Positions 1 to 64,000 of a DNA stretch of 64,000 nt are shown here, one piece after another (position 1 is the stretch's first letter; each line of letters begins with the position of its first letter). Where the stretch lies: positions 136,880 through 200,879 of the forward strand of contig NZ_HE998568.1 in the NCBI RefSeq assembly GCF_000327285.1, read 5' to 3'. The notes below the pieces were generated by a model. That model was not told where the DNA came from. It saw only the letters and a list, made by a program, of their open reading frames with translations, and did not search any database. The translations under genes were made by a program, and so were the position numbers. Source of the stretch: Holdemania massiliensis AP2 (GTDB taxonomy: Bacteria; Bacillota_I; Bacilli_A; Erysipelotrichales; Erysipelotrichaceae).

Positions 1-103
1 CCGTAATCAGGTTCAGCATTGGATTGTATTGATCTAAAAGGCAAAGACTCATGCCCCAAAAGACAAGCAGGGTCGTGAGGAGCCAGCGCAGATTCTTAAT
101 CAT
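1..103 (-). CDS. N-terminal part of an unknown membrane protein (runs off window)
   Basis: Reading leftward from an ATG at 103, 34 codons are open to the window edge. The N-terminus is hydrophobic (residues about 6-22, with Trp, Leu and Val), which suggests a membrane segment or uncleaved signal. AAGGAAG lies just upstream, inside the end of the preceding small gene, so the two overlap by 8 bases and are probably translationally coupled. Too little is visible to name a family. Confidence 0.5.
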   Translation of the reverse strand, partial: MIKNLRWLLTTLLVFWGMSLCLLDQYNPMLNLIT

Positions 104-191
104 CTTCGGCTTCCTTTTGTTTTTTGTACCACCAAAGCAAACCTGCCGCCACGCCTAAACTCAGAAGCAACCATCTGGTTCTTTTTTTCAT
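96..191 (-). CDS. Small (31 aa) single-pass membrane protein
   Basis: A 31-codon ORF starts at an ATG preceded by a strong AAGGAGGAAAG ribosome binding site. It has a Lys/Arg-rich N-terminus (MKKRTR), a hydrophobic stretch at residues about 7-21, and a charged tail ending EAEDD. A TATAAT box lies at 221-226 on the same strand. The next gene starts within its last codons, so it is the first cistron of an operon. No family is recognised. The binding site, the topology and the coupling argue that it is real. Confidence 0.55.
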   Translation of the reverse strand: MKKRTRWLLLSLGVAAGLLWWYKKQKEAEDD

Positions 192-502
192 GAAGTCTTT
201 CCTCCTTGATTTCTGGCTTCATTATAAACGGGAATGTCCTGCTTCTCCATCGTTTGAGCTTACAGACAACTTACAGTTTCGTCACTGTCGATTTTATTAT
301 AAAAAGTAAAAAAAAATAGAAATTCGCTTACCGGGCGCCTTTCTATTTCCATTCCTGAGGGAATGTTTTTTCTATTGCCAGGGAGTCTGGCTTAACGGGG
401 GAAAGAAATTAATCAAACTCTCATTTGATTGTCTATATTATATCGGCTTCATGTGTGAAGAACATGGATAAATTGTGAAATATTTGTGTAAGTCTGAAGG
501 CG
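192..502. other. Intergenic region
   Basis: No credible gene lies here. The region holds the -10 box (221-226, minus strand) of the small membrane-protein operon and the terminator of the pentapeptide-repeat gene at 306-348. The 61-codon plus-strand frame at 124-309 lacks a ribosome binding site and overlaps the small gene in antisense, so it is not called. Confidence 0.6.
306..348 (-). terminator. Intrinsic terminator after the pentapeptide-repeat gene
   Basis: AAATAGAAA at 314-322 pairs with TTTCTATTT at 340-348. On the minus strand the hairpin is followed by a run of T. The stem is AT-rich, so strength is uncertain. Confidence 0.5.
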
Positions 503-1150
503 TTATTCTTCCTTAATGATAATCCCCAAGACCCTTGCCAGATCCACAGCCTGGGAAGGATTGACGATCACGCCCTTCAGTTCATCTCCACACAGCGCAA
601 TGCCCTCAATCGTACAGGAAGACAGATCCACCCCTTGAAGATGGCTGTGGAAAAACTCGCTTTCATCCAGCTTGCAGCGCTGAATTTCAAACGCGGTGAA
701 CTTGCCTTCACTGAACGAGGACTGCGTGCAGACACAGTCGGCCAGCCGGCAGCTTTTAAAGCTGGAAAAGGCAAAGTTGGAATAATCCAGCGCACAGTTG
801 AGAAAAACGACGTCCTGCATGACACAGCGTGATAAATCCGCGCCGGTCATGCGGCAATGATCGAATACGACCCTTCGCAGCGTGCTTTCACTCATTTGAC
901 AGTTCGATAAATCACAGTGATCAAAAATCACATCGACAAAGTAATTCTTTTCGCTCATCGGCGCCATTGTGACTTTGGTCAGACAGCACTCGCTGAATTC
1001 CTTCCCCTGCGCTTTTTCTTCCGGCCACAGATCATCAACGATCGCATAGCCAATCAGCTTGTCCTGTCGGACCAGTTCCGCCCTCAGCACCACCTTTTCC
1101 AACTCAGCTGGCAGACGTGGAGCCTGCGGTTCTTTTTTTGTTTGTTTCAT
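503..1150 (-). CDS. Pentapeptide-repeat protein
   Basis: The 215-residue protein carries consecutive five-residue units of the A/S-(D/N)-L/F-x-x type from about residue 65 to 190, for example DLSNC, LRRVVF, GADLSRC and GVDLSSC. Such repeats build a right-handed quadrilateral beta helix. Some family members (Qnr, MfpA) mimic DNA and protect gyrase, but this sequence alone does not show that role. The start is placed at 1150 because AGGAAGG lies just upstream; an earlier in-frame ATG at 1222 has no binding site and would overlap the promoter. A promoter (TTGAAA at 1198-1203, 16-bp spacer, TAAGAT at 1176-1181) sits beside the BlaI-type operators of the divergent gene, so shared control is possible. 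Confidence 0.8.
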   Translation of the reverse strand: MKQTKKEPQAPRLPAELEKVVLRAELVRQDKLIGYAIVDDLWPEEKAQGKEFSECCLTKVTMAPMSEKNYFVDVIFDHCDLSNCQMSESTLRRVVFDHCRMTGADLSRCVMQDVVFLNCALDYSNFAFSSFKSCRLADCVCTQSSFSEGKFTAFEIQRCKLDESEFFHSHLQGVDLSSCTIEGIALCGDELKGVIVNPSQAVDLARVLGIIIKEE

Positions 1151-1175
1151 GATTCCATCCTTCCTGATTCTTTTA

Positions 1176-1203
1176 ATCTTATCATAGTTTTCTTGTCTTT
1201 CAA
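1176..1203 (-). promoter_or_regulatory. Promoter of the pentapeptide-repeat gene
   Basis: TTGAAA (1198-1203) and TAAGAT (1176-1181) are separated by 16 bases on the minus strand, ahead of the start at 1150. Confidence 0.5.
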
Positions 1204-1215
1204 CGCATTCCTTGA

Positions 1216-1244
1216 TTGACACTTCGTGTCTATCATGATAGACT
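1216..1244 (+). promoter_or_regulatory. Promoter of the blaI/blaR1-like operon
   Basis: A consensus TTGACA (1216-1221) is followed after exactly 17 bases by TAGACT (1239-1244). The first palindromic operator (1228-1243) covers the spacer and most of the -10 box, so a bound repressor would block RNA polymerase. Confidence 0.7.
1228..1243. promoter_or_regulatory. Operator 1, perfect 16-bp palindrome
   Basis: GTCTATCATGATAGAC is a perfect inverted repeat over the -10 region. It shares the half-site GTCTAT with operator 2. BlaI/MecI-family repressors bind dyads near their own promoters, so this is the likely autoregulatory site. Confidence 0.7.
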
Positions 1245-1257
1245 GAGCTTAGAAAGA

Positions 1258-1275
1258 TGTCTATTCAAATAGACA
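1258..1275. promoter_or_regulatory. Operator 2, 18-bp palindrome
   Basis: TGTCTATTCAAATAGACA is an inverted repeat with an asymmetric two-base centre. Its centre is 31 bp (about three helical turns) from that of operator 1, which places both dimers on one DNA face. It overlaps the ribosome binding site region. Confidence 0.65.
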
Positions 1276-1286
1276 GGAGGTGTTTT

Positions 1287-1670
1287 ATGGAACAGGAACT
1301 CAAGCTGCACGAAGCGGAGTATCGCTTTGCCTGCATTATCTGGGATAATGAACCACTGACCTCAGGCGAGCTGGCTCAGCTATGTCTGAAACAGCTAAAC
1401 TGGCAGCGCACCACGACGTATACGGTATTGAAAAAACTTTGTGTCAAAGGCTTTTTCAAAAATGAAAATGCAGTGGTAACCGCGTTAATTAAAAAGGAAC
1501 AGGTGCAGCAGTATGAAAGCCGCAAGGTGCTGGAAAATTTATTTGACAACTCACTGCCAGTATTTTTGACTGCCTTTATGTCCGGCCGCAAAATCAGCGA
1601 AGATGAGGCTGCGCAGTTAAAAGCGCTGATTGATCAGCATCAGGAGTCTGACGATGAACACGCTGCTTAG
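1287..1670 (+). CDS. BlaI/MecI-family transcriptional repressor
   Basis: The 127-residue winged-helix protein matches BlaI/MecI in length and layout: LHEAEYRFACIIWDNEPLTSGEL begins helix 1, the recognition region contains WQRTTTYTVLKKL (about residues 38-50), and a C-terminal dimerisation part follows. The family represses beta-lactamase, PBP2a or peptidase genes until a membrane sensor protease cleaves it. The start at 1287 is chosen for the adjacent AGGAGG; an earlier ATG at 1257 would overlap operator 2. The stop lies inside the next gene (17-base overlap), as expected for a coupled repressor-sensor pair. No beta-lactamase gene is present nearby, so the regulon is unknown. Confidence 0.88.
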   Translation: MEQELKLHEAEYRFACIIWDNEPLTSGELAQLCLKQLNWQRTTTYTVLKKLCVKGFFKNENAVVTALIKKEQVQQYESRKVLENLFDNSLPVFLTAFMSGRKISEDEAAQLKALIDQHQESDDEHAA

Positions 1671-3390
1671 GCTGCTGATTCACAACAGTGTGGCGGTATG
1701 CTTTGTCTTCATTGCGGTCTTCCTGCTGCGCCGGCTGCTGCGGTCTGCCCCCAAGATTTATTCTTATCTTTTATGGGCGGCGGTGTTTCTGCGGCTGCTG
1801 ATGCCGATATCCTTGACGGGCCCGGTCAGCCTTGTCCCTTACCGCGCCTTCACCTTCAGTGATCAGGCAGCCGAGGTTCTGATTTCTCCTTCCCCTGCTA
1901 ATATGGGGGTCCATGAAACCACCCTGACGCAGACGCCAAGCGTTCAGGAAGCAACCGCAGACACCCAGCCTGGCCTTCCGCTGAATTCCACTCTGCTGCT
2001 TGGCGCAGTCTGGCTGATCGGCGCCGGCCTGCTCGCTGGATTCAGTCTGTTTCATTACCGCAGGTTTATCCGTCGTTACGTTGGCGGCACAGAAATCCAG
2101 TCTGGGATTGAACACTGTTCCAATTTAAGCACACCCGTTTTGATCGGTTTGCTTCATCCGCGGATCCTGCTTCCGGAAGGCTTGAGTGAAAGTGAAGAAC
2201 GCAGCGTTGTGCTTCACGAACAAATGCATTGGCAGCGCCGCGATCCTTGGGTCAAGCTGTTCGCTTATGTCCTTGTCTGTCTTTACTGGTTTCATCCGTT
2301 AGTTTGGACAGCGTTTATTCTGATGAGCCAGGACATGGAAATGGCCTGCGATGAAGCGGTGATCCGCAGCCACGACAGCCCTGGCAGACAAGTTTATTCC
2401 CATGCCTTAGTCCATCTGGCCAGCAGTGCCCAATCCTTTCCCAATACGCTCAATTTTACCGGCGGTTCGCTGCGGAAGCGGATCGAAAACATCCTGAACT
2501 ATAAAAAACTGCCGGTCTGGGCGGGCGGCGGCCTGATTCTGGTGCTGTCGGTAGTTCTGGTCCTCGCTTTGTTTAATCCGCAAAGCAAAAAAACGAAGCT
2601 TGAACAGGCTCAGGCTTTGGCCCAGCAGTTCTGCACGGCTTTGGTCAAGCAGGATGATGCAGCTCTGAAAACGCTGATGGGGGATCAGAGTGAAGCTGAC
2701 CGGCAGGAACTCCTGCGCTTTGCCAGCTCCAAATGCGAGATATACCCTGAAGCGCCGGAAGTTTACCGTGACCAGATCCGCGTACTGGCTGAAATTGAGA
2801 TTCAGGACAGCACCGTCTATGCCTCTGGGGAAGCGACGCTGAGCCTGATGATGCGGCAGTCTGAAGATCTGCATCTGGAACGGGTTCTGGTCAGCGAAGG
2901 CGCCGCCTTCAATCTTGATCAGGGTGATGCCGACGCTTTCATGTCGCTCAATGAAATTGAAAAGCATTTGTCCGCCTATGTTCCGCAGGCGGTTTTGGAC
3001 GGAATCAACAGCCGAACGATTCCGAATCCAAATTTCTATCTGTTAGCCAGCTACGATGATCCGAATACACGGATTGCGGACAGCTACCGTTATAACCTGC
3101 AGATCACCCTGGATTCTGAGCGCATGACCTCGCTGCATTTCCGGGATTACGGTGCTGATGCTTCGCTATGGCCGTCAGTCAATCTAACATCAGAACAGGG
3201 AAAGCAGCTGGCTGAGGGCTTTGCCGGGGAATTCATTAAGCTCCGGGAAGAAACCGCATGGGAGTACGCCGGCATCCAGGAAACGATCGGCGGAGATTTC
3301 GACAGCTGGAAAGCTCAGGAAGATGGAATCGACTATGTGGTCTGCATCGACTTGAAAACCGGATTTGTCATCTACTACTACACGGCATAA
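1654..3390 (+). CDS. BlaR1/MecR1-type M56 family sensor metallopeptidase
   Basis: The 578-residue integral membrane protein has N-terminal transmembrane helices (residues about 5-25 and 32-52, another pair near 110-130), a cytoplasmic zinc-protease domain with HEQMH at residues 188-192 (HEXXH) and a downstream MACDEAV ligand region near 229, then a last membrane helix near 290-310. The C-terminal extracellular part is about 260 residues. It lacks the SxxK penicillin-binding motif arrangement of classical BlaR1, so the signal sensed is probably not a beta-lactam bound covalently. The start with CAGGAG upstream overlaps the repressor gene. It probably cleaves the adjacent BlaI-like repressor. 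Confidence 0.85.
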   Translation: MNTLLRLLIHNSVAVCFVFIAVFLLRRLLRSAPKIYSYLLWAAVFLRLLMPISLTGPVSLVPYRAFTFSDQAAEVLISPSPANMGVHETTLTQTPSVQEATADTQPGLPLNSTLLLGAVWLIGAGLLAGFSLFHYRRFIRRYVGGTEIQSGIEHCSNLSTPVLIGLLHPRILLPEGLSESEERSVVLHEQMHWQRRDPWVKLFAYVLVCLYWFHPLVWTAFILMSQDMEMACDEAVIRSHDSPGRQVYSHALVHLASSAQSFPNTLNFTGGSLRKRIENILNYKKLPVWAGGGLILVLSVVLVLALFNPQSKKTKLEQAQALAQQFCTALVKQDDAALKTLMGDQSEADRQELLRFASSKCEIYPEAPEVYRDQIRVLAEIEIQDSTVYASGEATLSLMMRQSEDLHLERVLVSEGAAFNLDQGDADAFMSLNEIEKHLSAYVPQAVLDGINSRTIPNPNFYLLASYDDPNTRIADSYRYNLQITLDSERMTSLHFRDYGADASLWPSVNLTSEQGKQLAEGFAGEFIKLREETAWEYAGIQETIGGDFDSWKAQEDGIDYVVCIDLKTGFVIYYYTA

Positions 3391-3409
3391 TTCTTCCCCG
3401 CTCAAAAAC

Positions 3410-3460
3410 AAAACAGAGGAAATCCGCGCTCTGCAGCGTAAGACTTCCTCTGTTTTCTTA
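3410..3460. terminator. Bidirectional intrinsic terminator
   Basis: AAACAGAGGAA (3411-3421) pairs with TTCCTCTGTTT (3445-3455). T-rich tracts follow on both strands, serving the BlaR1-like gene from the left and the M14 peptidase gene from the right. Confidence 0.8.
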
Positions 3461-3489
3461 TTTTTATTGCGTTGTTTCCGATTCTCAGC

Positions 3490-5178
3490 TTACAGCACAA
3501 GTTTCAGCATTGCCCGGCCAGCTTTTGGCTGGAAAGCGGTGATCGTGACCTCCGCCCCTTTCTGTGCCTGAATCAGCCAGCGCACCATTTGCGTCAAAGG
3601 CGCATGTTCGCCAGTTGTCACTTCACACGAGCGGTAATTCGCATTCGCTCCGGAATAGCCTTCCAGATCGCCGATTTCCAGAATTGCCTGACCGGCGATG
3701 AAGCTCTGGATCTGTCCCTGCAGCGAAACCTTGACCGGCTTCGCAGTTTTCAACAGCTTTGCTTCCTGGCTCAAATAGGTCGGCAGATACCCTTCGTTGC
3801 CGACGGTTACCGTGACTTCAGCTAAATCCTCGCCCAGCCATTTCACCTCGGCCTTGTCAATCGCTAACTGCGGCAGCGACCGGGCGTAGCGCAGACAGAA
3901 CTTCGTTGTTTTTTCAACTTCCTGAAGCAAAAACGCATTCGGACAATTTTCTTCTGTGAACTTCAGGTTCAGTCCGCCGATTTCCACCAGCCCCAGCTGC
4001 GGATGCTGATACGGCGTCCAGGCTTCAAAGCTGTCCGGAGCGTTTTCCGCACACCAGGCGAGCACCTTCGTTAAGGTATCCAGACATTCCGCTTCACTCT
4101 TGGCATCACGGCGATCCCAGTCGATCTTGCAGCCTGCCCGCTCCAACAGATTCCACAGCTCCAGCGTATAAGCTGGGATTCCCTGATCCTGGAAGCACCA
4201 GTCGTCAAAAGCTCCGGACGAATAATTTTCCTGATCCGTCATAAAGTGATCGAAAATATTGATCGCCGGATAGCCCATTTCCTCCGTCGCCATGGCCGCG
4301 ATCTCACGCAGTCGGCGCATATCGTCAGGATCGGCACTCTTTTCCGGACGAGTTCCCGGCGGATACAGGATCACGCCGCCGCTGGTATGATGCGTTGCCA
4401 CTGCACCGATGTTGTGATGGGCCAGGACAAAATCCACAACCGCCTTGTTTTCCGGATTGCTTAACGGATACGCTCCAGCGCCGGCCTGCCGGGATTCATG
4501 AAACCAGCCGAACGGATAATTGCGGTTGAAGTCCAGTCCCCATAAGACCGGGGCCGGCTGAATCTCCCCCTTGACTTCTCCCTGAACCATGCCTTCGCTG
4601 ACCACGGTGTAGAACTCGCCTTCACGATCATCCGGCTTGCGCTTTTCCATCAGGGCCGGATTGTGCTGACAGATCTTCCACGCGCCATGCTTGTCTTTGA
4701 TCCGCATCATCCGGATAACGCCGTCCTGATCCATATCCTCAGGCACTAAGCCCGGCTGCTGAACCGGTGTCAGATACGGCCGATCTGCCGAGCGCAGATC
4801 GTAAGGGGCCGTCAGATACACCTCGCTGCCGTCCACACTGATCCGCGGAATGACGTAGAAGGTCATCGTATCGACAAGCTTCGTCAGCGCTTCATCCTCG
4901 CCATAATTCGTACACAGAACATCCAAGGTGTGCAGCGCTGCCATCGAGCCGGTCACCTCACCGGCATGCGTGTTGGCGTCGATATAGAACGCCGGCTTAG
5001 CCAGCGGATCGCCGGTCTGCCGGTTCGTCAGCGTCATCGCCCAGACATCCCGATCCTTTTCACTTTTGCAAAGTGATTCCATCGTCAGGATATCCGAATG
5101 GCGGCTGACCAGCGTTTTTAACGCTTCGGTCAATTCCTGATAAGCATAGTAGTGATCATACTGAAAGGTTGTTTTCAT
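3490..5178 (-). CDS. M14-family zinc carboxypeptidase
   Basis: The 562-residue protein has the M14 signature: NTHAGEVTGS with zinc ligands H71 and E74, a substrate-binding FNRNYP at 217-222, ATHHTSGG with the third zinc ligand near H263, and the catalytic glutamate in TLELW at about 340. Residues after about 390 form an extra C-terminal beta-rich part. No signal peptide is visible, so it probably acts on short peptides or peptidoglycan fragments in the cytoplasm. GGAGGTG lies upstream of the ATG. It is transcribed alone, facing the BlaR1-like gene across the shared terminator. Substrate unknown. Confidence 0.85.
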   Translation of the reverse strand: MKTTFQYDHYYAYQELTEALKTLVSRHSDILTMESLCKSEKDRDVWAMTLTNRQTGDPLAKPAFYIDANTHAGEVTGSMAALHTLDVLCTNYGEDEALTKLVDTMTFYVIPRISVDGSEVYLTAPYDLRSADRPYLTPVQQPGLVPEDMDQDGVIRMMRIKDKHGAWKICQHNPALMEKRKPDDREGEFYTVVSEGMVQGEVKGEIQPAPVLWGLDFNRNYPFGWFHESRQAGAGAYPLSNPENKAVVDFVLAHHNIGAVATHHTSGGVILYPPGTRPEKSADPDDMRRLREIAAMATEEMGYPAINIFDHFMTDQENYSSGAFDDWCFQDQGIPAYTLELWNLLERAGCKIDWDRRDAKSEAECLDTLTKVLAWCAENAPDSFEAWTPYQHPQLGLVEIGGLNLKFTEENCPNAFLLQEVEKTTKFCLRYARSLPQLAIDKAEVKWLGEDLAEVTVTVGNEGYLPTYLSQEAKLLKTAKPVKVSLQGQIQSFIAGQAILEIGDLEGYSGANANYRSCEVTTGEHAPLTQMVRWLIQAQKGAEVTITAFQPKAGRAMLKLVL

Positions 5179-5282
5179 TGGGGCACCTCCACTTCCTTTT
5201 CATTTTCTATCCAGCTTTGGCCGATCCGCCTCTTTCTTTGGCGATTCGGGTCCTTCAACTAGGTTGTGTCAAAAATAAATTT

Positions 5283-6032
5283 TTACAGCACTTTGCTTAA
5301 GAATTCAATCGTCCGCGGATGATTTGGATGATCAAAGATCTGCTGCGGACTGCCCTGTTCGGCAATCCGGCCCTCATCCATAAACAGCACGCGGTCGCTG
5401 ACCGAGCGGGCAAAGCCCATTTCATGCGTGACGATGACGCACGTCATGCCGCCCTCCGCCAGCTGCTGAATGACTTCCAGAACATCCTTGACCATTTCCG
5501 GATCCAGCGCCGAGGTTGGCTCGTCAAACAACATGACATCCGGCTCCATGGCCATCGCTCTGACAATCGCTAAGCGCTGCTTCTGACCGCCGGAAAGCTT
5601 GCGCGGATACTCGTGCGCCTTCTCTTCCAAACCGACCTGCTTCAGCAGCTTCATCGCCTTGTCTTCAGCTTCCTTCTGCGGCACTTTCTTTTCCAGCGTC
5701 GGGGTAATCGTAATGTTTTCCAATACCGTCAGATGCGGGAAGACATTGAAGTGCTGGAACACCATGCCGATCTTCTGCCGATGATGATCGATATTGATCT
5801 TTTTGTCCGCGATATCCACGCCTTCAAATATCACCTGGCCGCTGCTCGGTTTTTCCAAAAGATTTAAACACCGCAGAAACGTCGATTTTCCGCTGCCGGA
5901 CGGGCCGATGATCGACACGACCTCCCCCTTATGAATCGTTTCATCAATTCCTTTTAAGACTTCCAACGCGCCGAAGTTCTTTTTCAGCCCTTTGACTTCA
6001 ATTAATTTTTTTCCAGAATTAATCACTGACAC
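5283..6032 (-). CDS. Amino-acid ABC transporter ATP-binding protein (GlnQ type)
   Basis: The 249-residue ATPase shows Walker [10 protein letters not shown] (43-51), signature LSGGQKQR (about 146-153), Walker [13 protein letters not shown] and the switch histidine in VTHEMGFA, all typical of the polar amino-acid uptake family. It starts with GTG at 6032, 14 bases inside the end of the upstream permease gene, so the two are coupled; a second in-frame GTG is at 6026. It energises the fused binding protein-permease encoded just upstream. Both follow a T-box leader with an apparent arginine specifier, so arginine or a related basic amino acid is the likely cargo. Confidence 0.9.
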
Positions 6033-7584
6033 TCAACCTCTTTTCCATATACTGAACGCCCTTTGACAAGACGAAGGTCACGACAAAGTAAATCGCGGCA
6101 ATGATGATCAGCGGCTGCCAGGCATAGAACTTCGTGCTCATTAACAGCGTCCGCGTATACATCAGTTCTCCAATATAGAAGGTGGAGGCCAGCGAGGTTT
6201 CCTTGATCATCGTTACAAATTCATTGCCCAGAGCCGGCAGGATATTCTTGACCGCCTGCGGCAGAATGATTTTCATCATCATGTGGCGATTGGACATGCC
6301 CAGACTCTTGGCCGCTTCGCTCTGCCCTTTATCCACAGCCTGAATGCCGGAGCGGATAATTTCCGCGACATAGGCTGAGCTGTTAAAAACCAGCGCGATG
6401 ACAACACAGGCATATTTGGACAGATTCAGCCATGGGAAGGCCATCGGCAGAAAGAAACGGAAGATATACAGCTGAACCAGAATCGGCGTGCCGCGCAGCA
6501 CTTCGACATACACTGCCGTTAAGAAACGCAGCAGCGGATTCTTTGACAGCTTGATGATCGCGATCAGCGCGCCGAAGATCGTACCGAAGAACACGGTAAT
6601 CGCCGCCAATTTCAGCGTTTCCAGCAAGCCGTTGAGGAAAATATCATAGTTTTCCACAAAGACGTCGAAGACGCCCGGCGCTTTGGTTTCCACAATGACA
6701 TCTTCAGAACCGTCGAATTCAATGCCCAATTTCTTGGCCTGCACCTTGGCTTCGTTTTTCCATTGTTCATACAGACCTTCTTCATTGATCTTTTCAATGA
6801 TTTCGTTAATGGCCGCAATCAGTTCCTTTTCGCCTTTTTTCACAGCCAGCACGTTGCCGTCATGCTGATCTTCCTTCGACGTATCAAAGCGGGCATCCGC
6901 CAACATCAATGAACCATCTTTGGAGGCATAGCCTTTCGCTACGTCGCAATCGGAAGCCAGCGCGTCAACCTTGTTGGTCGTCAGGCTCAGAATGCCGATA
7001 TCCATAGAAGTGATCGTTTCCAGCGTTGCCTGCGGCAGCTGGGTCTGCACATAGTTTTCCTGCAATGAGCCAGCCTGGGCCGCGATCAGTTTGCCGTCAA
7101 AACTCTCCAGCGTTGGAAATTGTTCGGCATCCGCGCGCCGGATCAACAATCCCTGGCAGGCGGCTTCGCCGGTCTTGTTGAAACCGTCTGATAATTCAAA
7201 GGAGATCTCACGGTCTTCTTTCCAGCCGAAACCGCTGATCGCCATGTCGCTTTCACCCAGATCGACGGAACTGAGCACCATCGCGAAATCCATTGCCTGA
7301 ATTTCCAGCTCCACGCCCAGCTGATCGGCGATATACTGCGCCATCATGATGTCGGATCCGACATACTGCGCCTGTCCTTTTTTGGAATCGTCAATAAACT
7401 CCTGCGGCGCAAAATCCGGCGACGTCGCAACGATCAGTTTCCCCCGCTGCAGAATTTCCTCCAGCCGGTTATCCGGATTCCCCGAAGTCGGTTTGGTTTC
7501 TTCCGCACTCAGCGAAAGACCGGTTGTGATCCATAGGCTGAAAATCATCACAGCCAGGATCAGCATGTTCTTCATCTTTCTCAT
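6019..7584 (-). CDS. Fused amino-acid ABC substrate-binding protein and permease (GlnPH type)
   Basis: The 521-residue protein starts with a signal peptide (residues about 1-27). A periplasmic-type binding domain (SBP_bac_3, about 40-275; opening [17 protein letters not shown]) is followed by an inner-membrane permease domain (about 305-515) containing the EAA-type loop [31 protein letters not shown]. Such fusions keep the receptor tethered to the outside of the membrane. The start at 7584 is preferred for GAGGGG upstream; the in-frame ATG at 7641 lies inside the T-box sequence. Expression should rise when the cognate tRNA is uncharged. Arginine specificity is inferred from the leader, not from the binding pocket. 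Confidence 0.9.
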
Positions 7585-7601
7585 ATTACCCCTCTTTTCC
7601 A

Positions 7602-7830
7602 AACAAAAAAGCCGTTCCTCAAATCCAGGAACGACTTCCATCGCGGTACCATCCTAGTTGCCGGAATACAAAGATTCCAACCCCTCATTCGTTAACGCAG
7701 ACTCACGTTTCAGACTACTGGCTTCATCTGAACTTCTCCCAGGTGCGTTTCGCTTTCGACAGTGCCGCCAAACTTCCACTCTGTTTTGGCTCGCTCTTGG
7801 TTATCTCAAGCTACTCTCCTGTTCACTGAA
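7602..7830 (-). promoter_or_regulatory. T-box leader with an arginine-type (CGC) specifier
   Basis: The minus strand carries the T-box core AGGATGGTACCGCG (about 7642-7655), followed by a terminator hairpin GTCGTTCC/GGAACGGC and a T run (7602-7634). Upstream are an AGTA box after CAGGAG, the GAGCGAGCC and GTGGAA stem I motifs, and CCTGGGAG. In the specifier loop, GAA is followed by A, CGC (7745-7747) and A, flanked by CAGG/CCTG pairing, which points to tRNA-Arg. Uncharged tRNA would stabilise the antiterminator and turn on the transporter. The specifier assignment rests on alignment by eye and agreement with the second T-box in this window. Confidence 0.88.
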
Positions 7831-7845
7831 TTTGAATATGGCTTC

Positions 7846-7874
7846 AGTTTAAGCGAAACGCTGACCGTTGTCAA
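7846..7874 (-). promoter_or_regulatory. Promoter of the T-box amino-acid transporter operon
   Basis: TTGACA (7869-7874) and TAAACT (7846-7851) are 17 bases apart, just ahead of the T-box. The same two hexamers with the same spacing precede the second T-box near 60.5 kb. Confidence 0.75.
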
Positions 7875-8011
7875 GACGCAAATCCATGCGATTTTGGAAA
7901 AAAGAGAATTTTTACATTTATTCCTGAAATTATTTTCATTCGTCGCAGCCTTGCCTTCAACCCTAGTTCATCTCTGTCCTTTTATCTCGAAAGACACAGT
8001 GCACAAAAACC

Positions 8012-9004
8012 TTATTTATCATAGATATGCGTGATGTTTTTCAACAGAATGGACAAACTTCCGTCAGGATTGGTGATGAATTCGACATGACTTTGATCAT
8101 GCATATAATCAATCGGCAGCACGATCGAAATACCGCTGTCCGTCACCAGCTTCTGTTTTTTCAGCTTCGCGTCGTAAGCCGAACTGGTCACGACCATGCG
8201 CTGCTGATCCAGCCCCCGATCCTGCAGCTTCGCCTTGGCCTCGAACAGCGTCGATGGGTCATCGACATAGATTTCCTCAAACACTTCTTCCAGATTGACT
8301 TCTTCCTTTTCCTGCAGCGATTCCGCAACCTTCTGCTTAAACTCAACCCGCCGGTTCATCTCCGTCAGATCATCGCTGGGATGGATCTCCTGTACAATTT
8401 TCTGCGCCGCCTTGATTTTTTCCTTCGGCGTCATTTCAAATTGCTGATTCAGAAGCAGCTCAGAAAGCGGCGTAAAGCCTTTTTCCTTCTTTTCAATCAG
8501 CTGGGTCAGTCCGGTAAACAAATCCGTGCAGAACTCAAAGCTCAGTCCGGCTGAAGCGCCCGGCAGCGTCGTCTGATATTCAACCAGTTCCAGACGGGTC
8601 TGACGCTCATCCTGCTGGAGATGGTGAATCAGTGAGCTGCGGTAATCCAAAACCCCAACATACAAGCTCAAATGACGGTCGATTTCTAACAAAGCCATCA
8701 GAACATCCGCACTTTGACCGCCATTGCTTTGACGATAGGTAAATATTTTCTGCAGCAGCTGCAGCGTGAACTGATAAAACGCCTGCCATTCTGACCATTT
8801 TAAAGCTTCATCCAAACTCACGCCGTCGATTCCCGAAGCCGTGCTGGTCTTGCAGTTATCGCTGCCCGCAAGGCGCTGCAGCCGTTTTTGAAGATAGGTA
8901 TTTAAAAAATCTGTCGGTTCCAATTCAACCTGCGATACCACCGGCATCCCCAGATTCATATCCAGGCTGTGCAGAATCGCAGTTTTTAATTCGATTGTTT
9001 CCAC
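8012..9004 (-). CDS. Nucleoid-associated protein, NdpA/YejK-like
   Basis: The 330-residue soluble protein opens with the family's typical start (IELKTAILHSLDMNLGMPVVSQVEL) and ends in a beta-rich segment with GISIVLPIDYMHDQSHVEFITNPDGSLSILLKNI, as in the 37-kDa nucleoid-associated family. That family binds DNA and associates with the nucleoid; its detailed role in Bacillota is poorly known. No membrane segment is present. A good binding site (AAAGGAGGAAT) precedes the start. It forms a single-gene unit between the T-box leader and a small unknown gene. The family call is from memory of conserved segments. Confidence 0.65.
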   Translation of the reverse strand: METIELKTAILHSLDMNLGMPVVSQVELEPTDFLNTYLQKRLQRLAGSDNCKTSTASGIDGVSLDEALKWSEWQAFYQFTLQLLQKIFTYRQSNGGQSADVLMALLEIDRHLSLYVGVLDYRSSLIHHLQQDERQTRLELVEYQTTLPGASAGLSFEFCTDLFTGLTQLIEKKEKGFTPLSELLLNQQFEMTPKEKIKAAQKIVQEIHPSDDLTEMNRRVEFKQKVAESLQEKEEVNLEEVFEEIYVDDPSTLFEAKAKLQDRGLDQQRMVVTSSAYDAKLKKQKLVTDSGISIVLPIDYMHDQSHVEFITNPDGSLSILLKNITHIYDK

Positions 9005-9051
9005 AGGCGATTCCTCCTTTATCCTTGGCTTAGTTTACCTTTTTTTGATCA

Positions 9052-9087
9052 AAAAGAAAAGACATCCTGTTCAGAAATGTCTTTATT
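9052..9087 (-). terminator. Intrinsic terminator
   Basis: AAAGACAT (9058-9065) pairs with ATGTCTTT (9077-9084), and on the minus strand a TTCTTTTT tract follows. It ends the unknown gene at 9096-9509. Confidence 0.65.
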
Positions 9088-9095
9088 TCTATGCT

Positions 9096-9509
9096 TTAGG
9101 ACTGCGGTGCGGCGACCACTGCGGCAATGATGTCCTCCGTGTTCAGCGTACTGAACCGGCTGCGGTTAAAGCGAATTGACTTGGACTGCATATCGAAGAT
9201 CACCGACAGATCCACGTTCATATAAAAGCCTTTTACCAGACATGTCCGGATCGAATCTTTTGCCAGATCGTGCTTGACGATCGCCAGGCTTTCGACATCG
9301 GTATATACTGGAATTCCGCGATCCTCGGAATACATCTGAAGTTCCTCCAAGCGAATATAATCAACGACGAACGCGTCTAAATTCGCAATCCGGTCGGCAT
9401 ACTCCAGCAGCTGCAAGGTCGCATTTTCCTCCGCTTTCAGCGGTACGGCATATTCTTCCACCAGCGTATTGCCAATGATTTGTTGTTGTTTCTTATTCAT
9501 GCTGCTCAC
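9096..9509 (-). CDS. Unknown conserved-looking cytoplasmic protein
   Basis: The 138-residue protein has no signal peptide or membrane segment. It has an acidic, Leu-rich middle (LEYADRIANLDAFVVDYIRLEEL) and a C-terminal part ending in DIIAAVVAAPQS. I do not recognise the family. The start is taken as GTG at 9509 because GGAG sits 8 bases upstream; ATG at 9500 is the alternative. A TATAAT box lies at 9535-9540. It has its own terminator and seems monocistronic. Confidence 0.65.
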   Translation of the reverse strand: MSSMNKKQQQIIGNTLVEEYAVPLKAEENATLQLLEYADRIANLDAFVVDYIRLEELQMYSEDRGIPVYTDVESLAIVKHDLAKDSIRTCLVKGFYMNVDLSVIFDMQSKSIRFNRSRFSTLNTEDIIAAVVAAPQS

Positions 9510-9968
9510 CCATTCTGCTCCTTTACTTATCTTCATTATACTATGTTTTAGGTAAAGTGAATATGTCAAATTGCATAAATGACCTCATTTTTTTAATTTC
9601 GACATTCTTCGCCGCAGATACGATCATAGCGCTTACATTTCCGTTATTTTCCTAATTTTTTTATTCAAATAAAAAATCCCCGGTTTTCATGCTGAGTCCT
9701 GAACCGATTCCAAGATAGAACTTAAAAATCGAGAAGACCACAGCAGCTAAGAAAATTAGCGGCAACCGTAACAAAGCAGGACAACTTGACATGAAAAAAC
9801 AGAGCTTTTGCCAGCAAATAGCAGCACGCTCTGTTTCCATGCACTATAAAGTTTTTTACAACAACACTGCCGATGAATCTTTGACGCTTAACAGCCAGCC
9901 TTGGAAAATGACAGCTGGGGGCAATACTGCTTTTCCTTGTCGCTTCATCAAACTAGCTCACCAGATGG
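9510..9968. other. Intergenic region
   Basis: Besides the TATAAT of the gene to its left, the only structure seen is a hairpin at 9795-9838 (AACAGAGC pairing with GCTCTGTT). It may terminate the ABC permease gene to the right. The 63-codon frame at 9791-9982 runs through that hairpin, has no ribosome binding site and is not called. Confidence 0.5.
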
Positions 9969-11780
9969 TTACAATTCGTTGATCGCCGCCGTGACGGCCA
10001 TGCTTCGAATCCGTTTTGCTGGGCCGTAAACAGCACTTGCCGCGGCAAAGAAAACCATCAAAAGGATCACAATCAGGGAAGTGAGCGGCAAATGCCAAAG
10101 CGCATAAGGAAAATGTTCGGTAATCAGGATCTCGTAAAGCCATTTGTTTAACGGCAGCCCGACTATAACGCCGGCGGCGCACCCCCAGAAAGCATAGGTA
10201 AAGGCCTCGACCGCAATCATTTTTATGAGCTGACGTTCGTCCATGCCTACCGCCCGCATCGCTCCATATTGCTTGATTCGTGCCGACACACTCATTGAAA
10301 GGCTGTTGATAATATTCAGCACCGTAACTAAAGCAATGATCGCTAAAAAGCTGTAAACACAGAAAACGAAGGCGGCATAAGTGCCGGCAGTACGCTGTTC
10401 GCGTTGATCATGAAAGCTATATTCATCTCCGACGGCAAGCTGAATCGCCCGGACATTTTCATCCGTCGCATCGCTTGTCAGCTGAATCATAACCAGCGAA
10501 TACTCCGTCGTTCCGGTAAGCCGGACAAACGTTTCACTGGAAGTGATCAGCGTCATTTTCCCTTCTGTCAAGCCATTGCTGCTGAACGGATCATATTTCA
10601 ACAGGCCGGCAATTTCGAGGGATTCCTCTCCAATCTGGATATGATCTCCGATTTTCCAAGGGCTGTCCTGATCCGAAGTCGCCAGGACATAACGGCTGTC
10701 TCCATATACCTTGGATAAGTCACTGCCGCTTTTCAGCACCCCGTCAGTTTTCAGACACTTTAAATCAAAATCGTCATAAGAAATCAGATCCAAAGAATCA
10801 GAATAGGAAGTCTTTCCCTGCCAAACTGCGGAAACATCGAAATCACTTCGGCGGCCATAAACTACTTTTACTCCCGGCATAGCTTGGATTTTTTCAATCA
10901 GGTCCGCGGAAATAGCTTTGGAACTATTCCCGCTTGAAATATCAAGATCCGAAGCAGCAGCCGACTGCGGCATCAGATAGTTTACAAAGCGAATCATCAC
11001 TGAAAAGCTCAGAAACAGGATGATGCTGAGGGCAAACGAACCTGTCATCAGGATGAGATTTTTTTTCGAGGAAACCGCATGATGGATCCCAAGAGCGGTT
11101 TCAATTCTGACAAATCGGCCAGAGGCAGAATGGTGTATTGTTTTCTTGTCTTCCGCGTTTCCGGAAACGGCCGTAACCGGCGAAACTTTGGAAGCCCGTT
11201 TAGCCGGGGAACTCGCGGCGATTAATACCGTAATGATCCCTACGAAAATACCGCAGATTATGCCAAAAAGGCTGACGCCAAAAAGCGGAATAGTCGAAAA
11301 TTCTTTTCCAACAAGAAAGCGCAGGACGGCGCAAAGTCCCCATGTGATGACTACTCCGCCCGCAAGCCCTATCGGGATCGCCGCTTTGCACCAGTTCAGA
11401 GCTTCCAGCCGCACAAAACGGATAATCTGCTGCCGGCTCATTCCAATGCATCGCATCATTCCAAAAAACTTGGTTCTTTGTGCTACGCTGCTGTTGATGC
11501 TGCTTGAGATCATTAAGACTCCCGCAAGCAGAATCAATAGGAACAAAACGACCGCGATGCCCAGCAGGGATTGTCCCATTGCGCTGCCTATCAAATCTAA
11601 GAATGACAGATTCCCATGCTTCTCCATCAGCCGGGCCTGCTCCATCCGCATGCCCATTTCAGCCATACTGAATACAGCGGTTACCATGAATACCGCAAAA
11701 ATAATACAGAGCAGCGTCATCCGGTTCTGCCGCCGATGCACCTTTGCGGAAATCGGCACAAGACTGAGATAGCTTCTCAT
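9969..11780 (-). CDS. FtsX-family ABC transporter permease
   Basis: The 603-residue permease has two FtsX-type modules. The first has one helix (about 22-42), only a short loop, then three helices ending near residue 195. The second has a helix near 245-265, a large extracytoplasmic domain (about 280-470), and three C-terminal helices. The conserved cytoplasmic MRCIGMSRQQI and MRAVGMDERQL segments mark each module. It overlaps the ATPase gene by 4 bases (ATGA). With the linked two-component system this resembles peptide-antibiotic sensing and export loci, though the cargo is unknown. The small first extracellular loop makes the protein shorter than usual two-module permeases. Confidence 0.87.
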   Translation of the reverse strand: MRSYLSLVPISAKVHRRQNRMTLLCIIFAVFMVTAVFSMAEMGMRMEQARLMEKHGNLSFLDLIGSAMGQSLLGIAVVLFLLILLAGVLMISSSINSSVAQRTKFFGMMRCIGMSRQQIIRFVRLEALNWCKAAIPIGLAGGVVITWGLCAVLRFLVGKEFSTIPLFGVSLFGIICGIFVGIITVLIAASSPAKRASKVSPVTAVSGNAEDKKTIHHSASGRFVRIETALGIHHAVSSKKNLILMTGSFALSIILFLSFSVMIRFVNYLMPQSAAASDLDISSGNSSKAISADLIEKIQAMPGVKVVYGRRSDFDVSAVWQGKTSYSDSLDLISYDDFDLKCLKTDGVLKSGSDLSKVYGDSRYVLATSDQDSPWKIGDHIQIGEESLEIAGLLKYDPFSSNGLTEGKMTLITSSETFVRLTGTTEYSLVMIQLTSDATDENVRAIQLAVGDEYSFHDQREQRTAGTYAAFVFCVYSFLAIIALVTVLNIINSLSMSVSARIKQYGAMRAVGMDERQLIKMIAVEAFTYAFWGCAAGVIVGLPLNKWLYEILITEHFPYALWHLPLTSLIVILLMVFFAAASAVYGPAKRIRSMAVTAAINEL

Positions 11781-12460
11781 TCACGGCACCTTCCAAAATC
11801 ACTCAGTACGCCGTCTGAAACCTGCAGCACCCGATCCGCCGCCTGAGCAATGCTGCGGTTATGCGTAATCATAATAATCGTCTGTTCATATTTTTTTGAT
11901 GATTCTTTCAGCAAAGCAATGACCTCTCGGCTGTTCTGACTGTCCAGATTGCCAGTGGGTTCATCCGCAAGGATCAGCGAAGGCCGTGTAATAAGCGCCC
12001 GGCCGATTGCCACGCGCTGCTGCTGACCGCCGGAAAGCTGGCTGGGCAGATGATTCCTGCGTTCTTTCAGATTCAGGACCGCAAGCAGTTCCTCCAAATA
12101 TTTTCGGTTAGGCTTCTGATAATCAAGCAGCAGCGGAAAAATGATATTCTGCTCCACAGTAAGCTCCGGTACAAGATTGAACGCCTGAAAGATAAAACCG
12201 ATATTCCGGCGACGAAACAGAGTTAGTTTCCGATCATTCATGGAAAAAATATTTTTTCCGTCGATCATCACCTTGCCGGATGTTGGGGTATCCAGAGCAC
12301 CGATCATATTTAAGAGCGTACTTTTGCCGGAACCGGATTCGCCTACAATCGCTACATACTCTCCTTTGGGCACGGAAAAACTGACGTTTTTTAATGCCTT
12401 GACAGCGTTATCCCCACTGCCATAGGTTTTACATAATTGATGGACCTCTAACAAGTTCAT
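11777..12460 (-). CDS. ABC transporter ATP-binding protein (LolD/MacB type)
   Basis: The 227-residue ATPase has Walker [10 protein letters not shown] (about 38-46), signature LSGGQQQR, Walker B LILADEPTGNLD and switch histidine in MITHN, the standard pattern of ATPases that pair with FtsX-like permeases. The start at 12460 follows AGAGGTG; an in-frame ATG at 12550 is unsupported. The stop overlaps the permease start. About 100 bases separate it from the kinase gene, and all four genes run the same way, so one operon is likely. Confidence 0.92.
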   Translation of the reverse strand: MNLLEVHQLCKTYGSGDNAVKALKNVSFSVPKGEYVAIVGESGSGKSTLLNMIGALDTPTSGKVMIDGKNIFSMNDRKLTLFRRRNIGFIFQAFNLVPELTVEQNIIFPLLLDYQKPNRKYLEELLAVLNLKERRNHLPSQLSGGQQQRVAIGRALITRPSLILADEPTGNLDSQNSREVIALLKESSKKYEQTIIMITHNRSIAQAADRVLQVSDGVLSDFGRCRE

Positions 12461-12562
12461 AGTGCAAACACCTCTTTCTTGAATGACTTGGTTATTCGGC
12501 AGACTTCCCTGCCTATGCCTGAAAGAATAGCACATGAATCTTACTGCCACCCTACGGTCAGC

Positions 12563-13600
12563 CTACAATTTTGTAGGAATTAAGAAATCCAGGGTAAAAA
12601 TCGTTCCCTTTCCCAATTCACTGTCAACTGTGATCGTACCGTTATGCGCTTCGATGATGGCTTTTGCCAAAGACAAGCCCAGTCCGATTCCCTGCTTATC
12701 TTTGGAAAAACGACTGCGGTAAAACCGTTTGAATATATAGTGCAGATCCTCCGGATGAATTCCGCAGCCATTATCTTTTATCAGAATCTGCACAACCGTG
12801 GAGCGAGCCTTCCATTCAATATAAACCTGATCCCCTTTTTCCGTATGATCCAGAGCGTTTTTCACAAGATTGCCAAGGGCCTCGCTCAGCCATTCCCGAT
12901 CACAAAGAATCGTGAGCGTATCAGACCCTGCGAGGATGAGTTCCTTTTGTTCCTGTTTGGCACGATATGCAAAATGCAGTTCAATGTCCCGCATCAACTC
13001 GGCAATGTTTTCCTCAGTTTTCTCAATTATTATGGAACCAGCATCCAGTTTCGTAATCTTCAGCAAATTCTGTACCAACGCTTCAATCCGATCCAGTTCC
13101 TGTTCCGACAAGACAGCAAATTCTTTTACGGCCGGCAAGGCATCAGCTTCTTCCTGCAGCAGTCCATTGTAAATATTCAGAGCGGCTAGCGGTGTTTTCA
13201 GCTGATGGGAAATATCTGAGATCGTATTTTTCAGAAATTCTTTTTCCCGCAGTTCATTGGCCGCATGGGCATTGAGGATTGCGGCCAGCGAATTGACAGA
13301 ATGAAACAGCCGGTATAACTCACCTTCGTGATCACAGTCAATCCGGGCGCTGACTTCTCCGTCAAGATAGGCATTGATCTGGGAAACCGCTTCTTCCATA
13401 ATTTTATTCTGACGGCGAAAATACCAGAAGCAGATGCCCCATACCGAACCCGCAGCCAATCCGAAAAGAAGGAACAGTTCCCAGGAAAACTGCTGATAAA
13501 ACTGCCACAAAAGCAACTCGGCCAAAATCAGAAAAGCAGCCAGCACAAGCGCCAGGATCATGAAAAAATTTTTTATCTCCTGATTAACAAAAAGTTTCAT
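12563..13600 (-). CDS. Sensor histidine kinase (two-helix membrane type)
   Basis: The 345-residue kinase has two N-terminal helices (about 12-34 and 41-60) with almost no extracellular loop. It then has a DHp domain with SDISHQLKTPL (H132), an N box NLVKNALDHT, a G1 box DNGCGI and a G2 box GIGLGLSLAK. Kinases with a minimal sensor often rely on a partner transporter for stimulus perception, and the FtsX-type transporter encoded downstream fits that. The start at 13600 follows GAGGAAAC. It lies 8 bases after the response-regulator stop. Confidence 0.9.
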   Translation of the reverse strand: MKLFVNQEIKNFFMILALVLAAFLILAELLLWQFYQQFSWELFLLFGLAAGSVWGICFWYFRRQNKIMEEAVSQINAYLDGEVSARIDCDHEGELYRLFHSVNSLAAILNAHAANELREKEFLKNTISDISHQLKTPLAALNIYNGLLQEEADALPAVKEFAVLSEQELDRIEALVQNLLKITKLDAGSIIIEKTEENIAELMRDIELHFAYRAKQEQKELILAGSDTLTILCDREWLSEALGNLVKNALDHTEKGDQVYIEWKARSTVVQILIKDNGCGIHPEDLHYIFKRFYRSRFSKDKQGIGLGLSLAKAIIEAHNGTITVDSELGKGTIFTLDFLIPTKL

Positions 13601-13608
13601 AAGTTTCC

Positions 13609-14295
13609 TCAATCCATGACATTCCATTTATATCCCATGCGCCGGACCGTCAGAATTCGCTGCGGTTCACTTGGATTGTCTTCAATTTTAATTCTTAGGC
13701 GGCGCATGTAAACCGTCAGCGTACTGCTGTCAATATAATTGCCTTCGCAATCCCACAGTTTATCCAAAATCTGTTCCTTGCTGAGTACCACATTGGGATT
13801 CTTCATCAACAGACAAAGCAGCTTATACTCGGCAGCGGTCAAATCCAGAAGCTGTCCTTTCTTGAACGCTTGTCCCTGCAAAAGGAATACCTGAATTCCA
13901 TTGGACTGCAGCTCAGTGGCCGTTGACGAGAAATCTTTTGTCCGTCTGAGCAAGGCGTTAATTCGGGACATCAGTACGCCCAGCTTGAACGGTTTTGTGA
14001 TATAATCATCGCCGCCGATATCCAATCCCATAATAATGCTTATTTCCTCGTCAGAAGCGGTTAAAAAGATAATCGGAACCTTGGAAGTCTGCCGTACCTT
14101 CTGACAAAAATCAAAACCGGATCCATCCGGCAGAGCCACGTCTAAAACTAACAAATCATAGCAGTCCTTTGCCCATAATTCGTTAGCTTCCTGCAGGGTT
14201 CTTGCGATTTCCAGTTCAAAGCCCTGCTTTTTAAATGCAAAAGAGAGTCCGTTGATAAGGCTTAAATCATCTTCAAGAAGTAGTATCTTGCTCAT
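13609..14295 (-). CDS. OmpR-family response regulator
   Basis: The 228-residue regulator has a receiver domain with acidic pocket EDD (8-10), phospho-acceptor D52 in LVLDVALPDGSG and K at about 101 (ITKPF). A winged-helix DNA-binding domain follows (about 130-226, with DSSTLTVYMRRLRIKIE). The start at 14295 follows AAAGGAGCAGAGGG. It is the first gene of the regulator-kinase-ATPase-permease unit. Likely targets include its own operon. Confidence 0.92.
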   Translation of the reverse strand: MSKILLLEDDLSLINGLSFAFKKQGFELEIARTLQEANELWAKDCYDLLVLDVALPDGSGFDFCQKVRQTSKVPIIFLTASDEEISIIMGLDIGGDDYITKPFKLGVLMSRINALLRRTKDFSSTATELQSNGIQVFLLQGQAFKKGQLLDLTAAEYKLLCLLMKNPNVVLSKEQILDKLWDCEGNYIDSSTLTVYMRRLRIKIEDNPSEPQRILTVRRMGYKWNVMD

Positions 14296-14663
14296 CCCTC
14301 TGCTCCTTTCCTTATCTTGTTCACACATCAGCCTGCCGATGCCTTACTATCCCGCAGCCTTTTTCGCAGCTGTAACTGCTTTGCTAGACAGGATAAACAT
14401 AGATTCATGAAAATTTCTGAATTTTTACCGCAGCTTCTTTAAACTACATACGTATATTTTCTTCGGTTCGATAAACATATTATAATTCTGCTTCGCAAAG
14501 AATACAAACCAGTCGCAGTCTTTCAACCTCTTCTCTCTGCTTCCCGCTCCAATGTTCACATGGTTTGGGACTGATTTTCAGCTATCAAAACAGTTTAACT
14601 TCATCCTCTTTAATGAAAAAAAGGCACAGCCTTTAATCCCAGACTGTACCGTCAAATGAATTT
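14296..14663. other. Intergenic region with regulator-operon promoter and bcp terminator
   Basis: On the minus strand TTGTAT (14502-14507) and TATAAT (14479-14484) stand 17 bases apart. They would give the response-regulator operon a leader of about 170 bases. The bcp terminator lies at 14615-14650. Nothing else was recognised. Confidence 0.5.
14615..14650 (-). terminator. Intrinsic terminator of bcp
   Basis: On the minus strand GGTACAGTC pairs with GGCTGTGCC (two G-U pairs) and is followed by seven T residues. Confidence 0.75.
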
Positions 14664-15122
14664 TTACTCAGCCTTTAGACTGTCAATCAGCGCCAGAACC
14701 TGAGCGACATCCTGATCCGGCTTCACCTTGTCAAAGCGCTTCAGAATCATGCCCTGCTCATCGATCACAAAGGTCGTCCGGGCTACGCCCATTACCTTTT
14801 TGCCATACATCATTTTCTCCTGCCAGACACCATAAGCTTCAATCGCAATCCGATCCGGATCCGAAAGCAGCGTAAAATTCAAGTTCTGCTTGGCAATGAA
14901 TTTCTGATGCGAAGTCACAGAATCTTTGGAAATCCCGATAACCTTAAGATTGCGTGCGGTCAATTCCGCAAAATGATCACGATAGCTGCAGGCTTGCTTC
15001 GTACAGCCTGGAGTACTGTCTTTCGGATAAAAATAGACGACGACTTTTTGTCCTAAAAAATCATGCAGCGATACGGCATTACCCTCGCTGTCATACAATG
15101 TAAAATCGTAAGCTTTTTCCAT
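14664..15122 (-). CDS. bcp: Thioredoxin-dependent thiol peroxidase (Bcp/PrxQ peroxiredoxin)
   Basis: The 152-residue peroxiredoxin has the AhpC/TSA fold with PKDSTPGCTKQACSYRD. C40 is the peroxidatic cysteine and C45 the resolving cysteine five residues later, as in atypical two-cysteine PrxQ. It reduces hydrogen peroxide and organic peroxides in the cytoplasm with electrons from thioredoxin. It is a single-gene unit with its own terminator, divergent from the glycerate kinase. Confidence 0.93.
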   Translation of the reverse strand: MEKAYDFTLYDSEGNAVSLHDFLGQKVVVYFYPKDSTPGCTKQACSYRDHFAELTARNLKVIGISKDSVTSHQKFIAKQNLNFTLLSDPDRIAIEAYGVWQEKMMYGKKVMGVARTTFVIDEQGMILKRFDKVKPDQDVAQVLALIDSLKAE

Positions 15123-15344
15123 CTTAAACCATCCCTTCTTTTCTTGTTTAAACTTATCATACCCGTTTTTTTGATTTCTGCCTACTCCAACGCTTTCTTT
15201 CGGTTATCTTGAAATAAATAAAAAATAAATTTTGAAGTGATCGTTTCGTCCTATGCCACAGGATTGCAGAGAGAAAAACGCGAAAAGGATGATATAATCA
15301 AAAAGAAGTAAAAAGAAAACGGGAATGGAAATGGAGGTTGAGTA

Positions 15345-16466
15345 ATGGAAAAAATCATAGTTGCTGCAGATTCATTTAAAGGCTGTTTATCCAGCAGTCA
15401 GATCGGGGAACTGATTCAAATGGTTACTCAGGAAATACTCCCTTCTGTCCAAGTCACGGTGTTGCCGATCAGTGACGGCGGCGAAGGGTTAGTAGAAGCG
15501 GTTGTCAAAAGCGGCGGCTTTGCACGGCAGGAAGGTCAATTCTACGACCCGATGAACAGACCGCTGACGGCCGCTTGGGCGCGCCGGGAGGATGAAGCGG
15601 TCATTGAATTGGCACAATGCAGCGGATTAGGTTTATGTGATCCGCATGATCCTTCTTTAATGTCAACCTATGGCACCGGACTGCAGCTGAAAGCGGCACT
15701 GAAGACTGGATGCAAAACTCTATATTTGGGTTTGGGCGGCAGCGGTACGCATGATGCCGGCTGCGGCATTGCGGCTGCCTTGGGCATTCGTTTTTTCCAT
15801 CAGGGAAAAGCCTTTCTGCCCACCGGTGCCACGCTCAATCAGATTGACGCGATAGATGATTCTGAAAGTTTGTTCAATCAATACCCGGCACAGTTAGTTT
15901 GCCTGTGCGATGTCACGAATCCGCTTTTTGGATCCCTTGGAGCAGCACGGGTCTTTGCACGGCAGAAAGGGGCTGATCAACGCCTGATCGAACAGCTGGA
16001 TCAGGCGACAGAAACACTGACACGCAAGGTGGAAAAATGGAAATCCTGTGTCCTGGCTGATCAGCCAGGCTTGGGAGCAGCCGGAGCCTGCGGCCTGATG
16101 CTGAGCGGATTGTTTCATTGTGAGATCCGCAGCGGACTGGAGCAGTGCTTGCAATGGATGCAGCTGGATGAACAGTTAAAGCAGGCTGACCTGATCCTCA
16201 CCGGTGAAGGCCGTCTGGATTCGCAAAGTCTGCAGGGGAAAGTCCCGTTAGGCATCCTGCGGCATGGCCAGCAAGCTCACGTTCCGGTACTGGCTGTATG
16301 CGGACAGCTGGCATTCCCCAAAGCCGACTTGATTAAGGCTGGATTCTGCGATGTGCTGGTCTTGCAGCAACCGCAGATGAGTCTGCAGGAAAGCCTCGAC
16401 CAGGCTTCTGACAGGCTTCAGAGCGAATGGAAATCCTGGCTGAATCAACATTATCAATCCCTGTAA
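15345..16466 (+). CDS. Glycerate kinase (GarK/GlxK family)
   Basis: The 373-residue enzyme has the family landmarks: ADSFKGCLSS (8-17), SDGGEG near 48, GLGGSGTHDAGCG near 130, and TGEGRLDSQSLQGK near 288. It phosphorylates D-glycerate to 2- or 3-phosphoglycerate in the cytoplasm, feeding lower glycolysis. TATAAT at 15293-15298 and GGAGG before the start support expression. A terminator at 16465-16491 separates it from the next gene, which carries a degenerate copy of the same fold. Confidence 0.93.
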   Translation: MEKIIVAADSFKGCLSSSQIGELIQMVTQEILPSVQVTVLPISDGGEGLVEAVVKSGGFARQEGQFYDPMNRPLTAAWARREDEAVIELAQCSGLGLCDPHDPSLMSTYGTGLQLKAALKTGCKTLYLGLGGSGTHDAGCGIAAALGIRFFHQGKAFLPTGATLNQIDAIDDSESLFNQYPAQLVCLCDVTNPLFGSLGAARVFARQKGADQRLIEQLDQATETLTRKVEKWKSCVLADQPGLGAAGACGLMLSGLFHCEIRSGLEQCLQWMQLDEQLKQADLILTGEGRLDSQSLQGKVPLGILRHGQQAHVPVLAVCGQLAFPKADLIKAGFCDVLVLQQPQMSLQESLDQASDRLQSEWKSWLNQHYQSL

Positions 16467-16491
16467 GCTGGATAAATAATCCGGCTTTTTT
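16465..16491 (+). terminator. Intrinsic terminator of the glycerate kinase gene
   Basis: AAGCTGGAT (16465-16473) pairs with ATCCGGCTT (16479-16487), with one G-T pair, then a T run. The next gene has possible -10 boxes (TATGAT/TAAAAT) at 16530-16540. Confidence 0.75.
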
Positions 16492-16567
16492 GTAAGCGCT
16501 GTCAAAGAACGTTTTCTGCACGTCCGGATTATGATAAAATGAAAGAAACAGCCAGGAGAGGTTAACC

Positions 16568-17947
16568 ATGAAAATCCGTCATTTACCTGCGAGTCAGTCC
16601 CCCAACATTCAGTCCTTTTTGGATTTCAGCCGCCGTATGCTTAACGCTGAGCGGCAAACCTGTGTCAAAGCCTGCAGCTGGGATGTTTCAGAAGTCGTTC
16701 CCAACAAACCTCTGCCGCAATGGGAAATTTTTGCAGCGGAAGAAAGTGAAGGTCAGCTGGTTGGACTTTTAGCCTTGGATCCGCAGCGGTGGCAGATTGA
16801 TCTGCTGGTGGTTTCGCAGCAGCATCAAGGCGAGGGTTTATCCAGCGAACTGCTGCATCAGGCGCGCCGTTATGCTAAAAAACATCATCACTTTGAGCTG
16901 CAGGTCATCGTTTTATTGGCTTCCTTGCCGTTCTTTCTGAAAGAAGGCTTTACCTTGATGGCCAATGATCGTCACCCGGTTCAGCTGCAGGGACGGTTTT
17001 TCATGCGGCAGACACTGCGCTCGCGGCTGGTTCTGGCGGCCGAGCCGTTTGACAATGGCTGGGATGCACGGGCTTTCACGGAAATCCTGCAGGCCACTAT
17101 TCCGGGTTCTCAATGTCAGTCGCTTTCCTGCAATTTAAGCGATCATCGGCATGGCTACGTTGACGCCTTAATCGGTCAGTCCGTCTGTCGGCGAGTTTTC
17201 TTTCCCTCCCCAGCTTCCCATCGGATCAGTTATGCAGTCCGGGGCAACAATGCCATTCTTGAGCTTTCTGCCATAGCTGATGAATCAGATTCAACATTAT
17301 ACGGCATGATGATTCTGCATGCTATGACGCAGGGCTGCCGGCGCTTTTATCTTGTTTTAAGTGATGAAGGTCCCCAAGACGGCGGCAGAGGAATGCTTGA
17401 GGCTTTAGGCATGAAATTGATCTGTAATCAACAAGGTGAAATCATCCAGGCTGAGGATGGCGAGATGAGAAAAACGCTGCGCGGCTTAACCTTTATTGCC
17501 CTTTGCGATCCTCTGGATCTTTATCGAAATACACTTCCCCGCTCACCGCTGCTTCACTGGCTTGGACAAATCGCGGCGCCGGAACCGGGGGCCTGTGCTG
17601 GTCATGGCCTCGGCTATACTGTTCAGGCCATCCTCAAAGGGAAATGTCAGGATGGCATTGCGGCGTTGATGTCTACGATTGGTTTTGGCGAACGGTTAAA
17701 GCATGCGGATGCGCTGCTTTGCTTCCGGCAAACTCCGCTGACACCGACTTCACCCAGCGCCTTACCCCACGCCGCGGCGATGGCCCATCATGAAGACATG
17801 CTGACAATGTTGATCACGCCGGCTAAGATTTCATCAGTTCAGGCTGAAATTCTCGGATTTGATATCGTCATACGACTGCCTGAGGGTCCGCTGGACGATC
17901 ATGATGTCCTTGAAGCTCTAAAACAGGCTTATTCTTTTATCTTATAA
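16568..17947 (+). CDS. GNAT acetyltransferase fused to a degenerate glycerate-kinase-like domain
   Basis: The 459-residue protein has an N-terminal GNAT domain (about 1-150; acetyl-CoA loop QHQGEGLSSELL near 85). From about residue 152 it follows the neighbouring glycerate kinase colinearly. RLVLAAEPFDNGW stands against KIIVAADSFKGCL, STLYGMMILHAMTQGCRRFYL against STYGTGLQLKAALKTGCKTLYL, and EPGACAGHGLG against QPGLGAAGACG. The catalytic motifs are lost: SDGGEG is SDHRHG, GGSGTHDAG is SDEGPQDGG, and TGEGRLDSQ is replaced by CFRQTPLTP. The kinase half is therefore probably inactive and may serve as a ligand sensor or scaffold. AGGAGAGG precedes the start. Function unknown; the domain call is by eye. 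Confidence 0.75.
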   Translation: MKIRHLPASQSPNIQSFLDFSRRMLNAERQTCVKACSWDVSEVVPNKPLPQWEIFAAEESEGQLVGLLALDPQRWQIDLLVVSQQHQGEGLSSELLHQARRYAKKHHHFELQVIVLLASLPFFLKEGFTLMANDRHPVQLQGRFFMRQTLRSRLVLAAEPFDNGWDARAFTEILQATIPGSQCQSLSCNLSDHRHGYVDALIGQSVCRRVFFPSPASHRISYAVRGNNAILELSAIADESDSTLYGMMILHAMTQGCRRFYLVLSDEGPQDGGRGMLEALGMKLICNQQGEIIQAEDGEMRKTLRGLTFIALCDPLDLYRNTLPRSPLLHWLGQIAAPEPGACAGHGLGYTVQAILKGKCQDGIAALMSTIGFGERLKHADALLCFRQTPLTPTSPSALPHAAAMAHHEDMLTMLITPAKISSVQAEILGFDIVIRLPEGPLDDHDVLEALKQAYSFIL

Positions 17948-17950
17948 ATC

Positions 17951-18008
17951 AAAGAAAGCGGAACAGGATCGCCCTTCAGGCTTGATCCAGGGATTCCGCT
18001 TTTCTTTC
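17951..18008 (+). terminator. Intrinsic terminator of the GNAT-fusion gene
   Basis: AAAGCGGAA (17955-17963) pairs with TTCCGCTTT (17994-18002), followed by TCTTTC. Confidence 0.7.
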
Positions 18009-18217
18009 GCTGCTTTTACAGTTCATCGCACTTTCAAAAAATAATGTATTTCTTGTCTTAATTTAAGGCTTCGCTTCCCGTGTTAGAGAGTGGCAAGCAA
18101 TGGGGGTAAGCATCTTTATCAGAGAAACTTTCGACCTACTTTGTTTTTCGGTGAATCACCTTGATCTTCCAATTATAAAATCCAGCTGTGTCTACCAATC
18201 TCACCTTGCTTCCAGAG

Positions 18218-18266
18218 CAAAAAGGAAAAGCGCTGCCGCTTTCGTGGAGAAAGGACAGAGCTTTTC
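18218..18266 (-). terminator. Intrinsic terminator of the flavoprotein reductase gene
   Basis: GAAAAGC (18225-18231) pairs with GCTTTTC (18260-18266). On the minus strand CCTTTTTG follows. Confidence 0.6.
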
Positions 18267-18288
18267 AGTTGGTAAAATAAATTTTTGT

Positions 18289-19770
18289 TTATTGATTGGC
18301 TGCGGCGTTAGCACCTGCAATCCGGCCAAAGACCATGATATCCGCAATCGCATCCGAGCCTAAACGGTTTGTGCCGTGGATACCGCCGGTGACTTCACCC
18401 GCTGCATACAGATTTTCAATGACTTGGCCATCCATATTGACAACCTGGGCTTCAGGGTTGATCTTAATTCCGCCCATCGTATGATGAATCGCCGGAATCG
18501 ATTTCATAATGTAGTACGGCCCTTCACCGAAGGCAATCAGATCGCCGCGTTTGTTGAATTCTTCATCTTTGCCCTTTTCGCAATATTCGTTATATTTGGC
18601 AACCGTAGCTTTCAGGTTTTCAGCATCAATGCCGAAATGCGCCGCGGCTTCCTCAATCGTATCGGCTTTGACTAACATGCCGCGTTCAATCAGATCATCA
18701 TATTCGCTTTTGTGCTGTTCACCCACACCGGAAGCTACCATCGAAGCTTCATCCCAGAACAGATAGGAGAATCCATCCGTTGTTTCCGTCACGGCTTTGG
18801 AGATGACGTCGCGGCGTTCCAGTTCCTCAACAAACCGCTTGCCTTCCAGATTCACCAGGATCGCCCGGCCGTCTAAACGAACATCGCCGACATACAATAA
18901 CCGTCCGGTTTCCGCATCACAGGTCGGATAGGTCTGAATCCATTCCATACCCACCAGCTGGGCGCCGATCGCTTCGGCCATCGTGATGCCGTCGCCGGTA
19001 GAGCCAACACTGTTGGTAGACAGAATTTTTTCATCCATCATCGGGTTATACTTTTTCCGCATTTCCAGATTGGAACCAAAGCCGCCGGTCGCAATAATGA
19101 CGCCGTTATGAGCGGTATAGGTCACAGTCTGTCCTGCCTGTTCTGCTTCGACACCGATGACTTTGCCGGCTTCATCGGTGATCAGCTTCGTTGCCGGAGT
19201 ATCGGTTTGAATTTCAACACCCAGTTCTTCGCACTTTGCTTTTAATTTCTGAATCGGCTCCACGCCGCTGGCATTCAGCGGTACCAGACTGCGCTTGACA
19301 GAATGTCCGCCGAAGAATAACATATAATCCTCAAACTGGACATGAACGTCATCCCGCAGCCATTCGGCAGCGCTCAGGGCATTTTCCGCCAGGACATGCA
19401 CTACGTCTGGATCCGCGATATTGTCGCCGCCTTTCATGATATCTTCATAGAACTGTTCAACCGAATCGGTAATGCCTTCCTTTTCCTGCAGCCAGTTGCC
19501 CGGCGCGGCCATTTCTGCACCGGAAATCAGCGTGTTGCCGCCGACCATCGGCATCTTTTCCAGCACGATGACGCTGGCGCCGTTTTCCTTGGCGGTAATC
19601 GCGGCGGCCATCCCGGCTCCGCCGGCCCCTAAGACGATGACGTCGGCTTCCGTATTCACCTCAGCTGTCTGCGGTTCATCGCTGGTCTGCGGCTGCGCTG
19701 GGGTTTGCGAGCAGGCTGCCAAACTGAATGTCATGACGGCGGCCAACACCAATAGCGTTACTTTCTTCAT
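18289..19770 (-). CDS. Surface lipoprotein flavoprotein reductase (fumarate/urocanate reductase family)
   Basis: The 493-residue protein has a lipoprotein signal with lipobox LAAC (C20), a Thr/Gln/Pro-rich linker, then an FAD_binding_2 domain with the dinucleotide motif VLGAGGAGMAAA (about 45-56). The fumarate-reductase-like active-site region has HHTMGGIKINPEAQV and GEVTGGIHGTNRLGSDAIAD. The FMN-binding domain often fused in such enzymes is absent, so electrons must come from a separate carrier. Family members reduce fumarate, urocanate or other enoates as respiratory acceptors outside the cell; the substrate here is unknown. It is divergent from a YesM/YesN-type two-component system that probably controls it. 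Confidence 0.87.
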   Translation of the reverse strand: MKKVTLLVLAAVMTFSLAACSQTPAQPQTSDEPQTAEVNTEADVIVLGAGGAGMAAAITAKENGASVIVLEKMPMVGGNTLISGAEMAAPGNWLQEKEGITDSVEQFYEDIMKGGDNIADPDVVHVLAENALSAAEWLRDDVHVQFEDYMLFFGGHSVKRSLVPLNASGVEPIQKLKAKCEELGVEIQTDTPATKLITDEAGKVIGVEAEQAGQTVTYTAHNGVIIATGGFGSNLEMRKKYNPMMDEKILSTNSVGSTGDGITMAEAIGAQLVGMEWIQTYPTCDAETGRLLYVGDVRLDGRAILVNLEGKRFVEELERRDVISKAVTETTDGFSYLFWDEASMVASGVGEQHKSEYDDLIERGMLVKADTIEEAAAHFGIDAENLKATVAKYNEYCEKGKDEEFNKRGDLIAFGEGPYYIMKSIPAIHHTMGGIKINPEAQVVNMDGQVIENLYAAGEVTGGIHGTNRLGSDAIADIMVFGRIAGANAAANQ

Positions 19771-19817
19771 TTCTTTTTCCTCCCTTTACAAGATCACTAA
19801 TTTGTGATTACATTAGC

Positions 19818-19871
19818 ATTATACTTGATGTGAATTTGTTTGTATTTGCACATATTTTCTAAAATTTGCAC
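19818..19871 (-). promoter_or_regulatory. Reductase promoter with 20-bp-spaced direct repeats
   Basis: On the minus strand TATAAT (19818-19823) lacks a good -35 box. Two direct repeats ATTTGCAC (plus-strand 19844-19851 and 19864-19871) start exactly 20 bp apart and overlap the -35 position. This layout suits an AraC-type activator such as the adjacent YesN-like regulator. An inverted repeat ATCAC/GTGAT lies at 19793-19808. Confidence 0.55.
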
Positions 19872-19893
19872 TTTATCAACCTGAGGTGATCCC

Positions 19894-21603
19894 ATGAAAT
19901 TCCGCACCCGCATGATCGTGACCTTCAGCACGCTTATCACTATTGCCTTCGCCGTCTTGATGAGTCTTGTCTATCTGACGGTTTCCCATGCCAATCAGCA
20001 GCTAGTTTCCTCGACAAGCATCCAGCTGTTCGACGCCAAAGCCCGGGAAGCCGGAGACTGGCTGGCGCAGCGGGTCAGCGAACTGGAAATCATCGCGCTG
20101 AACCCGGCGGTTCAGTCAATGGATTTTGATATGATCCGGCCGTTTGTCGATACGCTCAATGCCGATGTCGGTCAGCGGTTCGGCAATCAATGGGGAACGT
20201 TTGCGATCGGCAAGACCGATGGGATCGGCTGGGTTGCCCAGGATAAGACGATCGACGTATCTGGCCGTGATTACTTTGAACGCGCGATGACCGGCGGTGA
20301 AGCCTTTATTCTGAGCGAACCGGTTACCTCCAAGACCGACAATGCCCCGATTGCTTTAATCTGTTATCCGCTGCGCAAAGATGGAGTTCCCTATGGCTTT
20401 ATCAACGGCGCGATCGCCTTGAACCGGCTGACGGAGCTGGCCCAGGGAATTGATTTTTACGGCGGTGTTTCCTGGATCATGGACAGCCAGGGACGCAACT
20501 ACACAGTGCTGCCGGAAACGTTAAGCACCAAGCAACTGATCCAGTTCAGCGAACCGTTACGAACTGATCCGCCGGCCTCCACCCGTTATGTCGCTGATGG
20601 CAGTTCCTATTTCTACTTCACTCCGATTCCCATGACGGAAGATTGGTTTCTGTGCACGCAGGTCCCGCGCGCTGTTTTGATGGAAAGCACCTATTCCCTG
20701 CTGAGCACCCTGGCTGTGGTCTGGATTTTCTTGCTGGGACTGACGATTTTCGCCGCGATCCTGCTTTCGCGGACGATCAGTCAGCCGCTCGCCCAGCTGT
20801 GCCAGACAATGGACAAAGCTGGCGGGGGTGATCTGACGATTCGAGCTCAAGCGCAGGGCAGCGATGAAATCGCGATGTTAGCTCATTCCTTTAATAAACT
20901 GACAGCTCAGCTTCAGCAGCTGATGAATCAGCTGCTCCGCAACGAAAAACAGAAGCGCCGTGCAGAACTGCGCATCCTGCAGGCGCAGATCAATCCGCAT
21001 TTCCTCTATAATACGTTGGATATGCTGCACTGGATGGCCTATGATCATGAGGATCAGGACATGCTTCAGCTGATCAGCACGCTGTCCAGCTTCTATCGGA
21101 TTTCATTAAGCCGCGGTGATGAGTTTATCCCGCTGCCGCGGGAGCTGGACCACGTGCGCTATTATCTGGAAATTCAGAAAATGCGGTTTGAAGATCAGTT
21201 TGATTTTACAATCCAGGCTGATGCCCAGACTGAACCGCTGCTGATGCTGAAACTCTTGCTTCAGCCATTGGCCGAAAACGCAGTAATCCATGGCATTAAG
21301 CCCTGTCCGCATCGCTGTCAGCTGACGATTGAAGCCTGCCGCAATGGGGATGATGTTAAGATTCGGGTATCGGATAACGGAGTCGGAATTCAGGAAGAAA
21401 CATTACGGGAGCTGCGTCAGGCCATGGAAGAGGGTCAAAGCCGGGCCGGTTTCGGTCTGGTGAACGTTCATCAGCGGATTCGCTTAACCTATGGTGCAGA
21501 CTACGGTCTGACCCTGGACAGCGGCATTGGACAGGGAACGATCATAACCCTCAGAATCCCGGCAATCAAGGAGAAGAAACATGTGGAAAGTATTGATTTG
21601 TGA
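19894..21603 (+). CDS. YesM-type sensor histidine kinase with extracellular dCache-like domain
   Basis: The 569-residue kinase has a first membrane helix (about 8-30), an extracellular sensing region (about 31-270) with dCache-like GRDYFERAMTGGEAFILSEPVTSK, and a second helix near 275-297. A HAMP segment (QPLAQLCQTMDKAGGGDLTIR) follows, then a His_kinase domain with AQINPHFLYNTLDML (phospho-acceptor H369) and a C-terminal ATPase domain (DNGVGI, RAGFGLVNVHQRI). dCache domains bind small molecules directly, so it may sense the reductase substrate. Its stop overlaps the regulator gene by 23 bases. Confidence 0.9.
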   Translation: MKFRTRMIVTFSTLITIAFAVLMSLVYLTVSHANQQLVSSTSIQLFDAKAREAGDWLAQRVSELEIIALNPAVQSMDFDMIRPFVDTLNADVGQRFGNQWGTFAIGKTDGIGWVAQDKTIDVSGRDYFERAMTGGEAFILSEPVTSKTDNAPIALICYPLRKDGVPYGFINGAIALNRLTELAQGIDFYGGVSWIMDSQGRNYTVLPETLSTKQLIQFSEPLRTDPPASTRYVADGSSYFYFTPIPMTEDWFLCTQVPRAVLMESTYSLLSTLAVVWIFLLGLTIFAAILLSRTISQPLAQLCQTMDKAGGGDLTIRAQAQGSDEIAMLAHSFNKLTAQLQQLMNQLLRNEKQKRRAELRILQAQINPHFLYNTLDMLHWMAYDHEDQDMLQLISTLSSFYRISLSRGDEFIPLPRELDHVRYYLEIQKMRFEDQFDFTIQADAQTEPLLMLKLLLQPLAENAVIHGIKPCPHRCQLTIEACRNGDDVKIRVSDNGVGIQEETLRELRQAMEEGQSRAGFGLVNVHQRIRLTYGADYGLTLDSGIGQGTIITLRIPAIKEKKHVESIDL

Positions 21604-22351
21604 TGATGAAGCCCTGACCCGGCGGGGATTGACCAAGATGGTCAGCCGCTGCCGTACAGACATGGAGGTTGTCGCTGTCGCTGCCCAGGGCGAAGAAGCC
21701 TGTGAGAAGATCGAAACACTGCGTCCTTCCATTGTCCTGATGGATATCAATATGCCGTTGGTCAGCGGGCTGGAAATTATTGAACGGTATCATGAAGACC
21801 CGCGGCTGCGGTTTGTCATTATCTCCGGCTACAGTGATTTTGCTTATGCCCAGAAAGCCTGCCGCTATCATGTCGTCGATTATTTGTTAAAACCGGTCAG
21901 TGAAGAACAGCTGCTGGCTGTTTTGGATCGCTGTGCCGTCCTGCTTCAGCAGCAGATCACCACCTCCCGGATCGTCGTCCCGCAGCATCAGGATCGTTCC
22001 ATGATCACGCAGGTGCTGCAGGAGATTGAGCAGCATGTGACGGACAGTGATTTTTCGTTAAACCAGCTGTCTGATCAATTTCATGTCTCTGCTTCCTATC
22101 TTTCCCGGATCATCAAAGAAGAAGTCCACTGCACCTTCAGCGAACTGATCAACGAAAAACGGCTGACCCAGGCCCGAACTTTGTTATTAAGTGAACCGCC
22201 GCTTCTGATGTGGGAAATTGCCGAGCAGTGTGGTTTCACTTCGCAGCATTACTTCTGCCGGGTTTTTAAGAACCGCTTCGGTCTCACTCCGCAGCAGTAC
22301 CGTCAGATGATGAAAGAAGAAAATTCCGGAAACAAACCGAAGTCAGCTTAA
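21581..22351 (+). CDS. YesN-type response regulator with AraC DNA-binding domain
   Basis: The 256-residue regulator has a receiver domain (D8/D9, phospho-acceptor D55 in VLMDINMPL, K at about 105) and a C-terminal AraC/XylS pair of helix-turn-helix motifs (about 145-250, ending GLTPQQYRQMM). The start follows AAGGAGAAGAAAC inside the kinase gene. A direct role in activating the divergent reductase gene is inferred from the repeats in the shared intergenic region. Confidence 0.92.
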   Translation: MWKVLICDDEALTRRGLTKMVSRCRTDMEVVAVAAQGEEACEKIETLRPSIVLMDINMPLVSGLEIIERYHEDPRLRFVIISGYSDFAYAQKACRYHVVDYLLKPVSEEQLLAVLDRCAVLLQQQITTSRIVVPQHQDRSMITQVLQEIEQHVTDSDFSLNQLSDQFHVSASYLSRIIKEEVHCTFSELINEKRLTQARTLLLSEPPLLMWEIAEQCGFTSQHYFCRVFKNRFGLTPQQYRQMMKEENSGNKPKSA

Positions 22352-22453
22352 GTCGTCATTGCGGTTATGGGTTAAAAAAGTCTGAACCGGCTCATTGCTG
22401 ACAAGTCAGCGAATATTTTCGGCAGACTTAAAATTGATAATCAGAAAGTAAAA

Positions 22454-22506
22454 AGAGTGAATTCCAAGCCCTGGGACAAGGCTTCAGATTCACTCTGTTT
22501 TTATTG
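22454..22506. terminator. Intrinsic terminator between convergent units
   Basis: AGAGTGAAT (22454-22462) pairs with ATTCACTCT (22488-22496), with an inner AAGCC/GGCTT stem and flanking A and T runs. It can serve both the regulator gene and rhaD. Confidence 0.75.
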
Positions 22507-22528
22507 CTTCCTGTCTGTGATTTTTCCG

Positions 22529-23374
22529 CTAGTGTTCAGCTCCCTCATCGTAAAGATGCAGAGCTTCCGGATTCAAGGTGACATGGAAATCCGCGGCCAG
22601 GGCGATCAGATCCGCGGTCGTGATCGTCTGCCGCTTGTTTGGACTGACGGATAGCACCTTGATCAGAATCTCTGCGGATTTTTCGATCGTGTGCATCAAA
22701 CCGAAGGTTTCATCAAAGTCGGTACCGGAACAGAATAATCCATGATGCGCCCAGACAACCGCGTTGACCTGTTCCATGAATACGCTGGTTTCCTCTGCGA
22801 TCGGCTTGCCGCCGGGCACCATCCATTTCACAACACCAAGACCCTCAGGGAAGACGACTGGACATTCGGTTGCCATTTCCCACAATTCCCGCGTAAAAAC
22901 CGCGCTGTCCAGCGGAAGCAAAAACGTCAGCGCAATGAGATTCGCCGGATGGGCGTGATAGATCACACGATGCCGGCCTTGGGTTATCCGTTTTTTCACT
23001 TCATGATTCATCAAATGGGTCGGCAGCTCGCTGGTCGGTCTGCCGCCTTCGGTAAGTCCCCAGACAATCCGATATTGCAGCCCATCCGGACTGATCTCAA
23101 TGATCGCCAAATGGCTTTCCGGCTTCAATTCCACATTGCGCATATATTTGCCGCTGCCGGTCACCGCAAAGAATTCCCCGGCCAGCCCCTTTACCTCTGT
23201 GCCAATCGACTGCCACGGCTGATCGTAATGCAGCTGATCACCAAGCTCGGCTATGGCTTCCTGACTTATCCGATAGGACAGATTTCCGCCGTTGCGCTCA
23301 TGCCAGCCCTGGCGAAAGCCGTCGCCGCATATTCTGATCATGTCCTGCATCCAGGTGGTCTCCAAACATTTCAT
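22529..23374 (-). CDS. rhaD: L-rhamnulose-1-phosphate aldolase
   Basis: The 281-residue class II aldolase of the AraD/FucA fold matches RhaD from its start (WMQDMIRICGDGFRQGWHERNGGNLSYR). The catalytic E116 is in TSELPTH, zinc ligands are in YHAHPANL (H140, H142), and the third histidine lies in WAHHGLFCSG. It cleaves rhamnulose-1-phosphate to dihydroxyacetone phosphate and L-lactaldehyde. Its ATG overlaps the rhaA stop by 4 bases. It is the last gene of the rhaM-rhaA-rhaD unit. Confidence 0.94.
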   Translation of the reverse strand: MKCLETTWMQDMIRICGDGFRQGWHERNGGNLSYRISQEAIAELGDQLHYDQPWQSIGTEVKGLAGEFFAVTGSGKYMRNVELKPESHLAIIEISPDGLQYRIVWGLTEGGRPTSELPTHLMNHEVKKRITQGRHRVIYHAHPANLIALTFLLPLDSAVFTRELWEMATECPVVFPEGLGVVKWMVPGGKPIAEETSVFMEQVNAVVWAHHGLFCSGTDFDETFGLMHTIEKSAEILIKVLSVSPNKRQTITTADLIALAADFHVTLNPEALHLYDEGAEH

Positions 23375-24639
23375 GCGATTTCCTCTTTCTCTTCATTTCG
23401 TTTTAACAGAACTTCTTTCTCATAATCCTGCACAACCTTCAGCCAGGCGTTTTCCCCCGGGACGCCCTGACGAAGGCAAAAGACTTCCCAAACCTCACCG
23501 ATCGGCGCCATTTTTAATTGTTCCTGCAGCGCCATCAGTTCGGTAAAGCGTTGTTGCTTCTGCAGCTTGGCCATTTTTTCCTGCGGTGTTAAAAGGGCGT
23601 TCAGCAAGGCTTTCTGAACACTGCGCACGCCGATCACCCAGGCGGCGATCCGGTTGATGCTGGCATCAAAATAATCTGTGGCAATTCGAATTCGTTCAGC
23701 CCCGCTGCAGATAATTTCCTGAGCAATCTGGCGTGTTTCATCATCATACAAAACGACATGATCACTATCCCAGCGCACCGGCCGGCTGATATGCAGTGCC
23801 AGCTCATCCGTAAACATCAACATCGCTGAGATCTTATCGCTGATTGTTTCTGTCGGATGATAATGACCGGAGTCGAGCAGACAAAGCAGCCCATTTTGAG
23901 CGGCATAATTCATGTAAAACTCATGCGAGCCTACGGTATAGCTTTCAATTCCGATGCCGAAAACCTTGGATTCCACCGCAACTTTGACCTTGGAGCGATC
24001 GTAATCCATCGCCAGAATTTGATCCAGCGACGTTTTCAGCCGCTGACGAGGTGAAGTCCGATCGGCCGGGATGTCCTTCAGTCCGTCGGGAATCCAAATA
24101 TTGACTAAACTGCTCGTGCCCAGCTGATCTGCGAAGCTCTCAGCGATTCGAATGCAGGCTTGGCAATGGCGAATCCAGAACTGACGGATTGTTTCGTCGG
24201 CATTGGAAAGGGTTGCCGTCTGAGCCAGTGGATGCCCAAACAGCGTCGGATTGAAGTCCAGACCTAATCCACGCTCCTTCGCAAAATCAATCCAGGATTG
24301 GAAATGCTGAATTTCCAACTGATCGCGCTCAGCTTTCTGCCCGGGTTCAAAGACGGCATAGCTGGCGTGCAGATTCAGGCGGTGATGGCCGGGAATCAAA
24401 CACAACATTGTTTCGATATCCTGCTTTAACTCAGTAAAGCTGCGCGCCCGTCCGGGATAATTACCGGTCGCCTGGATCCCGCCGGAGAGATCCCCGGCGC
24501 CGTCGAAGCCGATCACATCATCGCCTTGCCAACAATGAATGGAAATGGGAATCTGTGCCAGCGCTGCCAGCGCCGCTTCGACATCCACGCCCCATTGGGC
24601 GTATTGTTCGGCAGCCCAGCGAAGTTTTTCAGTTGTCAT
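23371..24639 (-). CDS. rhaA: L-rhamnose isomerase
   Basis: The 422-residue enzyme opens with the RhaA pattern (YAQWGVDVEAALAALAQIPISIHCWQGDDVIGFD, then GGIQATGNYPGRA). It contains the metal-site segments KVAVESKVFGIGIESYTVGSHEFYMNYA and LLDSGHYHPTETI. It converts L-rhamnose to L-rhamnulose in the cytoplasm with a divalent metal. The length matches the family. It lies 16 bases downstream of rhaM and overlaps rhaD. Confidence 0.95.
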   Translation of the reverse strand: MTTEKLRWAAEQYAQWGVDVEAALAALAQIPISIHCWQGDDVIGFDGAGDLSGGIQATGNYPGRARSFTELKQDIETMLCLIPGHHRLNLHASYAVFEPGQKAERDQLEIQHFQSWIDFAKERGLGLDFNPTLFGHPLAQTATLSNADETIRQFWIRHCQACIRIAESFADQLGTSSLVNIWIPDGLKDIPADRTSPRQRLKTSLDQILAMDYDRSKVKVAVESKVFGIGIESYTVGSHEFYMNYAAQNGLLCLLDSGHYHPTETISDKISAMLMFTDELALHISRPVRWDSDHVVLYDDETRQIAQEIICSGAERIRIATDYFDASINRIAAWVIGVRSVQKALLNALLTPQEKMAKLQKQQRFTELMALQEQLKMAPIGEVWEVFCLRQGVPGENAWLKVVQDYEKEVLLKRNEEKEEIA

Positions 24640-24655
24640 AATTTTGATCCTCCTC

Positions 24656-24970
24656 CTATTTCAAATAGAATACAGGGACTAAATCAATGCTGACCGGACT
24701 GTTGTCCGGATGGGTTTCCATCAGCTCAACCATCGAGGCCCACCACTTCTGACAAATTTCCGTTTCAGCGGATGCGGCCCAGCGGGCTTCGTCCTCAATC
24801 TCCAAGACGGCAAACAGGGTCAATGTTTCCGGGTCTAAAAAGATCGAATATTCATGTCCGCCATAGTCATGGATCATCTGTTCCATTTCAGGCCACAGCT
24901 GATCATGCCGCCGCTTGTATTCGACTTCCTTGCCCGGGTACAGCTTCATTTTAAACGCTTTGCGAATCAT
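24656..24970 (-). CDS. rhaM: L-rhamnose mutarotase
   Basis: The 104-residue protein matches RhaM throughout: RKAFKMKLYPGKEVEYKRRHDQLWPEM, then FLDPETLTLFAVLEIED and KWWASMVELMETHPDNSPV. It interconverts the alpha and beta anomers of L-rhamnose ahead of the isomerase. It is first in the unit, with GGGAGGC upstream and TATACT at 25024-25029 on the minus strand. The -35 region is poor, which would fit activator-dependent expression. No regulator gene is adjacent. Confidence 0.93.
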   Translation of the reverse strand: MIRKAFKMKLYPGKEVEYKRRHDQLWPEMEQMIHDYGGHEYSIFLDPETLTLFAVLEIEDEARWAASAETEICQKWWASMVELMETHPDNSPVSIDLVPVFYLK

Positions 24971-25049
24971 CCTTTCAAGCCTCCCTTTCTGCGCATTTCT
25001 CAGCGCTGTATCTGATTGATTTCAGTATATCAGAAATCCCGCGGAAAAG

Positions 25050-25088
25050 AGAAAAGCTTCATCACTTTTATCTAAAAGTCACGAAGCT
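25050..25088 (-). terminator. Intrinsic terminator of the nucleoside phosphorylase unit
   Basis: AGCTTCATCACTTTT (25055-25069) pairs with AAAAGTCACGAAGCT (25074-25088), with mismatches, and TTTTCTCTTTTCC follows on the minus strand. Confidence 0.75.
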
Positions 25089-25107
25089 CGATGTTGAAAT
25101 TAAAATT

Positions 25108-25902
25108 TTAATCCCTCTGCGCCAGTTGAACGCTGACTTCAACGATCTGATGAATATATTGCCTGCGAACAGCGGCAAAATCGACGCTGCCCCAATCCCA
25201 GTCGCCTTCACTTTCCGATAAGGGATGGCCATCAGAAGCTAACAAAGCTGCGGTTGCCGGAACATGATAACAGGCACAAACCTGCAGCAGGGCAGAGGCT
25301 TCCATATCCACGCCGACACAGCCCAGCGAGCGCCAATACGCTTCTTTATTCAGGGTTTGACGGTACACCGCATCCGTGGTGACCGTATCGAAAGCTTTGA
25401 CTTCCAAGGTTTTTCGCATCGCTTCCCGCAGTTTAGCGCAAAGCTCAGGATGGGCAAAAGCCCAAGTTGCATCGAGAGCGTAATGACGGGATGTCCCTTC
25501 CTCACTGTGAATCCGCGTCGGAATCACAACATCGCCAACCTGTACCCGCGGATCGAAAACGCCGCATAAGCCTGCGATAATCACCTTTTTTACCCCCAGC
25601 GCCAAGAGCGTTTCCAGCGTATCTACTGCCGCTGGCGCACCATAGCCGCCTTTGGTAAAGCAGACCTGCGGATGATCTTTCAGGCGCAGACAGGGCGGGT
25701 TATCCAGAAAACAAGGCAGCCGATCGGCAATCACTTCCGTTGTGAAGTCCTGGGTCAGCTGATCCAGCGCCCGCCCCATTTCAAACAGGACGCCCACCGG
25801 CGGCAAAGTGATCGGTACCGCCGAGCCATGACGGCTTGTCACATGCCGTTGTGCGGTGATGACAGGCCGACTGAAATCCGCCGGATCAAACCAGGTATTC
25901 AT
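25108..25902 (-). CDS. Nucleoside phosphorylase (PNP/UDP family)
   Basis: The 264-residue protein has the PNP_UDP_1 fold: phosphate-binding GGYGAPAAVDTLETLLALGVKKVIIAGLCGVF (about 84-116) and ribose-binding GVDMEASALLQVC (about 198-210). A late DGHPLSES carries the family's catalytic Asp. It should split a nucleoside with phosphate into base and ribose-1-phosphate; which base cannot be read from the sequence. Its ATG overlaps the stop of the phosphodiesterase gene by 4 bases, suggesting the two act in sequence on nucleotides. Confidence 0.88.
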   Translation of the reverse strand: MNTWFDPADFSRPVITAQRHVTSRHGSAVPITLPPVGVLFEMGRALDQLTQDFTTEVIADRLPCFLDNPPCLRLKDHPQVCFTKGGYGAPAAVDTLETLLALGVKKVIIAGLCGVFDPRVQVGDVVIPTRIHSEEGTSRHYALDATWAFAHPELCAKLREAMRKTLEVKAFDTVTTDAVYRQTLNKEAYWRSLGCVGVDMEASALLQVCACYHVPATAALLASDGHPLSESEGDWDWGSVDFAAVRRQYIHQIVEVSVQLAQRD

Positions 25903-27014
25903 TCACTGTCCTCGTTGGACACCACGATGACCGGAATCATCATTTCCTCGGCACACAATCCCGCATGCTGTCCCTTAAAAGGCGGTTTCCCGTTTTCCCA
26001 CAAGCCGATGCAGCTTTCCGCAATCGCTACCGCAAAGTAATCGCCGAGAAATTCCAAGGTTCGCGGATGCGGCTGCCCTGGACCAAACAGCCCTTCTTCC
26101 AGCCATTGCGCAGAAGGTTTCAGCACAAACCGATCTCCGTATTTCGCTTCGAATTGACGGACAAACGAGTCCTGTTGGCCAGGTTTAACAAAGAACACTG
26201 TTCCCCTCGGTTCAACGGTTGGCCCAAACCGCAGGCAGTCCAATAATTCCGGATCGTCTTTTAAATTTATGTTGTCCACGTCAATTTGACCATGATCGGC
26301 AAGAATAATCAAACCGGTCCGGGGATTTAGCTGGGCTGCCAGCTGACGGCAGCGCTGATCGATCTGCTTTAATTCTTCCCTGCATTGCGGATCCGAAGGT
26401 CCTTTCGCATGCATCAATGAATCAAAATGATCCCAATAAGCATAGATAAACTGGGCATCCTGCGCTTGACTGTGCATAGCGATCTGACAGCACAGCTCAT
26501 CAAAGCTGTGCGCTCCGCCCTCACGAAATGCCGGATACAGTTCCAGCGCGGTTTTTCCAAGCTGATGCAGCTCTTCCTTCTGATTCAGAAATGGGATATG
26601 CGTATAGGAATAATCAGGATAGGAATGCGTTCCATAATAGCTGCGGTTCATGAACAGGATCAGCGAATCGTCCAGTTCTTTAAAATACTGATGCCAGCCA
26701 ATCCAGCCATTTTCCGCGGGTGATTTTCCGCTTAATACGCTGGTGGTCGCCGCCGAGGTGGTCGACGGATATACCGTTGTGACTTCTTTCAGCTGATGCC
26801 GGCGCAGAAAGCTTTCCTCATCCAGCATCGTTTCCATCAGGCGCGAGCCCATGCCGTCGATCAATAAAACAACGATCTGATCCCATGCATGATCGTTCAG
26901 CCAGGCACTCAGCTGCGGATCGGCAGGATGATGCACCTGCAGCCCCAGACGCTGACGCCAGGCGTTGATAACCCCCAGAATTCCTGTTTGATAATCAGGT
27001 TGGATCAAATTCAT
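25899..27014 (-). CDS. Type I phosphodiesterase/nucleotide pyrophosphatase (alkaline phosphatase superfamily)
   Basis: The 371-residue protein shows the metal-site start VVLLIDGMGSRL (about 45-56), the threonine nucleophile region YPSTTSAATTSVLSG (about 80-94), AYWDHFDSLMHAKGP and the ADHGQIDVDN metal motif near 260. Members hydrolyse phosphodiester or pyrophosphate bonds of nucleotides. No signal peptide is visible, so it is probably cytoplasmic. It is co-transcribed with a nucleoside phosphorylase, which suggests nucleotide breakdown and salvage. Confidence 0.87.
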   Translation of the reverse strand: MNLIQPDYQTGILGVINAWRQRLGLQVHHPADPQLSAWLNDHAWDQIVVLLIDGMGSRLMETMLDEESFLRRHQLKEVTTVYPSTTSAATTSVLSGKSPAENGWIGWHQYFKELDDSLILFMNRSYYGTHSYPDYSYTHIPFLNQKEELHQLGKTALELYPAFREGGAHSFDELCCQIAMHSQAQDAQFIYAYWDHFDSLMHAKGPSDPQCREELKQIDQRCRQLAAQLNPRTGLIILADHGQIDVDNINLKDDPELLDCLRFGPTVEPRGTVFFVKPGQQDSFVRQFEAKYGDRFVLKPSAQWLEEGLFGPGQPHPRTLEFLGDYFAVAIAESCIGLWENGKPPFKGQHAGLCAEEMMIPVIVVSNEDSE

Positions 27015-27221
27015 AGCGATACGCCTCCGTTTCTAGGTTTAAGCTAAACCTTCTTTCCACAATCCGGCAAAGCGGGTGGAAAGCTGTGATCTTTAGTTTT
27101 CATTTTACTCAATTTTCTGTTAAAGAACAAAGGTTTTAACACAAAAATACAGGTTAAGATCAAATTTTACTTTGCGATTGAAACGGGCCGAGGTAAAATA
27201 TACCGGTGAGGGATTTTAATT

Positions 27222-28583
27222 ATGGAATTATTCAATGAAATTTTCAGTCAGTTCAACGAGGTACTGTGGGGACCGCCGCTGATCATTCTGCTTTTAGGGA
27301 CGCATTGCTGGATGACCCTACGGACCCGTGGTGTGCAGCGCTGGATTTTTAAAGGAATCAAGCTGTCGGTCACCCCGGATAAAACCGAAGGCGACATCAG
27401 TCCGTTTGCGGCGCTGACCACAGCACTGGCTTCCACCATCGGAACCGGCAACATCATCGGTGTTGCGACCGCAATCGTTTCCGGCGGACCGGGAGCTGTG
27501 TTATGGACTTGGCTGACAGGCTTATTCGGAATCGCGACTAAATATGCGGAAAGCTTGATCGCAGTCAAATATCGGCGCAAAACCGAAGATGGAACTTATC
27601 TGGGCGGGGCAATGGTCGTGCTGGAAAAGATCGGTCATCCTAAGCTGGGTGTGGTGTTTGCCCTGCTGACAGGACTGGCGGCGTTCGGAATTGGCTGCAG
27701 CGTGCAGTCCAATGCGATTGCGGACGCGCTGGTGACCAACTTTGGTTTTTCCGCGCCGGTTGTTGGGGTGGTGCTGGCCGTCGTTACGTTTCTGGTCATC
27801 TTCGGCGGCGTGAAGTCCATTGCCAATGTCTGTGAAAAACTCGTGCCGTTCATGTCTTTATTTTATACCTTGGGCTGCTTTTATATCTTATTCTACAATC
27901 GGGCCTATTTGATTCCCGCGATTGAGCTGATCGTTCAGGCAGCCTTTACACCGCGGGCTATGGCTGGGGGATTTATCGGCAGTACGATCATGACAGCCTG
28001 CCGTTATGGCTGCGCACGCGGCTTGTTTTCCAATGAATCCGGGATGGGCTCCGCTCCGATTGTCGCCGCTGCCGCACAATCCCGCAACCCAGTGCGTCAG
28101 GCCCTGATCGCTTCCACCGGGACGTTCTGGGATACGGTCGTCGTTTGTCTGATCACAGGACTGGTGCTGGTTTCCAGCATTCTAGCCAATCCCGCCATTT
28201 CCACGGTCGGTCTGGAGGGCGGCACGCTGACAACCTTGTGTTTCGCACAGATTCCTGTCATCGGTACGCCGTTATTGATCTTTGGCATTCTGACGTTTGC
28301 CTATTCGACCATTTTAGGCTGGAGTTATTACGGCGAACGGTGCATGGAGTATCTGTTTGGCAAAAAGGTGCTTAAACCTTACCGCTTTCTGTGGATTATC
28401 GTGCTGTATTTGGGCTGTACGATGCAGCTGGATCTGGTGTGGACGATTGCCGACACATTGAATGGACTCATGGCGATCCCCAATTTAATTGCCGTGCTGC
28501 TTCTGACCCGCGTCATTGCTAAAGATACACGCTATTATCTGGATGAAGGACATCTGGATGAAGTCGATCCGGAAATGGAATAA
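27222..28583 (+). CDS. AGCS-family sodium:alanine/glycine symporter
   Basis: The 453-residue membrane protein has about 11 helices and the AGCS hallmarks TTALASTIGTGNIIGVATAIVSGGPGAVLWTW (about 65-95), KYAESLIAVKYR and GCARGLFSNESGMGSAPIVAAAA. It imports small neutral amino acids with sodium. A weak promoter (TTTGCG, 17 bases, TAAAAT at 27194-27199) precedes it and a strong terminator follows. It is a single-gene unit. Confidence 0.93.
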   Translation: MELFNEIFSQFNEVLWGPPLIILLLGTHCWMTLRTRGVQRWIFKGIKLSVTPDKTEGDISPFAALTTALASTIGTGNIIGVATAIVSGGPGAVLWTWLTGLFGIATKYAESLIAVKYRRKTEDGTYLGGAMVVLEKIGHPKLGVVFALLTGLAAFGIGCSVQSNAIADALVTNFGFSAPVVGVVLAVVTFLVIFGGVKSIANVCEKLVPFMSLFYTLGCFYILFYNRAYLIPAIELIVQAAFTPRAMAGGFIGSTIMTACRYGCARGLFSNESGMGSAPIVAAAAQSRNPVRQALIASTGTFWDTVVVCLITGLVLVSSILANPAISTVGLEGGTLTTLCFAQIPVIGTPLLIFGILTFAYSTILGWSYYGERCMEYLFGKKVLKPYRFLWIIVLYLGCTMQLDLVWTIADTLNGLMAIPNLIAVLLLTRVIAKDTRYYLDEGHLDEVDPEME

Positions 28584-28633
28584 AAAAATCGGAAATGCGA
28601 TTTCCTGAATGGATACCGCACTCCGATTTTTTT
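28583..28633 (+). terminator. Intrinsic terminator of the symporter gene
   Basis: AAAAAATCGGA (28583-28593) pairs with TCCGATTTTTT (28622-28632), overlapping the stop codon of the gene. Confidence 0.85.
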
Positions 28634-28711
28634 ATCTGAAGTGTTAAATTTGAGCCCTTCCTCCATTTTAACTAAGAAGCAAAAAAACGCTCGCTTCTTT
28701 GCCTTTATGTC

Positions 28712-29470
28712 TTAATTCTTATTCAATTCCCGGAGAAACCAGGCATTCAGTTCTTTCCAATCGGCCACCGGAGATTCATCCATCCTCTGTAATTCCTTTT
28801 TTATTTCAGCAACGGAGATATCCAGATAAGCATTGAGTTTGTCAATTCGCGGAATAATCTTAACTTCTGGTGAATGCTGTTTTAATTCTAAAAGGGAATA
28901 AACCTCAGTCTCAAGTGGGGTGGGAAGCTCGGCTGCCAATAGTTCTGTAAATAAGACGGGTGGTGGGGTTTTTCGGTTAAGAAGCCAGCGGCAAGCAAGA
29001 ATCGGTCTTAAGACATAAAAATACTTCTTCATTCTGACATCGTCTTTCCTTAGATATTCACGATAATTTTTTTCTGCCATGCTGAGATAATGATACAGAC
29101 TTCGTTTTACTGAGAAGTAAGCGTTCATTTCATTTTGGCAGGTTTCTAAAAATTCAGTTTCCAGATAAATAATCGGTGAATAAACCCATTCCCATAACGT
29201 AGGATTTGACTTATGCAAAAGCCTTAACGTTTTCTGAAGATCCCATCCATTGATATCCAATTCTTCCTCGATCGGCAACTCGATGACATCCCGCTTTTTC
29301 TCAAGTCTTAAATATTCTTCTTGCGGGCGAACATAGATGAATCGAACGTCATAATCACTGTCTGGTGAGGCAAAGCCCCAAGCCCGGCTTCCAGATTCTA
29401 CAGCAAGTAAAATCTTGATATTCTCTTTTGCTTCTAAGTTATGCAGCTTAGTTATGATTTGCTTCTCCAT
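28712..29470 (-). CDS. RlaP-type nucleotidyltransferase (RNA-ligase-associated)
   Basis: The 252-residue protein has the polymerase-beta nucleotidyltransferase motif in SGSRAWGFASPDSDYDVRFIYV (about residues 30-50; GS...DSDYD). A C-terminal helical part with ACRWLLNRKTPPPVLFTELL matches the uncharacterised family often found next to RtcB ligases. It probably adds a nucleotide to RNA ends during repair, which is inference from family context. The start at 29470 follows AGAGGG; an in-frame ATG at 29509 lies within rtcB. It begins one base after the rtcB stop, so the two are coupled. Confidence 0.8.
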   Translation of the reverse strand: MEKQIITKLHNLEAKENIKILLAVESGSRAWGFASPDSDYDVRFIYVRPQEEYLRLEKKRDVIELPIEEELDINGWDLQKTLRLLHKSNPTLWEWVYSPIIYLETEFLETCQNEMNAYFSVKRSLYHYLSMAEKNYREYLRKDDVRMKKYFYVLRPILACRWLLNRKTPPPVLFTELLAAELPTPLETEVYSLLELKQHSPEVKIIPRIDKLNAYLDISVAEIKKELQRMDESPVADWKELNAWFLRELNKN

Positions 29471-29471
29471 C

Positions 29472-30713
29472 TTATCCCTCTTTCTGCTTTTTCCAGGTTG
29501 GCTGTTCATCGGATGCTTTAAAGTTATAAACCGGCTTCATGATATCAATAACTTCCACGGATTCTCGAACCACATCCAAAATATCCTCCAATGATTTGTA
29601 AGCCATCGGCGCTTCATCAATCGTTTTTTTATTGACCGACGTTGTATAAATTCCTTGCATGGATGCTTCATAATCTTTTAGATCCAGTGATGCTCTCGCT
29701 TGAGCACGGGACATGATGCGTCCCGCTCCATGGGGTGCGGAATAATTCCATTCTGCATTGCCTTTTCCTAGAGCAAGAATGGATCCATTGCGCATATTGA
29801 TGGGAATCAGCACTTTCTCTGCACGGTGAGCAGCGATTGCCCCTTTGCGCAAAATCATTTCCTGTGTATCAATATAATTATGAATCGTATGGAAGGCTTC
29901 CAAATTGGTCATTCCAGTCTGATCGAGAAAAATTTCTGCCATTCGTTCACGGTTACGGCGGGCAAAGATCTGACAGATTTCAACATCATGCAGATAATCG
30001 TCCAGAAACGAACCATACAGCCAACAGAGATCTCCCGGAACAAGCAAGAACTGAGTTTCATACGAATCTTTCAACGCTTTTAAGGCTGACTGGATTTCCG
30101 ATCTTTTCCCCAATTCCTTATAGGTTCTAATGATCTCTTCCCGTTGCTTGTAGTAACCCTCTTTTCCCATATGCAGATCCACGGCCAACTGCTGATAGAA
30201 CTCCGCAACTTGTTTCCCAAGATTTCGGCTTCCAGAATGAATGATGAGAAAATAGCTCCCCTCTGTTGCACGATCAATTTCAATGAAATGATTTCCTCCA
30301 CCGAGTGTTCCCAGCGAACGCTCTAAACGACGGGTATCTCTTAGTGAACGATAACACCGAAGCTGCGTCAAATCAAAATGTTCCTTCCGACCTTCCCAGA
30401 CATTCATACCGGAAGGAATGTGATGGCAGACTTCATCGATTTTCTCAAAATCCAGTTCTTTTTCCTTCAGCTTTACGGTATACATCCCACAGCCGATATC
30501 CACGCCGACGATATTCGGACATACCTTATCTAAAACCGTCATGGTCGTTCCAATCGTGCAGCCTTTACCTTCATGGACATCCGGCATAATTCTTATTTGA
30601 CTATCCTGGGTTAAAGCATAGTCACACATTCTGCGAATCTGATCAATGGCCCCCGACTCGACGACCTTGGCATAACAAATCGCTGTATTCACTTTTCCTT
30701 TAATTTCAAACAT
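29472..30713 (-). CDS. rtcB: RtcB-family RNA-splicing ligase
   Basis: The 413-residue ligase has the RtcB landmarks: PDVHEGKGCTIGTTM (about 44-58), the manganese-site GVDIGCGMYTVKL (about 70-82), GGGNHFIEID, FLIIHSGSRNLG, and the guanylylation histidine region YSAPHGAGRIMSR. It joins 2',3'-cyclic phosphate or 3'-phosphate RNA ends to 5'-hydroxyl ends using GTP. AAAGGAGGAAAG precedes the start. The downstream RlaP-type gene and the upstream pair of WYL regulators mark this as an inducible RNA-repair locus. Confidence 0.94.
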   Translation of the reverse strand: MFEIKGKVNTAICYAKVVESGAIDQIRRMCDYALTQDSQIRIMPDVHEGKGCTIGTTMTVLDKVCPNIVGVDIGCGMYTVKLKEKELDFEKIDEVCHHIPSGMNVWEGRKEHFDLTQLRCYRSLRDTRRLERSLGTLGGGNHFIEIDRATEGSYFLIIHSGSRNLGKQVAEFYQQLAVDLHMGKEGYYKQREEIIRTYKELGKRSEIQSALKALKDSYETQFLLVPGDLCWLYGSFLDDYLHDVEICQIFARRNRERMAEIFLDQTGMTNLEAFHTIHNYIDTQEMILRKGAIAAHRAEKVLIPINMRNGSILALGKGNAEWNYSAPHGAGRIMSRAQARASLDLKDYEASMQGIYTTSVNKKTIDEAPMAYKSLEDILDVVRESVEVIDIMKPVYNFKASDEQPTWKKQKEG

Positions 30714-30738
30714 TTTCTTTCCTCCTTTTCAAGCTGCT

Positions 30739-30751
30739 GATCACGGTGATC
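30739..30751. repeat. Short inverted repeat in the rtcB leader
   Basis: GATCACGGTGATC-like dyad (GATCAC and GTGATC around one base) about 25 bases ahead of rtcB. It could be an operator or a small RNA hairpin. Confidence 0.3.
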
Positions 30752-30765
30752 TTCGCCTGTTATTT

Positions 30766-30903
30766 TTAAGCTACAATTCGAGAATAACGCTCATTCTCCA
30801 GAACCTCCATCATCCATTGATAAGGGGACAAAGTACCTCCAGCTACCATGGAAAAGATTTTAGGGACTGCGCCGGAAACCAAGATTGCCCCCTGTTCATT
30901 CAT
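30766..30903 (-). CDS. Candidate 45-aa ORF between the WYL genes and rtcB
   Basis: An ATG at 30903 opens 45 codons with plausible composition: a hydrophobic start (GAILVSGAVPKIFSMVAGG) and a charged, amphipathic end (EVLENERYSRIVA). A TACAAT box lies at 30927-30932 just upstream, but there is no clear ribosome binding site. It is on the rtcB strand and ends 52 bases before it. It may be a real small protein, a remnant of a larger gene, or chance. No family is recognised. Confidence 0.3.
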   Translation of the reverse strand: MNEQGAILVSGAVPKIFSMVAGGTLSPYQWMMEVLENERYSRIVA

Positions 30904-30956
30904 CTTTAGCGGCTGATGACAACTCTATTGTAACGATGCAATGTCTTTTGATCATG

Positions 30957-30993
30957 GAAAAAAAGCTGCGAACTTTCAAATTCCGCAGCTTCT
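30957..30993 (-). terminator. Intrinsic terminator overlapping the end of the second WYL gene
   Basis: AAGCTGCG (30964-30971) pairs with CGCAGCTT (30984-30991) and is followed by a T run on the minus strand. The stem includes the last codons of the WYL gene, so regulators and rtcB are separate transcripts. Confidence 0.75.
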
Positions 30994-31887
30994 CTGATCG
31001 ATTAATCTTTGTTTTATCAAATTCACAAAATGAACGGGTGCTTTCACTTTGAGCAAAGGTCCAAAGGAAAGAATCCGAATCACAATCTCCGTTTCATCTT
31101 CCTTATCGTAGAATAAAGTAACCTCATAGTGATTCACATCTATTTTTTGAACCCGTTTCTTGAAATGAGCGAAATGCATTAACACTCTTTCCAAAGCATT
31201 TCTTTGATCGACAAGTTCAAAGATTACACTCCTCAGCTTTAACGGATTTCTTTTTCTTAAATCCGTCGGGGGATTCTCCTTGATCGGTTGACAGCTGATA
31301 ATCCCCGCTAAGTTAATTGTATTCCCCAAGTAGCTTCCTGCGCCAATCAGCCTAAACTTATCATCTTTTTGTGAATATTCTAAATAATCTGGCTGAATTA
31401 AAACGGTCAGTTTTTGTCCATGTTTGTTTTCCTGCACAATACTTAATGGCGTATGTGTACGAATCGCCTGTAAGAGAATTCGAAAATTATTGATATACGT
31501 TTCACTTTGATAATCATCACCATCAGAATATTGATCAAAGATCAAAATATCATCAGGAATAAACAAGGGCTCAACATCAGGAAAATCAAAAGTATCCTCC
31601 GTAAACAGACGCATACGCACATCCATGCCAATCGCCTTTAACCATTGTTTCTGTAACGTTGTAAGCGGCATGGACGGGATTTTCTTGAGGCAGGTTGTCC
31701 CCTCTGTCTGAATCAGCTGCCACCGCTGATCTTTCAATGCCGGACGAATATATAGCTCACTCTCTTCAAACGCATGTTGATGGATAATTTCGCTCAACTC
31801 TGAATCGGAAAGCGGATGATCCATGGCTTGCTTCAGCAGAGCTGCAACCGTATTGTAATAGGCGCTGTATAGTTCATTGAAAAGCAT
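30976..31887 (-). CDS. WYL-domain transcriptional regulator, second of a pair
   Basis: The 303-residue protein has an N-terminal helical region and a central WYL-like beta barrel (about 125-205, PLSIVQENKHGQKLTVLIQPDYLEYSQKDDKFRLIGA). A C-terminal WCX-like extension follows (about 220-300, YEVTLFYDKEDETEIVIRILSFGPLLKV). It lacks an obvious N-terminal helix-turn-helix, unlike its partner. WYL domains bind nucleic-acid or nucleotide ligands and are common in regulators of DNA and RNA damage responses. AAGGAGGAGAACC precedes the start, 14 bases inside the partner gene. Confidence 0.75.
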   Translation of the reverse strand: MLFNELYSAYYNTVAALLKQAMDHPLSDSELSEIIHQHAFEESELYIRPALKDQRWQLIQTEGTTCLKKIPSMPLTTLQKQWLKAIGMDVRMRLFTEDTFDFPDVEPLFIPDDILIFDQYSDGDDYQSETYINNFRILLQAIRTHTPLSIVQENKHGQKLTVLIQPDYLEYSQKDDKFRLIGAGSYLGNTINLAGIISCQPIKENPPTDLRKRNPLKLRSVIFELVDQRNALERVLMHFAHFKKRVQKIDVNHYEVTLFYDKEDETEIVIRILSFGPLLKVKAPVHFVNLIKQRLIDQRSCGI

Positions 31888-33127
31888 GGTTCTCCTCCTT
31901 TTCTAAGCCATAAAGCTTATACATCTCTTCCAGATCCTCTTTAAACTGCTTTTCTAATGTTTTATTAGAAAAGCTGAATTCCGTTATACGGCAAAGAAAG
32001 GTTCGGATCCAAGGGATCAATTCACTGGCATCATAAACATCCGCGCTGAATCGGCTGGAATGCGAGTCCAGCTGTTCGACAGTGCCGCAGCGCTTCTCTC
32101 TTTCAAGCCGTCTTGGTATATGCTGCTCCTGCTCTGTATAGCGTATAGTAAATTCAACATGTTCCATTCGCATGTTCGATCCGCCTTGCGTACTGACTCC
32201 CCAAATATGGGGAAGCATGCCTTCCAGCTTTGCTCGCAGTTCATCGAAGCGATCGCTGACCTCATTGATCTGCACTGCAACAATATTGTCGATTCGGTAG
32301 GCTGAAATGCGTCGAAATCGAAAGGAATAGGCCATAAGATACTGACGTCCATTTTGTACGCTGATCATCACTTTTAACGGGATCACCGTGTTCTCATTGA
32401 TTTGCGCTTTATGCCGATTCATCATTTTCAACATCATTTCGTTTTTCCCATGAATGGCGCTAAATATATCACAGAGGATTTCACTGTCCATTGTGTCGGT
32501 TATATAGTGATGCTTAAAAGCCAAGTGATCTTCATGATTTTCCAATTTGTCTAAAAGAAAAGAACCCATTACTCCACAAGGCGCAACTTCTGAAAAGAAA
32601 TGAACTGCATCGACATCCAACAAGGGAGCTGGATCCGCTGCATGATAAACTTTCTTCTTGCTGCACATTTCGCCAACCACAATTCCTTCACGAATGTATT
32701 CATTGAGCTTTTTGCGCACTGTGGATTCATCGAAAAATCTAGGCTCTTCGAAGTCCAATAGATATTCATCGATCTGTTCCCTGATCGAATTAAACGATAA
32801 CGGATGATCCGCGGAATTGAGAATATCCATCAAGATAAAATGAAGTGTAATATCACCCTCAGTGAAGCTCTTGGTTTTCCATGCTTTGTAAAGTGGATTA
32901 TGTTTTGTAATCCGTGTATCAATCGAGAGAAAAACATTTTTCCCCTCTGCGGTCTGTCTAAATTGCATATAATCCTTAAGCCAGCTTTCTAATCGACGTT
33001 TTTCGTCATCATAAGAGCGTCCACTTTTCTTGGTAAATTCATTTCTGCTTTTAAATCCGTAAACGTAAAACTCTCGCATATAATCCCTTATTCTGCTGAA
33101 ATTTTTCACCAATTCACTATAAGCCAT
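31874..33127 (-). CDS. WYL-domain transcriptional regulator, first of a pair
   Basis: The 417-residue protein has an N-terminal winged-helix-like region (about 5-175, including LSFNSIREQIDEYLLDFEEPRFFDESTVRKKLNEY) and a WYL domain (about 235-310, NTVIPLKVMISVQNGRQYLMAYSFRFRRISAYRIDNI). A WCX-type C-terminus follows. It overlaps the second WYL gene, so the two may form a heterodimer. They are convergently placed with no target gene except the rtcB unit downstream on the same strand. GAGGTGACC precedes the start. Confidence 0.8.
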   Translation of the reverse strand: MAYSELVKNFSRIRDYMREFYVYGFKSRNEFTKKSGRSYDDEKRRLESWLKDYMQFRQTAEGKNVFLSIDTRITKHNPLYKAWKTKSFTEGDITLHFILMDILNSADHPLSFNSIREQIDEYLLDFEEPRFFDESTVRKKLNEYIREGIVVGEMCSKKKVYHAADPAPLLDVDAVHFFSEVAPCGVMGSFLLDKLENHEDHLAFKHHYITDTMDSEILCDIFSAIHGKNEMMLKMMNRHKAQINENTVIPLKVMISVQNGRQYLMAYSFRFRRISAYRIDNIVAVQINEVSDRFDELRAKLEGMLPHIWGVSTQGGSNMRMEHVEFTIRYTEQEQHIPRRLEREKRCGTVEQLDSHSSRFSADVYDASELIPWIRTFLCRITEFSFSNKTLEKQFKEDLEEMYKLYGLEKEENHAFQ

Positions 33128-33273
33128 AGACTGGTCACCTCTTTTTTCTGCCTTTATCCATCAATAATGAATTTCTACAGTAAACGATAAGACGGTTGGC
33201 ATTCGTTATGCCCTATCCTTCAACTATTATCACACAAAGAAAACAGAACAGGAATACATTGTGCTTACAAATC

Positions 33274-33316
33274 AAAAAAGGCCATCCTTAGCTTTGTTCA
33301 TTCTAATGATGACCTT
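33274..33316 (-). terminator. Intrinsic terminator of the M18 aminopeptidase gene
   Basis: AAGGCCATC (33278-33286) pairs with GATGACCTT (33308-33316), with one G-T pair; a T run follows on the minus strand. Confidence 0.75.
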
Positions 33317-33362
33317 ATCTTTAGTTTATGATTTTGGAATTGAGGATCGGCAATAAATCCGA

Positions 33363-34742
33363 TTATGCTTTTTTCAAGAATGCAATGTAGGCACGGTAAG
33401 CTTCATACACGTCAGCCTTGGAAACCACTTCCCATGGCGCGTGCATATTCTGCACTGCAATCCCGGCGTCAATGACTTCCATGTTGTAGTTGGCCAAAAT
33501 GTACGCGATGGTTCCGCCGCCGCCCTGATCAACACGTCCCAGCTCAGCAGTCTGGAACATCACGTTCTCTTCCTCCATAATCCGGCGCAGCTCAGCGATA
33601 AATTCCGGATTGGCATCGTTGCATCCACTCTTGCCGCGGGAGCCGGTATACTTGTTGAAAACAATCCCTTTTCCCAAAAACGCCGTATTTTTCATTTCAT
33701 TCACGGATGGATAGTTCGGATCATAACCCGCGCTGACATCGCTGCTCAGCATCTTACTGTTTTGCAAAGCGCGGCGAACTTTTAATTCGCTGTAATCGCC
33801 CATCGCATTGAGAATTTCCGCAACGGTGTTCTCAAAGAAATGCGAATGCATGCCGCTGGCGCCATTGCTTCCCACTTCTTCTTTATCCACCAGCAGGCAG
33901 ACGCTGGTACGCTGTGGATTTTCCATCGCGAACGTCGCTAATGCCGAAGTATATGCACAAACCCGGTCATCGTGTCCGTAGCCCAGAACCAGACTGCGGT
34001 CTAAGCCATAATCACGGGCTTTGCCGGCCGGAACAACTTCGATTTCAGCGGAAAGGAAATCATCCTCTTCAATGTTGTATTTTTCTTTTAACAGAGCCAA
34101 GATCGCTTTTTTAACCGGCTCTTTTTCTTCCTTGTCCGATTCAGCCGGAATGCTTCCAACCAAAACATTTAGATCTTCGCCTTCGACGACCTTTGCGCCG
34201 GTCTTCTGCATCTGATCCGCAGATAAGTGGACTAACAGATCACTGATGCCGACAACCGGATCGTTATCATCTTCCCCAATGTTCAAATCAATCCGCGTGC
34301 CATCTTTCTTAAAGACAACGCCATGCAGAGCCATCGGATGAGCAACCCACTGATATTTCTTAATTCCGCCATAATAATGGGTATCCAACAAGGTCAATCC
34401 CTGATCTTCATAAATCGGGTGCTGCTTCAGATCCAGGCGTGGAGAGTCAATATGCGCTCCAACGATATTCATGCCCGCTTCCAGCGGTTCACTGCCGATC
34501 ACAAACAGCGCGATGTCCTTATCTTTGTTCACCGCATAAAACTTGTCGCCGGCCTGAATTTTTTCTTTCGCTGCCAGCACTGCATTCAGATCGCGGTAAC
34601 CGTTTTCTTCCGCTAGTCGAACGGTTTCTTTCACGCATTCCCGTTCCGTCTTGCAGACCGAAATAAAATGCTTATACGCTTCATTGAAGGCAAATAACGC
34701 TTCACGTTCTGCCCCCTGCGTTTTACTCCATACTGTTTTCAT
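33363..34742 (-). CDS. M18-family metalloaminopeptidase
   Basis: The 459-residue enzyme matches the M18 aspartyl-aminopeptidase family: NIVGAHIDSPRLDLK (metal His and Asp, about 93-107), YGHDDRVC, DKEEVGSNGASG with two acidic ligands, and AELGRVDQGGGGTIA. It removes N-terminal residues, typically acidic ones, from peptides in the cytoplasm using two metal ions. ATG at 34742 is chosen; a TTG one codon earlier is also well placed relative to GGAGG. It is a single-gene unit. Confidence 0.9.
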   Translation of the reverse strand: MKTVWSKTQGAEREALFAFNEAYKHFISVCKTERECVKETVRLAEENGYRDLNAVLAAKEKIQAGDKFYAVNKDKDIALFVIGSEPLEAGMNIVGAHIDSPRLDLKQHPIYEDQGLTLLDTHYYGGIKKYQWVAHPMALHGVVFKKDGTRIDLNIGEDDNDPVVGISDLLVHLSADQMQKTGAKVVEGEDLNVLVGSIPAESDKEEKEPVKKAILALLKEKYNIEEDDFLSAEIEVVPAGKARDYGLDRSLVLGYGHDDRVCAYTSALATFAMENPQRTSVCLLVDKEEVGSNGASGMHSHFFENTVAEILNAMGDYSELKVRRALQNSKMLSSDVSAGYDPNYPSVNEMKNTAFLGKGIVFNKYTGSRGKSGCNDANPEFIAELRRIMEEENVMFQTAELGRVDQGGGGTIAYILANYNMEVIDAGIAVQNMHAPWEVVSKADVYEAYRAYIAFLKKA

Positions 34743-34816
34743 CAAGTAAAATCCTCCTGTGTATTATTATAAACAAACTCTGGCAGGACACAAGCAGAAA
34801 ACCTGTTTTTCTTTCA

Positions 34817-34845
34817 TTGACATTTGTCAACATAATTGCTACGAT
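34817..34845 (+). promoter_or_regulatory. Promoter of the VanW-family gene with a palindrome over -35
   Basis: TTGACA (34817-34822) and TACGAT (34840-34845) are 17 bases apart. The -35 box is half of the palindrome TTGACATTTGTCAA (34817-34830), a possible repressor site. The transcript would have a leader of about 90 bases. Confidence 0.5.
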
Positions 34846-34942
34846 ATAGAAAAGAACAAACCAAGGAGCCTCAGCCTTCCAGCTAACGTTGATTGCTGAG
34901 TAAGGAGCAGGTGTGCCGATCAGTTAAGAAAGGGATAAACCG

Positions 34943-35767
34943 ATGCAGCGAATTCATTTATATCAGTTGGGGCCGCGCGCCTATCAGCTGTCACGAAAGA
35001 AGGAAATCTTCAAACGGAACTTTCAAGACCGCCTTCATCATACTCAGTTTGCCGAAACTTACAGTGATTCCTTGCTTCCCCATGTAATCAACCGACATAA
35101 TTCACTAATCCGCCGCAAGTTAGGTGATGTTGATCAGCAGCTGCAGGAAAACAAGGCTGTAAATCTGGCGCTGGCTGCCCCCAAACTCAATAAGATCCTG
35201 ATTAGGCCTAACGAAACATTCTCATTCTGGCATTTGGTTGGCGAGTGTACATCGGAAAAAGGCTATCAGGAAGGTTTGACTATCTCCGGCAATCATCCGT
35301 CCAGCGGCATTGGCGGCGGGATGTGCCAAATGACCAATTTGATTCATTGGATGATTCTGCACAGTTCCTTGACAATCACGGAGCACCATCATCATGGTCG
35401 GTTTGATTTATTTCCAGATTTCGGGCGGCAGGTACCTTTCGGCATAGGAACCTCCATCGTTTACAATTACTTAGATTACCGTGTGACAAACAACACCTTG
35501 GATACCTTTCAGCTCATCATTACAACGGATGATCGTTATCTGCGCGGGGAACTGCGGGCGGATCATCCTCAGCCGCTGAAATTTCATGTCTATGAACAGG
35601 ACAGCTGGTTTAGTTGGGAAGCAGACGGCGCTTACCGTCACAATATTGTACGTCTTAAGGCGATTAACAAAGACAGCGGTCTTGTTGCCTTTGATCGTGA
35701 GCTGATCACCAATCATGCCAAAGTGATGTATGATCCGCAGCTGATTGATCCCACGTTATTTCGATAA
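34943..35767 (+). CDS. VanW-family protein
   Basis: The 274-residue protein has the VanW core: FSFWHLVGECTSEKGYQEGLTISG, then GIGGGMCQMTNLIHWMILHSSLTITEHHHHGRFD (about 125-160) and the C-terminal VMYDPQLID. VanW occurs as an accessory gene in some vancomycin-resistance clusters, but the family is widespread and its function is unknown. No other van-type genes are nearby, so resistance should not be inferred. There is no signal peptide. AGAAAGGGAT precedes the start. Confidence 0.85.
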   Translation: MQRIHLYQLGPRAYQLSRKKEIFKRNFQDRLHHTQFAETYSDSLLPHVINRHNSLIRRKLGDVDQQLQENKAVNLALAAPKLNKILIRPNETFSFWHLVGECTSEKGYQEGLTISGNHPSSGIGGGMCQMTNLIHWMILHSSLTITEHHHHGRFDLFPDFGRQVPFGIGTSIVYNYLDYRVTNNTLDTFQLIITTDDRYLRGELRADHPQPLKFHVYEQDSWFSWEADGAYRHNIVRLKAINKDSGLVAFDRELITNHAKVMYDPQLIDPTLFR

Positions 35768-36080
35768 AGATTCATTTAAAAATTCTTGTTCAGACGATTT
35801 CCCTTGTCACTCACCCTTTTCACTATTTATTGTTAATGCAGACCGATTCTTTTCTTCCCTTTGACGGCTGCCATAACAATATCCGATCTTTCGCCGCTTT
35901 CAGATATGAATTAAGGCAGCTTTAAAGTCATCCGGACCTAATCTGGCTGCATTCCAGTGAACTTGAAAGCAATGAATTGCCGAGTTTACCTATATTCGAT
36001 ATTAAAACAAAAAGATGTGCGTTATTTGTCAAAACTTCCGCGCATCTTTTCATTAATTACAAAACTGCTTCTCAATTACT
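35768..36080. other. Intergenic region between convergent genes
   Basis: It contains the terminator of the amidohydrolase gene (36004-36050). Nothing else is recognised; the 73-codon frame at 35977-36198 is a shadow of the hairpin and gene end. Confidence 0.55.
36004..36050 (-). terminator. Intrinsic terminator of the purine operon
   Basis: AAAGATGTGCG (36011-36021) pairs with CGCGCATCTTT (36039-36049) with one G-T pair, followed on the minus strand by TTTTTGTTTT. Confidence 0.8.
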
Positions 36081-37394
36081 TTATAAATCCTCACTGCGCC
36101 GCAGCGCTTCGGCCTTGAACACTTGCATCTTCGCTTCCAGATCCGCACGCAAAGCACGCAAGTCATGCTTAACTAATTGTTTATGCTTGACCGTCTGAAC
36201 GCCATTGACCCATACCGAATCCACATTGGACGCGTTAGCGCTGTAAACCAAAACGGAAAATGGATCATAGATCGGATACATATTGACCGATTGGGTTTCC
36301 ACCAATACCAAATCCGCTTTCTTGCCTGGAGTCAAGGAACCGATCTGATTCTCTAAATTCAGTACGCGGGCACCGCCAAGGGTCGCCAGCGGCAGAATCT
36401 CTTTTGCCGGAAACAGCGACCGGTCATGATTGGCCGTTTTGTGCGCTTTGCCGATAAGCGGCAGCTGGGAAAACAGATCCAGCGTATTCCCGCTGGAAGC
36501 CCCGTCGCTCCCCAATCCCACCGGTATCCCCTGTTCTATCATCTTTTTTAATGGTGCAACACCCTTGCCGGCCTTCGTATTGGAACCAATACAATGCGCA
36601 ATCCGACAGCCATGCTGAGCCATCAGTTTCAGATCATGATCATGGACATGAATGCAATGCGCGGCCACCAGATGCGTACTCAGCAAACCAATCGATTCCA
36701 GATATTCGATCGGCGTCTGATTTTTCTCTTTGCGGAACATTTCCATTTCATAATCCATCTCTGCCGCATGTAGGGAAAGCAGCACATCGTACCGCTCAGC
36801 AATAGCCTGCGCTTGTTTCAAAGCTTCGGCACTGTTGGTGTTGGTCGCATGCGGACCGATCGCCGGCGTGATCAAAGGATGGCGGTTTTTCCATTGGGCA
36901 ATGAACTGTTCGCTGATCGCCAGTCCGCCGTACGGTTCGTTACTGTCGCAGTTGGCGAAATCCACAATCGTTTCCGCCAGAACCGCGCGCATGTTCATCT
37001 CTATCATCGCTTCGGCTAACGCATCCTCAAAATAATACATATCAAACACCGTCGTCACGCCGCCCAGCATCATTTCTGCCGCGGCATAACGAGCTGAAGC
37101 TTGAGCCAGCTCCCGTGTCATCGCTGCATTTTCGAGCGGAAACAAAAACCGCCGCAGCCGATCCGGACAATCATCTCCCAACGACCGGAAAGGAATCATG
37201 CCCAGATGACAATGCGTATTGACCATTCCCGGAAGAAGCAATCCCTGCTTTCCGTCGATCACTTCATCCACTTCCAGATCGAAGTCGTTCAAAGCCAGAA
37301 TCGTATCATCCTCGATGACCAGACAACCTTGGGGATAAAGATGATTGGCTTCGTCAGTGGTGACCAACGTCACATTTTCAATCCGAGTTCTCAT
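36081..37394 (-). CDS. Amidohydrolase of the TRZ/ATZ (MTA/SAH or guanine deaminase-like) family
   Basis: The 437-residue cytosolic enzyme has the metal motif NTHCHLGM (about 59-66), SLHAAEMD, AAHCIHVHDHD and GSDGASSGNTLDLF, the pattern of deaminases acting on purines, thiomethyladenosine or S-adenosylhomocysteine. The exact substrate cannot be fixed from sequence. Its start overlaps the adenine deaminase gene by 4 bases. It is the last gene of a unit controlled by a purine riboswitch, which favours a purine base or nucleoside as substrate. Confidence 0.82.
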   Translation of the reverse strand: MRTRIENVTLVTTDEANHLYPQGCLVIEDDTILALNDFDLEVDEVIDGKQGLLLPGMVNTHCHLGMIPFRSLGDDCPDRLRRFLFPLENAAMTRELAQASARYAAAEMMLGGVTTVFDMYYFEDALAEAMIEMNMRAVLAETIVDFANCDSNEPYGGLAISEQFIAQWKNRHPLITPAIGPHATNTNSAEALKQAQAIAERYDVLLSLHAAEMDYEMEMFRKEKNQTPIEYLESIGLLSTHLVAAHCIHVHDHDLKLMAQHGCRIAHCIGSNTKAGKGVAPLKKMIEQGIPVGLGSDGASSGNTLDLFSQLPLIGKAHKTANHDRSLFPAKEILPLATLGGARVLNLENQIGSLTPGKKADLVLVETQSVNMYPIYDPFSVLVYSANASNVDSVWVNGVQTVKHKQLVKHDLRALRADLEAKMQVFKAEALRRSEDL

Positions 37395-39109
37395 GCCTGT
37401 TCCTCAATAATCAAAGGGATAAATTCCAGCGTCTTGCCGATCAGCAAGCCCTTATCCGTCAATTTAATTTCCGGTGATACTGGTAAGGACAAGGTCGCAA
37501 AGGACATGACCGCATTATGATGAACATATCCCAGCTGTTCTTCCATCGCTGTCCGCACTGCTTCCACCTGCGATGCCAGCTGCGCCAGCGGCTGATCCGA
37601 AACAATGCCGCCGACGTTCAAAGAGGCACACGCCTGGATTTTTTCATTGACACAGACGCAATAACCCCCTTGAATCGCAAGCAGATGATTGGCAGCACAC
37701 ACCATATCCTGAACATTGGAGCCCATCACCATCAGATTATGATGATCATGCGCCCATGAGGAAGCGACCGCGCCCTGCTTATGAATTCCGCCTTGCGTAA
37801 AGGCCAGTGCGATATGACCGCCTTTGCCGTAACGTTCAATGCAGGCGATCAATGCCAGACCGCTGTCCTGCCACTGCACTACGCCATTCTTGACCGGCAG
37901 CTGCGTGCGGATCAGACGGGTAAACGTCGCCTGGGGATTAATTTCAATCCCATGCACTAAAACAGATTGTGTTTCAGAAGCGACCCGGATGACAAAATCC
38001 TCCGCCGTTAAAGGGCGATGCTGCAGTGAATGATAGAATTCCTGTGGAAAGGAAACCGGTTTTTCTGTCGCCGCAAAGCCGGTTTTCGGCTCGCTGACCA
38101 GAGCGCCGTTTTTATAAACCTGATGAACCTGCCAGTCCTCAAGGCTGTCCAGCAGGACAAAATCAGCCAGTTTTCCCGGGGCAATCACGCCGCGGTCATC
38201 CAGATGCATCCGCCGTGCAGAAGTGAAGGTGCTGCAGTAAATGGCTTTTTCCATCGGCAGACCGCATTTCACCGCAGAAAGCAGAACCTGATTGAGGTGT
38301 CCATGCAGAAAGTGATCCGGCATGACATCATCTGTCACAAGACTGAAATATTCGTAGAACTGATGATCCACCAAAGTGCGGATCGTATCCGGATTGATTG
38401 ACTTGCCCTGCATTTCCAAAAACATGCCATTAGTAATTTTCTCGACGATGCTTTCCGGGGTTTGCTGCGTGTGATCGGCATTGACTCCGGAAGCGATAAA
38501 CTTGGCCAGATCCGCACCGCTGATCTTCGGACAATGTCCTTCCAGCGGCAGAAGCGGCCGTTTTTTCCGGCACAGGGCGATGATCTGTTTGATCAATGTT
38601 TCGTCCTCACTGACCAGTTCCTTAAAGTTCATGACTTCTCCCAGGCAGCGGATCTGCGGATGATCCAATAGCTTTTCCACTTCTTCCAGCCCGATCACGC
38701 CGCCGGTGGTTTCGCAATCCGGATTTGTCGAGGGAACAGAGGAAGGAATGCCGTAAAAAATATCCATGACTGGTTCGCTGTCCATAAACGCCTCGATCCC
38801 CTTTAAGCCAAATACGTTGGCTATTTCATGCGGATCGGCGACCACCGTCGTCACTCCAAAGGACAGTGCCTGACGAGAGAATTCGGTCGGAATCGTCATC
38901 GAGCTTTCAACATGCATGTGAATATCGATGAGTCCGGGAAGCATCCAGCGGCCCTGAGCATCAATCTCCTGATCGACTTTCTGGCGCATTTCCTCCTCGG
39001 TTTCCTGCAGCTGCACGAACTGCTCGCCGCGGATCAGCACACTTTTTTCTTCAAAGGACTGCGTATAGCTGTTGTAAACACGGGCATTGCGAATTCTGAT
39101 TGTATTCAT
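37391..39109 (-). CDS. ade: Adenine deaminase
   Basis: The 572-residue enzyme matches the adenine deaminase family in length and motifs: GLIDIHMHVESSM (about 60-72), VVADPHEIANVFG, LEGHCP, and a C-terminal domain with SSWAHDHHNLMVMGSN. It converts adenine to hypoxanthine and ammonia. The start at 39109 follows AAAGGAGAAACC; an in-frame ATG at 39187 would run through an intergenic hairpin. It lies in the riboswitch-controlled unit between the transporter genes and the second amidohydrolase. Confidence 0.93.
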   Translation of the reverse strand: MNTIRIRNARVYNSYTQSFEEKSVLIRGEQFVQLQETEEEMRQKVDQEIDAQGRWMLPGLIDIHMHVESSMTIPTEFSRQALSFGVTTVVADPHEIANVFGLKGIEAFMDSEPVMDIFYGIPSSVPSTNPDCETTGGVIGLEEVEKLLDHPQIRCLGEVMNFKELVSEDETLIKQIIALCRKKRPLLPLEGHCPKISGADLAKFIASGVNADHTQQTPESIVEKITNGMFLEMQGKSINPDTIRTLVDHQFYEYFSLVTDDVMPDHFLHGHLNQVLLSAVKCGLPMEKAIYCSTFTSARRMHLDDRGVIAPGKLADFVLLDSLEDWQVHQVYKNGALVSEPKTGFAATEKPVSFPQEFYHSLQHRPLTAEDFVIRVASETQSVLVHGIEINPQATFTRLIRTQLPVKNGVVQWQDSGLALIACIERYGKGGHIALAFTQGGIHKQGAVASSWAHDHHNLMVMGSNVQDMVCAANHLLAIQGGYCVCVNEKIQACASLNVGGIVSDQPLAQLASQVEAVRTAMEEQLGYVHHNAVMSFATLSLPVSPEIKLTDKGLLIGKTLEFIPLIIEEQA

Positions 39110-39144
39110 AGGCGGTTTCTCCTTTCGTCTTAAATTTGAAACAG

Positions 39145-39168
39145 GGCAGGACCCGAACGGACCCTGCC
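39145..39168 (-). other. Intergenic hairpin between the binding-protein gene and ade
   Basis: On the minus strand GGCAGGGTCC pairs with GGGTCCTGCC around a four-base loop. No T run follows, so it looks like an RNA processing or stability element rather than a terminator. Confidence 0.6.
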
Positions 39169-39209
39169 TTGTCATTGTCCTTCCCATTTTTAGGAAAGCT
39201 TCATTTCAG

Positions 39210-40268
39210 TTAGTTGTTGATCGTACGGTTCCACTGGTCCGTCCATTGCGCCATCAGCGGATTAACAAACGAATAGTCAATCGATTTCGCCCGTTCCGCA
39301 ACTTCGCCATAGGTCATGTTGGCGGCCTGTTCCGGTGTCAGTTCGACATTCTTGTTTACCGGGCCTTCGTTCAGCGTCACAGCTGTAACGGACTGCAGCT
39401 CCTGGGAAATCCGCCAGTTGATATACATATACGCTAAATCCTTGTTCTTGGAATTCTTGTTGATATCAATTGTATTGAAGTTCGCATAGGTGTAATCCGC
39501 AGGAACGACAAACTCTGTGCTTGGTGCAGCATTCTGGATCACTGGAACGCCGAAGTCGCCGACAACCGCAACCGCAATTTCACCAGCCGCAAACATATTG
39601 GCCAGATCGCTGGACTTGGAATAGGTTCTGACAATGTTCGGTTTCAGTTCATTCAGCGCTTCAAAAGCCGCAGCACCGTCATCGGATGTAATATCAACAC
39701 CCTTGTAATCCGAAGCCAGATAGACCATGGCCGGGCCAAAGGTGGTGGACAGTTCCGGAATCGACAGCTTCCCCGCCAGCTCCGGTTTCCACAGATCCGA
39801 CCAGCTTGTGATTTCAAAGCCGACTGCTTCCTTATCATAGATAATGCCGATGCTGTTGAGCGTATAGGCCGGGCCATATCCTTGGGCAACCGTGGCTTTC
39901 GCTCCGTCGATGATGTTTTCCAGATTTGGAATCTGTGTTGTGTCAATCTTTTCAAACAGGTCCGCAACATAGCCATTAGCGGCGGCTGCCTGAGACAGTT
40001 CAATGACATCAACCGTTGAATCCGGATTGGTGGACAGCTTGGTATAACGATTGGCCGTTGTGTCAGTTTCCAGAATTACCTTGCAGTTGCACAGTTCTTC
40101 AAACGGGCCGTACACATCTTCAACGAGCACGTCTTCACTTAAACCCCAGGTGGAAACGGTCAGCGTGCGCTGTCCTTCTGTCTTGCCATCCCCTGCCGGT
40201 TTGCTGGAACAGCCGCTCACAGCCGCAATCATGGCCAGAGCGCAGAGCGAAATCATCAGCTTTTTCAT
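39210..40268 (-). CDS. ABC transporter substrate-binding lipoprotein (PotD type)
   Basis: The 352-residue protein has a signal with lipobox VSGC (C20) and the extracellular solute-binding fold of the spermidine/putrescine group, with TLTVSTWGLSEDVL at the start of the mature part and NSIGIIYDKEAVGFEITSWSDLWKPELAGKL in the middle. The family also includes binding proteins for quite different cargoes. The operon's guanine-type riboswitch and deaminase genes suggest a purine, not a polyamine, as ligand. AAGGAGGAAAG precedes the start. Hairpins flank the gene on both sides. Confidence 0.85.
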   Translation of the reverse strand: MKKLMISLCALAMIAAVSGCSSKPAGDGKTEGQRTLTVSTWGLSEDVLVEDVYGPFEELCNCKVILETDTTANRYTKLSTNPDSTVDVIELSQAAAANGYVADLFEKIDTTQIPNLENIIDGAKATVAQGYGPAYTLNSIGIIYDKEAVGFEITSWSDLWKPELAGKLSIPELSTTFGPAMVYLASDYKGVDITSDDGAAAFEALNELKPNIVRTYSKSSDLANMFAAGEIAVAVVGDFGVPVIQNAAPSTEFVVPADYTYANFNTIDINKNSKNKDLAYMYINWRISQELQSVTAVTLNEGPVNKNVELTPEQAANMTYGEVAERAKSIDYSFVNPLMAQWTDQWNRTINN

Positions 40269-40311
40269 TTTCTTTCCTCCTTAAAATGTTCAGCTTGTTT
40301 TTCTATTTTAA

Positions 40312-40379
40312 TTCTGAGAATGGAACTGCCGCTGAAATTTCCAGGGAAATTTCGTTCTCCCTGCGGCCGTTTCTCAGAA
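40312..40379 (-). other. Long intergenic hairpin between the ATPase and binding-protein genes
   Basis: TTCTGAGAA (40312-40320) pairs with TTCTCAGAA (40371-40379), with inner GCCGC/GCGGC and AGGGA/TCCCT stems. It has no T run and probably alters mRNA processing or stability. Confidence 0.6.
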
Positions 40380-40439
40380 GCTAAAAACCTGTTTTCAAAA
40401 TCAGCCGTCTTCCTGCCCGAATCAATACCAATCTGATTC

Positions 40440-41477
40440 TCAGACCAAAACAATCTTCGTGCTTGGCAGCATGATCCGCATCGTTTCACCGGCATTGACC
40501 AGGTTGCCGGAACCGTCGTTGACAACCAATCGGCCAATCGGCGTGCTCAGCTCATACTGATAACTTTTGCCCAAATAAGTGCGGACTTCGACTTTAGCCA
40601 AAATTGTATTGCTGCCCGTATCATTGGAGCTGACGATCTGAATATCGTCTGGACGGATCGTTCCCAGACATTCTTCCTGTCCGCCATCCTTCTCCACAGC
40701 AAAGACCGATCCATCTTCAGCCACATACGTCTGCGCTGCTTTTCTGCGCAGTTTGATGAAATTCTCAAAGCCAATAAACCGAGCAACAAATTCTGTTTTC
40801 GGCCGGGAATAAATTTCTTCCGGCGTCCCAAACTGCTCGATCACCCCGCCATTCATGACGGCGACTTTATCGGAAATCGAGAAGCATTCTTCCTGATCAT
40901 GCGTAACGAACACCGTGGTGATCCCCAGCTTTTTCTGCAGCCGCTTGATTTCAACCCGCATGTTCAGACGCAGTTTGGCATCCAAATTGGACAAGGGTTC
41001 ATCCAACAGCAGCAGGCGTGGTTCGATGACTAACGCACGGGCCAGAGCTACCCGCTGGCGCTGACCGCCGGAAAGCTGTTTCGGAAAACGCTGGGCATAT
41101 TCTGTCAGATCGCAGACTTCAAGAATTTCCTTGATCTTACGGTCCATTTCATTTTTATCCATTTTGCGCAGCTTTAAGCCGAACGCCACGTTCTCATAAA
41201 CACTCAGATGCGGAAACAGAGCATAGCTCTGAAAGACCAGTCCGAAATTCCGTTTATGCACCGGAACTTTTGTCATTTCCTCGGTATCGACAAGCAGCTG
41301 ACCGCTGCTGGGAATGATGAACCCGGCGATGACCCGCAGTGTCGTTGTTTTCCCACACCCGGAAGGCCCCAGCAGAGAAACCAGTTCGCCTTCGCCGATC
41401 TCTAAATTCAGGCCCTTGAGGATCTGAGTTTTGCCGTCATAGCTGACGTTGATATCATTTAAGGTTACCTTTGACAT
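40440..41477 (-). CDS. ABC transporter ATP-binding protein (PotA type)
   Basis: The 345-residue ATPase has Walker A GPSGCGKTT (about 38-46), signature LSGGQRQRVALARAL, Walker B LLLLDEPLSNLD, switch histidine in VTHDQEE, and a C-terminal TOBE-type regulatory domain (about 240-345). This is the MalK/PotA architecture of importers for polyamines, sugars and other solutes. AGGAGGAAAAGC precedes the start. It lies 10 bases after the second permease gene. Confidence 0.9.
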   Translation of the reverse strand: MSKVTLNDINVSYDGKTQILKGLNLEIGEGELVSLLGPSGCGKTTTLRVIAGFIIPSSGQLLVDTEEMTKVPVHKRNFGLVFQSYALFPHLSVYENVAFGLKLRKMDKNEMDRKIKEILEVCDLTEYAQRFPKQLSGGQRQRVALARALVIEPRLLLLDEPLSNLDAKLRLNMRVEIKRLQKKLGITTVFVTHDQEECFSISDKVAVMNGGVIEQFGTPEEIYSRPKTEFVARFIGFENFIKLRRKAAQTYVAEDGSVFAVEKDGGQEECLGTIRPDDIQIVSSNDTGSNTILAKVEVRTYLGKSYQYELSTPIGRLVVNDGSGNLVNAGETMRIMLPSTKIVLV

Positions 41478-41487
41478 GCTTTTCCTC

Positions 41488-42270
41488 CTACTTCGTCAGG
41501 GCCCCGATGCCCAGTGTCTTCTCAACTACAAACATGATAACGATCGTCGCCGCCATCAACAAGACGCTGACTGCCGATACGGTCGGATCATAGAAATATT
41601 CAATGTAATTCATCAAGGCGGTCGGCAATGTCCGCACACCTGGACCGCTCAGGAACATTGAAACCGGAATGTTGTTGAAAGAATTGATAAATGCCAGCAT
41701 AAACGCTGCAACAATGCCCGAAGAAATATTCGGCAGCACAACTTTGAAGAAAGCCTTGACCTTTCCGCAGCCCAGCGTCCAGGCCATTTCCTCAATCGAG
41801 AAATCAAACTGCTCCAAAGCTGAGCCGACAACTCGAATGACATACGGCAAAACGACCAGAAAGTGGCCGATCAAAAGTCCCTGCATGACAGGCAGCTTCA
41901 TCTTCAGTACGATGAACTGATACAGCGAATAACCGACAACGATTCCCGGAATGATCGTCGGTGAGAGAAAGAAGCTCTTTAGCAGCTTTTTTCCTTTAAC
42001 ACTGTTGCGGCTGAGCGCATAAGCTGCCGGCACACCGACTAACAGCGCGATCAACGTGGCAACAATCGCCAGCATGAAGCTGAGCTGAAATCCGCTGAGA
42101 AAGGATTTCGTCGCAAAGACGTTGGCAAACCATTTCAGCGTGAAACCGGAGATCGGAAAACTGATCGTCGGCGCCGTGTTGAATGCCGTTACGGCAATGA
42201 TCGCCAGCGGCAGAAACAGAAAGCCGAAGACAAGACAGGCATAGAATGTCAGAAATTTATTTTTACGCAT
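41488..42270 (-). CDS. ABC transporter permease (PotC type)
   Basis: The 260-residue permease has six predicted helices and the EAA loop EEMAWTLGCGKVKAFFKVVLPNISSGIVAAF (about 165-195), which docks the ATPase. Its ATG shares one base with the stop of the first permease gene, with GGGGTG just upstream, so the subunits are coupled for equal synthesis. Confidence 0.9.
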   Translation of the reverse strand: MRKNKFLTFYACLVFGFLFLPLAIIAVTAFNTAPTISFPISGFTLKWFANVFATKSFLSGFQLSFMLAIVATLIALLVGVPAAYALSRNSVKGKKLLKSFFLSPTIIPGIVVGYSLYQFIVLKMKLPVMQGLLIGHFLVVLPYVIRVVGSALEQFDFSIEEMAWTLGCGKVKAFFKVVLPNISSGIVAAFMLAFINSFNNIPVSMFLSGPGVRTLPTALMNYIEYFYDPTVSAVSVLLMAATIVIMFVVEKTLGIGALTK

Positions 42271-43100
42271 CAGTTTTCACCCCGCTTATCCAAACGATCG
42301 GCAACAAAATTCAGCCCCTTCATGACAATCAGCGTCGTGACGATCATGACTAACGCAACCACGCTGGCGCCGGTCCAGTCGTTGAGCGTCATGGCCCGCT
42401 GATAGATCAGTGTCGACAGCAGCATATTTTTCGGCCCGCCCAATAACTGCGGCGTCGTATACGCTGTCATAGCGCCGGTGAAGACTAGCACTGAACCAGT
42501 GATGATACCGGGAATCGACATCGGCAGAATCACCTTGACAAAGGAAAGCAGCCGGCTGGCACCTAAACTTTCCGCCGCTTCCATCATATCGTTGTCGATA
42601 TTCTCCATGACCCCGACCAGCGTGATGATCATCAAAGGCAGAAACAGATAAATCGTTCCGATCAGAACCGAGAATTCAGTGTACAGCATCGACAGCGGCT
42701 GATCTACTACATGCAGAGCAGTCAGAATCTGATTGACGATTCCGTTCTTGCCCAGGATGTTGATCCAGGCAAACGCCCGGATCACGGAGTTGGTCAGCAT
42801 CGGAAACAACGCAATGGACATCAGAATCCCACGCCATTTTTTAGAAACACGGGAGATAAAATACGCCGTCGGAATTCCCAGGATCATGCAGACCAGCGTG
42901 CAGATCAAGGCGATCCGCAGGGTCCGGACAAAGATTTTGATGTAATACGGATCCTGGAAAAAGGAAAGATAGCGGCTTAGCGTCACCGCACCGCCTTCCC
43001 ATACGGTCGGCAGCAGCACCGCCAGAAGCGGAAGGATCAGCACGACCACAAGCAGGATCGTGATCGGCGCGATCAGCAGGATTGTTGACTGTTTTTTCAT
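42270..43100 (-). CDS. ABC transporter permease (PotB type)
   Basis: The 276-residue permease has six predicted helices and the EAA loop MMEAAESLGASRLLSFVKVILPMSIPGIITG (about 185-215). It is the first gene after the riboswitch terminator, with GGAAGGGGAACTC upstream of the ATG. With the PotC-, PotA- and PotD-like proteins it completes a four-component importer. Confidence 0.9.
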   Translation of the reverse strand: MKKQSTILLIAPITILLVVVLILPLLAVLLPTVWEGGAVTLSRYLSFFQDPYYIKIFVRTLRIALICTLVCMILGIPTAYFISRVSKKWRGILMSIALFPMLTNSVIRAFAWINILGKNGIVNQILTALHVVDQPLSMLYTEFSVLIGTIYLFLPLMIITLVGVMENIDNDMMEAAESLGASRLLSFVKVILPMSIPGIITGSVLVFTGAMTAYTTPQLLGGPKNMLLSTLIYQRAMTLNDWTGASVVALVMIVTTLIVMKGLNFVADRLDKRGEN

Positions 43101-43120
43101 GAGTTCCCCTTCCTGATTTC

Positions 43121-43153
43121 AAATAAAAAACTTCTATCGGTCCGATAGAAGTC
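43121..43153 (-). terminator. Riboswitch expression-platform terminator
   Basis: On the minus strand ACTTCTATCGG pairs with CCGATAGAAGT and a TTTTTTA tract follows. Its 5' arm can instead pair with CGATAGAA of the aptamer P1 3' strand. Ligand binding should therefore favour termination (OFF switch). Confidence 0.85.
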
Positions 43154-43177
43154 ACAGGCAAAAATTACCCCTGGAGT

Positions 43178-43248
43178 TCTATCGTAGTCCAATATATAGC
43201 CATTGGGTAGAAACTCTTCACGCTGTTCCCTGTGAAGATATACGATAA
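43178..43248 (-). promoter_or_regulatory. Purine (guanine-type) riboswitch aptamer
   Basis: On the minus strand, P1 (TATCGTA/TACGATA) encloses a J1/2 beginning TATC, P2 (CTTCAC/GTGAAG), the hallmark J2/3 GTTTCTACC, P3 (CCAAT/ATTGG) and J3/1 GACTACG. In this class the pyrimidine of GAYTA selects the ligand. Here it is C, so guanine, hypoxanthine or a close relative is expected rather than adenine. Loop sequences L2 and L3 differ from the usual kissing-loop pattern, so the tertiary contact may be a variant. Confidence 0.9.
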
Positions 43249-43257
43249 GACTCAATG

Positions 43258-43286
43258 ATTATAGCATAGAAATGTTTTTTGCAAAG
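43258..43286 (-). promoter_or_regulatory. Promoter of the purine riboswitch operon
   Basis: TATAAT lies at 43258-43263 on the minus strand, just before the aptamer. A TTTGCA/CTTTGC-like -35 box lies 16-17 bases upstream. Confidence 0.55.
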
Positions 43287-43460
43287 TTGAAAATTAACTT
43301 TCATTTGTTTTTTTTCGTTCTTTCAGCAAGAAAACGCCTTCATTGAGCGGGATTACCGTATTTTTCCACATTAATAGTTTGGAATTTCTCCCCTCTCTCA
43401 TTCTTGTTTTCTGCTTCTTTTTCGATGTAAGACAGGCAGATGCCTGCCTTGAAGCTTTTC

Positions 43461-44147
43461 TTACGGATCAATCACCGTCGGAGTGCGTCCGATGCCGACG
43501 ACTTCCGCCGCAATTCTTTTCCACGTATTGCATCCGGCAATGCCATCGGCGCCTAAGCCGTTGTCGCGCTGATATTGAATCAGCGCTGTTCGGGTTGCGT
43601 TGCCGAATTTTCCATCCAGCCAGCGCGTGGAATACCCTAAAGCATTCAGCGCATCCTGCAGCACCAGGGTATAGCAGCCGACGGCACCCTCGCGCAGTGT
43701 CGGGAAGCCGGATGTGCCGCCGCAGGCACCGCGTGCATAACGGCGGTCGAAATGAACCCAGGTCGGCGTCATGGACAGAGGTTCGACATATCCCCACACG
43801 CCGAGGTTGTTCGCTGTCCGCCAGATCTGATTGCGCTGGGATTGGGACAGCCGCTGCCCAACGTCAAAGGATACGCCGACATAATGCTGTGACTGCAGAC
43901 CGTGACCGCCTTCCCAAATTCGCTTAAACGCATAGCCGACTGGAATCGCCGCTCCATACGTCCGGCGGGTTGCGTTCCAGGCTTCCATCGCGGTCGTCGT
44001 GGTCCAGAAAACCGTAGACCGGCTGGAACCGCGAAATTCCCTGACCAATAAGGTTCGGCCATAAGAATACGGCATCGGATCACTTTCCTCTCGCCACTCG
44101 ACATAAATCTGATTGGTATCCGGATCATAAATCAGTATTTTCGCCAT
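43461..44147 (-). CDS. M15-like peptidase domain protein with peptidoglycan-binding domain
   Basis: The 228-residue protein has a middle domain with the M15/VanY-like zinc pattern (SQHYVGVSFDVG near 88-99; TWVHFDRR near 132-139). A C-terminal PG_binding_1 domain (about 158-215) contains LQDALNALGYSTRWLDGKFGNATRTAL. Such enzymes cut or bind cell-wall peptides. No signal peptide is visible, as in phage-type endolysins or enzymes released by lysis. The start at 44147 follows a strong AGGAGGTGAGATCA. No phage genes are nearby. Confidence 0.8.
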   Translation of the reverse strand: MAKILIYDPDTNQIYVEWREESDPMPYSYGRTLLVREFRGSSRSTVFWTTTTAMEAWNATRRTYGAAIPVGYAFKRIWEGGHGLQSQHYVGVSFDVGQRLSQSQRNQIWRTANNLGVWGYVEPLSMTPTWVHFDRRYARGACGGTSGFPTLREGAVGCYTLVLQDALNALGYSTRWLDGKFGNATRTALIQYQRDNGLGADGIAGCNTWKRIAAEVVGIGRTPTVIDP

Positions 44148-44179
44148 TGATCTCACCTCCTCATTCATGTCTATGCAGG

Positions 44180-44208
44180 AAAAGAAAAACGGCGTGGATA
44201 AACGCCGG
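44180..44208 (-). terminator. Intrinsic terminator of the membrane-anchored unknown gene
   Basis: CGGCGT (44190-44195) pairs with ACGCCG (44202-44207) and TTTTTCTTTTCC follows on the minus strand. Confidence 0.7.
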
Positions 44209-44283
44209 ATTTCTGAATTAAGAAATTAAAAAACAAATAAATCAGTTCGATGACCTCACTTGAAATCCATTCCGTTCACAAAC

Positions 44284-44922
44284 TCAGGATTTAAACAAGT
44301 CCGTTCTTGTGAAAACAGCGCTGAGCTGCTTCATGAGCTCCGCTGACAATTCCATCGACGGAGTAAATCGAAAAACGATGACCCGGTTTTCTGAAAGCAG
44401 ATAGACGCTACTCCGCCGCTGCTCACTGGTATCCAAATAAGCTCGGTCACAATTCCATTGACCGGCATCCAACATTTCCAATCCGGGTCGCTGATCAAGA
44501 TAAGAATTAGCTTGATTTGCCTGAAACTGGGCTTGGTTAATGATCATTCCCATCTCCCGCAGATAGCCTAAGAGAGGATCGCTTTCTTCCTGAAATTCAA
44601 TCACTGTCAAATCCCAATTTATCCATTGATCCGTTTCTGCCAAATGGCCGCTGAGAATGCATTGATAGCGCTGATCGCCGCGAGCATCCTGCCAGCGATC
44701 TTTTTTTTCCACCGTTTCCTCAGCCACGTAATGATTCGGAAAATGGATCACTTGCGGCAGCTCCGGCTTTACATCATGATGGGAATACCAAAACATAACG
44801 CCGCCAAGGCTAATCATAATAAGAGCCCAGAGATTCTGTCTTCGATTATGTGCCCACAATGTTTCTAACTGATTATACGTCCACCCTTTCCGGGACAAAT
44901 ATTCATAAAATGGATGCCGCAT
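44284..44922 (-). CDS. Unknown protein with one membrane anchor
   Basis: The 212-residue protein has a short cytoplasmic start (about 1-28), one helix (about 31-47, LWALIMISLGGVMFWYS) and a soluble domain of about 160 residues outside or inside the membrane. The N-terminus (FYEYLSRKGWTYNQLETLWAHNRRQN) is basic, which favours an N-in orientation. No family is recognised. GGGGGATTCA precedes the ATG. It is a single-gene unit with its own terminator. Confidence 0.7.
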   Translation of the reverse strand: MRHPFYEYLSRKGWTYNQLETLWAHNRRQNLWALIMISLGGVMFWYSHHDVKPELPQVIHFPNHYVAEETVEKKDRWQDARGDQRYQCILSGHLAETDQWINWDLTVIEFQEESDPLLGYLREMGMIINQAQFQANQANSYLDQRPGLEMLDAGQWNCDRAYLDTSEQRRSSVYLLSENRVIVFRFTPSMELSAELMKQLSAVFTRTDLFKS

Positions 44923-45190
44923 TGAATCCCCCTTCGCACCGCTCTTGTTGTCTTTAATTATACATTAAAAGCTGCTAAAAACAGGTCAATTTTTCGAATC
45001 AAGTTCCGAACTGACTGAACCTTATTCTTTTTTTCCAATTATTGCCAGCGCTTAAACGAGGATGATCTTTGTTATACTACCCTTGTTATTGAAATTCAGG
45101 CTTCCTTTTTTCTGTCACCCTGCAGCGTAAAAGTAGAAAATGAAGTTCTCCTTCCTTGTTATTACAATACATTCATAAGGAGTAACCATT

Positions 45191-45637
45191 ATGAATGAAA
45201 TTATCAAATCTGATTATATTCATCTGCACTGTTCGCTCACGACCAAAGAATCCCTGTTTCAAGCAGCCAGTCAATGGGCGGCAGAAGCACAAATTATAGA
45301 AAATGCTGAAATCTTTCTCCACGGATTATGGGATCGCGAAGCTGAATTTTCCACCGGTGTCGGCGATGGAATCGCTATTCCTCATTGTCGATTGGAAGCC
45401 ATTCGCCGGCCTTCTGTCTTCTTTGCCCATCTGGAGCAGCCGATCTGTTGGAGTCCTGATGAACAAGTTGATTTGGTTCTCGTCTTGGCTGTTCCCCTAT
45501 CCAATGCTGAGAATACTCACATTAAATTATTATCCCAGCTTGCGCGCAAATTGATCGATGAAACTTTTGTCGGCCAGCTTCGCTCGCTTGACAAAGTAAG
45601 CGACATCTGTACTTTATTCAACGATATTCAGCTGTAA
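45191..45637 (+). CDS. PTS EIIA component (fructose/mannitol family)
   Basis: The 148-residue protein is an EIIA type 2 domain with the phospho-histidine motif GDGIAIPHCR (H at about 65). It relays phosphate from HPr to the EIIB encoded on the opposite strand near 51 kb. ATAAGGAG precedes the start and TATACT lies at 45073-45078. An imperfect cre-like site (TGCCAGCGCTTAAA, about 45043-45056) suggests catabolite control but has mismatches. Eighteen bases separate it from the regulator gene. Confidence 0.88.
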   Translation: MNEIIKSDYIHLHCSLTTKESLFQAASQWAAEAQIIENAEIFLHGLWDREAEFSTGVGDGIAIPHCRLEAIRRPSVFFAHLEQPICWSPDEQVDLVLVLAVPLSNAENTHIKLLSQLARKLIDETFVGQLRSLDKVSDICTLFNDIQL

Positions 45638-45655
45638 TGCAAGGAGGTGAGCTCC

Positions 45656-47554
45656 ATGCTGAACGGAAAAATGTTTCAGCTGATCAAGCTGCTGAACCAA
45701 CAGCACCATCCGCTGACCAGCGGTATGCTGGCTCAGCAGCTCAAACTGTCTCCCCGCACCTGTAAACGTTACATCGCCGAACTGATCCCGCGGATGGAAA
45801 AGCACGGCGCCTGTATCCTTTCTGATAAGACTGGCTACCATCTGGAAGTCCGCGATGCCCTTCTTTTTGAGGCTTTTCTGCGGGAAAAAACAAAAGTTTT
45901 TGAATTCTCTGAAAACAGTGGTGAGCTGCAATTCGAGATTTTAAAAAACCTGTTAGTTCATTCAACTTTATCTCAGAACGAAATGATTGATCAACTTTAT
46001 ATCTCTCGCTCAACACTCAACAAATTAATGATTGAAGTAAAAGCAACGCTGAAGGAGAACGGAATTCAGTTAGCCAATCGACCTTATTATGGGTATTACA
46101 TTGCAGGAAACGAAATTGACATTCGCAATTTTATGGTAAAAACGCTGTTTGTTACAGCCTCCTTTCTCTCTGCAGAACCTGAATTATTAGCAAGCATGCC
46201 GTTTTCGCTCAGTCAGTCAACAAGTCAAATCTGTCAAATACTGAAGGAAGAAGGTATTCCTCCTGAAGAAGATCTTGTGCATTACTGTCTCAAATATTTA
46301 ATGGTGAGTCTGTGCCGAATTCACAACGGTGCGCTGATCCATCTTTCTATTCCGCACTTAAGCGAAACTCTTCAGCCAACAGTTCAGCGTGCCGCTTCTG
46401 CGATTCTGAACCTTTTTTGCGATCAAGTCCTCATCCGTGATGAAGAACGCTTATACTTTGCCTCAATTATCGGCAATCGCACTCAAGCCCTTCAGTCAGA
46501 GGTCTTGGATTCTGCAGTTTGGCTGAAAGAGTTGGTAGAGGATATGCTGAATAATATTTTGAATCTCTGCAAGGTCGATTTCCGTAGTGATGAAACCTTA
46601 AAAAAAGCGTTGATGACCCATTTATACGCCTCGTTTTCCCGCTATTATCTGAAAGCAACTTTACCCAATCCGCTGATTTCATTGATCAAATCTCAGTATG
46701 TTGAAGCTTATAATTATTCTTTAATTGGCTGTGAAATGCTGAAAGAGAAGCATCAGCTGGCAATCAATGACGATGATCTTGGCTACATTGCTCTGCATTT
46801 TGCAGCAGCCTTAGAAAAAGAGCGGCCGACAATTTTATGCCGGACAATTATTGTCTGCGGCAGTGGAATGGGGACTTCTGAACTCATTCGGCTGCGCTTA
46901 AGCCGGAATATCCCACAATTAGCTATCCAGGCCGTGCTTGCCTCCTATGAGCTGCTTGATACTCCAACTCTGAGCGCTGATTTCATTATCACAACCGTTC
47001 CGCTGTCCATGACGGAAATTCAGCTTCCGGCAGTTCTGATCAGTCCAATGGTCACAGCCAGCGATATTCAAAAAGTCGAATTTATGATTAACAATTATAC
47101 ATCCCTGCAATATTTGCGTTCTTTATTTCGCAGTGAATTGTTTTTCCCGGATATTCCTGGAAATAACAAAGATGAAGCCTTGAATCACTTAACAGATTCT
47201 ATGGTGATGACCGGATTGATCAGCGAAGCCTTTGCCACCGCCATCAAAGAACGGGAAGCCATGTCTTCAACTGAGATCACAGAAAAAGTTGCGATTCCGC
47301 ATTGTTTTCTGTCAGTTCCGATTGACACCATGCTAGCAGTGGGTATATTAAAAGAACCTGTGGCTTGGGGGACTGCTCATGTTCAGTTAGTTTTTGTAGG
47401 AATCATTAATCCTGCAGTTAAGAAGAATAAATGTGTGTTTCCCATGATTTACCGCTTAATCCAAGACTCCGATAAGGTTCAGCGATTAATTCAACAAACA
47501 CAGGCTGATGATTTCCTGCGCATTTTATTTGAAAGTATTGAAACAGAACTCTAA
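45656..47554 (+). CDS. PRD-type transcriptional regulator with EIIB and EIIA domains (MtlR/LicR family)
   Basis: The 632-residue regulator has an N-terminal helix-turn-helix (about 5-65, LTSGMLAQQLKLSPRTCKRYIAEL), a second HTH/Mga-like region (about 85-150) and PRD modules (about 185-390; phospho-histidine candidates in YIALHFAAALEKE). An EIIB-like domain (TIIVCGSGMGTSELIRLRL, about 400) and a C-terminal EIIA domain (VAIPHCF near 545) follow. Its activity is set by PTS phosphorylation. ATG at 45656 is chosen, 8 bases after AAGGAGG; a GTG at 45647 overlaps that site. It likely activates the convergent PTS operon. Confidence 0.88.
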   Translation: MLNGKMFQLIKLLNQQHHPLTSGMLAQQLKLSPRTCKRYIAELIPRMEKHGACILSDKTGYHLEVRDALLFEAFLREKTKVFEFSENSGELQFEILKNLLVHSTLSQNEMIDQLYISRSTLNKLMIEVKATLKENGIQLANRPYYGYYIAGNEIDIRNFMVKTLFVTASFLSAEPELLASMPFSLSQSTSQICQILKEEGIPPEEDLVHYCLKYLMVSLCRIHNGALIHLSIPHLSETLQPTVQRAASAILNLFCDQVLIRDEERLYFASIIGNRTQALQSEVLDSAVWLKELVEDMLNNILNLCKVDFRSDETLKKALMTHLYASFSRYYLKATLPNPLISLIKSQYVEAYNYSLIGCEMLKEKHQLAINDDDLGYIALHFAAALEKERPTILCRTIIVCGSGMGTSELIRLRLSRNIPQLAIQAVLASYELLDTPTLSADFIITTVPLSMTEIQLPAVLISPMVTASDIQKVEFMINNYTSLQYLRSLFRSELFFPDIPGNNKDEALNHLTDSMVMTGLISEAFATAIKEREAMSSTEITEKVAIPHCFLSVPIDTMLAVGILKEPVAWGTAHVQLVFVGIINPAVKKNKCVFPMIYRLIQDSDKVQRLIQQTQADDFLRILFESIETEL

Positions 47555-47764
47555 ACTTAAAAATCGATCATCCATTATCCGCTGCAAGCTTTCGATAGAA
47601 TCGAAAATAAAAAACGATCGAGACCGAGCTGTAAATTCAGTAAAAGTCTTAAACAGACACATAAACGAAATCCTAGAAAAGACTGTATGATTCTGATTGA
47701 TAGAAAGATCTTCAATTCCACTTTGAATCCCAGTCTTTTTCTCTGCCATGACCTGGATATCCTG

Positions 47765-47810
47765 AAAAAAAACATAAGCACTGCCGTATCTGATTTCAGC
47801 ACTTATGTTT
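47765..47810 (-). terminator. Intrinsic terminator of the PTS/SIS operon
   Basis: On the minus strand AACATAAGTGCTG pairs with CAGTGCTTATGTT (two G-T pairs) and is followed by a long T run. Confidence 0.85.
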
Positions 47811-47831
47811 AGTTTCTTAATTTTTTTATAT

Positions 47832-47918
47832 TTACTTTTTACCTGAAGACTCATTGTTCATGGCTTCAAGAACATGAAAAGCGTCTGCAAAACTCCCTCC
47901 GTTCCATACTTCAATCAT
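47832..47918 (-). CDS. Candidate 28-aa ORF after the SIS gene
   Basis: ATG at 47918 opens 28 codons of protein-like composition (MIEVWNGGSFADAFHVLEAM, then NNESSGKK) directly after the SIS gene and before its terminator. No good ribosome binding site is seen. It may be chance or a small co-transcribed peptide. Confidence 0.2.
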   Translation of the reverse strand: MIEVWNGGSFADAFHVLEAMNNESSGKK

Positions 47919-47928
47919 TCCGATTCAA

Positions 47929-49005
47929 TTAAAGCTTCTCCGTATATTGATGCGTTTGGAAATAAGGCTTTTCGTTTTGGGCAATTGGCAGCGTTAGATC
48001 GACATCCTTTGCTTGCGCCAAACACCAGCTCAGCACTTGAAAGACACAAGGAAATTCCAAGGCTGGAAACTCCGATTGAGGCGTCCAAGCCAGATCGGTC
48101 TCATCCACCGGATTGGCGCCAATCAGAAAACCATTGCCGAATTCACATTTCACAAATCGAGCCAGACCTCGGGCACGCTCCGTTTCCCGACCGCCGTCAT
48201 TCATCACCAACACACAGAGCTGGGGATGAAAACCTAAAGTCGGTCCATGCATTCCTTCTTCCAATTCATAGCCTATGGCCATTGTCTTCCCGATTTCAAT
48301 CAATTTCAGTGCCCCTTCCAAGGCAACACCCCATAAACCATCAATTCCATATACAGCAAACATGGATGAGCCTAAAAGCTGATTTTGATTGTTTTTAAAC
48401 CAAGTCTTTGTTTTTTCTTCGATTTCCGGCCAGCTTGCCAAAGCTGCCTCCATCTGACCGATCCACTTTTCTTCTTGTTCCGGCGTAACTGTTCCTTTTT
48501 TCAAGCCGATTTCCACTGCGATCAAAAGCTGAATCAGAATTCCCGAAACATAACCCACTGTCCGCATCTTATACTCTTCATCGGCACACATCATGTCCAC
48601 ATGAACACCGCATTCTTGTGACATGTACTGCTGAGGATTCTGTGTTACAGCGACATTCAGCAAACCTTGCTGCTGAGCAAACTGGAGTGCTTTCCGGGTC
48701 GTCACCGAAGTCCCGGATTGGGAAGGAAAAATTGTCAGTGCTTTAGGATTACGAACTGTGCGATCATACAGATATTCATTCGGAGTCATAACGCTGACCT
48801 TCAATCGCGTGATTTGTTCTATCCATCCTTTAGCACTCATCACGGAATTAAAAGAACTTCCAGAACCTACATAAACAAGTTCATTGATGGTTTCCAATTG
48901 ATCTTTGAGGTAATCCAGCAAAGGCTGCAGATTTTGCTTGCGGGTTTTGATTAATAAGCGTCCTTTTTCCGGAACGCGTTCAATCCATTGTATTAATGGA
49001 AGCAT
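47929..49005 (-). CDS. SIS-domain sugar isomerase/deglycase-like protein
   Basis: The 358-residue protein has two SIS domains (about 35-165 and 195-330). YVGSGSSFNSVMSA and SQSGTS match the sugar-phosphate-binding loops of GlmS, AgaS and FrlB relatives. It may act on an amino-sugar phosphate or a glycated amino-acid phosphate delivered by the PTS. GGAGGAAT precedes the start. It is the last main gene of the EIIB-EIIC-barrel-SIS unit. Confidence 0.82.
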   Translation of the reverse strand: MLPLIQWIERVPEKGRLLIKTRKQNLQPLLDYLKDQLETINELVYVGSGSSFNSVMSAKGWIEQITRLKVSVMTPNEYLYDRTVRNPKALTIFPSQSGTSVTTRKALQFAQQQGLLNVAVTQNPQQYMSQECGVHVDMMCADEEYKMRTVGYVSGILIQLLIAVEIGLKKGTVTPEQEEKWIGQMEAALASWPEIEEKTKTWFKNNQNQLLGSSMFAVYGIDGLWGVALEGALKLIEIGKTMAIGYELEEGMHGPTLGFHPQLCVLVMNDGGRETERARGLARFVKCEFGNGFLIGANPVDETDLAWTPQSEFPALEFPCVFQVLSWCLAQAKDVDLTLPIAQNEKPYFQTHQYTEKL

Positions 49006-49020
49006 TGTCTTCTATTCCTC

Positions 49021-49986
49021 CTATCGTCTGTTCGACATGGCCATTCTGCGATACGTATGCCGGCGGCCACGGATTGCCATTGAATAATGGAAAATATTCA
49101 GCGGATCCGGAACCTGTTCGTTATAGCCGGAATCTCCTAAATCGTGAATGTCGGCTCCGGCCATTTTCGCGTAAAGAGCGATTTGTTCCACAGTCTGAGG
49201 AAACGAACCTTCTTGTGATGTATGGACACCCAGCGAAGCCAAGGCACCGTATTCATGAATCAAATCAACAAAGTGTTTGCATCGCGTCAAATCCCATCCT
49301 GGCAGAGAACCGGGAGCTGGAATCCCAACAATGTTCACGCCGGCCTGAATAAAAGCGACGATCTCAGCTTCTGTGATCAATTCCTTAAATCCGGCTTTTT
49401 GATTCAAAATGCCAGGTCCGTGGGGACGATTAAACTGAAGAATCAAATCATCACCAAGTTCCTTGCGGACGGCGGTAAACAATTCGACAAAAGATTCAAG
49501 GTGTGCCCAACCCGATACACAAATATGTTTAACGCCTAAACGACGGGCTTCAATCATTCTATCGACTGTCGCAACAATCCCTTTGCCATAGACCTGCTCT
49601 GTTCGCTGCCTATCCTCAGGATTGCATGCAAACATGAGGATAGACAGAGGTCGCCCCACAATCTCGCTGATTTCCTGAAATGTATATCCTCGTCCCAACG
49701 GAATTTGAACTGTTTGCTCTGTCACTTCATCCAGAGCTGGATCTTTGCTGGGCCACCCTGGAATATAAGGGTTAAAAGGATCGAAAGTATCAATATTTAC
49801 AATATCTGCACCAAAAGCAGCTGCTAATTCTGCATTCGTTACATGATCAATCATATTTGCACCGCGGATCCGGGCTGCGGCGCGAATGATCCGGCCTTCA
49901 GACATCCGGATTGCACTTAACAGCTCAACCGGAGTCATCGCGGTAAGTTCGCTGGGGGTCGCGGATAAGAATCGTTTTTGTGTCAT
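49021..49986 (-). CDS. Unknown, probably barrel-type protein linked to a PTS
   Basis: The 321-residue protein has alternating strand-helix segments such as MIDHVTNAELAAAFGADIVNIDTFDP, GVKHICVSGWAHLESFVELF, AFIQAGVNIVGIPAPGS and GALASLGVHTSQEG. These suggest a TIM barrel (inference). I cannot name the family with confidence; relatives are found beside fructose-type PTS genes. A role as a sugar-phosphate-processing enzyme fits the context. The start at 49986 follows GGAGGCTTAAA; an in-frame start at 50004 overlaps the EIIC gene. Confidence 0.65.
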   Translation of the reverse strand: MTQKRFLSATPSELTAMTPVELLSAIRMSEGRIIRAAARIRGANMIDHVTNAELAAAFGADIVNIDTFDPFNPYIPGWPSKDPALDEVTEQTVQIPLGRGYTFQEISEIVGRPLSILMFACNPEDRQRTEQVYGKGIVATVDRMIEARRLGVKHICVSGWAHLESFVELFTAVRKELGDDLILQFNRPHGPGILNQKAGFKELITEAEIVAFIQAGVNIVGIPAPGSLPGWDLTRCKHFVDLIHEYGALASLGVHTSQEGSFPQTVEQIALYAKMAGADIHDLGDSGYNEQVPDPLNIFHYSMAIRGRRHTYRRMAMSNRR

Positions 49987-49987
49987 T

Positions 49988-51085
49988 TTAAGCCTCCTTC
50001 TCATTTTGAAATTTTTTAGCCAGACGCATTCTCCGTAATAAAATCAATGCTGCGACCGTCAAGGCACCGATCAGAATGGAAAGAATATAAAGCAAGGGTT
50101 TCTCCATCAGGGGTACGCCAAGAATGCCTCCAGGTACAGTTTTCGGCATGTGTACTCCAAACAGGTAGGCACTGGCCGCAGCAAGTCCTCCGCCCAAGCA
50201 ATTAATGGGGATCATAAACAGCAGGTCCGACAGCAGCAAGGGCAGACCTCCTTCGGCAACACACAGCAAACCTAATATCAGGGCCGGCGTTCCGCTGGCC
50301 TGCAAATCTTCTGTAAACAGGTGTTTGCGCAAAACAAACTTATCTAGCAAAGTCGCAAATCCAAATCCTATTGCTGGAACTACAGAACCGATGGATAAAG
50401 GACCTTTTGAGAATCCAGCATCAGCTAGCTGCAGTGTAATGGCCATAAAACCTTTAGAAACCGGTCCGCCGATATCAAAGGAATTGCCTGCCGCCAAGAT
50501 AAAACTAATCGCCACGCCTCCCAGATTACCAATAACATTAATTAATGACACGATGCTTTGAGTAATCCAATTTCCCAGCGGATTGATGATAAAATAAGCA
50601 GCCAGAAAAATTGCCAGGGTTCCGATTAATGGATAAACGACCATATTCATAACCGGTAAATAGGTTCGGCTGACCTTTATTTGTTTCTTTAAGAAATTCA
50701 TTAGATAGCCGCCGAGAAAGCCGGTAATCACTGCCCCAAAGAAACCGGCGCCGGACAGGACGGAGAGTAAGCCGCCAAAGAAGCCGACAATCAGGCCAGT
50801 TCGATTGGCTATCGAGTAAGAAATATAGGCTGCCAGTACTGGATACATCAGATCCCGGCACTGAGGTCCTGCCACTTGCTGCATCCAGGCCAGACAACGA
50901 GTTAGGGCATCCATGCTGACTAGCGCTTCCGCGGATTTGATGTCCAAGCCTAACATCGATGCTGCGACCTGAGCAACACCCATCACAATTCCCGGAGCAA
51001 CAATGACTGGAATCATGTAGCCAATTCCGGTCATCAGATGTTTTTGAAATGTATTAAAGCCTTGTTGCCACTTTGTTTTGCTCAT
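49988..51085 (-). CDS. PTS EIIC component (fructose family)
   Basis: The 365-residue membrane protein has about nine or ten helices and the fructose-family EIIC segments HLMTGIGYMIPVIVAPGIVMG at the start, GFFGAVITGFLGGYLMNFLKKQIKVSRTYLPV in the middle and AVPAIGFGFATLL-like sequence near 230. It forms the transmembrane sugar path. It begins 2 bases after the EIIB stop and ends one base before the next start, so the unit is tightly packed. Confidence 0.9.
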   Translation of the reverse strand: MSKTKWQQGFNTFQKHLMTGIGYMIPVIVAPGIVMGVAQVAASMLGLDIKSAEALVSMDALTRCLAWMQQVAGPQCRDLMYPVLAAYISYSIANRTGLIVGFFGGLLSVLSGAGFFGAVITGFLGGYLMNFLKKQIKVSRTYLPVMNMVVYPLIGTLAIFLAAYFIINPLGNWITQSIVSLINVIGNLGGVAISFILAAGNSFDIGGPVSKGFMAITLQLADAGFSKGPLSIGSVVPAIGFGFATLLDKFVLRKHLFTEDLQASGTPALILGLLCVAEGGLPLLLSDLLFMIPINCLGGGLAAASAYLFGVHMPKTVPGGILGVPLMEKPLLYILSILIGALTVAALILLRRMRLAKKFQNEKEA

Positions 51086-51087
51086 AA

Positions 51088-51408
51088 TTATCCCTCCTCT
51101 TCAAAATAGCGTTCGATAACTTCTTGAGCATGATGGAGTATTTCGTGCATGCTGGAATGAACCGTTTTTGTTTCATAACCTTCAAATCGCTCCTCACCAC
51201 TGATGGCAATGTCATTGGCTAATATGATGAGGCACGCTTCATCCAGATCTTGTCGGGTCAATTCATTTTCGATTCCGGCAAAGCCTTGTGTTTCAACTTT
51301 TGCTTCGTAGCCTAACCGTCTGGCTTCCCCTTCCAATTTGTCAGCAACGATGTAGGTATGGGCAATGCCTGCCGGACAGGCGCATAATCCCACAATTTTC
51401 TTTTTCAT
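51088..51408 (-). CDS. PTS EIIB component (fructose family)
   Basis: The 106-residue protein has the fructose-type phospho-cysteine loop CACPAGIAHTY (about 8-18) and the helix segment GYEAKVETQGFAG. It passes phosphate from EIIA to sugar bound in EIIC. The start at 51408 follows AAAGGAGGAGCCG; an in-frame ATG at 51462 is unsupported. EIIA is not in this unit but convergent at 45.2 kb. Confidence 0.9.
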   Translation of the reverse strand: MKKKIVGLCACPAGIAHTYIVADKLEGEARRLGYEAKVETQGFAGIENELTRQDLDEACLIILANDIAISGEERFEGYETKTVHSSMHEILHHAQEVIERYFEEEG

Positions 51409-51550
51409 AACGGCTCCTCCTTTCTTTACTTTCATTGTAAATGCGTTTTCCTTATACTTCATTGCTTATCCATGCTACTTTTCGGACAGAATCTGAGCCC
51501 ATTTTTTATCCTCAATCCGGGTCAAATTATGTACAAAGTCTGCTGCTTTT

Positions 51551-51581
51551 ATAAAAAAAGCCGACAAATTATTGTCGGCAG
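51551..51581 (-). terminator. Intrinsic terminator of the DUF1963 gene
   Basis: GCCGACAA (51560-51567) pairs with TTGTCGGC (51572-51579), followed on the minus strand by TTTTTTATAAAAG. Confidence 0.85.
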
Positions 51582-51605
51582 ATTTATCTTTGTATTTAAC
51601 CTAAC

Positions 51606-52437
51606 TCAAGCGCATTCGTGCATAACACAAACGTGATGAAAGTTTTTATACTTGAAATTTTGTTTGCGAATGTAGAAATAAAGACTCCCATTGTCTCCCC
51701 AATACTCCTGACAGTCAGAACTGATCAAAAAGCCTGTCTGGAATAAGTTAATCCAATCCAGCGGCTGACTTTCTTCCTGAGACTCAGAACACAAACTTTG
51801 ATATTGATAAACCGCACTGCTGAGCACCTCATTTTGGATGATATCCTCCATAACCTAACAGTTTAAAAACACGATCATCACAAATAGAACGAGCCACATA
51901 GCCGGCCTCTTCTGCATCAACCTCATAGCTTTCATCCCATTTTTCATACTTCTGTTCCCTGTCATAATATTTACAATATACCTGGCAGCTTGGATGATCC
52001 CGCAAGGTTTGATAATTTAACGTGAATTCAGGAAATCTTCCCTCATCGGATATTCCTTCCGGCAGCGGATGGGGTTTCAATAACGCCAGATCACCATCGT
52101 AATAGAATACATTTTTAACCCATGATTCCACATCTTCATAGGCTTCCAGATCAAAAAAGAAATACAAAATACCGTGGTTTGGCAGAAGATGCTCTATATT
52201 GTAAGGAATCAATTCATCCAGTCTGATCTGCGCGATAAAGGATAGCGGATGACGGGAAGAATACGGCCACTTCCTTAAATTTTCAAAGTAAGGCCATTCA
52301 AAATCAGGTGGCCGATCCGGAATGCCGCCGACCTTTGTGTGAATCTGTGTCGGTGGTTTCAGCTGACGTGAGGCTGTCGCAGTAATCGCATTTTTTTCCA
52401 GGCTTTTTAAATAATCAATCCACGCTTGTTTTTCCAT
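51606..52437 (-). pseudogene. DUF1963 (YwqG-like) gene split by a frameshift
   Basis: The first part (52437 to 51829, 202 codons; PPTQIHTKVGGIPDRPPDFEWP, HPLSFIAQIRLDEL, HGILYFFFDLE) and the second (51851 to 51606, 81 codons; WINLFQTGF, WGDNGSLYFYIRKQNFKYKNF) together make the complete DUF1963 fold. They are in different frames. The break is at the GGAGGAT stretch near 51842; dropping one base there gives a continuous YGDIIQNE. The second part has its own ATG inside the first, preceded by a poor binding site. It could be a true mutation, a sequencing error or recoding. Family function unknown. Confidence 0.8.
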
Positions 52438-52501
52438 TATAATCTTCAACTTTTCCTTATTGTACTCTATTTTTTCATTTCTGCCTATTTCTGTAACAGA
52501 C

Positions 52502-52541
52502 AAAAAAGAAAAACACGGAACCTCTTGCGAAATCCCGTGTC
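52502..52541 (-). terminator. Intrinsic terminator of the opp operon
   Basis: ACACGG (52513-52518) pairs with CCGTGT (52535-52540) and TTTTTCTTTTTTG follows on the minus strand. Confidence 0.75.
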
Positions 52542-52552
52542 AATTCTGATTT

Positions 52553-53542
52553 TTATTTAATGCCTGCCTGAAACTGGAAACAGGAAACCTGCCGGCCATT
52601 GATCATGGATGGCTGAGGTTTCGCTTTGGCACATTCTTCCGTTGCATAGGGACAACGGGTGCGGAAAGCACATCCGGACGGCGGATCCAGCGGGCTTGGC
52701 AGTTCCCCCTGCAGTACGATTCGCTTCTTGGATTTGCCAATTTCCGGATCCGGAATCGGCACAGCGGACAACAGTGCCTTCGTATACGGATGCATTGGAT
52801 TGTGGTAAAGATCGCTGCTTTCCCCAATCTCAACCATGTTGCCCAGATACATAACACCAATCCGATCAGAAATGTGCTTAACCATGCTTAAATCATGCGC
52901 AACAAACAGGTAGGAAATGCCCATTTCTTTTTGGATATTTTTCAACAGATTGATAATCTGTGCCTGAATGGAAACGTCCAATGCGGAAATCGGTTCATCA
53001 CAGATGATGAACTCCGGATTCAAAGCCAGGGTTCTGGCAATGGAAATACGCTGCCGCTGACCGCCGGAAAACTCATGGGGATAACGACGGATATGATCTG
53101 GTTTTAGACCAACAATTTTTAACAGCTCCACGACCCGGTCTTCGCGTTCTTTTGCGCTGTTGTATATATTGTGGATATCCATCGGTTCCCGAATAATTTC
53201 TCCGACTGTCATTCGCGGGTTCAGGGATGCATATGGATCCTGGAAAATCATCTGAACTGATTTGCGGAACTCTTTCAGTTCTTTGCCTTTCAGTTTGGTA
53301 ATATCCTGTCCCTTGTATTCAATCGTACCTTCAGTGGGTTCATATAATTTAACGATGGTCCGGCCCAGCGTAGACTTGCCGCATCCAGATTCACCCACTA
53401 ATCCAAAGGTTTCACCTTTATGAATTTCAAAGCTGACGCCGTCTACGGCTTTGACGATCTGCTTCTTGGCAAACATGCCCTTTGTGACATCAAAATGTGT
53501 TTTCAGGTTGGTAACTTTTAAAATGACTTCAGTGTTATTCAT
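52553..53542 (-). CDS. oppF: Oligopeptide ABC transporter ATP-binding protein (OppF/DppF)
   Basis: The 329-residue ATPase has Walker [10 protein letters not shown] (about 52-60), signature [15 protein letters not shown], Walker [13 protein letters not shown], and the C-terminal oligo/dipeptide extension with the cysteine cluster [14 protein letters not shown] (about 285-298), which often holds an iron-sulfur cluster in this family. It is the last gene of the peptide importer operon and overlaps oppD by 4 bases. Confidence 0.93.
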
Positions 53543-54546
53543 TTTTTACCCTCCCTTTTTTTCAATTCATTGAGCCAGCAGGCACATTCGTGCGTCTTGG
53601 AAAAAGCGGTGGCCGACGGCATCTGTTGCTTACAGATCTTCATCGCTTTCTCGCAGCGGTCGACAAACGGACAGCCCTTCGGCGGATTTAGCAAATCCGG
53701 CGGAGAACCCGGAATCGGCTGGAGATCTTTATCATCATCCTCCGGATTATTAATGCAGTTCAGTAAGCCCTGCGTATAGGGATGCTTAGGTTCATAGAAA
53801 ATTTCTTTATCAGTTCCGATCTCAACAATCTTTCCGCCGTACATAATCGCAATCCGATTGCACAGGCTGGCAACAACACCAAGATCGTGCGTAATCATAA
53901 TGACAGAAGAACCGAGCTTTTCCTTCATGTCTTGAATCAGCTCCAGCACCTGGGCCTGGATCGTGACGTCCAAGGCTGTGGTCGGTTCATCGGCAATGAT
54001 CAGTTTTGGATTGCAGGCGAGCGCCATCGCAATAATGATGCGCTGCCGCATTCCGCCGGAAAATTCATAAGGATACTGATTCATCCGCTTTTCCGGTGAA
54101 GGAATACCGACCTGACGCATCAGTTCAATTGCCTTTTGTTCACATTCCTTTTTTGACATCTTGGTGTGATTCTGCAGCGGTTCAATCAGCTGTGTTCCGA
54201 TTTTCAGAACTGGATTCAAAAACGTCATCGGATCCTGGAAAATCATCGCCATGTCGTTGCCGCGGATATGCTGCATCGTCTTTTCATATTCCGAATGATT
54301 TTTAAATGCAGATTCATGGATTTTCTTACCGTCAAACAGGATATCTTCTGCCATGATCTTGCCGTTGTCCGCCAGTAAGCCCATAACGGAATACATCGTC
54401 TGGCTTTTGCCGGAGCCGGATTCGCCGACGATGCCCAGTACCTCTTGCGGATAAACGCAGAAGGAAACATCACGCACAGCGTGAACCGTGCCCTGATCTG
54501 TGGAGAAATCCACGGTCAGATGATCAACTTTTAACAGTTCATTCAT
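53539..54546 (-). CDS. oppD: Oligopeptide ABC transporter ATP-binding protein (OppD/DppD)
   Basis: The 335-residue ATPase has Walker [10 protein letters not shown] (about 40-48), signature [15 protein letters not shown], Walker [13 protein letters not shown] and the C-terminal cluster [14 protein letters not shown]. The last Walker A residue is Q instead of the usual T/S, which is common among OppD proteins. The start at 54546 follows AAGGAGGAGAAAACC; an in-frame ATG at 54603 lies within oppC. Confidence 0.93.
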
Positions 54547-54559
54547 GGTTTTCTCCTCC

Positions 54560-55486
54560 TTATCTCTTCTTCGGGTCCAGGGCTTCGCCGAATCCATCAC
54601 CAATGAAGTTCAGTGACAGCATGGTCAGACAGATCGCCGCAACCGGCCAGATAATCTGAATTGGATAACTCTGAACCAAGCCGCGCGCTTCAGAAGCTAA
54701 AGTACCCCAGCTGGCCTGAGGAGCACTGATGCCAATACCAATAAAGCTCAGGAACGCTTCTGTGAAAATTGCGTTAGGCACCATCAGCGTCGCCGAAACA
54801 ATAATCGGTCCCATACAGTTGATAATCAGATGCTTAAACAGGATTCGTTTCTTACTGGCGCCGATTACAAATGCCGCCATAGAAAATTCCTGCTGTTTCA
54901 GCGTCTGAATCTGCGAACGGACTTGCCGGGCCATGCCAACCCAGGAGGAAATCGATATCCCCAATAAAACAGAGAACATATTTGACCCGAAAATCATCAT
55001 AATCAGGATGACATAGAGCATCGAGGGAATTGCATAGATGCAGTCGACAATCCGCATCATGACCATATCCACCTTCCCGCCGACAAAGCCGCTGATTCCG
55101 CCATAGATGACGCCGATGATTAGGTTCAAAAAGGCAGCGACAAAGCCAATTGTCAAAGAGATGCGCGCGCCATACATAACCCGCACCATAATATCCCGGC
55201 CTAATTTATCCGTACCCATCAAATGAACCATATTCGGCAAAGCGTTGCGGTTGGCCAGATCCTGACCGTCGTAGGTAAATGGAGAAACCATCGGAATGAT
55301 GATCGCTGCCAAGGTGATTAAAATCAGAAAGATGAGCCCGAACAGAGCCAGCTTATTTTTCTTAAAACGCCGCCAGGCGTCCTGGAGATAGGTTTTGCTT
55401 TCAACGGCAATAAATTCATTGTTTTTCTCACTGCTGTCCAGCGGTTCAAACAGGCTGTCATCCAGCATCAGTTCTTTTTCTTCCAT
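54560..55486 (-). CDS. oppC: Oligopeptide ABC transporter permease (OppC/DppC)
   Basis: The 308-residue permease has a cytoplasmic N-terminus (about 1-40), a first helix (about 42-64), and five C-terminal helices with the typical GTDKLGRDIMVRVMYGARISLTIG and the EAA-like loop MAAFVIGASKKRILFKHLIINCMGPI. GGAGCTGGCG precedes the start at 55486. It pairs with OppB to form the membrane channel. Confidence 0.92.
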   Translation of the reverse strand: MEEKELMLDDSLFEPLDSSEKNNEFIAVESKTYLQDAWRRFKKNKLALFGLIFLILITLAAIIIPMVSPFTYDGQDLANRNALPNMVHLMGTDKLGRDIMVRVMYGARISLTIGFVAAFLNLIIGVIYGGISGFVGGKVDMVMMRIVDCIYAIPSMLYVILIMMIFGSNMFSVLLGISISSWVGMARQVRSQIQTLKQQEFSMAAFVIGASKKRILFKHLIINCMGPIIVSATLMVPNAIFTEAFLSFIGIGISAPQASWGTLASEARGLVQSYPIQIIWPVAAICLTMLSLNFIGDGFGEALDPKKR

Positions 55487-55499
55487 CGCCAGCTCCTTT

Positions 55500-56423
55500 C
55501 TAGCTGTCCAGCTTGATCCGCGGATCAACGACAGCGTTTAAAATATCGGTAATAATATTAGCAATGATAATGAAGGCGCCAAAGAAGATGGTTAGCCCCA
55601 TAATCATCGTGTAATCACGGTTGGAGATACTGGTAACATATTCAGCTCCGATACCCGGAACTGAGAACAGACTTTCAATAACAAAGGACCCTGTCATTAA
55701 CGTCGCAATCAACGGTCCGGCATAGGTGATGACCGGAATCATTGCATTTTTCAAGCCATGCTTTACGATAACCTTTAACTGTGAGGAACCCTTTGAACGG
55801 GCTAAGACCATATAATCCTGACGCATAACTTCCATCATGCTCGACCGCGTCAGACGAGCAATCATCGCAATCGGCGAAAGTGCCAGAGAAACTGCCGGCA
55901 GCACATAATGTTTCCAGCTTGACAAACCGACAATCGGGAAGATATGCAGCCAGACGCCAAACACAATCATGAGCAGCAGCGCCAAGAGAAAGCCTGGAAT
56001 ACTGACACCGGCCGTCGCAATCGCAATAACAAGATTGTCGACCCATTTGTGTTTGGTAAATGCCGCAATCGTTCCCAGCGTGATTCCGACAACCATCGCA
56101 ATAACGAAGGAAACAAAGCCCAGCTTGGCTGTAACCGGCATCCCGATCGCAATGATATCATTGACGCTTCGGCCTTTGCGCTGTGTGGATACGCCAAAGT
56201 CCCCGCGAACTGCATTTTTCATATAAATTACATACTGTTCCAATACCGGCTTGTCCAGATTGTACTTCGCCATCAGCTTTTCCTGAACCGAAGCCGGGAT
56301 CTTCGTATTTTCACCGGCAAAGGGTGAACCTGGTATGATCTTCATCAAAAAAAAGGTAACGGTAGCCAGAATGAACAACGTCAAAATTCCGACGCCGATC
56401 CGTTTTAATACATATTTAAACAT
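55500..56423 (-). CDS. oppB: Oligopeptide ABC transporter permease (OppB/DppB)
   Basis: The 307-residue permease has six predicted helices, the N-terminal FKYVLKRIGVGILTLFILATVTFFLM of the family and the loop YMVLARSKGSSQLKVIVKHGLKNAMIPVITY. AGGGGGC precedes the ATG. Its own promoter (56504-56532) and a CodY-like box lie upstream, in addition to read-through from the binding-protein genes. Confidence 0.93.
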   Translation of the reverse strand: MFKYVLKRIGVGILTLFILATVTFFLMKIIPGSPFAGENTKIPASVQEKLMAKYNLDKPVLEQYVIYMKNAVRGDFGVSTQRKGRSVNDIIAIGMPVTAKLGFVSFVIAMVVGITLGTIAAFTKHKWVDNLVIAIATAGVSIPGFLLALLLMIVFGVWLHIFPIVGLSSWKHYVLPAVSLALSPIAMIARLTRSSMMEVMRQDYMVLARSKGSSQLKVIVKHGLKNAMIPVITYAGPLIATLMTGSFVIESLFSVPGIGAEYVTSISNRDYTMIMGLTIFFGAFIIIANIITDILNAVVDPRIKLDS

Positions 56424-56503
56424 TAAAAAGCCCCCTTTCCTGCAAAAACTGTCGATTCAATCATGACCGGACAGACTGAATCCAAAGTTTTTGTAATGGT
56501 TTT

Positions 56504-56532
56504 ATTCTATCTTTTTTTAGACCTCTTGTCAA
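56504..56532 (-). promoter_or_regulatory. Internal promoter of oppBCDF
   Basis: TTGACA (56527-56532) and TAGAAT (56504-56509) are 17 bases apart, within the gap after the second oppA-like gene. Confidence 0.7.
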
Positions 56533-56544
56533 TTTGTTTCATAA

Positions 56545-56559
56545 AGTTTTCTGAAACAT
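56545..56559. promoter_or_regulatory. CodY-like box upstream of oppB
   Basis: AGTTTTCTGAAACAT matches 12 of 15 positions of the CodY consensus AATTTTCWGAAAATT and lies 12 bp upstream of the -35 box. CodY represses peptide uptake genes in many Bacillota; whether this organism has CodY is not visible here. Confidence 0.35.
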
Positions 56560-56582
56560 TTTCCATCAAGATTTTTCAATCG

Positions 56583-56622
56583 CTTCCCCGACAGGGGAAG
56601 AGGTCTGGACAGCCAGACCTCT
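56583..56622 (-). other. Tandem hairpins between the second oppA-like gene and oppB
   Basis: GAGGTCTGG/CCAGACCTC (56600-56621) and CTTCCCC/GGGGAAG (56583-56600) form two adjacent strong hairpins without a T run. They lie just after the binding-protein stop codon and probably limit read-through or protect the upstream mRNA. Confidence 0.6.
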
Positions 56623-56631
56623 AAAAAGTCA

Positions 56632-58278
56632 TTACTTTTCGATCGTGCAATAACCATAGAACGGCGTAGCGCCGACATGCGTCGTATTCTGAACGTATGT
56701 TTTCTTCAGCATCGGATCGCCGTAATTGAACAGCGGGATCACATAGACATTCTCCTGAACCAGATAGTGTTCAATGTTATGCAATGCTTCCATGTACTCG
56801 TTATAATCAACAATGTAAGTCGCCGCATCCATCATCTTGTCATATTCCGGATCATCCACCGCTGGCGTCTGCTGCTGCGTTGTTGTCCACAATGTCAGAA
56901 ACTGGGATGGGTCATCACTGGCAGTGTAGCCATAACGGGCAATTTCAAAGTCACCATTGAAAATCTGATTGTAATAAACGCCGGATTCGACTACTTCCAA
57001 ATCACACTCTACGCCGATCGACTTCCACATTCCCTGCAGAACTGCCGCAACGTCCGCATGCAGTGTGGTCTGAGAATACTTATACGTAATCTTCAGCGGA
57101 TTGGATTCATCATAACCAGCTTCCTTCAACAGATTTTTAGCTTCTTCCGGATCATATTCCAGGAATTTTTCTTTTTCATCACTTTCGGTACGGAAATCTT
57201 TCTCTGACCCCTTTAATCCATTCGGGACATAACCATCTAACGGTACATAATAAGAAGGATCGCCGACTGCTGTGACCAAAGCTTCTTTATCAATCGCCAG
57301 TGCCAGTGCACGGCGAACACGGACATCCTGCATCCATTCCGGACCTGTTGGACCGCTATTAACAACTAAGAAGTAATTTGAAGGACTCTCAACTTTCCAC
57401 AATTCATCTTTGTTTTCATAGGTTAAAGGTAATGTGGAATTCACACGCAGAGCGATATCAATATCATTGTTCTTAAATGCCAGAGCCTGAGCATCCATAT
57501 CTGTCATAACCTGGAAGGTAATTTTATCCAGAGTAATCTCATCAGCACGGTAGTAGTTTTCATTCTTTGCAACAATAATCTTATCATTCTCATTGCATTC
57601 TTCCAAAGTGTAAGGACCCACGCTCGGATAGCCCGGTGTGAAAGACCACGTGGAATCATGCTGGGGTGCGAAGTCGGCACGAACCGGCATGAACGCATAG
57701 GAATTCAACAAGGCCTTGAAGAATGCACACGGCTTGATCAGCTGGAAGACCAAGGTAGTATCATCCACTGCCTGAACACCAGGAATCTGCAGAGTTTCTG
57801 CATCCTGAGTATCATCGCTTTCATACGCCGCTGCGCCATCCAGGTACGTAACCAGATTGTAAATTGACCAAGCGTTTTCTGCGCCATAGGTTAAAGCCCG
57901 GACAATCCCGTAACGAAAATGTTCAGCCGTTAATGGAACACCATCGCTCCATTCAATTCCTTCTTTCAGTTTTACCGTATAAGTCAGACCATCTTCACTG
58001 ATTTCACAGCTTTCTGCCAAATCAGGAATCAGATTGTTTTCCTCATCCTTAGTAAATAAAGTACTGTAAGTATGCTGCATAACATACCCGTTGATGAGTT
58101 CGGAATTCAGTGCCGGATCCAATGTCGTAAACTGAGCTCCGACTGCGACAGTCAGTTCATTTGCTTTCACTGAATCATCGGTTGCCGGCTGGCCGGAGCC
58201 GGCCGTTCCCTCTTGCTTGGTCGTACAGCCTGCGATAAGAAGCATACAGGAACAAACTAATGCGATCCACTTTTTCAT
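56632..58278 (-). CDS. Oligopeptide-binding lipoprotein (OppA type), second copy
   Basis: The 548-residue protein has a lipobox (LIAGC, C17) and the SBP_bac_5 fold (GAQFTTLDPALNSELINGYVMQHTYSTLF near the start; RRALALAIDKEALVTAVGDPSYYVPLDG in the middle). It is closely related along its whole length to the neighbouring copy, so a tandem duplication is likely. It captures peptides outside the cell for OppBCDF. The start at 58278 follows GGGGGATTCTAT; an in-frame ATG at 58350 overlaps the promoter. Confidence 0.92.
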   Translation of the reverse strand: MKKWIALVCSCMLLIAGCTTKQEGTAGSGQPATDDSVKANELTVAVGAQFTTLDPALNSELINGYVMQHTYSTLFTKDEENNLIPDLAESCEISEDGLTYTVKLKEGIEWSDGVPLTAEHFRYGIVRALTYGAENAWSIYNLVTYLDGAAAYESDDTQDAETLQIPGVQAVDDTTLVFQLIKPCAFFKALLNSYAFMPVRADFAPQHDSTWSFTPGYPSVGPYTLEECNENDKIIVAKNENYYRADEITLDKITFQVMTDMDAQALAFKNNDIDIALRVNSTLPLTYENKDELWKVESPSNYFLVVNSGPTGPEWMQDVRVRRALALAIDKEALVTAVGDPSYYVPLDGYVPNGLKGSEKDFRTESDEKEKFLEYDPEEAKNLLKEAGYDESNPLKITYKYSQTTLHADVAAVLQGMWKSIGVECDLEVVESGVYYNQIFNGDFEIARYGYTASDDPSQFLTLWTTTQQQTPAVDDPEYDKMMDAATYIVDYNEYMEALHNIEHYLVQENVYVIPLFNYGDPMLKKTYVQNTTHVGATPFYGYCTIEK

Positions 58279-58313
58279 ATAGAATCCCCCATTCTCTTTC
58301 TGGATTGTTTTTA

Positions 58314-58341
58314 ATTTTACACCCCAGGAATCAAATGTCAA
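58314..58341 (-). promoter_or_regulatory. Promoter of the second oppA-like gene with palindromes
   Basis: TTGACA (58336-58341) and TAAAAT (58314-58319) are 16 bases apart. Upstream lie the palindromes TTTCATGAAA and TTTTCATGAAAA, and a weaker CodY-like match (58378-58392, 11 of 15). Confidence 0.6.
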
Positions 58342-58535
58342 CACTTTCATGAAATATTTATAAAGTTTTCATGAAAACATTTTCAGGATTTTCATTATTT
58401 CGCATCTTCCTTAATCATTGCAGTCTGATATTTATTAAATTCATTTCCAGATTGAATTCCGGCTTTTCCCATTGCTGGAAGCAAGAATTTTTCTGATTTG
58501 CTGTCAGTCCTATTCGCAAGCAGATTTTCATTTTA

Positions 58536-58573
58536 AAAAGAAGAAGGATGGAGTGAACCACCCTTACTCCTTG
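58536..58573 (-). terminator. Possible terminator after the first oppA-like gene
   Basis: On the minus strand AAGGAGT pairs imperfectly with ACTCCATCCTT and CTTCTTTTTA follows. Partial read-through into the second copy is plausible. Confidence 0.4.
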
Positions 58574-58577
58574 AAGA

Positions 58578-60218
58578 TTACTCAGCCACTGCTTCGACGC
58601 TGACACCACCGTAGTATGGATTGAGTCCCCACATCTGAACATTCTTTATGTTGGACTTTAACAGGCAAGGTGTATTGTAGTTGAACAGCGGAATAACATA
58701 GACCATTTCTTCCACCAGATAGCGTTCAGCAGCATGCAGGGCATTCATGTATTCTGCATGATCAACAAGATATCCCGCTTCATCCACCATCTTGTCATAT
58801 GCCGGATCATCCACAGCGGCAACGACCTGCTGGCCAGTTGTCCACAAGCTTAAATACTGTGATGGATCATCGCCGGCACTGTAGCCGTATCGGCAGATTT
58901 CAAAGTCACCATTGTCGATCTGATCATAGAAGACGCCGGACTCGACGACTGTCAGTTCGCAGTCAATGCCAATTTTATCCCACATCTGCTGCAAAATCTG
59001 AGCTACGTCGGCATGCAGCTGAGTCTGTGAATATTTGTAAACGATTTTCAGCGGATTGCTTTCATCGTAACCGGCTTTTGCCAGCAGGGCCTTCGCTTCT
59101 TCCGGATCATATTCCAGATATTTTTCCTTCGCATCTTCTTCCAAACGGAAATCACCTTCAGCTCCCGCTAATCCTTCCGGAATGTAGCCATTGAGAACTT
59201 TGTAATACTCACTGCTGCCGACGGCTGTCACCAGCGCTTCTTTATCAATCGCCAACGCTAAAGCACGGCGGACATCGACATTCTGCATTGTTTCCGGACC
59301 TGTAGAACCGGAATTGATTGCCAGGAAGTAGTTGGAAACATCTGGCTTATTCCAAATTTCGCTTTGATTCGAATAATTTTCAGCCAAAGTCGGCGTAATA
59401 TTGAGCGCAATATCTATCTCGCTGTTTTTAAACGCCAACGCCTGCGCATCCGTATCACTCATAACCAAGAACGTGATCTTAGGCATGATGACCGAATCGG
59501 CATCATAATACTTATCGTTTTTAACAATGATTGCTTTTTCATTTTCATTGCATTCTTCTAAAAGGTAAGGTCCAACTGACGGATAGCCTGGCTTCAGAGC
59601 CCATACCGATTCATGCTGATCAGCGAAATCAGCACGCAGCGGCTTCCAGACATTGTTGGTCAGCATCTGCGGGAACCAAGCGCAAGGCTTCTTCAGATTC
59701 AGGATCAAAGTCTGATCATCTGGTGTTTCAATACCTTCAATGGTGTTGTTTTCCGGATCAAACGTATCGTCGGCCAAAATCTCCTCCGCGCCTTTTAAAT
59801 AGGAACTCGGATAATAAACTGCCCATGAATTTTCTGCGCCGTAGGTCAGATTCCGAAGAATCGCGTATTCAAAATCCTTGGAAGTCAGCGGCTGATCGTC
59901 ACTCCATACGACTCCTTCTCTGATTTTGAAAGTATAAGTCAGACCATCATCTGAAACAGAATAACTTTCGCACAAATCATTAACGATGTTGTTGTCCTCA
60001 TCCTGACGAAACAGTCCTGCCGTTGTATGCCGAAGAATGTAGTTGTTGACGGTTTCCGTACTCAACCCTGGATCCAGTGTTGTAATCTGTCCGCCCATTG
60101 CAACCTTCAGATTCTGTGGATCGGTTCCGATCGTTGTACCGGAATTGCTGTTGCCGCCAGAGCATGCGCTGACTAACACAAGCATAGCCGCACAGAGGAT
60201 AATTCCTAGCTTTTTCAT
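58578..60218 (-). CDS. Oligopeptide-binding lipoprotein (OppA type), first copy
   Basis: The 546-residue protein has a lipobox (VSAC, C19), a Gly/Asn/Ser linker, and the SBP_bac_5 fold (GGQITTLDPGLSTETVNNYILRHTTAGLF; RRALALAIDKEALVTAVGSSEYYKVLNG). It is the first gene after the T-box, so its expression should respond most directly to tRNA charging. GGAAGGGAAAG precedes the start. The cargo is probably oligopeptides; preference for arginine-containing ones is inferred only from the leader. Confidence 0.92.
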   Translation of the reverse strand: MKKLGIILCAAMLVLVSACSGGNSNSGTTIGTDPQNLKVAMGGQITTLDPGLSTETVNNYILRHTTAGLFRQDEDNNIVNDLCESYSVSDDGLTYTFKIREGVVWSDDQPLTSKDFEYAILRNLTYGAENSWAVYYPSSYLKGAEEILADDTFDPENNTIEGIETPDDQTLILNLKKPCAWFPQMLTNNVWKPLRADFADQHESVWALKPGYPSVGPYLLEECNENEKAIIVKNDKYYDADSVIMPKITFLVMSDTDAQALAFKNSEIDIALNITPTLAENYSNQSEIWNKPDVSNYFLAINSGSTGPETMQNVDVRRALALAIDKEALVTAVGSSEYYKVLNGYIPEGLAGAEGDFRLEEDAKEKYLEYDPEEAKALLAKAGYDESNPLKIVYKYSQTQLHADVAQILQQMWDKIGIDCELTVVESGVFYDQIDNGDFEICRYGYSAGDDPSQYLSLWTTGQQVVAAVDDPAYDKMVDEAGYLVDHAEYMNALHAAERYLVEEMVYVIPLFNYNTPCLLKSNIKNVQMWGLNPYYGGVSVEAVAE

Positions 60219-60313
60219 TTTCTTTCCCTTCCTTTACTGGTATAACCCGCGGAAGAATAACTCCCGCCAGCGTAGGGTATGCTGATAACAGAAGCAATAG
60301 ACGGTCCTTGATA

Positions 60314-60535
60314 ACAAAAAAATCGTTTCCAAATATCTAGAAACGATTGATCGCGGTACCATTCTAGTTGCTGACTGCAAGAGTCAACCCCCTCAATCCT
60401 TAACGCGGAAACACGTGAATTCCTATTTTATTCAGAATCCCATCTCCCAGATGCGCTTCATTATGGTTGGGCCGCGAACCTTTCACCCTTGTTCGCTCGC
60501 TTCAGACCTTATCCACAACTACTCTTCTGTTCACA
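60314..60535 (-). promoter_or_regulatory. T-box leader of the opp operon with an arginine-type (CGC) specifier
   Basis: The minus strand has the T-box core AGAATGGTACCGCG (about 60350-60363), then a terminator ATCGTTTC/GAAACGAT with a T run (60315-60348). Upstream are an AGTA box after CAGAAG and the TCTGGGAG element. In the specifier loop GAA is followed by G, CGC (60453-60455) and A, flanked by CAGA/TCTG pairing. The other T-box in the window reads the same CGC at the same place. Uncharged tRNA-Arg should therefore induce peptide uptake. Confidence 0.88.
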
Positions 60536-60551
60536 GATTTTGATTAACCCC

Positions 60552-60580
60552 AGTTTACAGCGTCATCTCTCTCTTGTCAA
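60552..60580 (-). promoter_or_regulatory. Promoter of the T-box opp operon
   Basis: TTGACA (60575-60580) and TAAACT (60552-60557) are 17 bases apart, identical in both hexamers and spacing to the promoter of the other T-box operon. Confidence 0.75.
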
Positions 60581-60766
60581 GCGCAAATTAAAATCTTTTC
60601 ATCCCTTGTAAATTCTTTCATCCATCAATGAAATGAAACAAGAATTTCCAGTGGTTCTTTGATTTAATGGCAACAATAGAAGAACAGTGCAAAAAATATT
60701 TCAAGCCACTACACACCTGATCTGTTCGATCTCAAAAGAAACAATTTTCATCTAATGAAAAATCCG

Positions 60767-60794
60767 TTGACTTTTTTCAGCTTTGGTTTATTAT
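60767..60794 (+). promoter_or_regulatory. Promoter of ilvE
   Basis: TTGACT (60767-60772) and TATTAT (60789-60794) are 16 bases apart. The inverted repeat just upstream (ATTTTCAT and ATGAAAAAT) resembles the palindromes before the second oppA-like gene. Confidence 0.55.
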
Positions 60795-60828
60795 TTTCTC
60801 ATTATTTCATACAGAAAGGATGATTGCG

Positions 60829-61887
60829 ATGCATATTCATTTTATCCCCGCCGCTCAGCTTAAACCCAAACCCGAGTCTGATTTTGGTTTCGGCAAAATT
60901 TTCACAGACTACATGTTCGAGATGGATTATGATGAACAGCTAGGCTGGCATGATGCTCAAATTCGTCCCTACGGACCGCTGAAGCTGGATCCAGCTTCTC
61001 TGGTGCTGCACTATGCCCAGGAAACCTTTGAAGGACTAAAGGCTTACCGCACGGAAGACGGACGGATTTTATTATTTCGTCCAGAAATGAATGCCCGGCG
61101 GTTAATCCAATCCAATCAACGTTTATGCATGCCGGAAATTCCGGAAGCTTTATTTTTGGAATGCCTTGAAGCTTTGCTTCGAGTTGAACGAGATTGGGTT
61201 CCGATTGCCCCATCGTCGTTATACATCCGGCCATTTGTTTTTGCGACAGAAGCCGCAGTTGGTGTCCATCCTTCCAGCAAATACAAATTTATGATTCTTC
61301 TCTCGCCCGTCGGTGCCTATTATGCTGATGGATTGAATCCGGTCCGCATCTATGTTGAAGATGAATATATACGAGCAACTCCCGGCGGTACAGGCGCGGT
61401 TAAATGCGGCGGCAACTATGCCGCCAGCATTATCGCTCAAGCTCAAGCCGCGCGTTGTGGTTTTTCTCAGGTCTTATGGCTGGATGGAAAAGAACGGAAA
61501 TATGTTGAAGAAGTCGGAACAATGAACGTAATGTTCAAAATTAAAGGACAGCTGATCACAGCGCCGTTAGATGGAACTATTCTGCCGGGGATTACCCGGG
61601 ATTCAATTCTGCATCTGATGCGTGAACATGGTCTTTCCGTTAAAGAACGGCCGCTGACCATCGATGAATTGATGGATGCCGGACGGACTGGACAACTTGA
61701 AGAAGCATTTGGAACTGGCACTGCGGCAGTCATCTCTCCTATTGGTCAACTTCATTACAAGGGCGAGACAATCCGAATCCACAACGAGAAAATCGGACCG
61801 CTGACCCAGTGGCTCTATGATACGCTGACAGGCATCCAATGGGGCCGGATTCCCGATTCTTACGGCTGGACCCACGAAATTGTTTAA
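60829..61887 (+). CDS. ilvE: Branched-chain amino-acid aminotransferase
   Basis: The 352-residue PLP enzyme of fold type IV matches the longer BCAT group: YGPLKLDPASLVLHYAQETFEGLKAYR (about 45-72), the lysine region GGTGAVKCGGNYAASI (PLP lysine near 193) and VEEVGTMNVMFKI. It interconverts leucine, isoleucine and valine with their keto acids. ATG at 60829 is preferred, 9 bases after AAAGG; an ATG three codons earlier abuts that site. It is a single-gene unit. Confidence 0.93.
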   Translation: MHIHFIPAAQLKPKPESDFGFGKIFTDYMFEMDYDEQLGWHDAQIRPYGPLKLDPASLVLHYAQETFEGLKAYRTEDGRILLFRPEMNARRLIQSNQRLCMPEIPEALFLECLEALLRVERDWVPIAPSSLYIRPFVFATEAAVGVHPSSKYKFMILLSPVGAYYADGLNPVRIYVEDEYIRATPGGTGAVKCGGNYAASIIAQAQAARCGFSQVLWLDGKERKYVEEVGTMNVMFKIKGQLITAPLDGTILPGITRDSILHLMREHGLSVKERPLTIDELMDAGRTGQLEEAFGTGTAAVISPIGQLHYKGETIRIHNEKIGPLTQWLYDTLTGIQWGRIPDSYGWTHEIV

Positions 61888-61976
61888 TCCGTCCATCCTT
61901 TTTCATTCTCTAATTATTTTGTAACTTCTTGTCGAACCCCGAATACACTGTTATTAGAGTAAGGGAGGATTAGCCT

Positions 61977-62474
61977 ATGGATCAACTTGACATCAAAGTA
62001 CAGCAGCGAAAGGAACACCAGCCGCGTATTCTGTTTGACGATGATGGCTGGGATACGCCGGAAGATCAGATACAGGCAGAAAATGAGGTTGTTTATCATT
62101 GCTGCGAAGATGACTGTGACGATGGATGCCGCTGTGACAATGGCAACTGCGGTGGAAATCAGGGCTGCGGATGGAACTGCGGATGTACCGGGAGTGAAAC
62201 CGGAGGATGTACCGGGGGAGAAACTGGCGGAGAAACTGGCGGCAGCGGCTGTGATTGTGACTGTGATTGTGACTGTGATTGCGGCTGTGACTGCGATTGT
62301 GACTGTGATGACGATGCCACTTTGGATGACTGTGATGCTGCTTGCCATCCAAGAACGATTGTCTTTCAAAAGCATAAAGAATGTATTGAGAGAACTCAGC
62401 CCACTGGATGCAATGACGAAACAGGTTCCTACAGAAAATGTTCAGTTACCATTAAGATTATTAAACGCTATTAA
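61977..62474 (+). CDS. Cysteine-rich protein with a Cys-Asp dipeptide tract
   Basis: The 165-residue protein begins with an acidic, Cys-free stretch (about 1-41). Two short Cys-rich parts follow (HCCEDDCDDGCRCDNGNC; GCGWNCGC), then a Gly/Glu/Thr linker (TGGETGGETGGSG), and ten Cys alternating with Asp (one Gly) over residues 92-111. A C-terminal part with five more Cys closes it. Twenty-five of 165 residues are Cys. There is no signal peptide. GGGAGGATTAGCC precedes the start and a terminator follows, so it is a real gene. Metal binding is a reasonable guess; no family is recognised. Confidence 0.75.
   Translation: MDQLDIKVQQRKEHQPRILFDDDGWDTPEDQIQAENEVVYHCCEDDCDDGCRCDNGNCGGNQGCGWNCGCTGSETGGCTGGETGGETGGSGCDCDCDCDCDCGCDCDCDCDDDATLDDCDAACHPRTIVFQKHKECIERTQPTGCNDETGSYRKCSVTIKIIKRY
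62250..62315 (+). repeat. Hexanucleotide coding repeat (TGTGAY)n
   Basis: Ten TGT/TGC-GAT/GAC-type hexamers (one TGC-GGC variant) encode the Cys-Asp tract. The array also opens false frames on both strands. Confidence 0.9.
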
Positions 62475-62503
62475 AAGCGAGCTGGGCTCGCTTTTATTTT
62501 GTT
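62473..62503 (+). terminator. Intrinsic terminator of the Cys-Asp protein gene
   Basis: AAAAGCGAGC (62473-62482) pairs with GCTCGCTTTT (62486-62495), followed by ATTTTGTTT. Confidence 0.9.
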
Positions 62504-62545
62504 TGCAGCCGACGTTGTGAACAGCTTTGCATTTAATAACAGATT

Positions 62546-64000
62546 TTAATTTTGTTTCGGTAGTCCAGTGGCCAGCGGCTCTTTGCCTGCCAACTGGGCA
62601 AACCAATCTAAGTATGGCTGCCACAGCGGAGTGTCAAAGGTCAGTACGTCCTGCGGATCAGCGAATTTTATCCGGTATTGATCTTTTAGCCGACTGTCAA
62701 TCATAGCTGTTCGCAGCAGCCTGAATGAAAACTCATTCACTGCCAGATTTTGCCCCTGAAGCATATAGGTCAACTCTTTCGGATCCTGCAAAGGATTTGT
62801 ATACCAGCGATGTCCGGCCTCCAATATTTGATCATCCTCATCAAGATTCTCAAATACAGGCTCATTATTAATCTTTCCTTCATATTGAGTAGCCCACATC
62901 ATTGGCAAAATAAAGCTGTCACCAAGCCTTTGCAGCGGTACCTCGTAATGATTTTCAACAGCGTATTTTTCTCTCACAGGCAAAGCCCCTTGATCAAAAA
63001 CTGCTGATGTTTCTGCATTGATCAGTTTTGTATCCGCAATACAGGCCCAGTCTGAAATGAATGCGCATTCGTTGACATAATGATACTGAATGGCGGCCTC
63101 AATACCTTCTCCGGCAAAGTAGCTGCCTTCTGGATAGGGACTGATTAAAGTTAACGTTTCATTAGCCACGCTTGAGTCTTCTCCCTGCGTAACAGTAAAC
63201 ATGACAGGGCCATTAAATTCCAGCTGTTCTTCCGAGGTTTGTTTAAACTGTCGGGAGATCATGGCGATGTTCAGCAGCAACTCATTATTATCTGGGTCTT
63301 TATCCAATTCATAGTCGACCCGGGCCCACATTTGCGCTGTTTCAGACTTCAATTCAAACGGAATTCTGACCGTTTGCTCCGGTAAGGCTGGCAGCTGTTG
63401 TTCAAAGATCACTTCATCCTGCAGCCAAACCGTTACTGTCTGTTGCTTCTGCGGATTGCACCCGGCGCAGATAACATGCAGCATAGCATTTTCAACTTGC
63501 CCGGGATGAGCAGCCGGAACAAACAACTGTCCTGCAGAGGCGTCACCTTCATGAAGCTGATAGTATCCAGAAGTCGAGGTTCCCTCATTGCCTGCTCGAT
63601 CTTCAATTTCAACAACAATCTGGCATTGTCCGGCCATCGTTAAAATAACTTTCTGTTCGGTTTCATCTTCAAACCAAGGGGACGTTCTGATAAAGGACTG
63701 CCCTTCATCATAAGTAATCCTGTACCGCCAGCGTTTAACACCACTTAAATCATCCTGAGGAGTAACTGACACTTCAATTTCATTATCATCCGTTTCCGCT
63801 TCTACTGGATCAAACACTGCCCATGGCGGCAGCCTGTCAATGTTTCCGACAGGCACCTCAACAGTCGTGATATTGCCCGCATAATCCTGGGCAGAAACCT
63901 GATATTTACCATTTTCCTTCACCGTAACCTGAGCTTTTTCTCCCTGAACAACTTTCTGCACAACATCAAGACTTTCGACACCGCTCAGCTCATCCTTCGC
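62546..64000 (-). CDS. C-terminal part of a large Ig-like surface protein (runs off window)
   Basis: At least 484 codons are open to the window edge. The visible part has bacterial Ig-like repeats typical of extracellular proteins: ELSGVESL, KENGKYQVSAQDYAGNITTVEV, DDLSGVKRWRYRI and VVEIEDRAGNEGTSTSGYYQL. A CARDB-like adhesion-type module and a C-terminal region of unknown fold follow. No sortase motif or membrane anchor is present at the C-terminus (ends GLPKQN), so it is secreted or held in another way. The N-terminus lies outside the window. Confidence 0.7.
   Translation of the reverse strand, partial: AKDELSGVESLDVVQKVVQGEKAQVTVKENGKYQVSAQDYAGNITTVEVPVGNIDRLPPWAVFDPVEAETDDNEIEVSVTPQDDLSGVKRWRYRITYDEGQSFIRTSPWFEDETEQKVILTMAGQCQIVVEIEDRAGNEGTSTSGYYQLHEGDASAGQLFVPAAHPGQVENAMLHVICAGCNPQKQQTVTVWLQDEVIFEQQLPALPEQTVRIPFELKSETAQMWARVDYELDKDPDNNELLLNIAMISRQFKQTSEEQLEFNGPVMFTVTQGEDSSVANETLTLISPYPEGSYFAGEGIEAAIQYHYVNECAFISDWACIADTKLINAETSAVFDQGALPVREKYAVENHYEVPLQRLGDSFILPMMWATQYEGKINNEPVFENLDEDDQILEAGHRWYTNPLQDPKELTYMLQGQNLAVNEFSFRLLRTAMIDSRLKDQYRIKFADPQDVLTFDTPLWQPYLDWFAQLAGKEPLATGLPKQN

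Follow-up and report, generated by a model that had tools for sequence, protein, structure and literature searches.

A GNAT domain joined to a predicted pseudo-glycerate kinase is encoded beside the active enzyme in Holdemania

Results

The window (the whole 64,000-nucleotide stretch of Holdemania massiliensis AP2 DNA that was analyzed) encodes, with near certainty, a protein built of an N-terminal GNAT domain and a dead glycerate kinase. The first-pass annotation had proposed such a GNAT-pseudokinase fusion beside the active enzyme; both domains were recovered by profile (PF13673 and PF02595) and by predicted fold, and the adjacency was seen in all four species. The features of the locus, in window positions, are listed below.

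15345-16466, + strand: active-type glycerate kinase (PF02595 / TIGR00045), 373 aa, motifs intact; Pfam, NCBIfam, and PDB 3cwc match
16465-16487, + strand: terminator-like hairpin and T run between both genes; pattern scan, suggestive only, as the scan count of such hairpins was no higher than in shuffled sequence
16568-17947, + strand: GNAT-pseudo-glycerate-kinase fusion, 459 aa; single uninterrupted ORF in four of four genomes of the genus
16568-17020, + strand: GNAT domain, residues 1-151; PF13673, PF00583, and model
16826-16843, + strand: putative acetyl-CoA pyrophosphate loop QGEGLS, residues 87-92; alignments
17021-17944, + strand: predicted pseudo-glycerate-kinase domain, residues 152-459; PF02595 in two stretches, and model
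17360-17374, + strand: SDEGP, residues 265-269, at the place of the GGSxT that is invariant in active kinases; alignment with 30 active kinases
17507-17518, + strand: residues 314-317, the deletion site of the kinase block NPLxGxxGAxxxxxxQKG; alignment
17723-17746, + strand: FRQTPLTP, residues 386-393, at the place of GEGxxDxQ of active kinases; alignment

Layout of the gene pair

The upstream glycerate kinase is apparently intact, judging from a profile search that matched PF02595 with E 7.7e-104 and exceeded the TIGR00045 cut-off, and from a match to PDB 3cwc with E 1e-53. This gene lies directly upstream of the fusion in all four genomes of the genus, separated by gaps of 101 (window), 94, 71, and 25 bp. 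The gene order upstream of the pair is common to the four genomes, and the closest named relative, Holdemania filiformis DSM 12042, has the same gene order as the window. In the most distant Holdemania species, where the gap is 25 bp, the pair persists despite different downstream neighbors. The adjacency may nonetheless reflect only an origin by tandem duplication.

A ribosome-binding-like AGGAG stands upstream of the fusion ORF. Co-transcription of the pair is not assured, because the gap is promoter-sized in three species and the window copy carries the terminator-like hairpin. That hairpin and a ATTATGATA(A/G)AAT-like stretch before the fusion gene, common to the three close species, suggest that the fusion gene may have its own promoter at this stretch.

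In H. filiformis DSM 12042, the active kinase gene (L004:4777-5906) is split into two frames beside a short A/G run; the assembly is old, and the split is probably a sequencing error. Outside the window, the genome encodes a 2-hydroxy-3-oxopropionate reductase-like protein (L059:1126-1977, - strand), a relative of tartronate semialdehyde reductase, which scored 234 bits, below the curated cut-off of 340.75. With this relative in the genome, the active kinase could possibly be supplied with glycerate made from glyoxylate.

The C-terminal half has a predicted glycerate kinase fold

The fusion matched PF02595 with E 4e-15 and 56.1 bits (Pfam cut-off 23.3) over residues 156-299 and a second stretch, and scored 46.4 bits against TIGR00045, under the NCBIfam curated cut-off of 168.45. 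The C-terminal half is colinear with active kinases over approximately 300 residues at roughly 20-24% identity, as had been claimed from alignment by eye with the neighboring enzyme. Against a profile of 30 active kinases, the C-terminal halves of the four orthologues scored 63.7-92.3 bits, and the top score among 1,000 shuffled copies was 7.5 bits; these controls rule out chance similarity.

Two AlphaFold models were compared with known structures. The first, built from an alignment of the four orthologues alone with no active kinase (mean pLDDT 63.6), is independent of any homology assumption; it matched glycerate kinase 3cwc with a Foldseek E of 3e-15 and a Z of 20.5 over 273 residues, and the best row that was not a glycerate kinase had a Z of 10.8. 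The second, for which active kinases were added to the alignment and which thus depends on the homology assumption, had a pLDDT of 87.9 and a pTM of 0.83; its residues 150-459 superposed on 3cwc with a Z of 25.7 over 299 residues at 3.6 Å, in agreement with Foldseek. The models predict a glycerate kinase fold for the C-terminal half, and not the unrelated fold that would have spoken against the first-pass annotation.

Loss of kinase catalytic residues

We defined 56 columns as conserved, each at least 90% conserved among the 30 active kinases. The four orthologues keep 18 of these, and the remaining 38 are changed or deleted. The C-terminal half lacks the catalytic motif set of DSxKG, GGSxTxD, DVxNPL..QKG, and GEGxxDxQ..GK, and the motif loss is common to all four orthologues: GGSxT has become S-x-x-x-P, with S265 and P269 fixed in each, other residues stand in place of GEGxxDxQ and the GK after it, and the NPLxGxxGAxxxxxxQKG block is deleted. 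With these changes, glycerate-kinase-type phosphotransfer is very unlikely and the kinase half is almost certainly dead. The earlier statement that every catalytic motif is replaced was slightly too broad; it holds for GGSxT, NPLxG..QKG, and GEGxxDxQ..GK, but DxGxG (D271, G273, G275), D192, D314, and G341/A344/G349 are retained. On sequence and model grounds, the C-terminal half qualifies as a pseudoenzyme, with its fold kept under selection, its catalytic residues lost, and its activity presumably lost with them.

The former active site was no better conserved than the rest of the domain. Between the window copy and the distant orthologue, 19 of 47 columns conserved in active kinases were conserved versus 91 of 257 others (p = 0.51). 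The absence of extra constraint on these columns disfavors retention of the ancestral ligand pocket and makes sensing of glycerate or ATP in that pocket less likely. A different set of 28 residues, including R305-T308, W331, C360, and G372, is invariant in the four orthologues and rare in active kinases.

The GNAT half

The fusion matched PF13673 over residues 55-132 with E 5e-9 and 36.7 bits (Pfam cut-off 23.6), and PF00583 with E 2.8e-7; Pfam GNAT models were matched by the GNAT halves of all four orthologues. The N-terminal part of the model superposed on the GNAT structure 3lod with a Z of 15.4 over 130 residues at 2.3 Å, and Foldseek agreed. Compared with the consensus R/QxxGxG/A, the window copy has QGEGLS and the distant orthologue HDAGIS; the central Gly is kept and the last Gly/Ala is Ser. 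Positions G90 and S92 are invariant in the four orthologues, and the loop is strongly conserved in three. Because the GNAT half retains its predicted fold and the central part of the acetyl-CoA loop, it likely binds acetyl-CoA and is probably still an acetyltransferase.

Two arguments for a defective GNAT half were considered and dropped. A better alignment revealed the central Gly in the distant orthologue, where the loop had seemed broken, and the FF found in place of FY, taken as a mark of a dead GNAT, is also present in a free-standing GNAT.

Selection, distribution, and origin

Both halves of the fusion are under purifying selection. In comparisons of the three close species, synonymous divergence greatly exceeds nonsynonymous divergence in both halves, with omega of about 0.05-0.16 compared to 0.07-0.11 for the active kinase; these values are rough, as several synonymous distances are near saturation. 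The fusion of the fourth species has 38% identity and an intact frame. A decaying pseudogene could have been suspected from the low identity to active kinases and the lost motifs, but the chance of this is negligible: the substitution test ruled it out, with omega about 0.1 in close pairs, and the ORF is intact in four species, even the most distant.

The fusion is present in all four Holdemania genomes and was found in none of the 78 other genera in a search of 315 genomes of the order, nor outside Holdemania among 392 genomes of the phylum. In the latter set, the two copies of the fusion were the only low scorers against PF02595 (35-56 bits), and the others listed scored at least 197 bits. 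A scan of genome contigs from close relatives, which constituted the search beyond the phylum, returned H. filiformis as the sole match to the fusion. Plasmids yielded no fusion and one weak kinase-only match, and E. coli no fusion match. The literature searched described neither a pseudoenzyme of the PF02595 family nor a fusion of a GNAT domain to a glycerate kinase. In the data searched, the fusion is thus restricted to one genus and would represent a lineage-specific new combination of two known families. In a phylogenetic tree, the dead copies group with Holdemania kinases; given the weak support (65/23) and long branches, an origin from the neighboring kinase is tentative at best.

Discussion

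We tentatively interpret the fusion as an acetyltransferase that uses its dead kinase as a docking module for the active kinase or a pathway metabolite, thereby tuning glycerate use. On this reading, a second copy of a glycerate kinase gene would have become attached downstream of a GNAT-coding sequence ahead of the diversification of Holdemania. The alignments show that the catalytic residues of the kinase half have been lost; this half is predicted to have kept its fold, while the GNAT half, with its loop core, would act as an acetyltransferase. The dead half would then dock the GNAT domain to its target, either the neighboring active glycerate kinase or a pathway metabolite, and glycerate use would be adjusted through acetylation or by binding alone. 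Compared with a sensor of glycerate or ATP, docking is the simpler reading: the fold persists, catalysis has gone, and the active kinase sits alongside in every species. It is favored by purifying selection in both halves with omega similar to that of the active kinase, by a pairing that persists in all four species, including the one with different downstream neighbors and a gap of only 25 bp, by the retained core of the acetyl-CoA loop, the identification of both domains, and the loss of kinase motifs in every orthologue, and by the precedent of GlxK, an E. coli glycerate kinase from the PF02595 family that binds allantoinase and activates it when glyoxylate is present (PMC10163214). It is weakened by the lack of special conservation in the old active-site columns, by co-transcription that is not assured, by an adjacency that may stem only from tandem duplication, and by the orthologue with HDAGIS instead of QGEGLS. 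A genus-specific regulator in which the dead copy associates with the living kinase and governs it by acetylation is quite unlikely.

Alternatively, and somewhat improbably, the GNAT domain may acetylate an unrelated small molecule or protein, with the dead kinase as no more than a structural or oligomerization scaffold, a remnant of the fusion that has no regulatory link to glycerate. GNATs of the PF13673 type, to which the fusion belongs by its match, are common and diverse, and conservation at the former active site is no higher than elsewhere in the domain. Intact glycerate kinases of related Bacilli are also fused to uracil-DNA-glycosylase (UDG), HAD, and MazG domains, so odd glycerate kinase fusions need not mean pathway regulation. 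A mere scaffold fits less well with a dead half that has its own fixed residues and experiences purifying selection comparable to that of the GNAT half, and with the pairing kept in four of four species.

It is unlikely that neither domain catalyzes and that the protein is a stoichiometric inhibitor or activator binding the active glycerate kinase or its partners. The dead kinase half, the somewhat divergent GNAT loop (in either version), and the partner effects known for GlxK would suit such a regulator, but every GNAT half matches Pfam GNAT models and the loop is strongly conserved in three species. The 28 residues that are invariant in the orthologues and rare in active kinases could instead mark a C-terminal half that has acquired a new site for binding or converting another substrate, yielding a new bifunctional enzyme; we regard this as decidedly improbable, for no new motif is recognizable and four sequences, three of them close, cannot separate functional from structural constraint. 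The first-pass suggestion of an allosteric sensor of glycerate or ATP that uses the old kinase pocket to direct acetylation of the active kinase fared worse and is very improbable: the fold and D192, D271, G273, G275, and D314 of the old site are kept, but the site has lost the QKG block, has other residues at GGSxT and GEGxxDxQ, and lacks special conservation.

Should the dead kinase direct acetylation of the active one, the fusion would illustrate compactly how an enzyme duplicate can come to serve as the targeting part of a modifying enzyme, and it would offer a simple system for studying the origin of pseudoenzymes. If it does not, the protein would still clearly exemplify a metabolic enzyme fold retained for a noncatalytic role.

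Comparison with known systems

The fusion shares with the PF02595 / TIGR00045 kinases (GlxK, GarK; 3cwc, 1to6) the predicted fold over residues 150-459, a colinear sequence, and part of the DxGxG segment, but differs by its lost or deleted catalytic motifs, its attached GNAT domain, and a TIGR00045 score below the cut-off. With PF13673 (Acetyltransf_10) GNATs it shares the predicted fold, the core of the acetyl-CoA loop, and an SLPFF..GF segment also found in a free-standing relative (L047), and it differs from them by the 300-residue C-terminal pseudo-kinase. The allosteric complex of E. coli GlxK and AllB (PMC10163214) offers a likeness in which a glycerate kinase is the binding partner that regulates another enzyme, a role that is a proposal for the fusion; GlxK itself is active and unfused, and its partner is allantoinase.

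Other fusions occur among Bacilli. Six glycerate kinases (L053 at 768-2426, L054, L055, L056, L057, and L058) carry a C-terminal domain of the uracil-DNA-glycosylase superfamily, recognized by Pfam in L053, L054, L055, and L057 and by similarity in L056 and L058; the L057 fusion looks partly degenerate. Another is joined to a HAD phosphatase-like domain (L052:578-2302; PF13419, E 7.1e-34), and one to a MazG nucleotide pyrophosphohydrolase domain (L013:484-1974, - strand; PF03819, E 4.1e-10). These proteins resemble the Holdemania fusion in joining a PF02595 protein to another enzyme domain, but their kinase half is N-terminal and scores 196-415 bits to PF02595 over nearly its whole length, whereas only Holdemania has a GNAT domain, an N-terminal partner, and a low-scoring kinase half.
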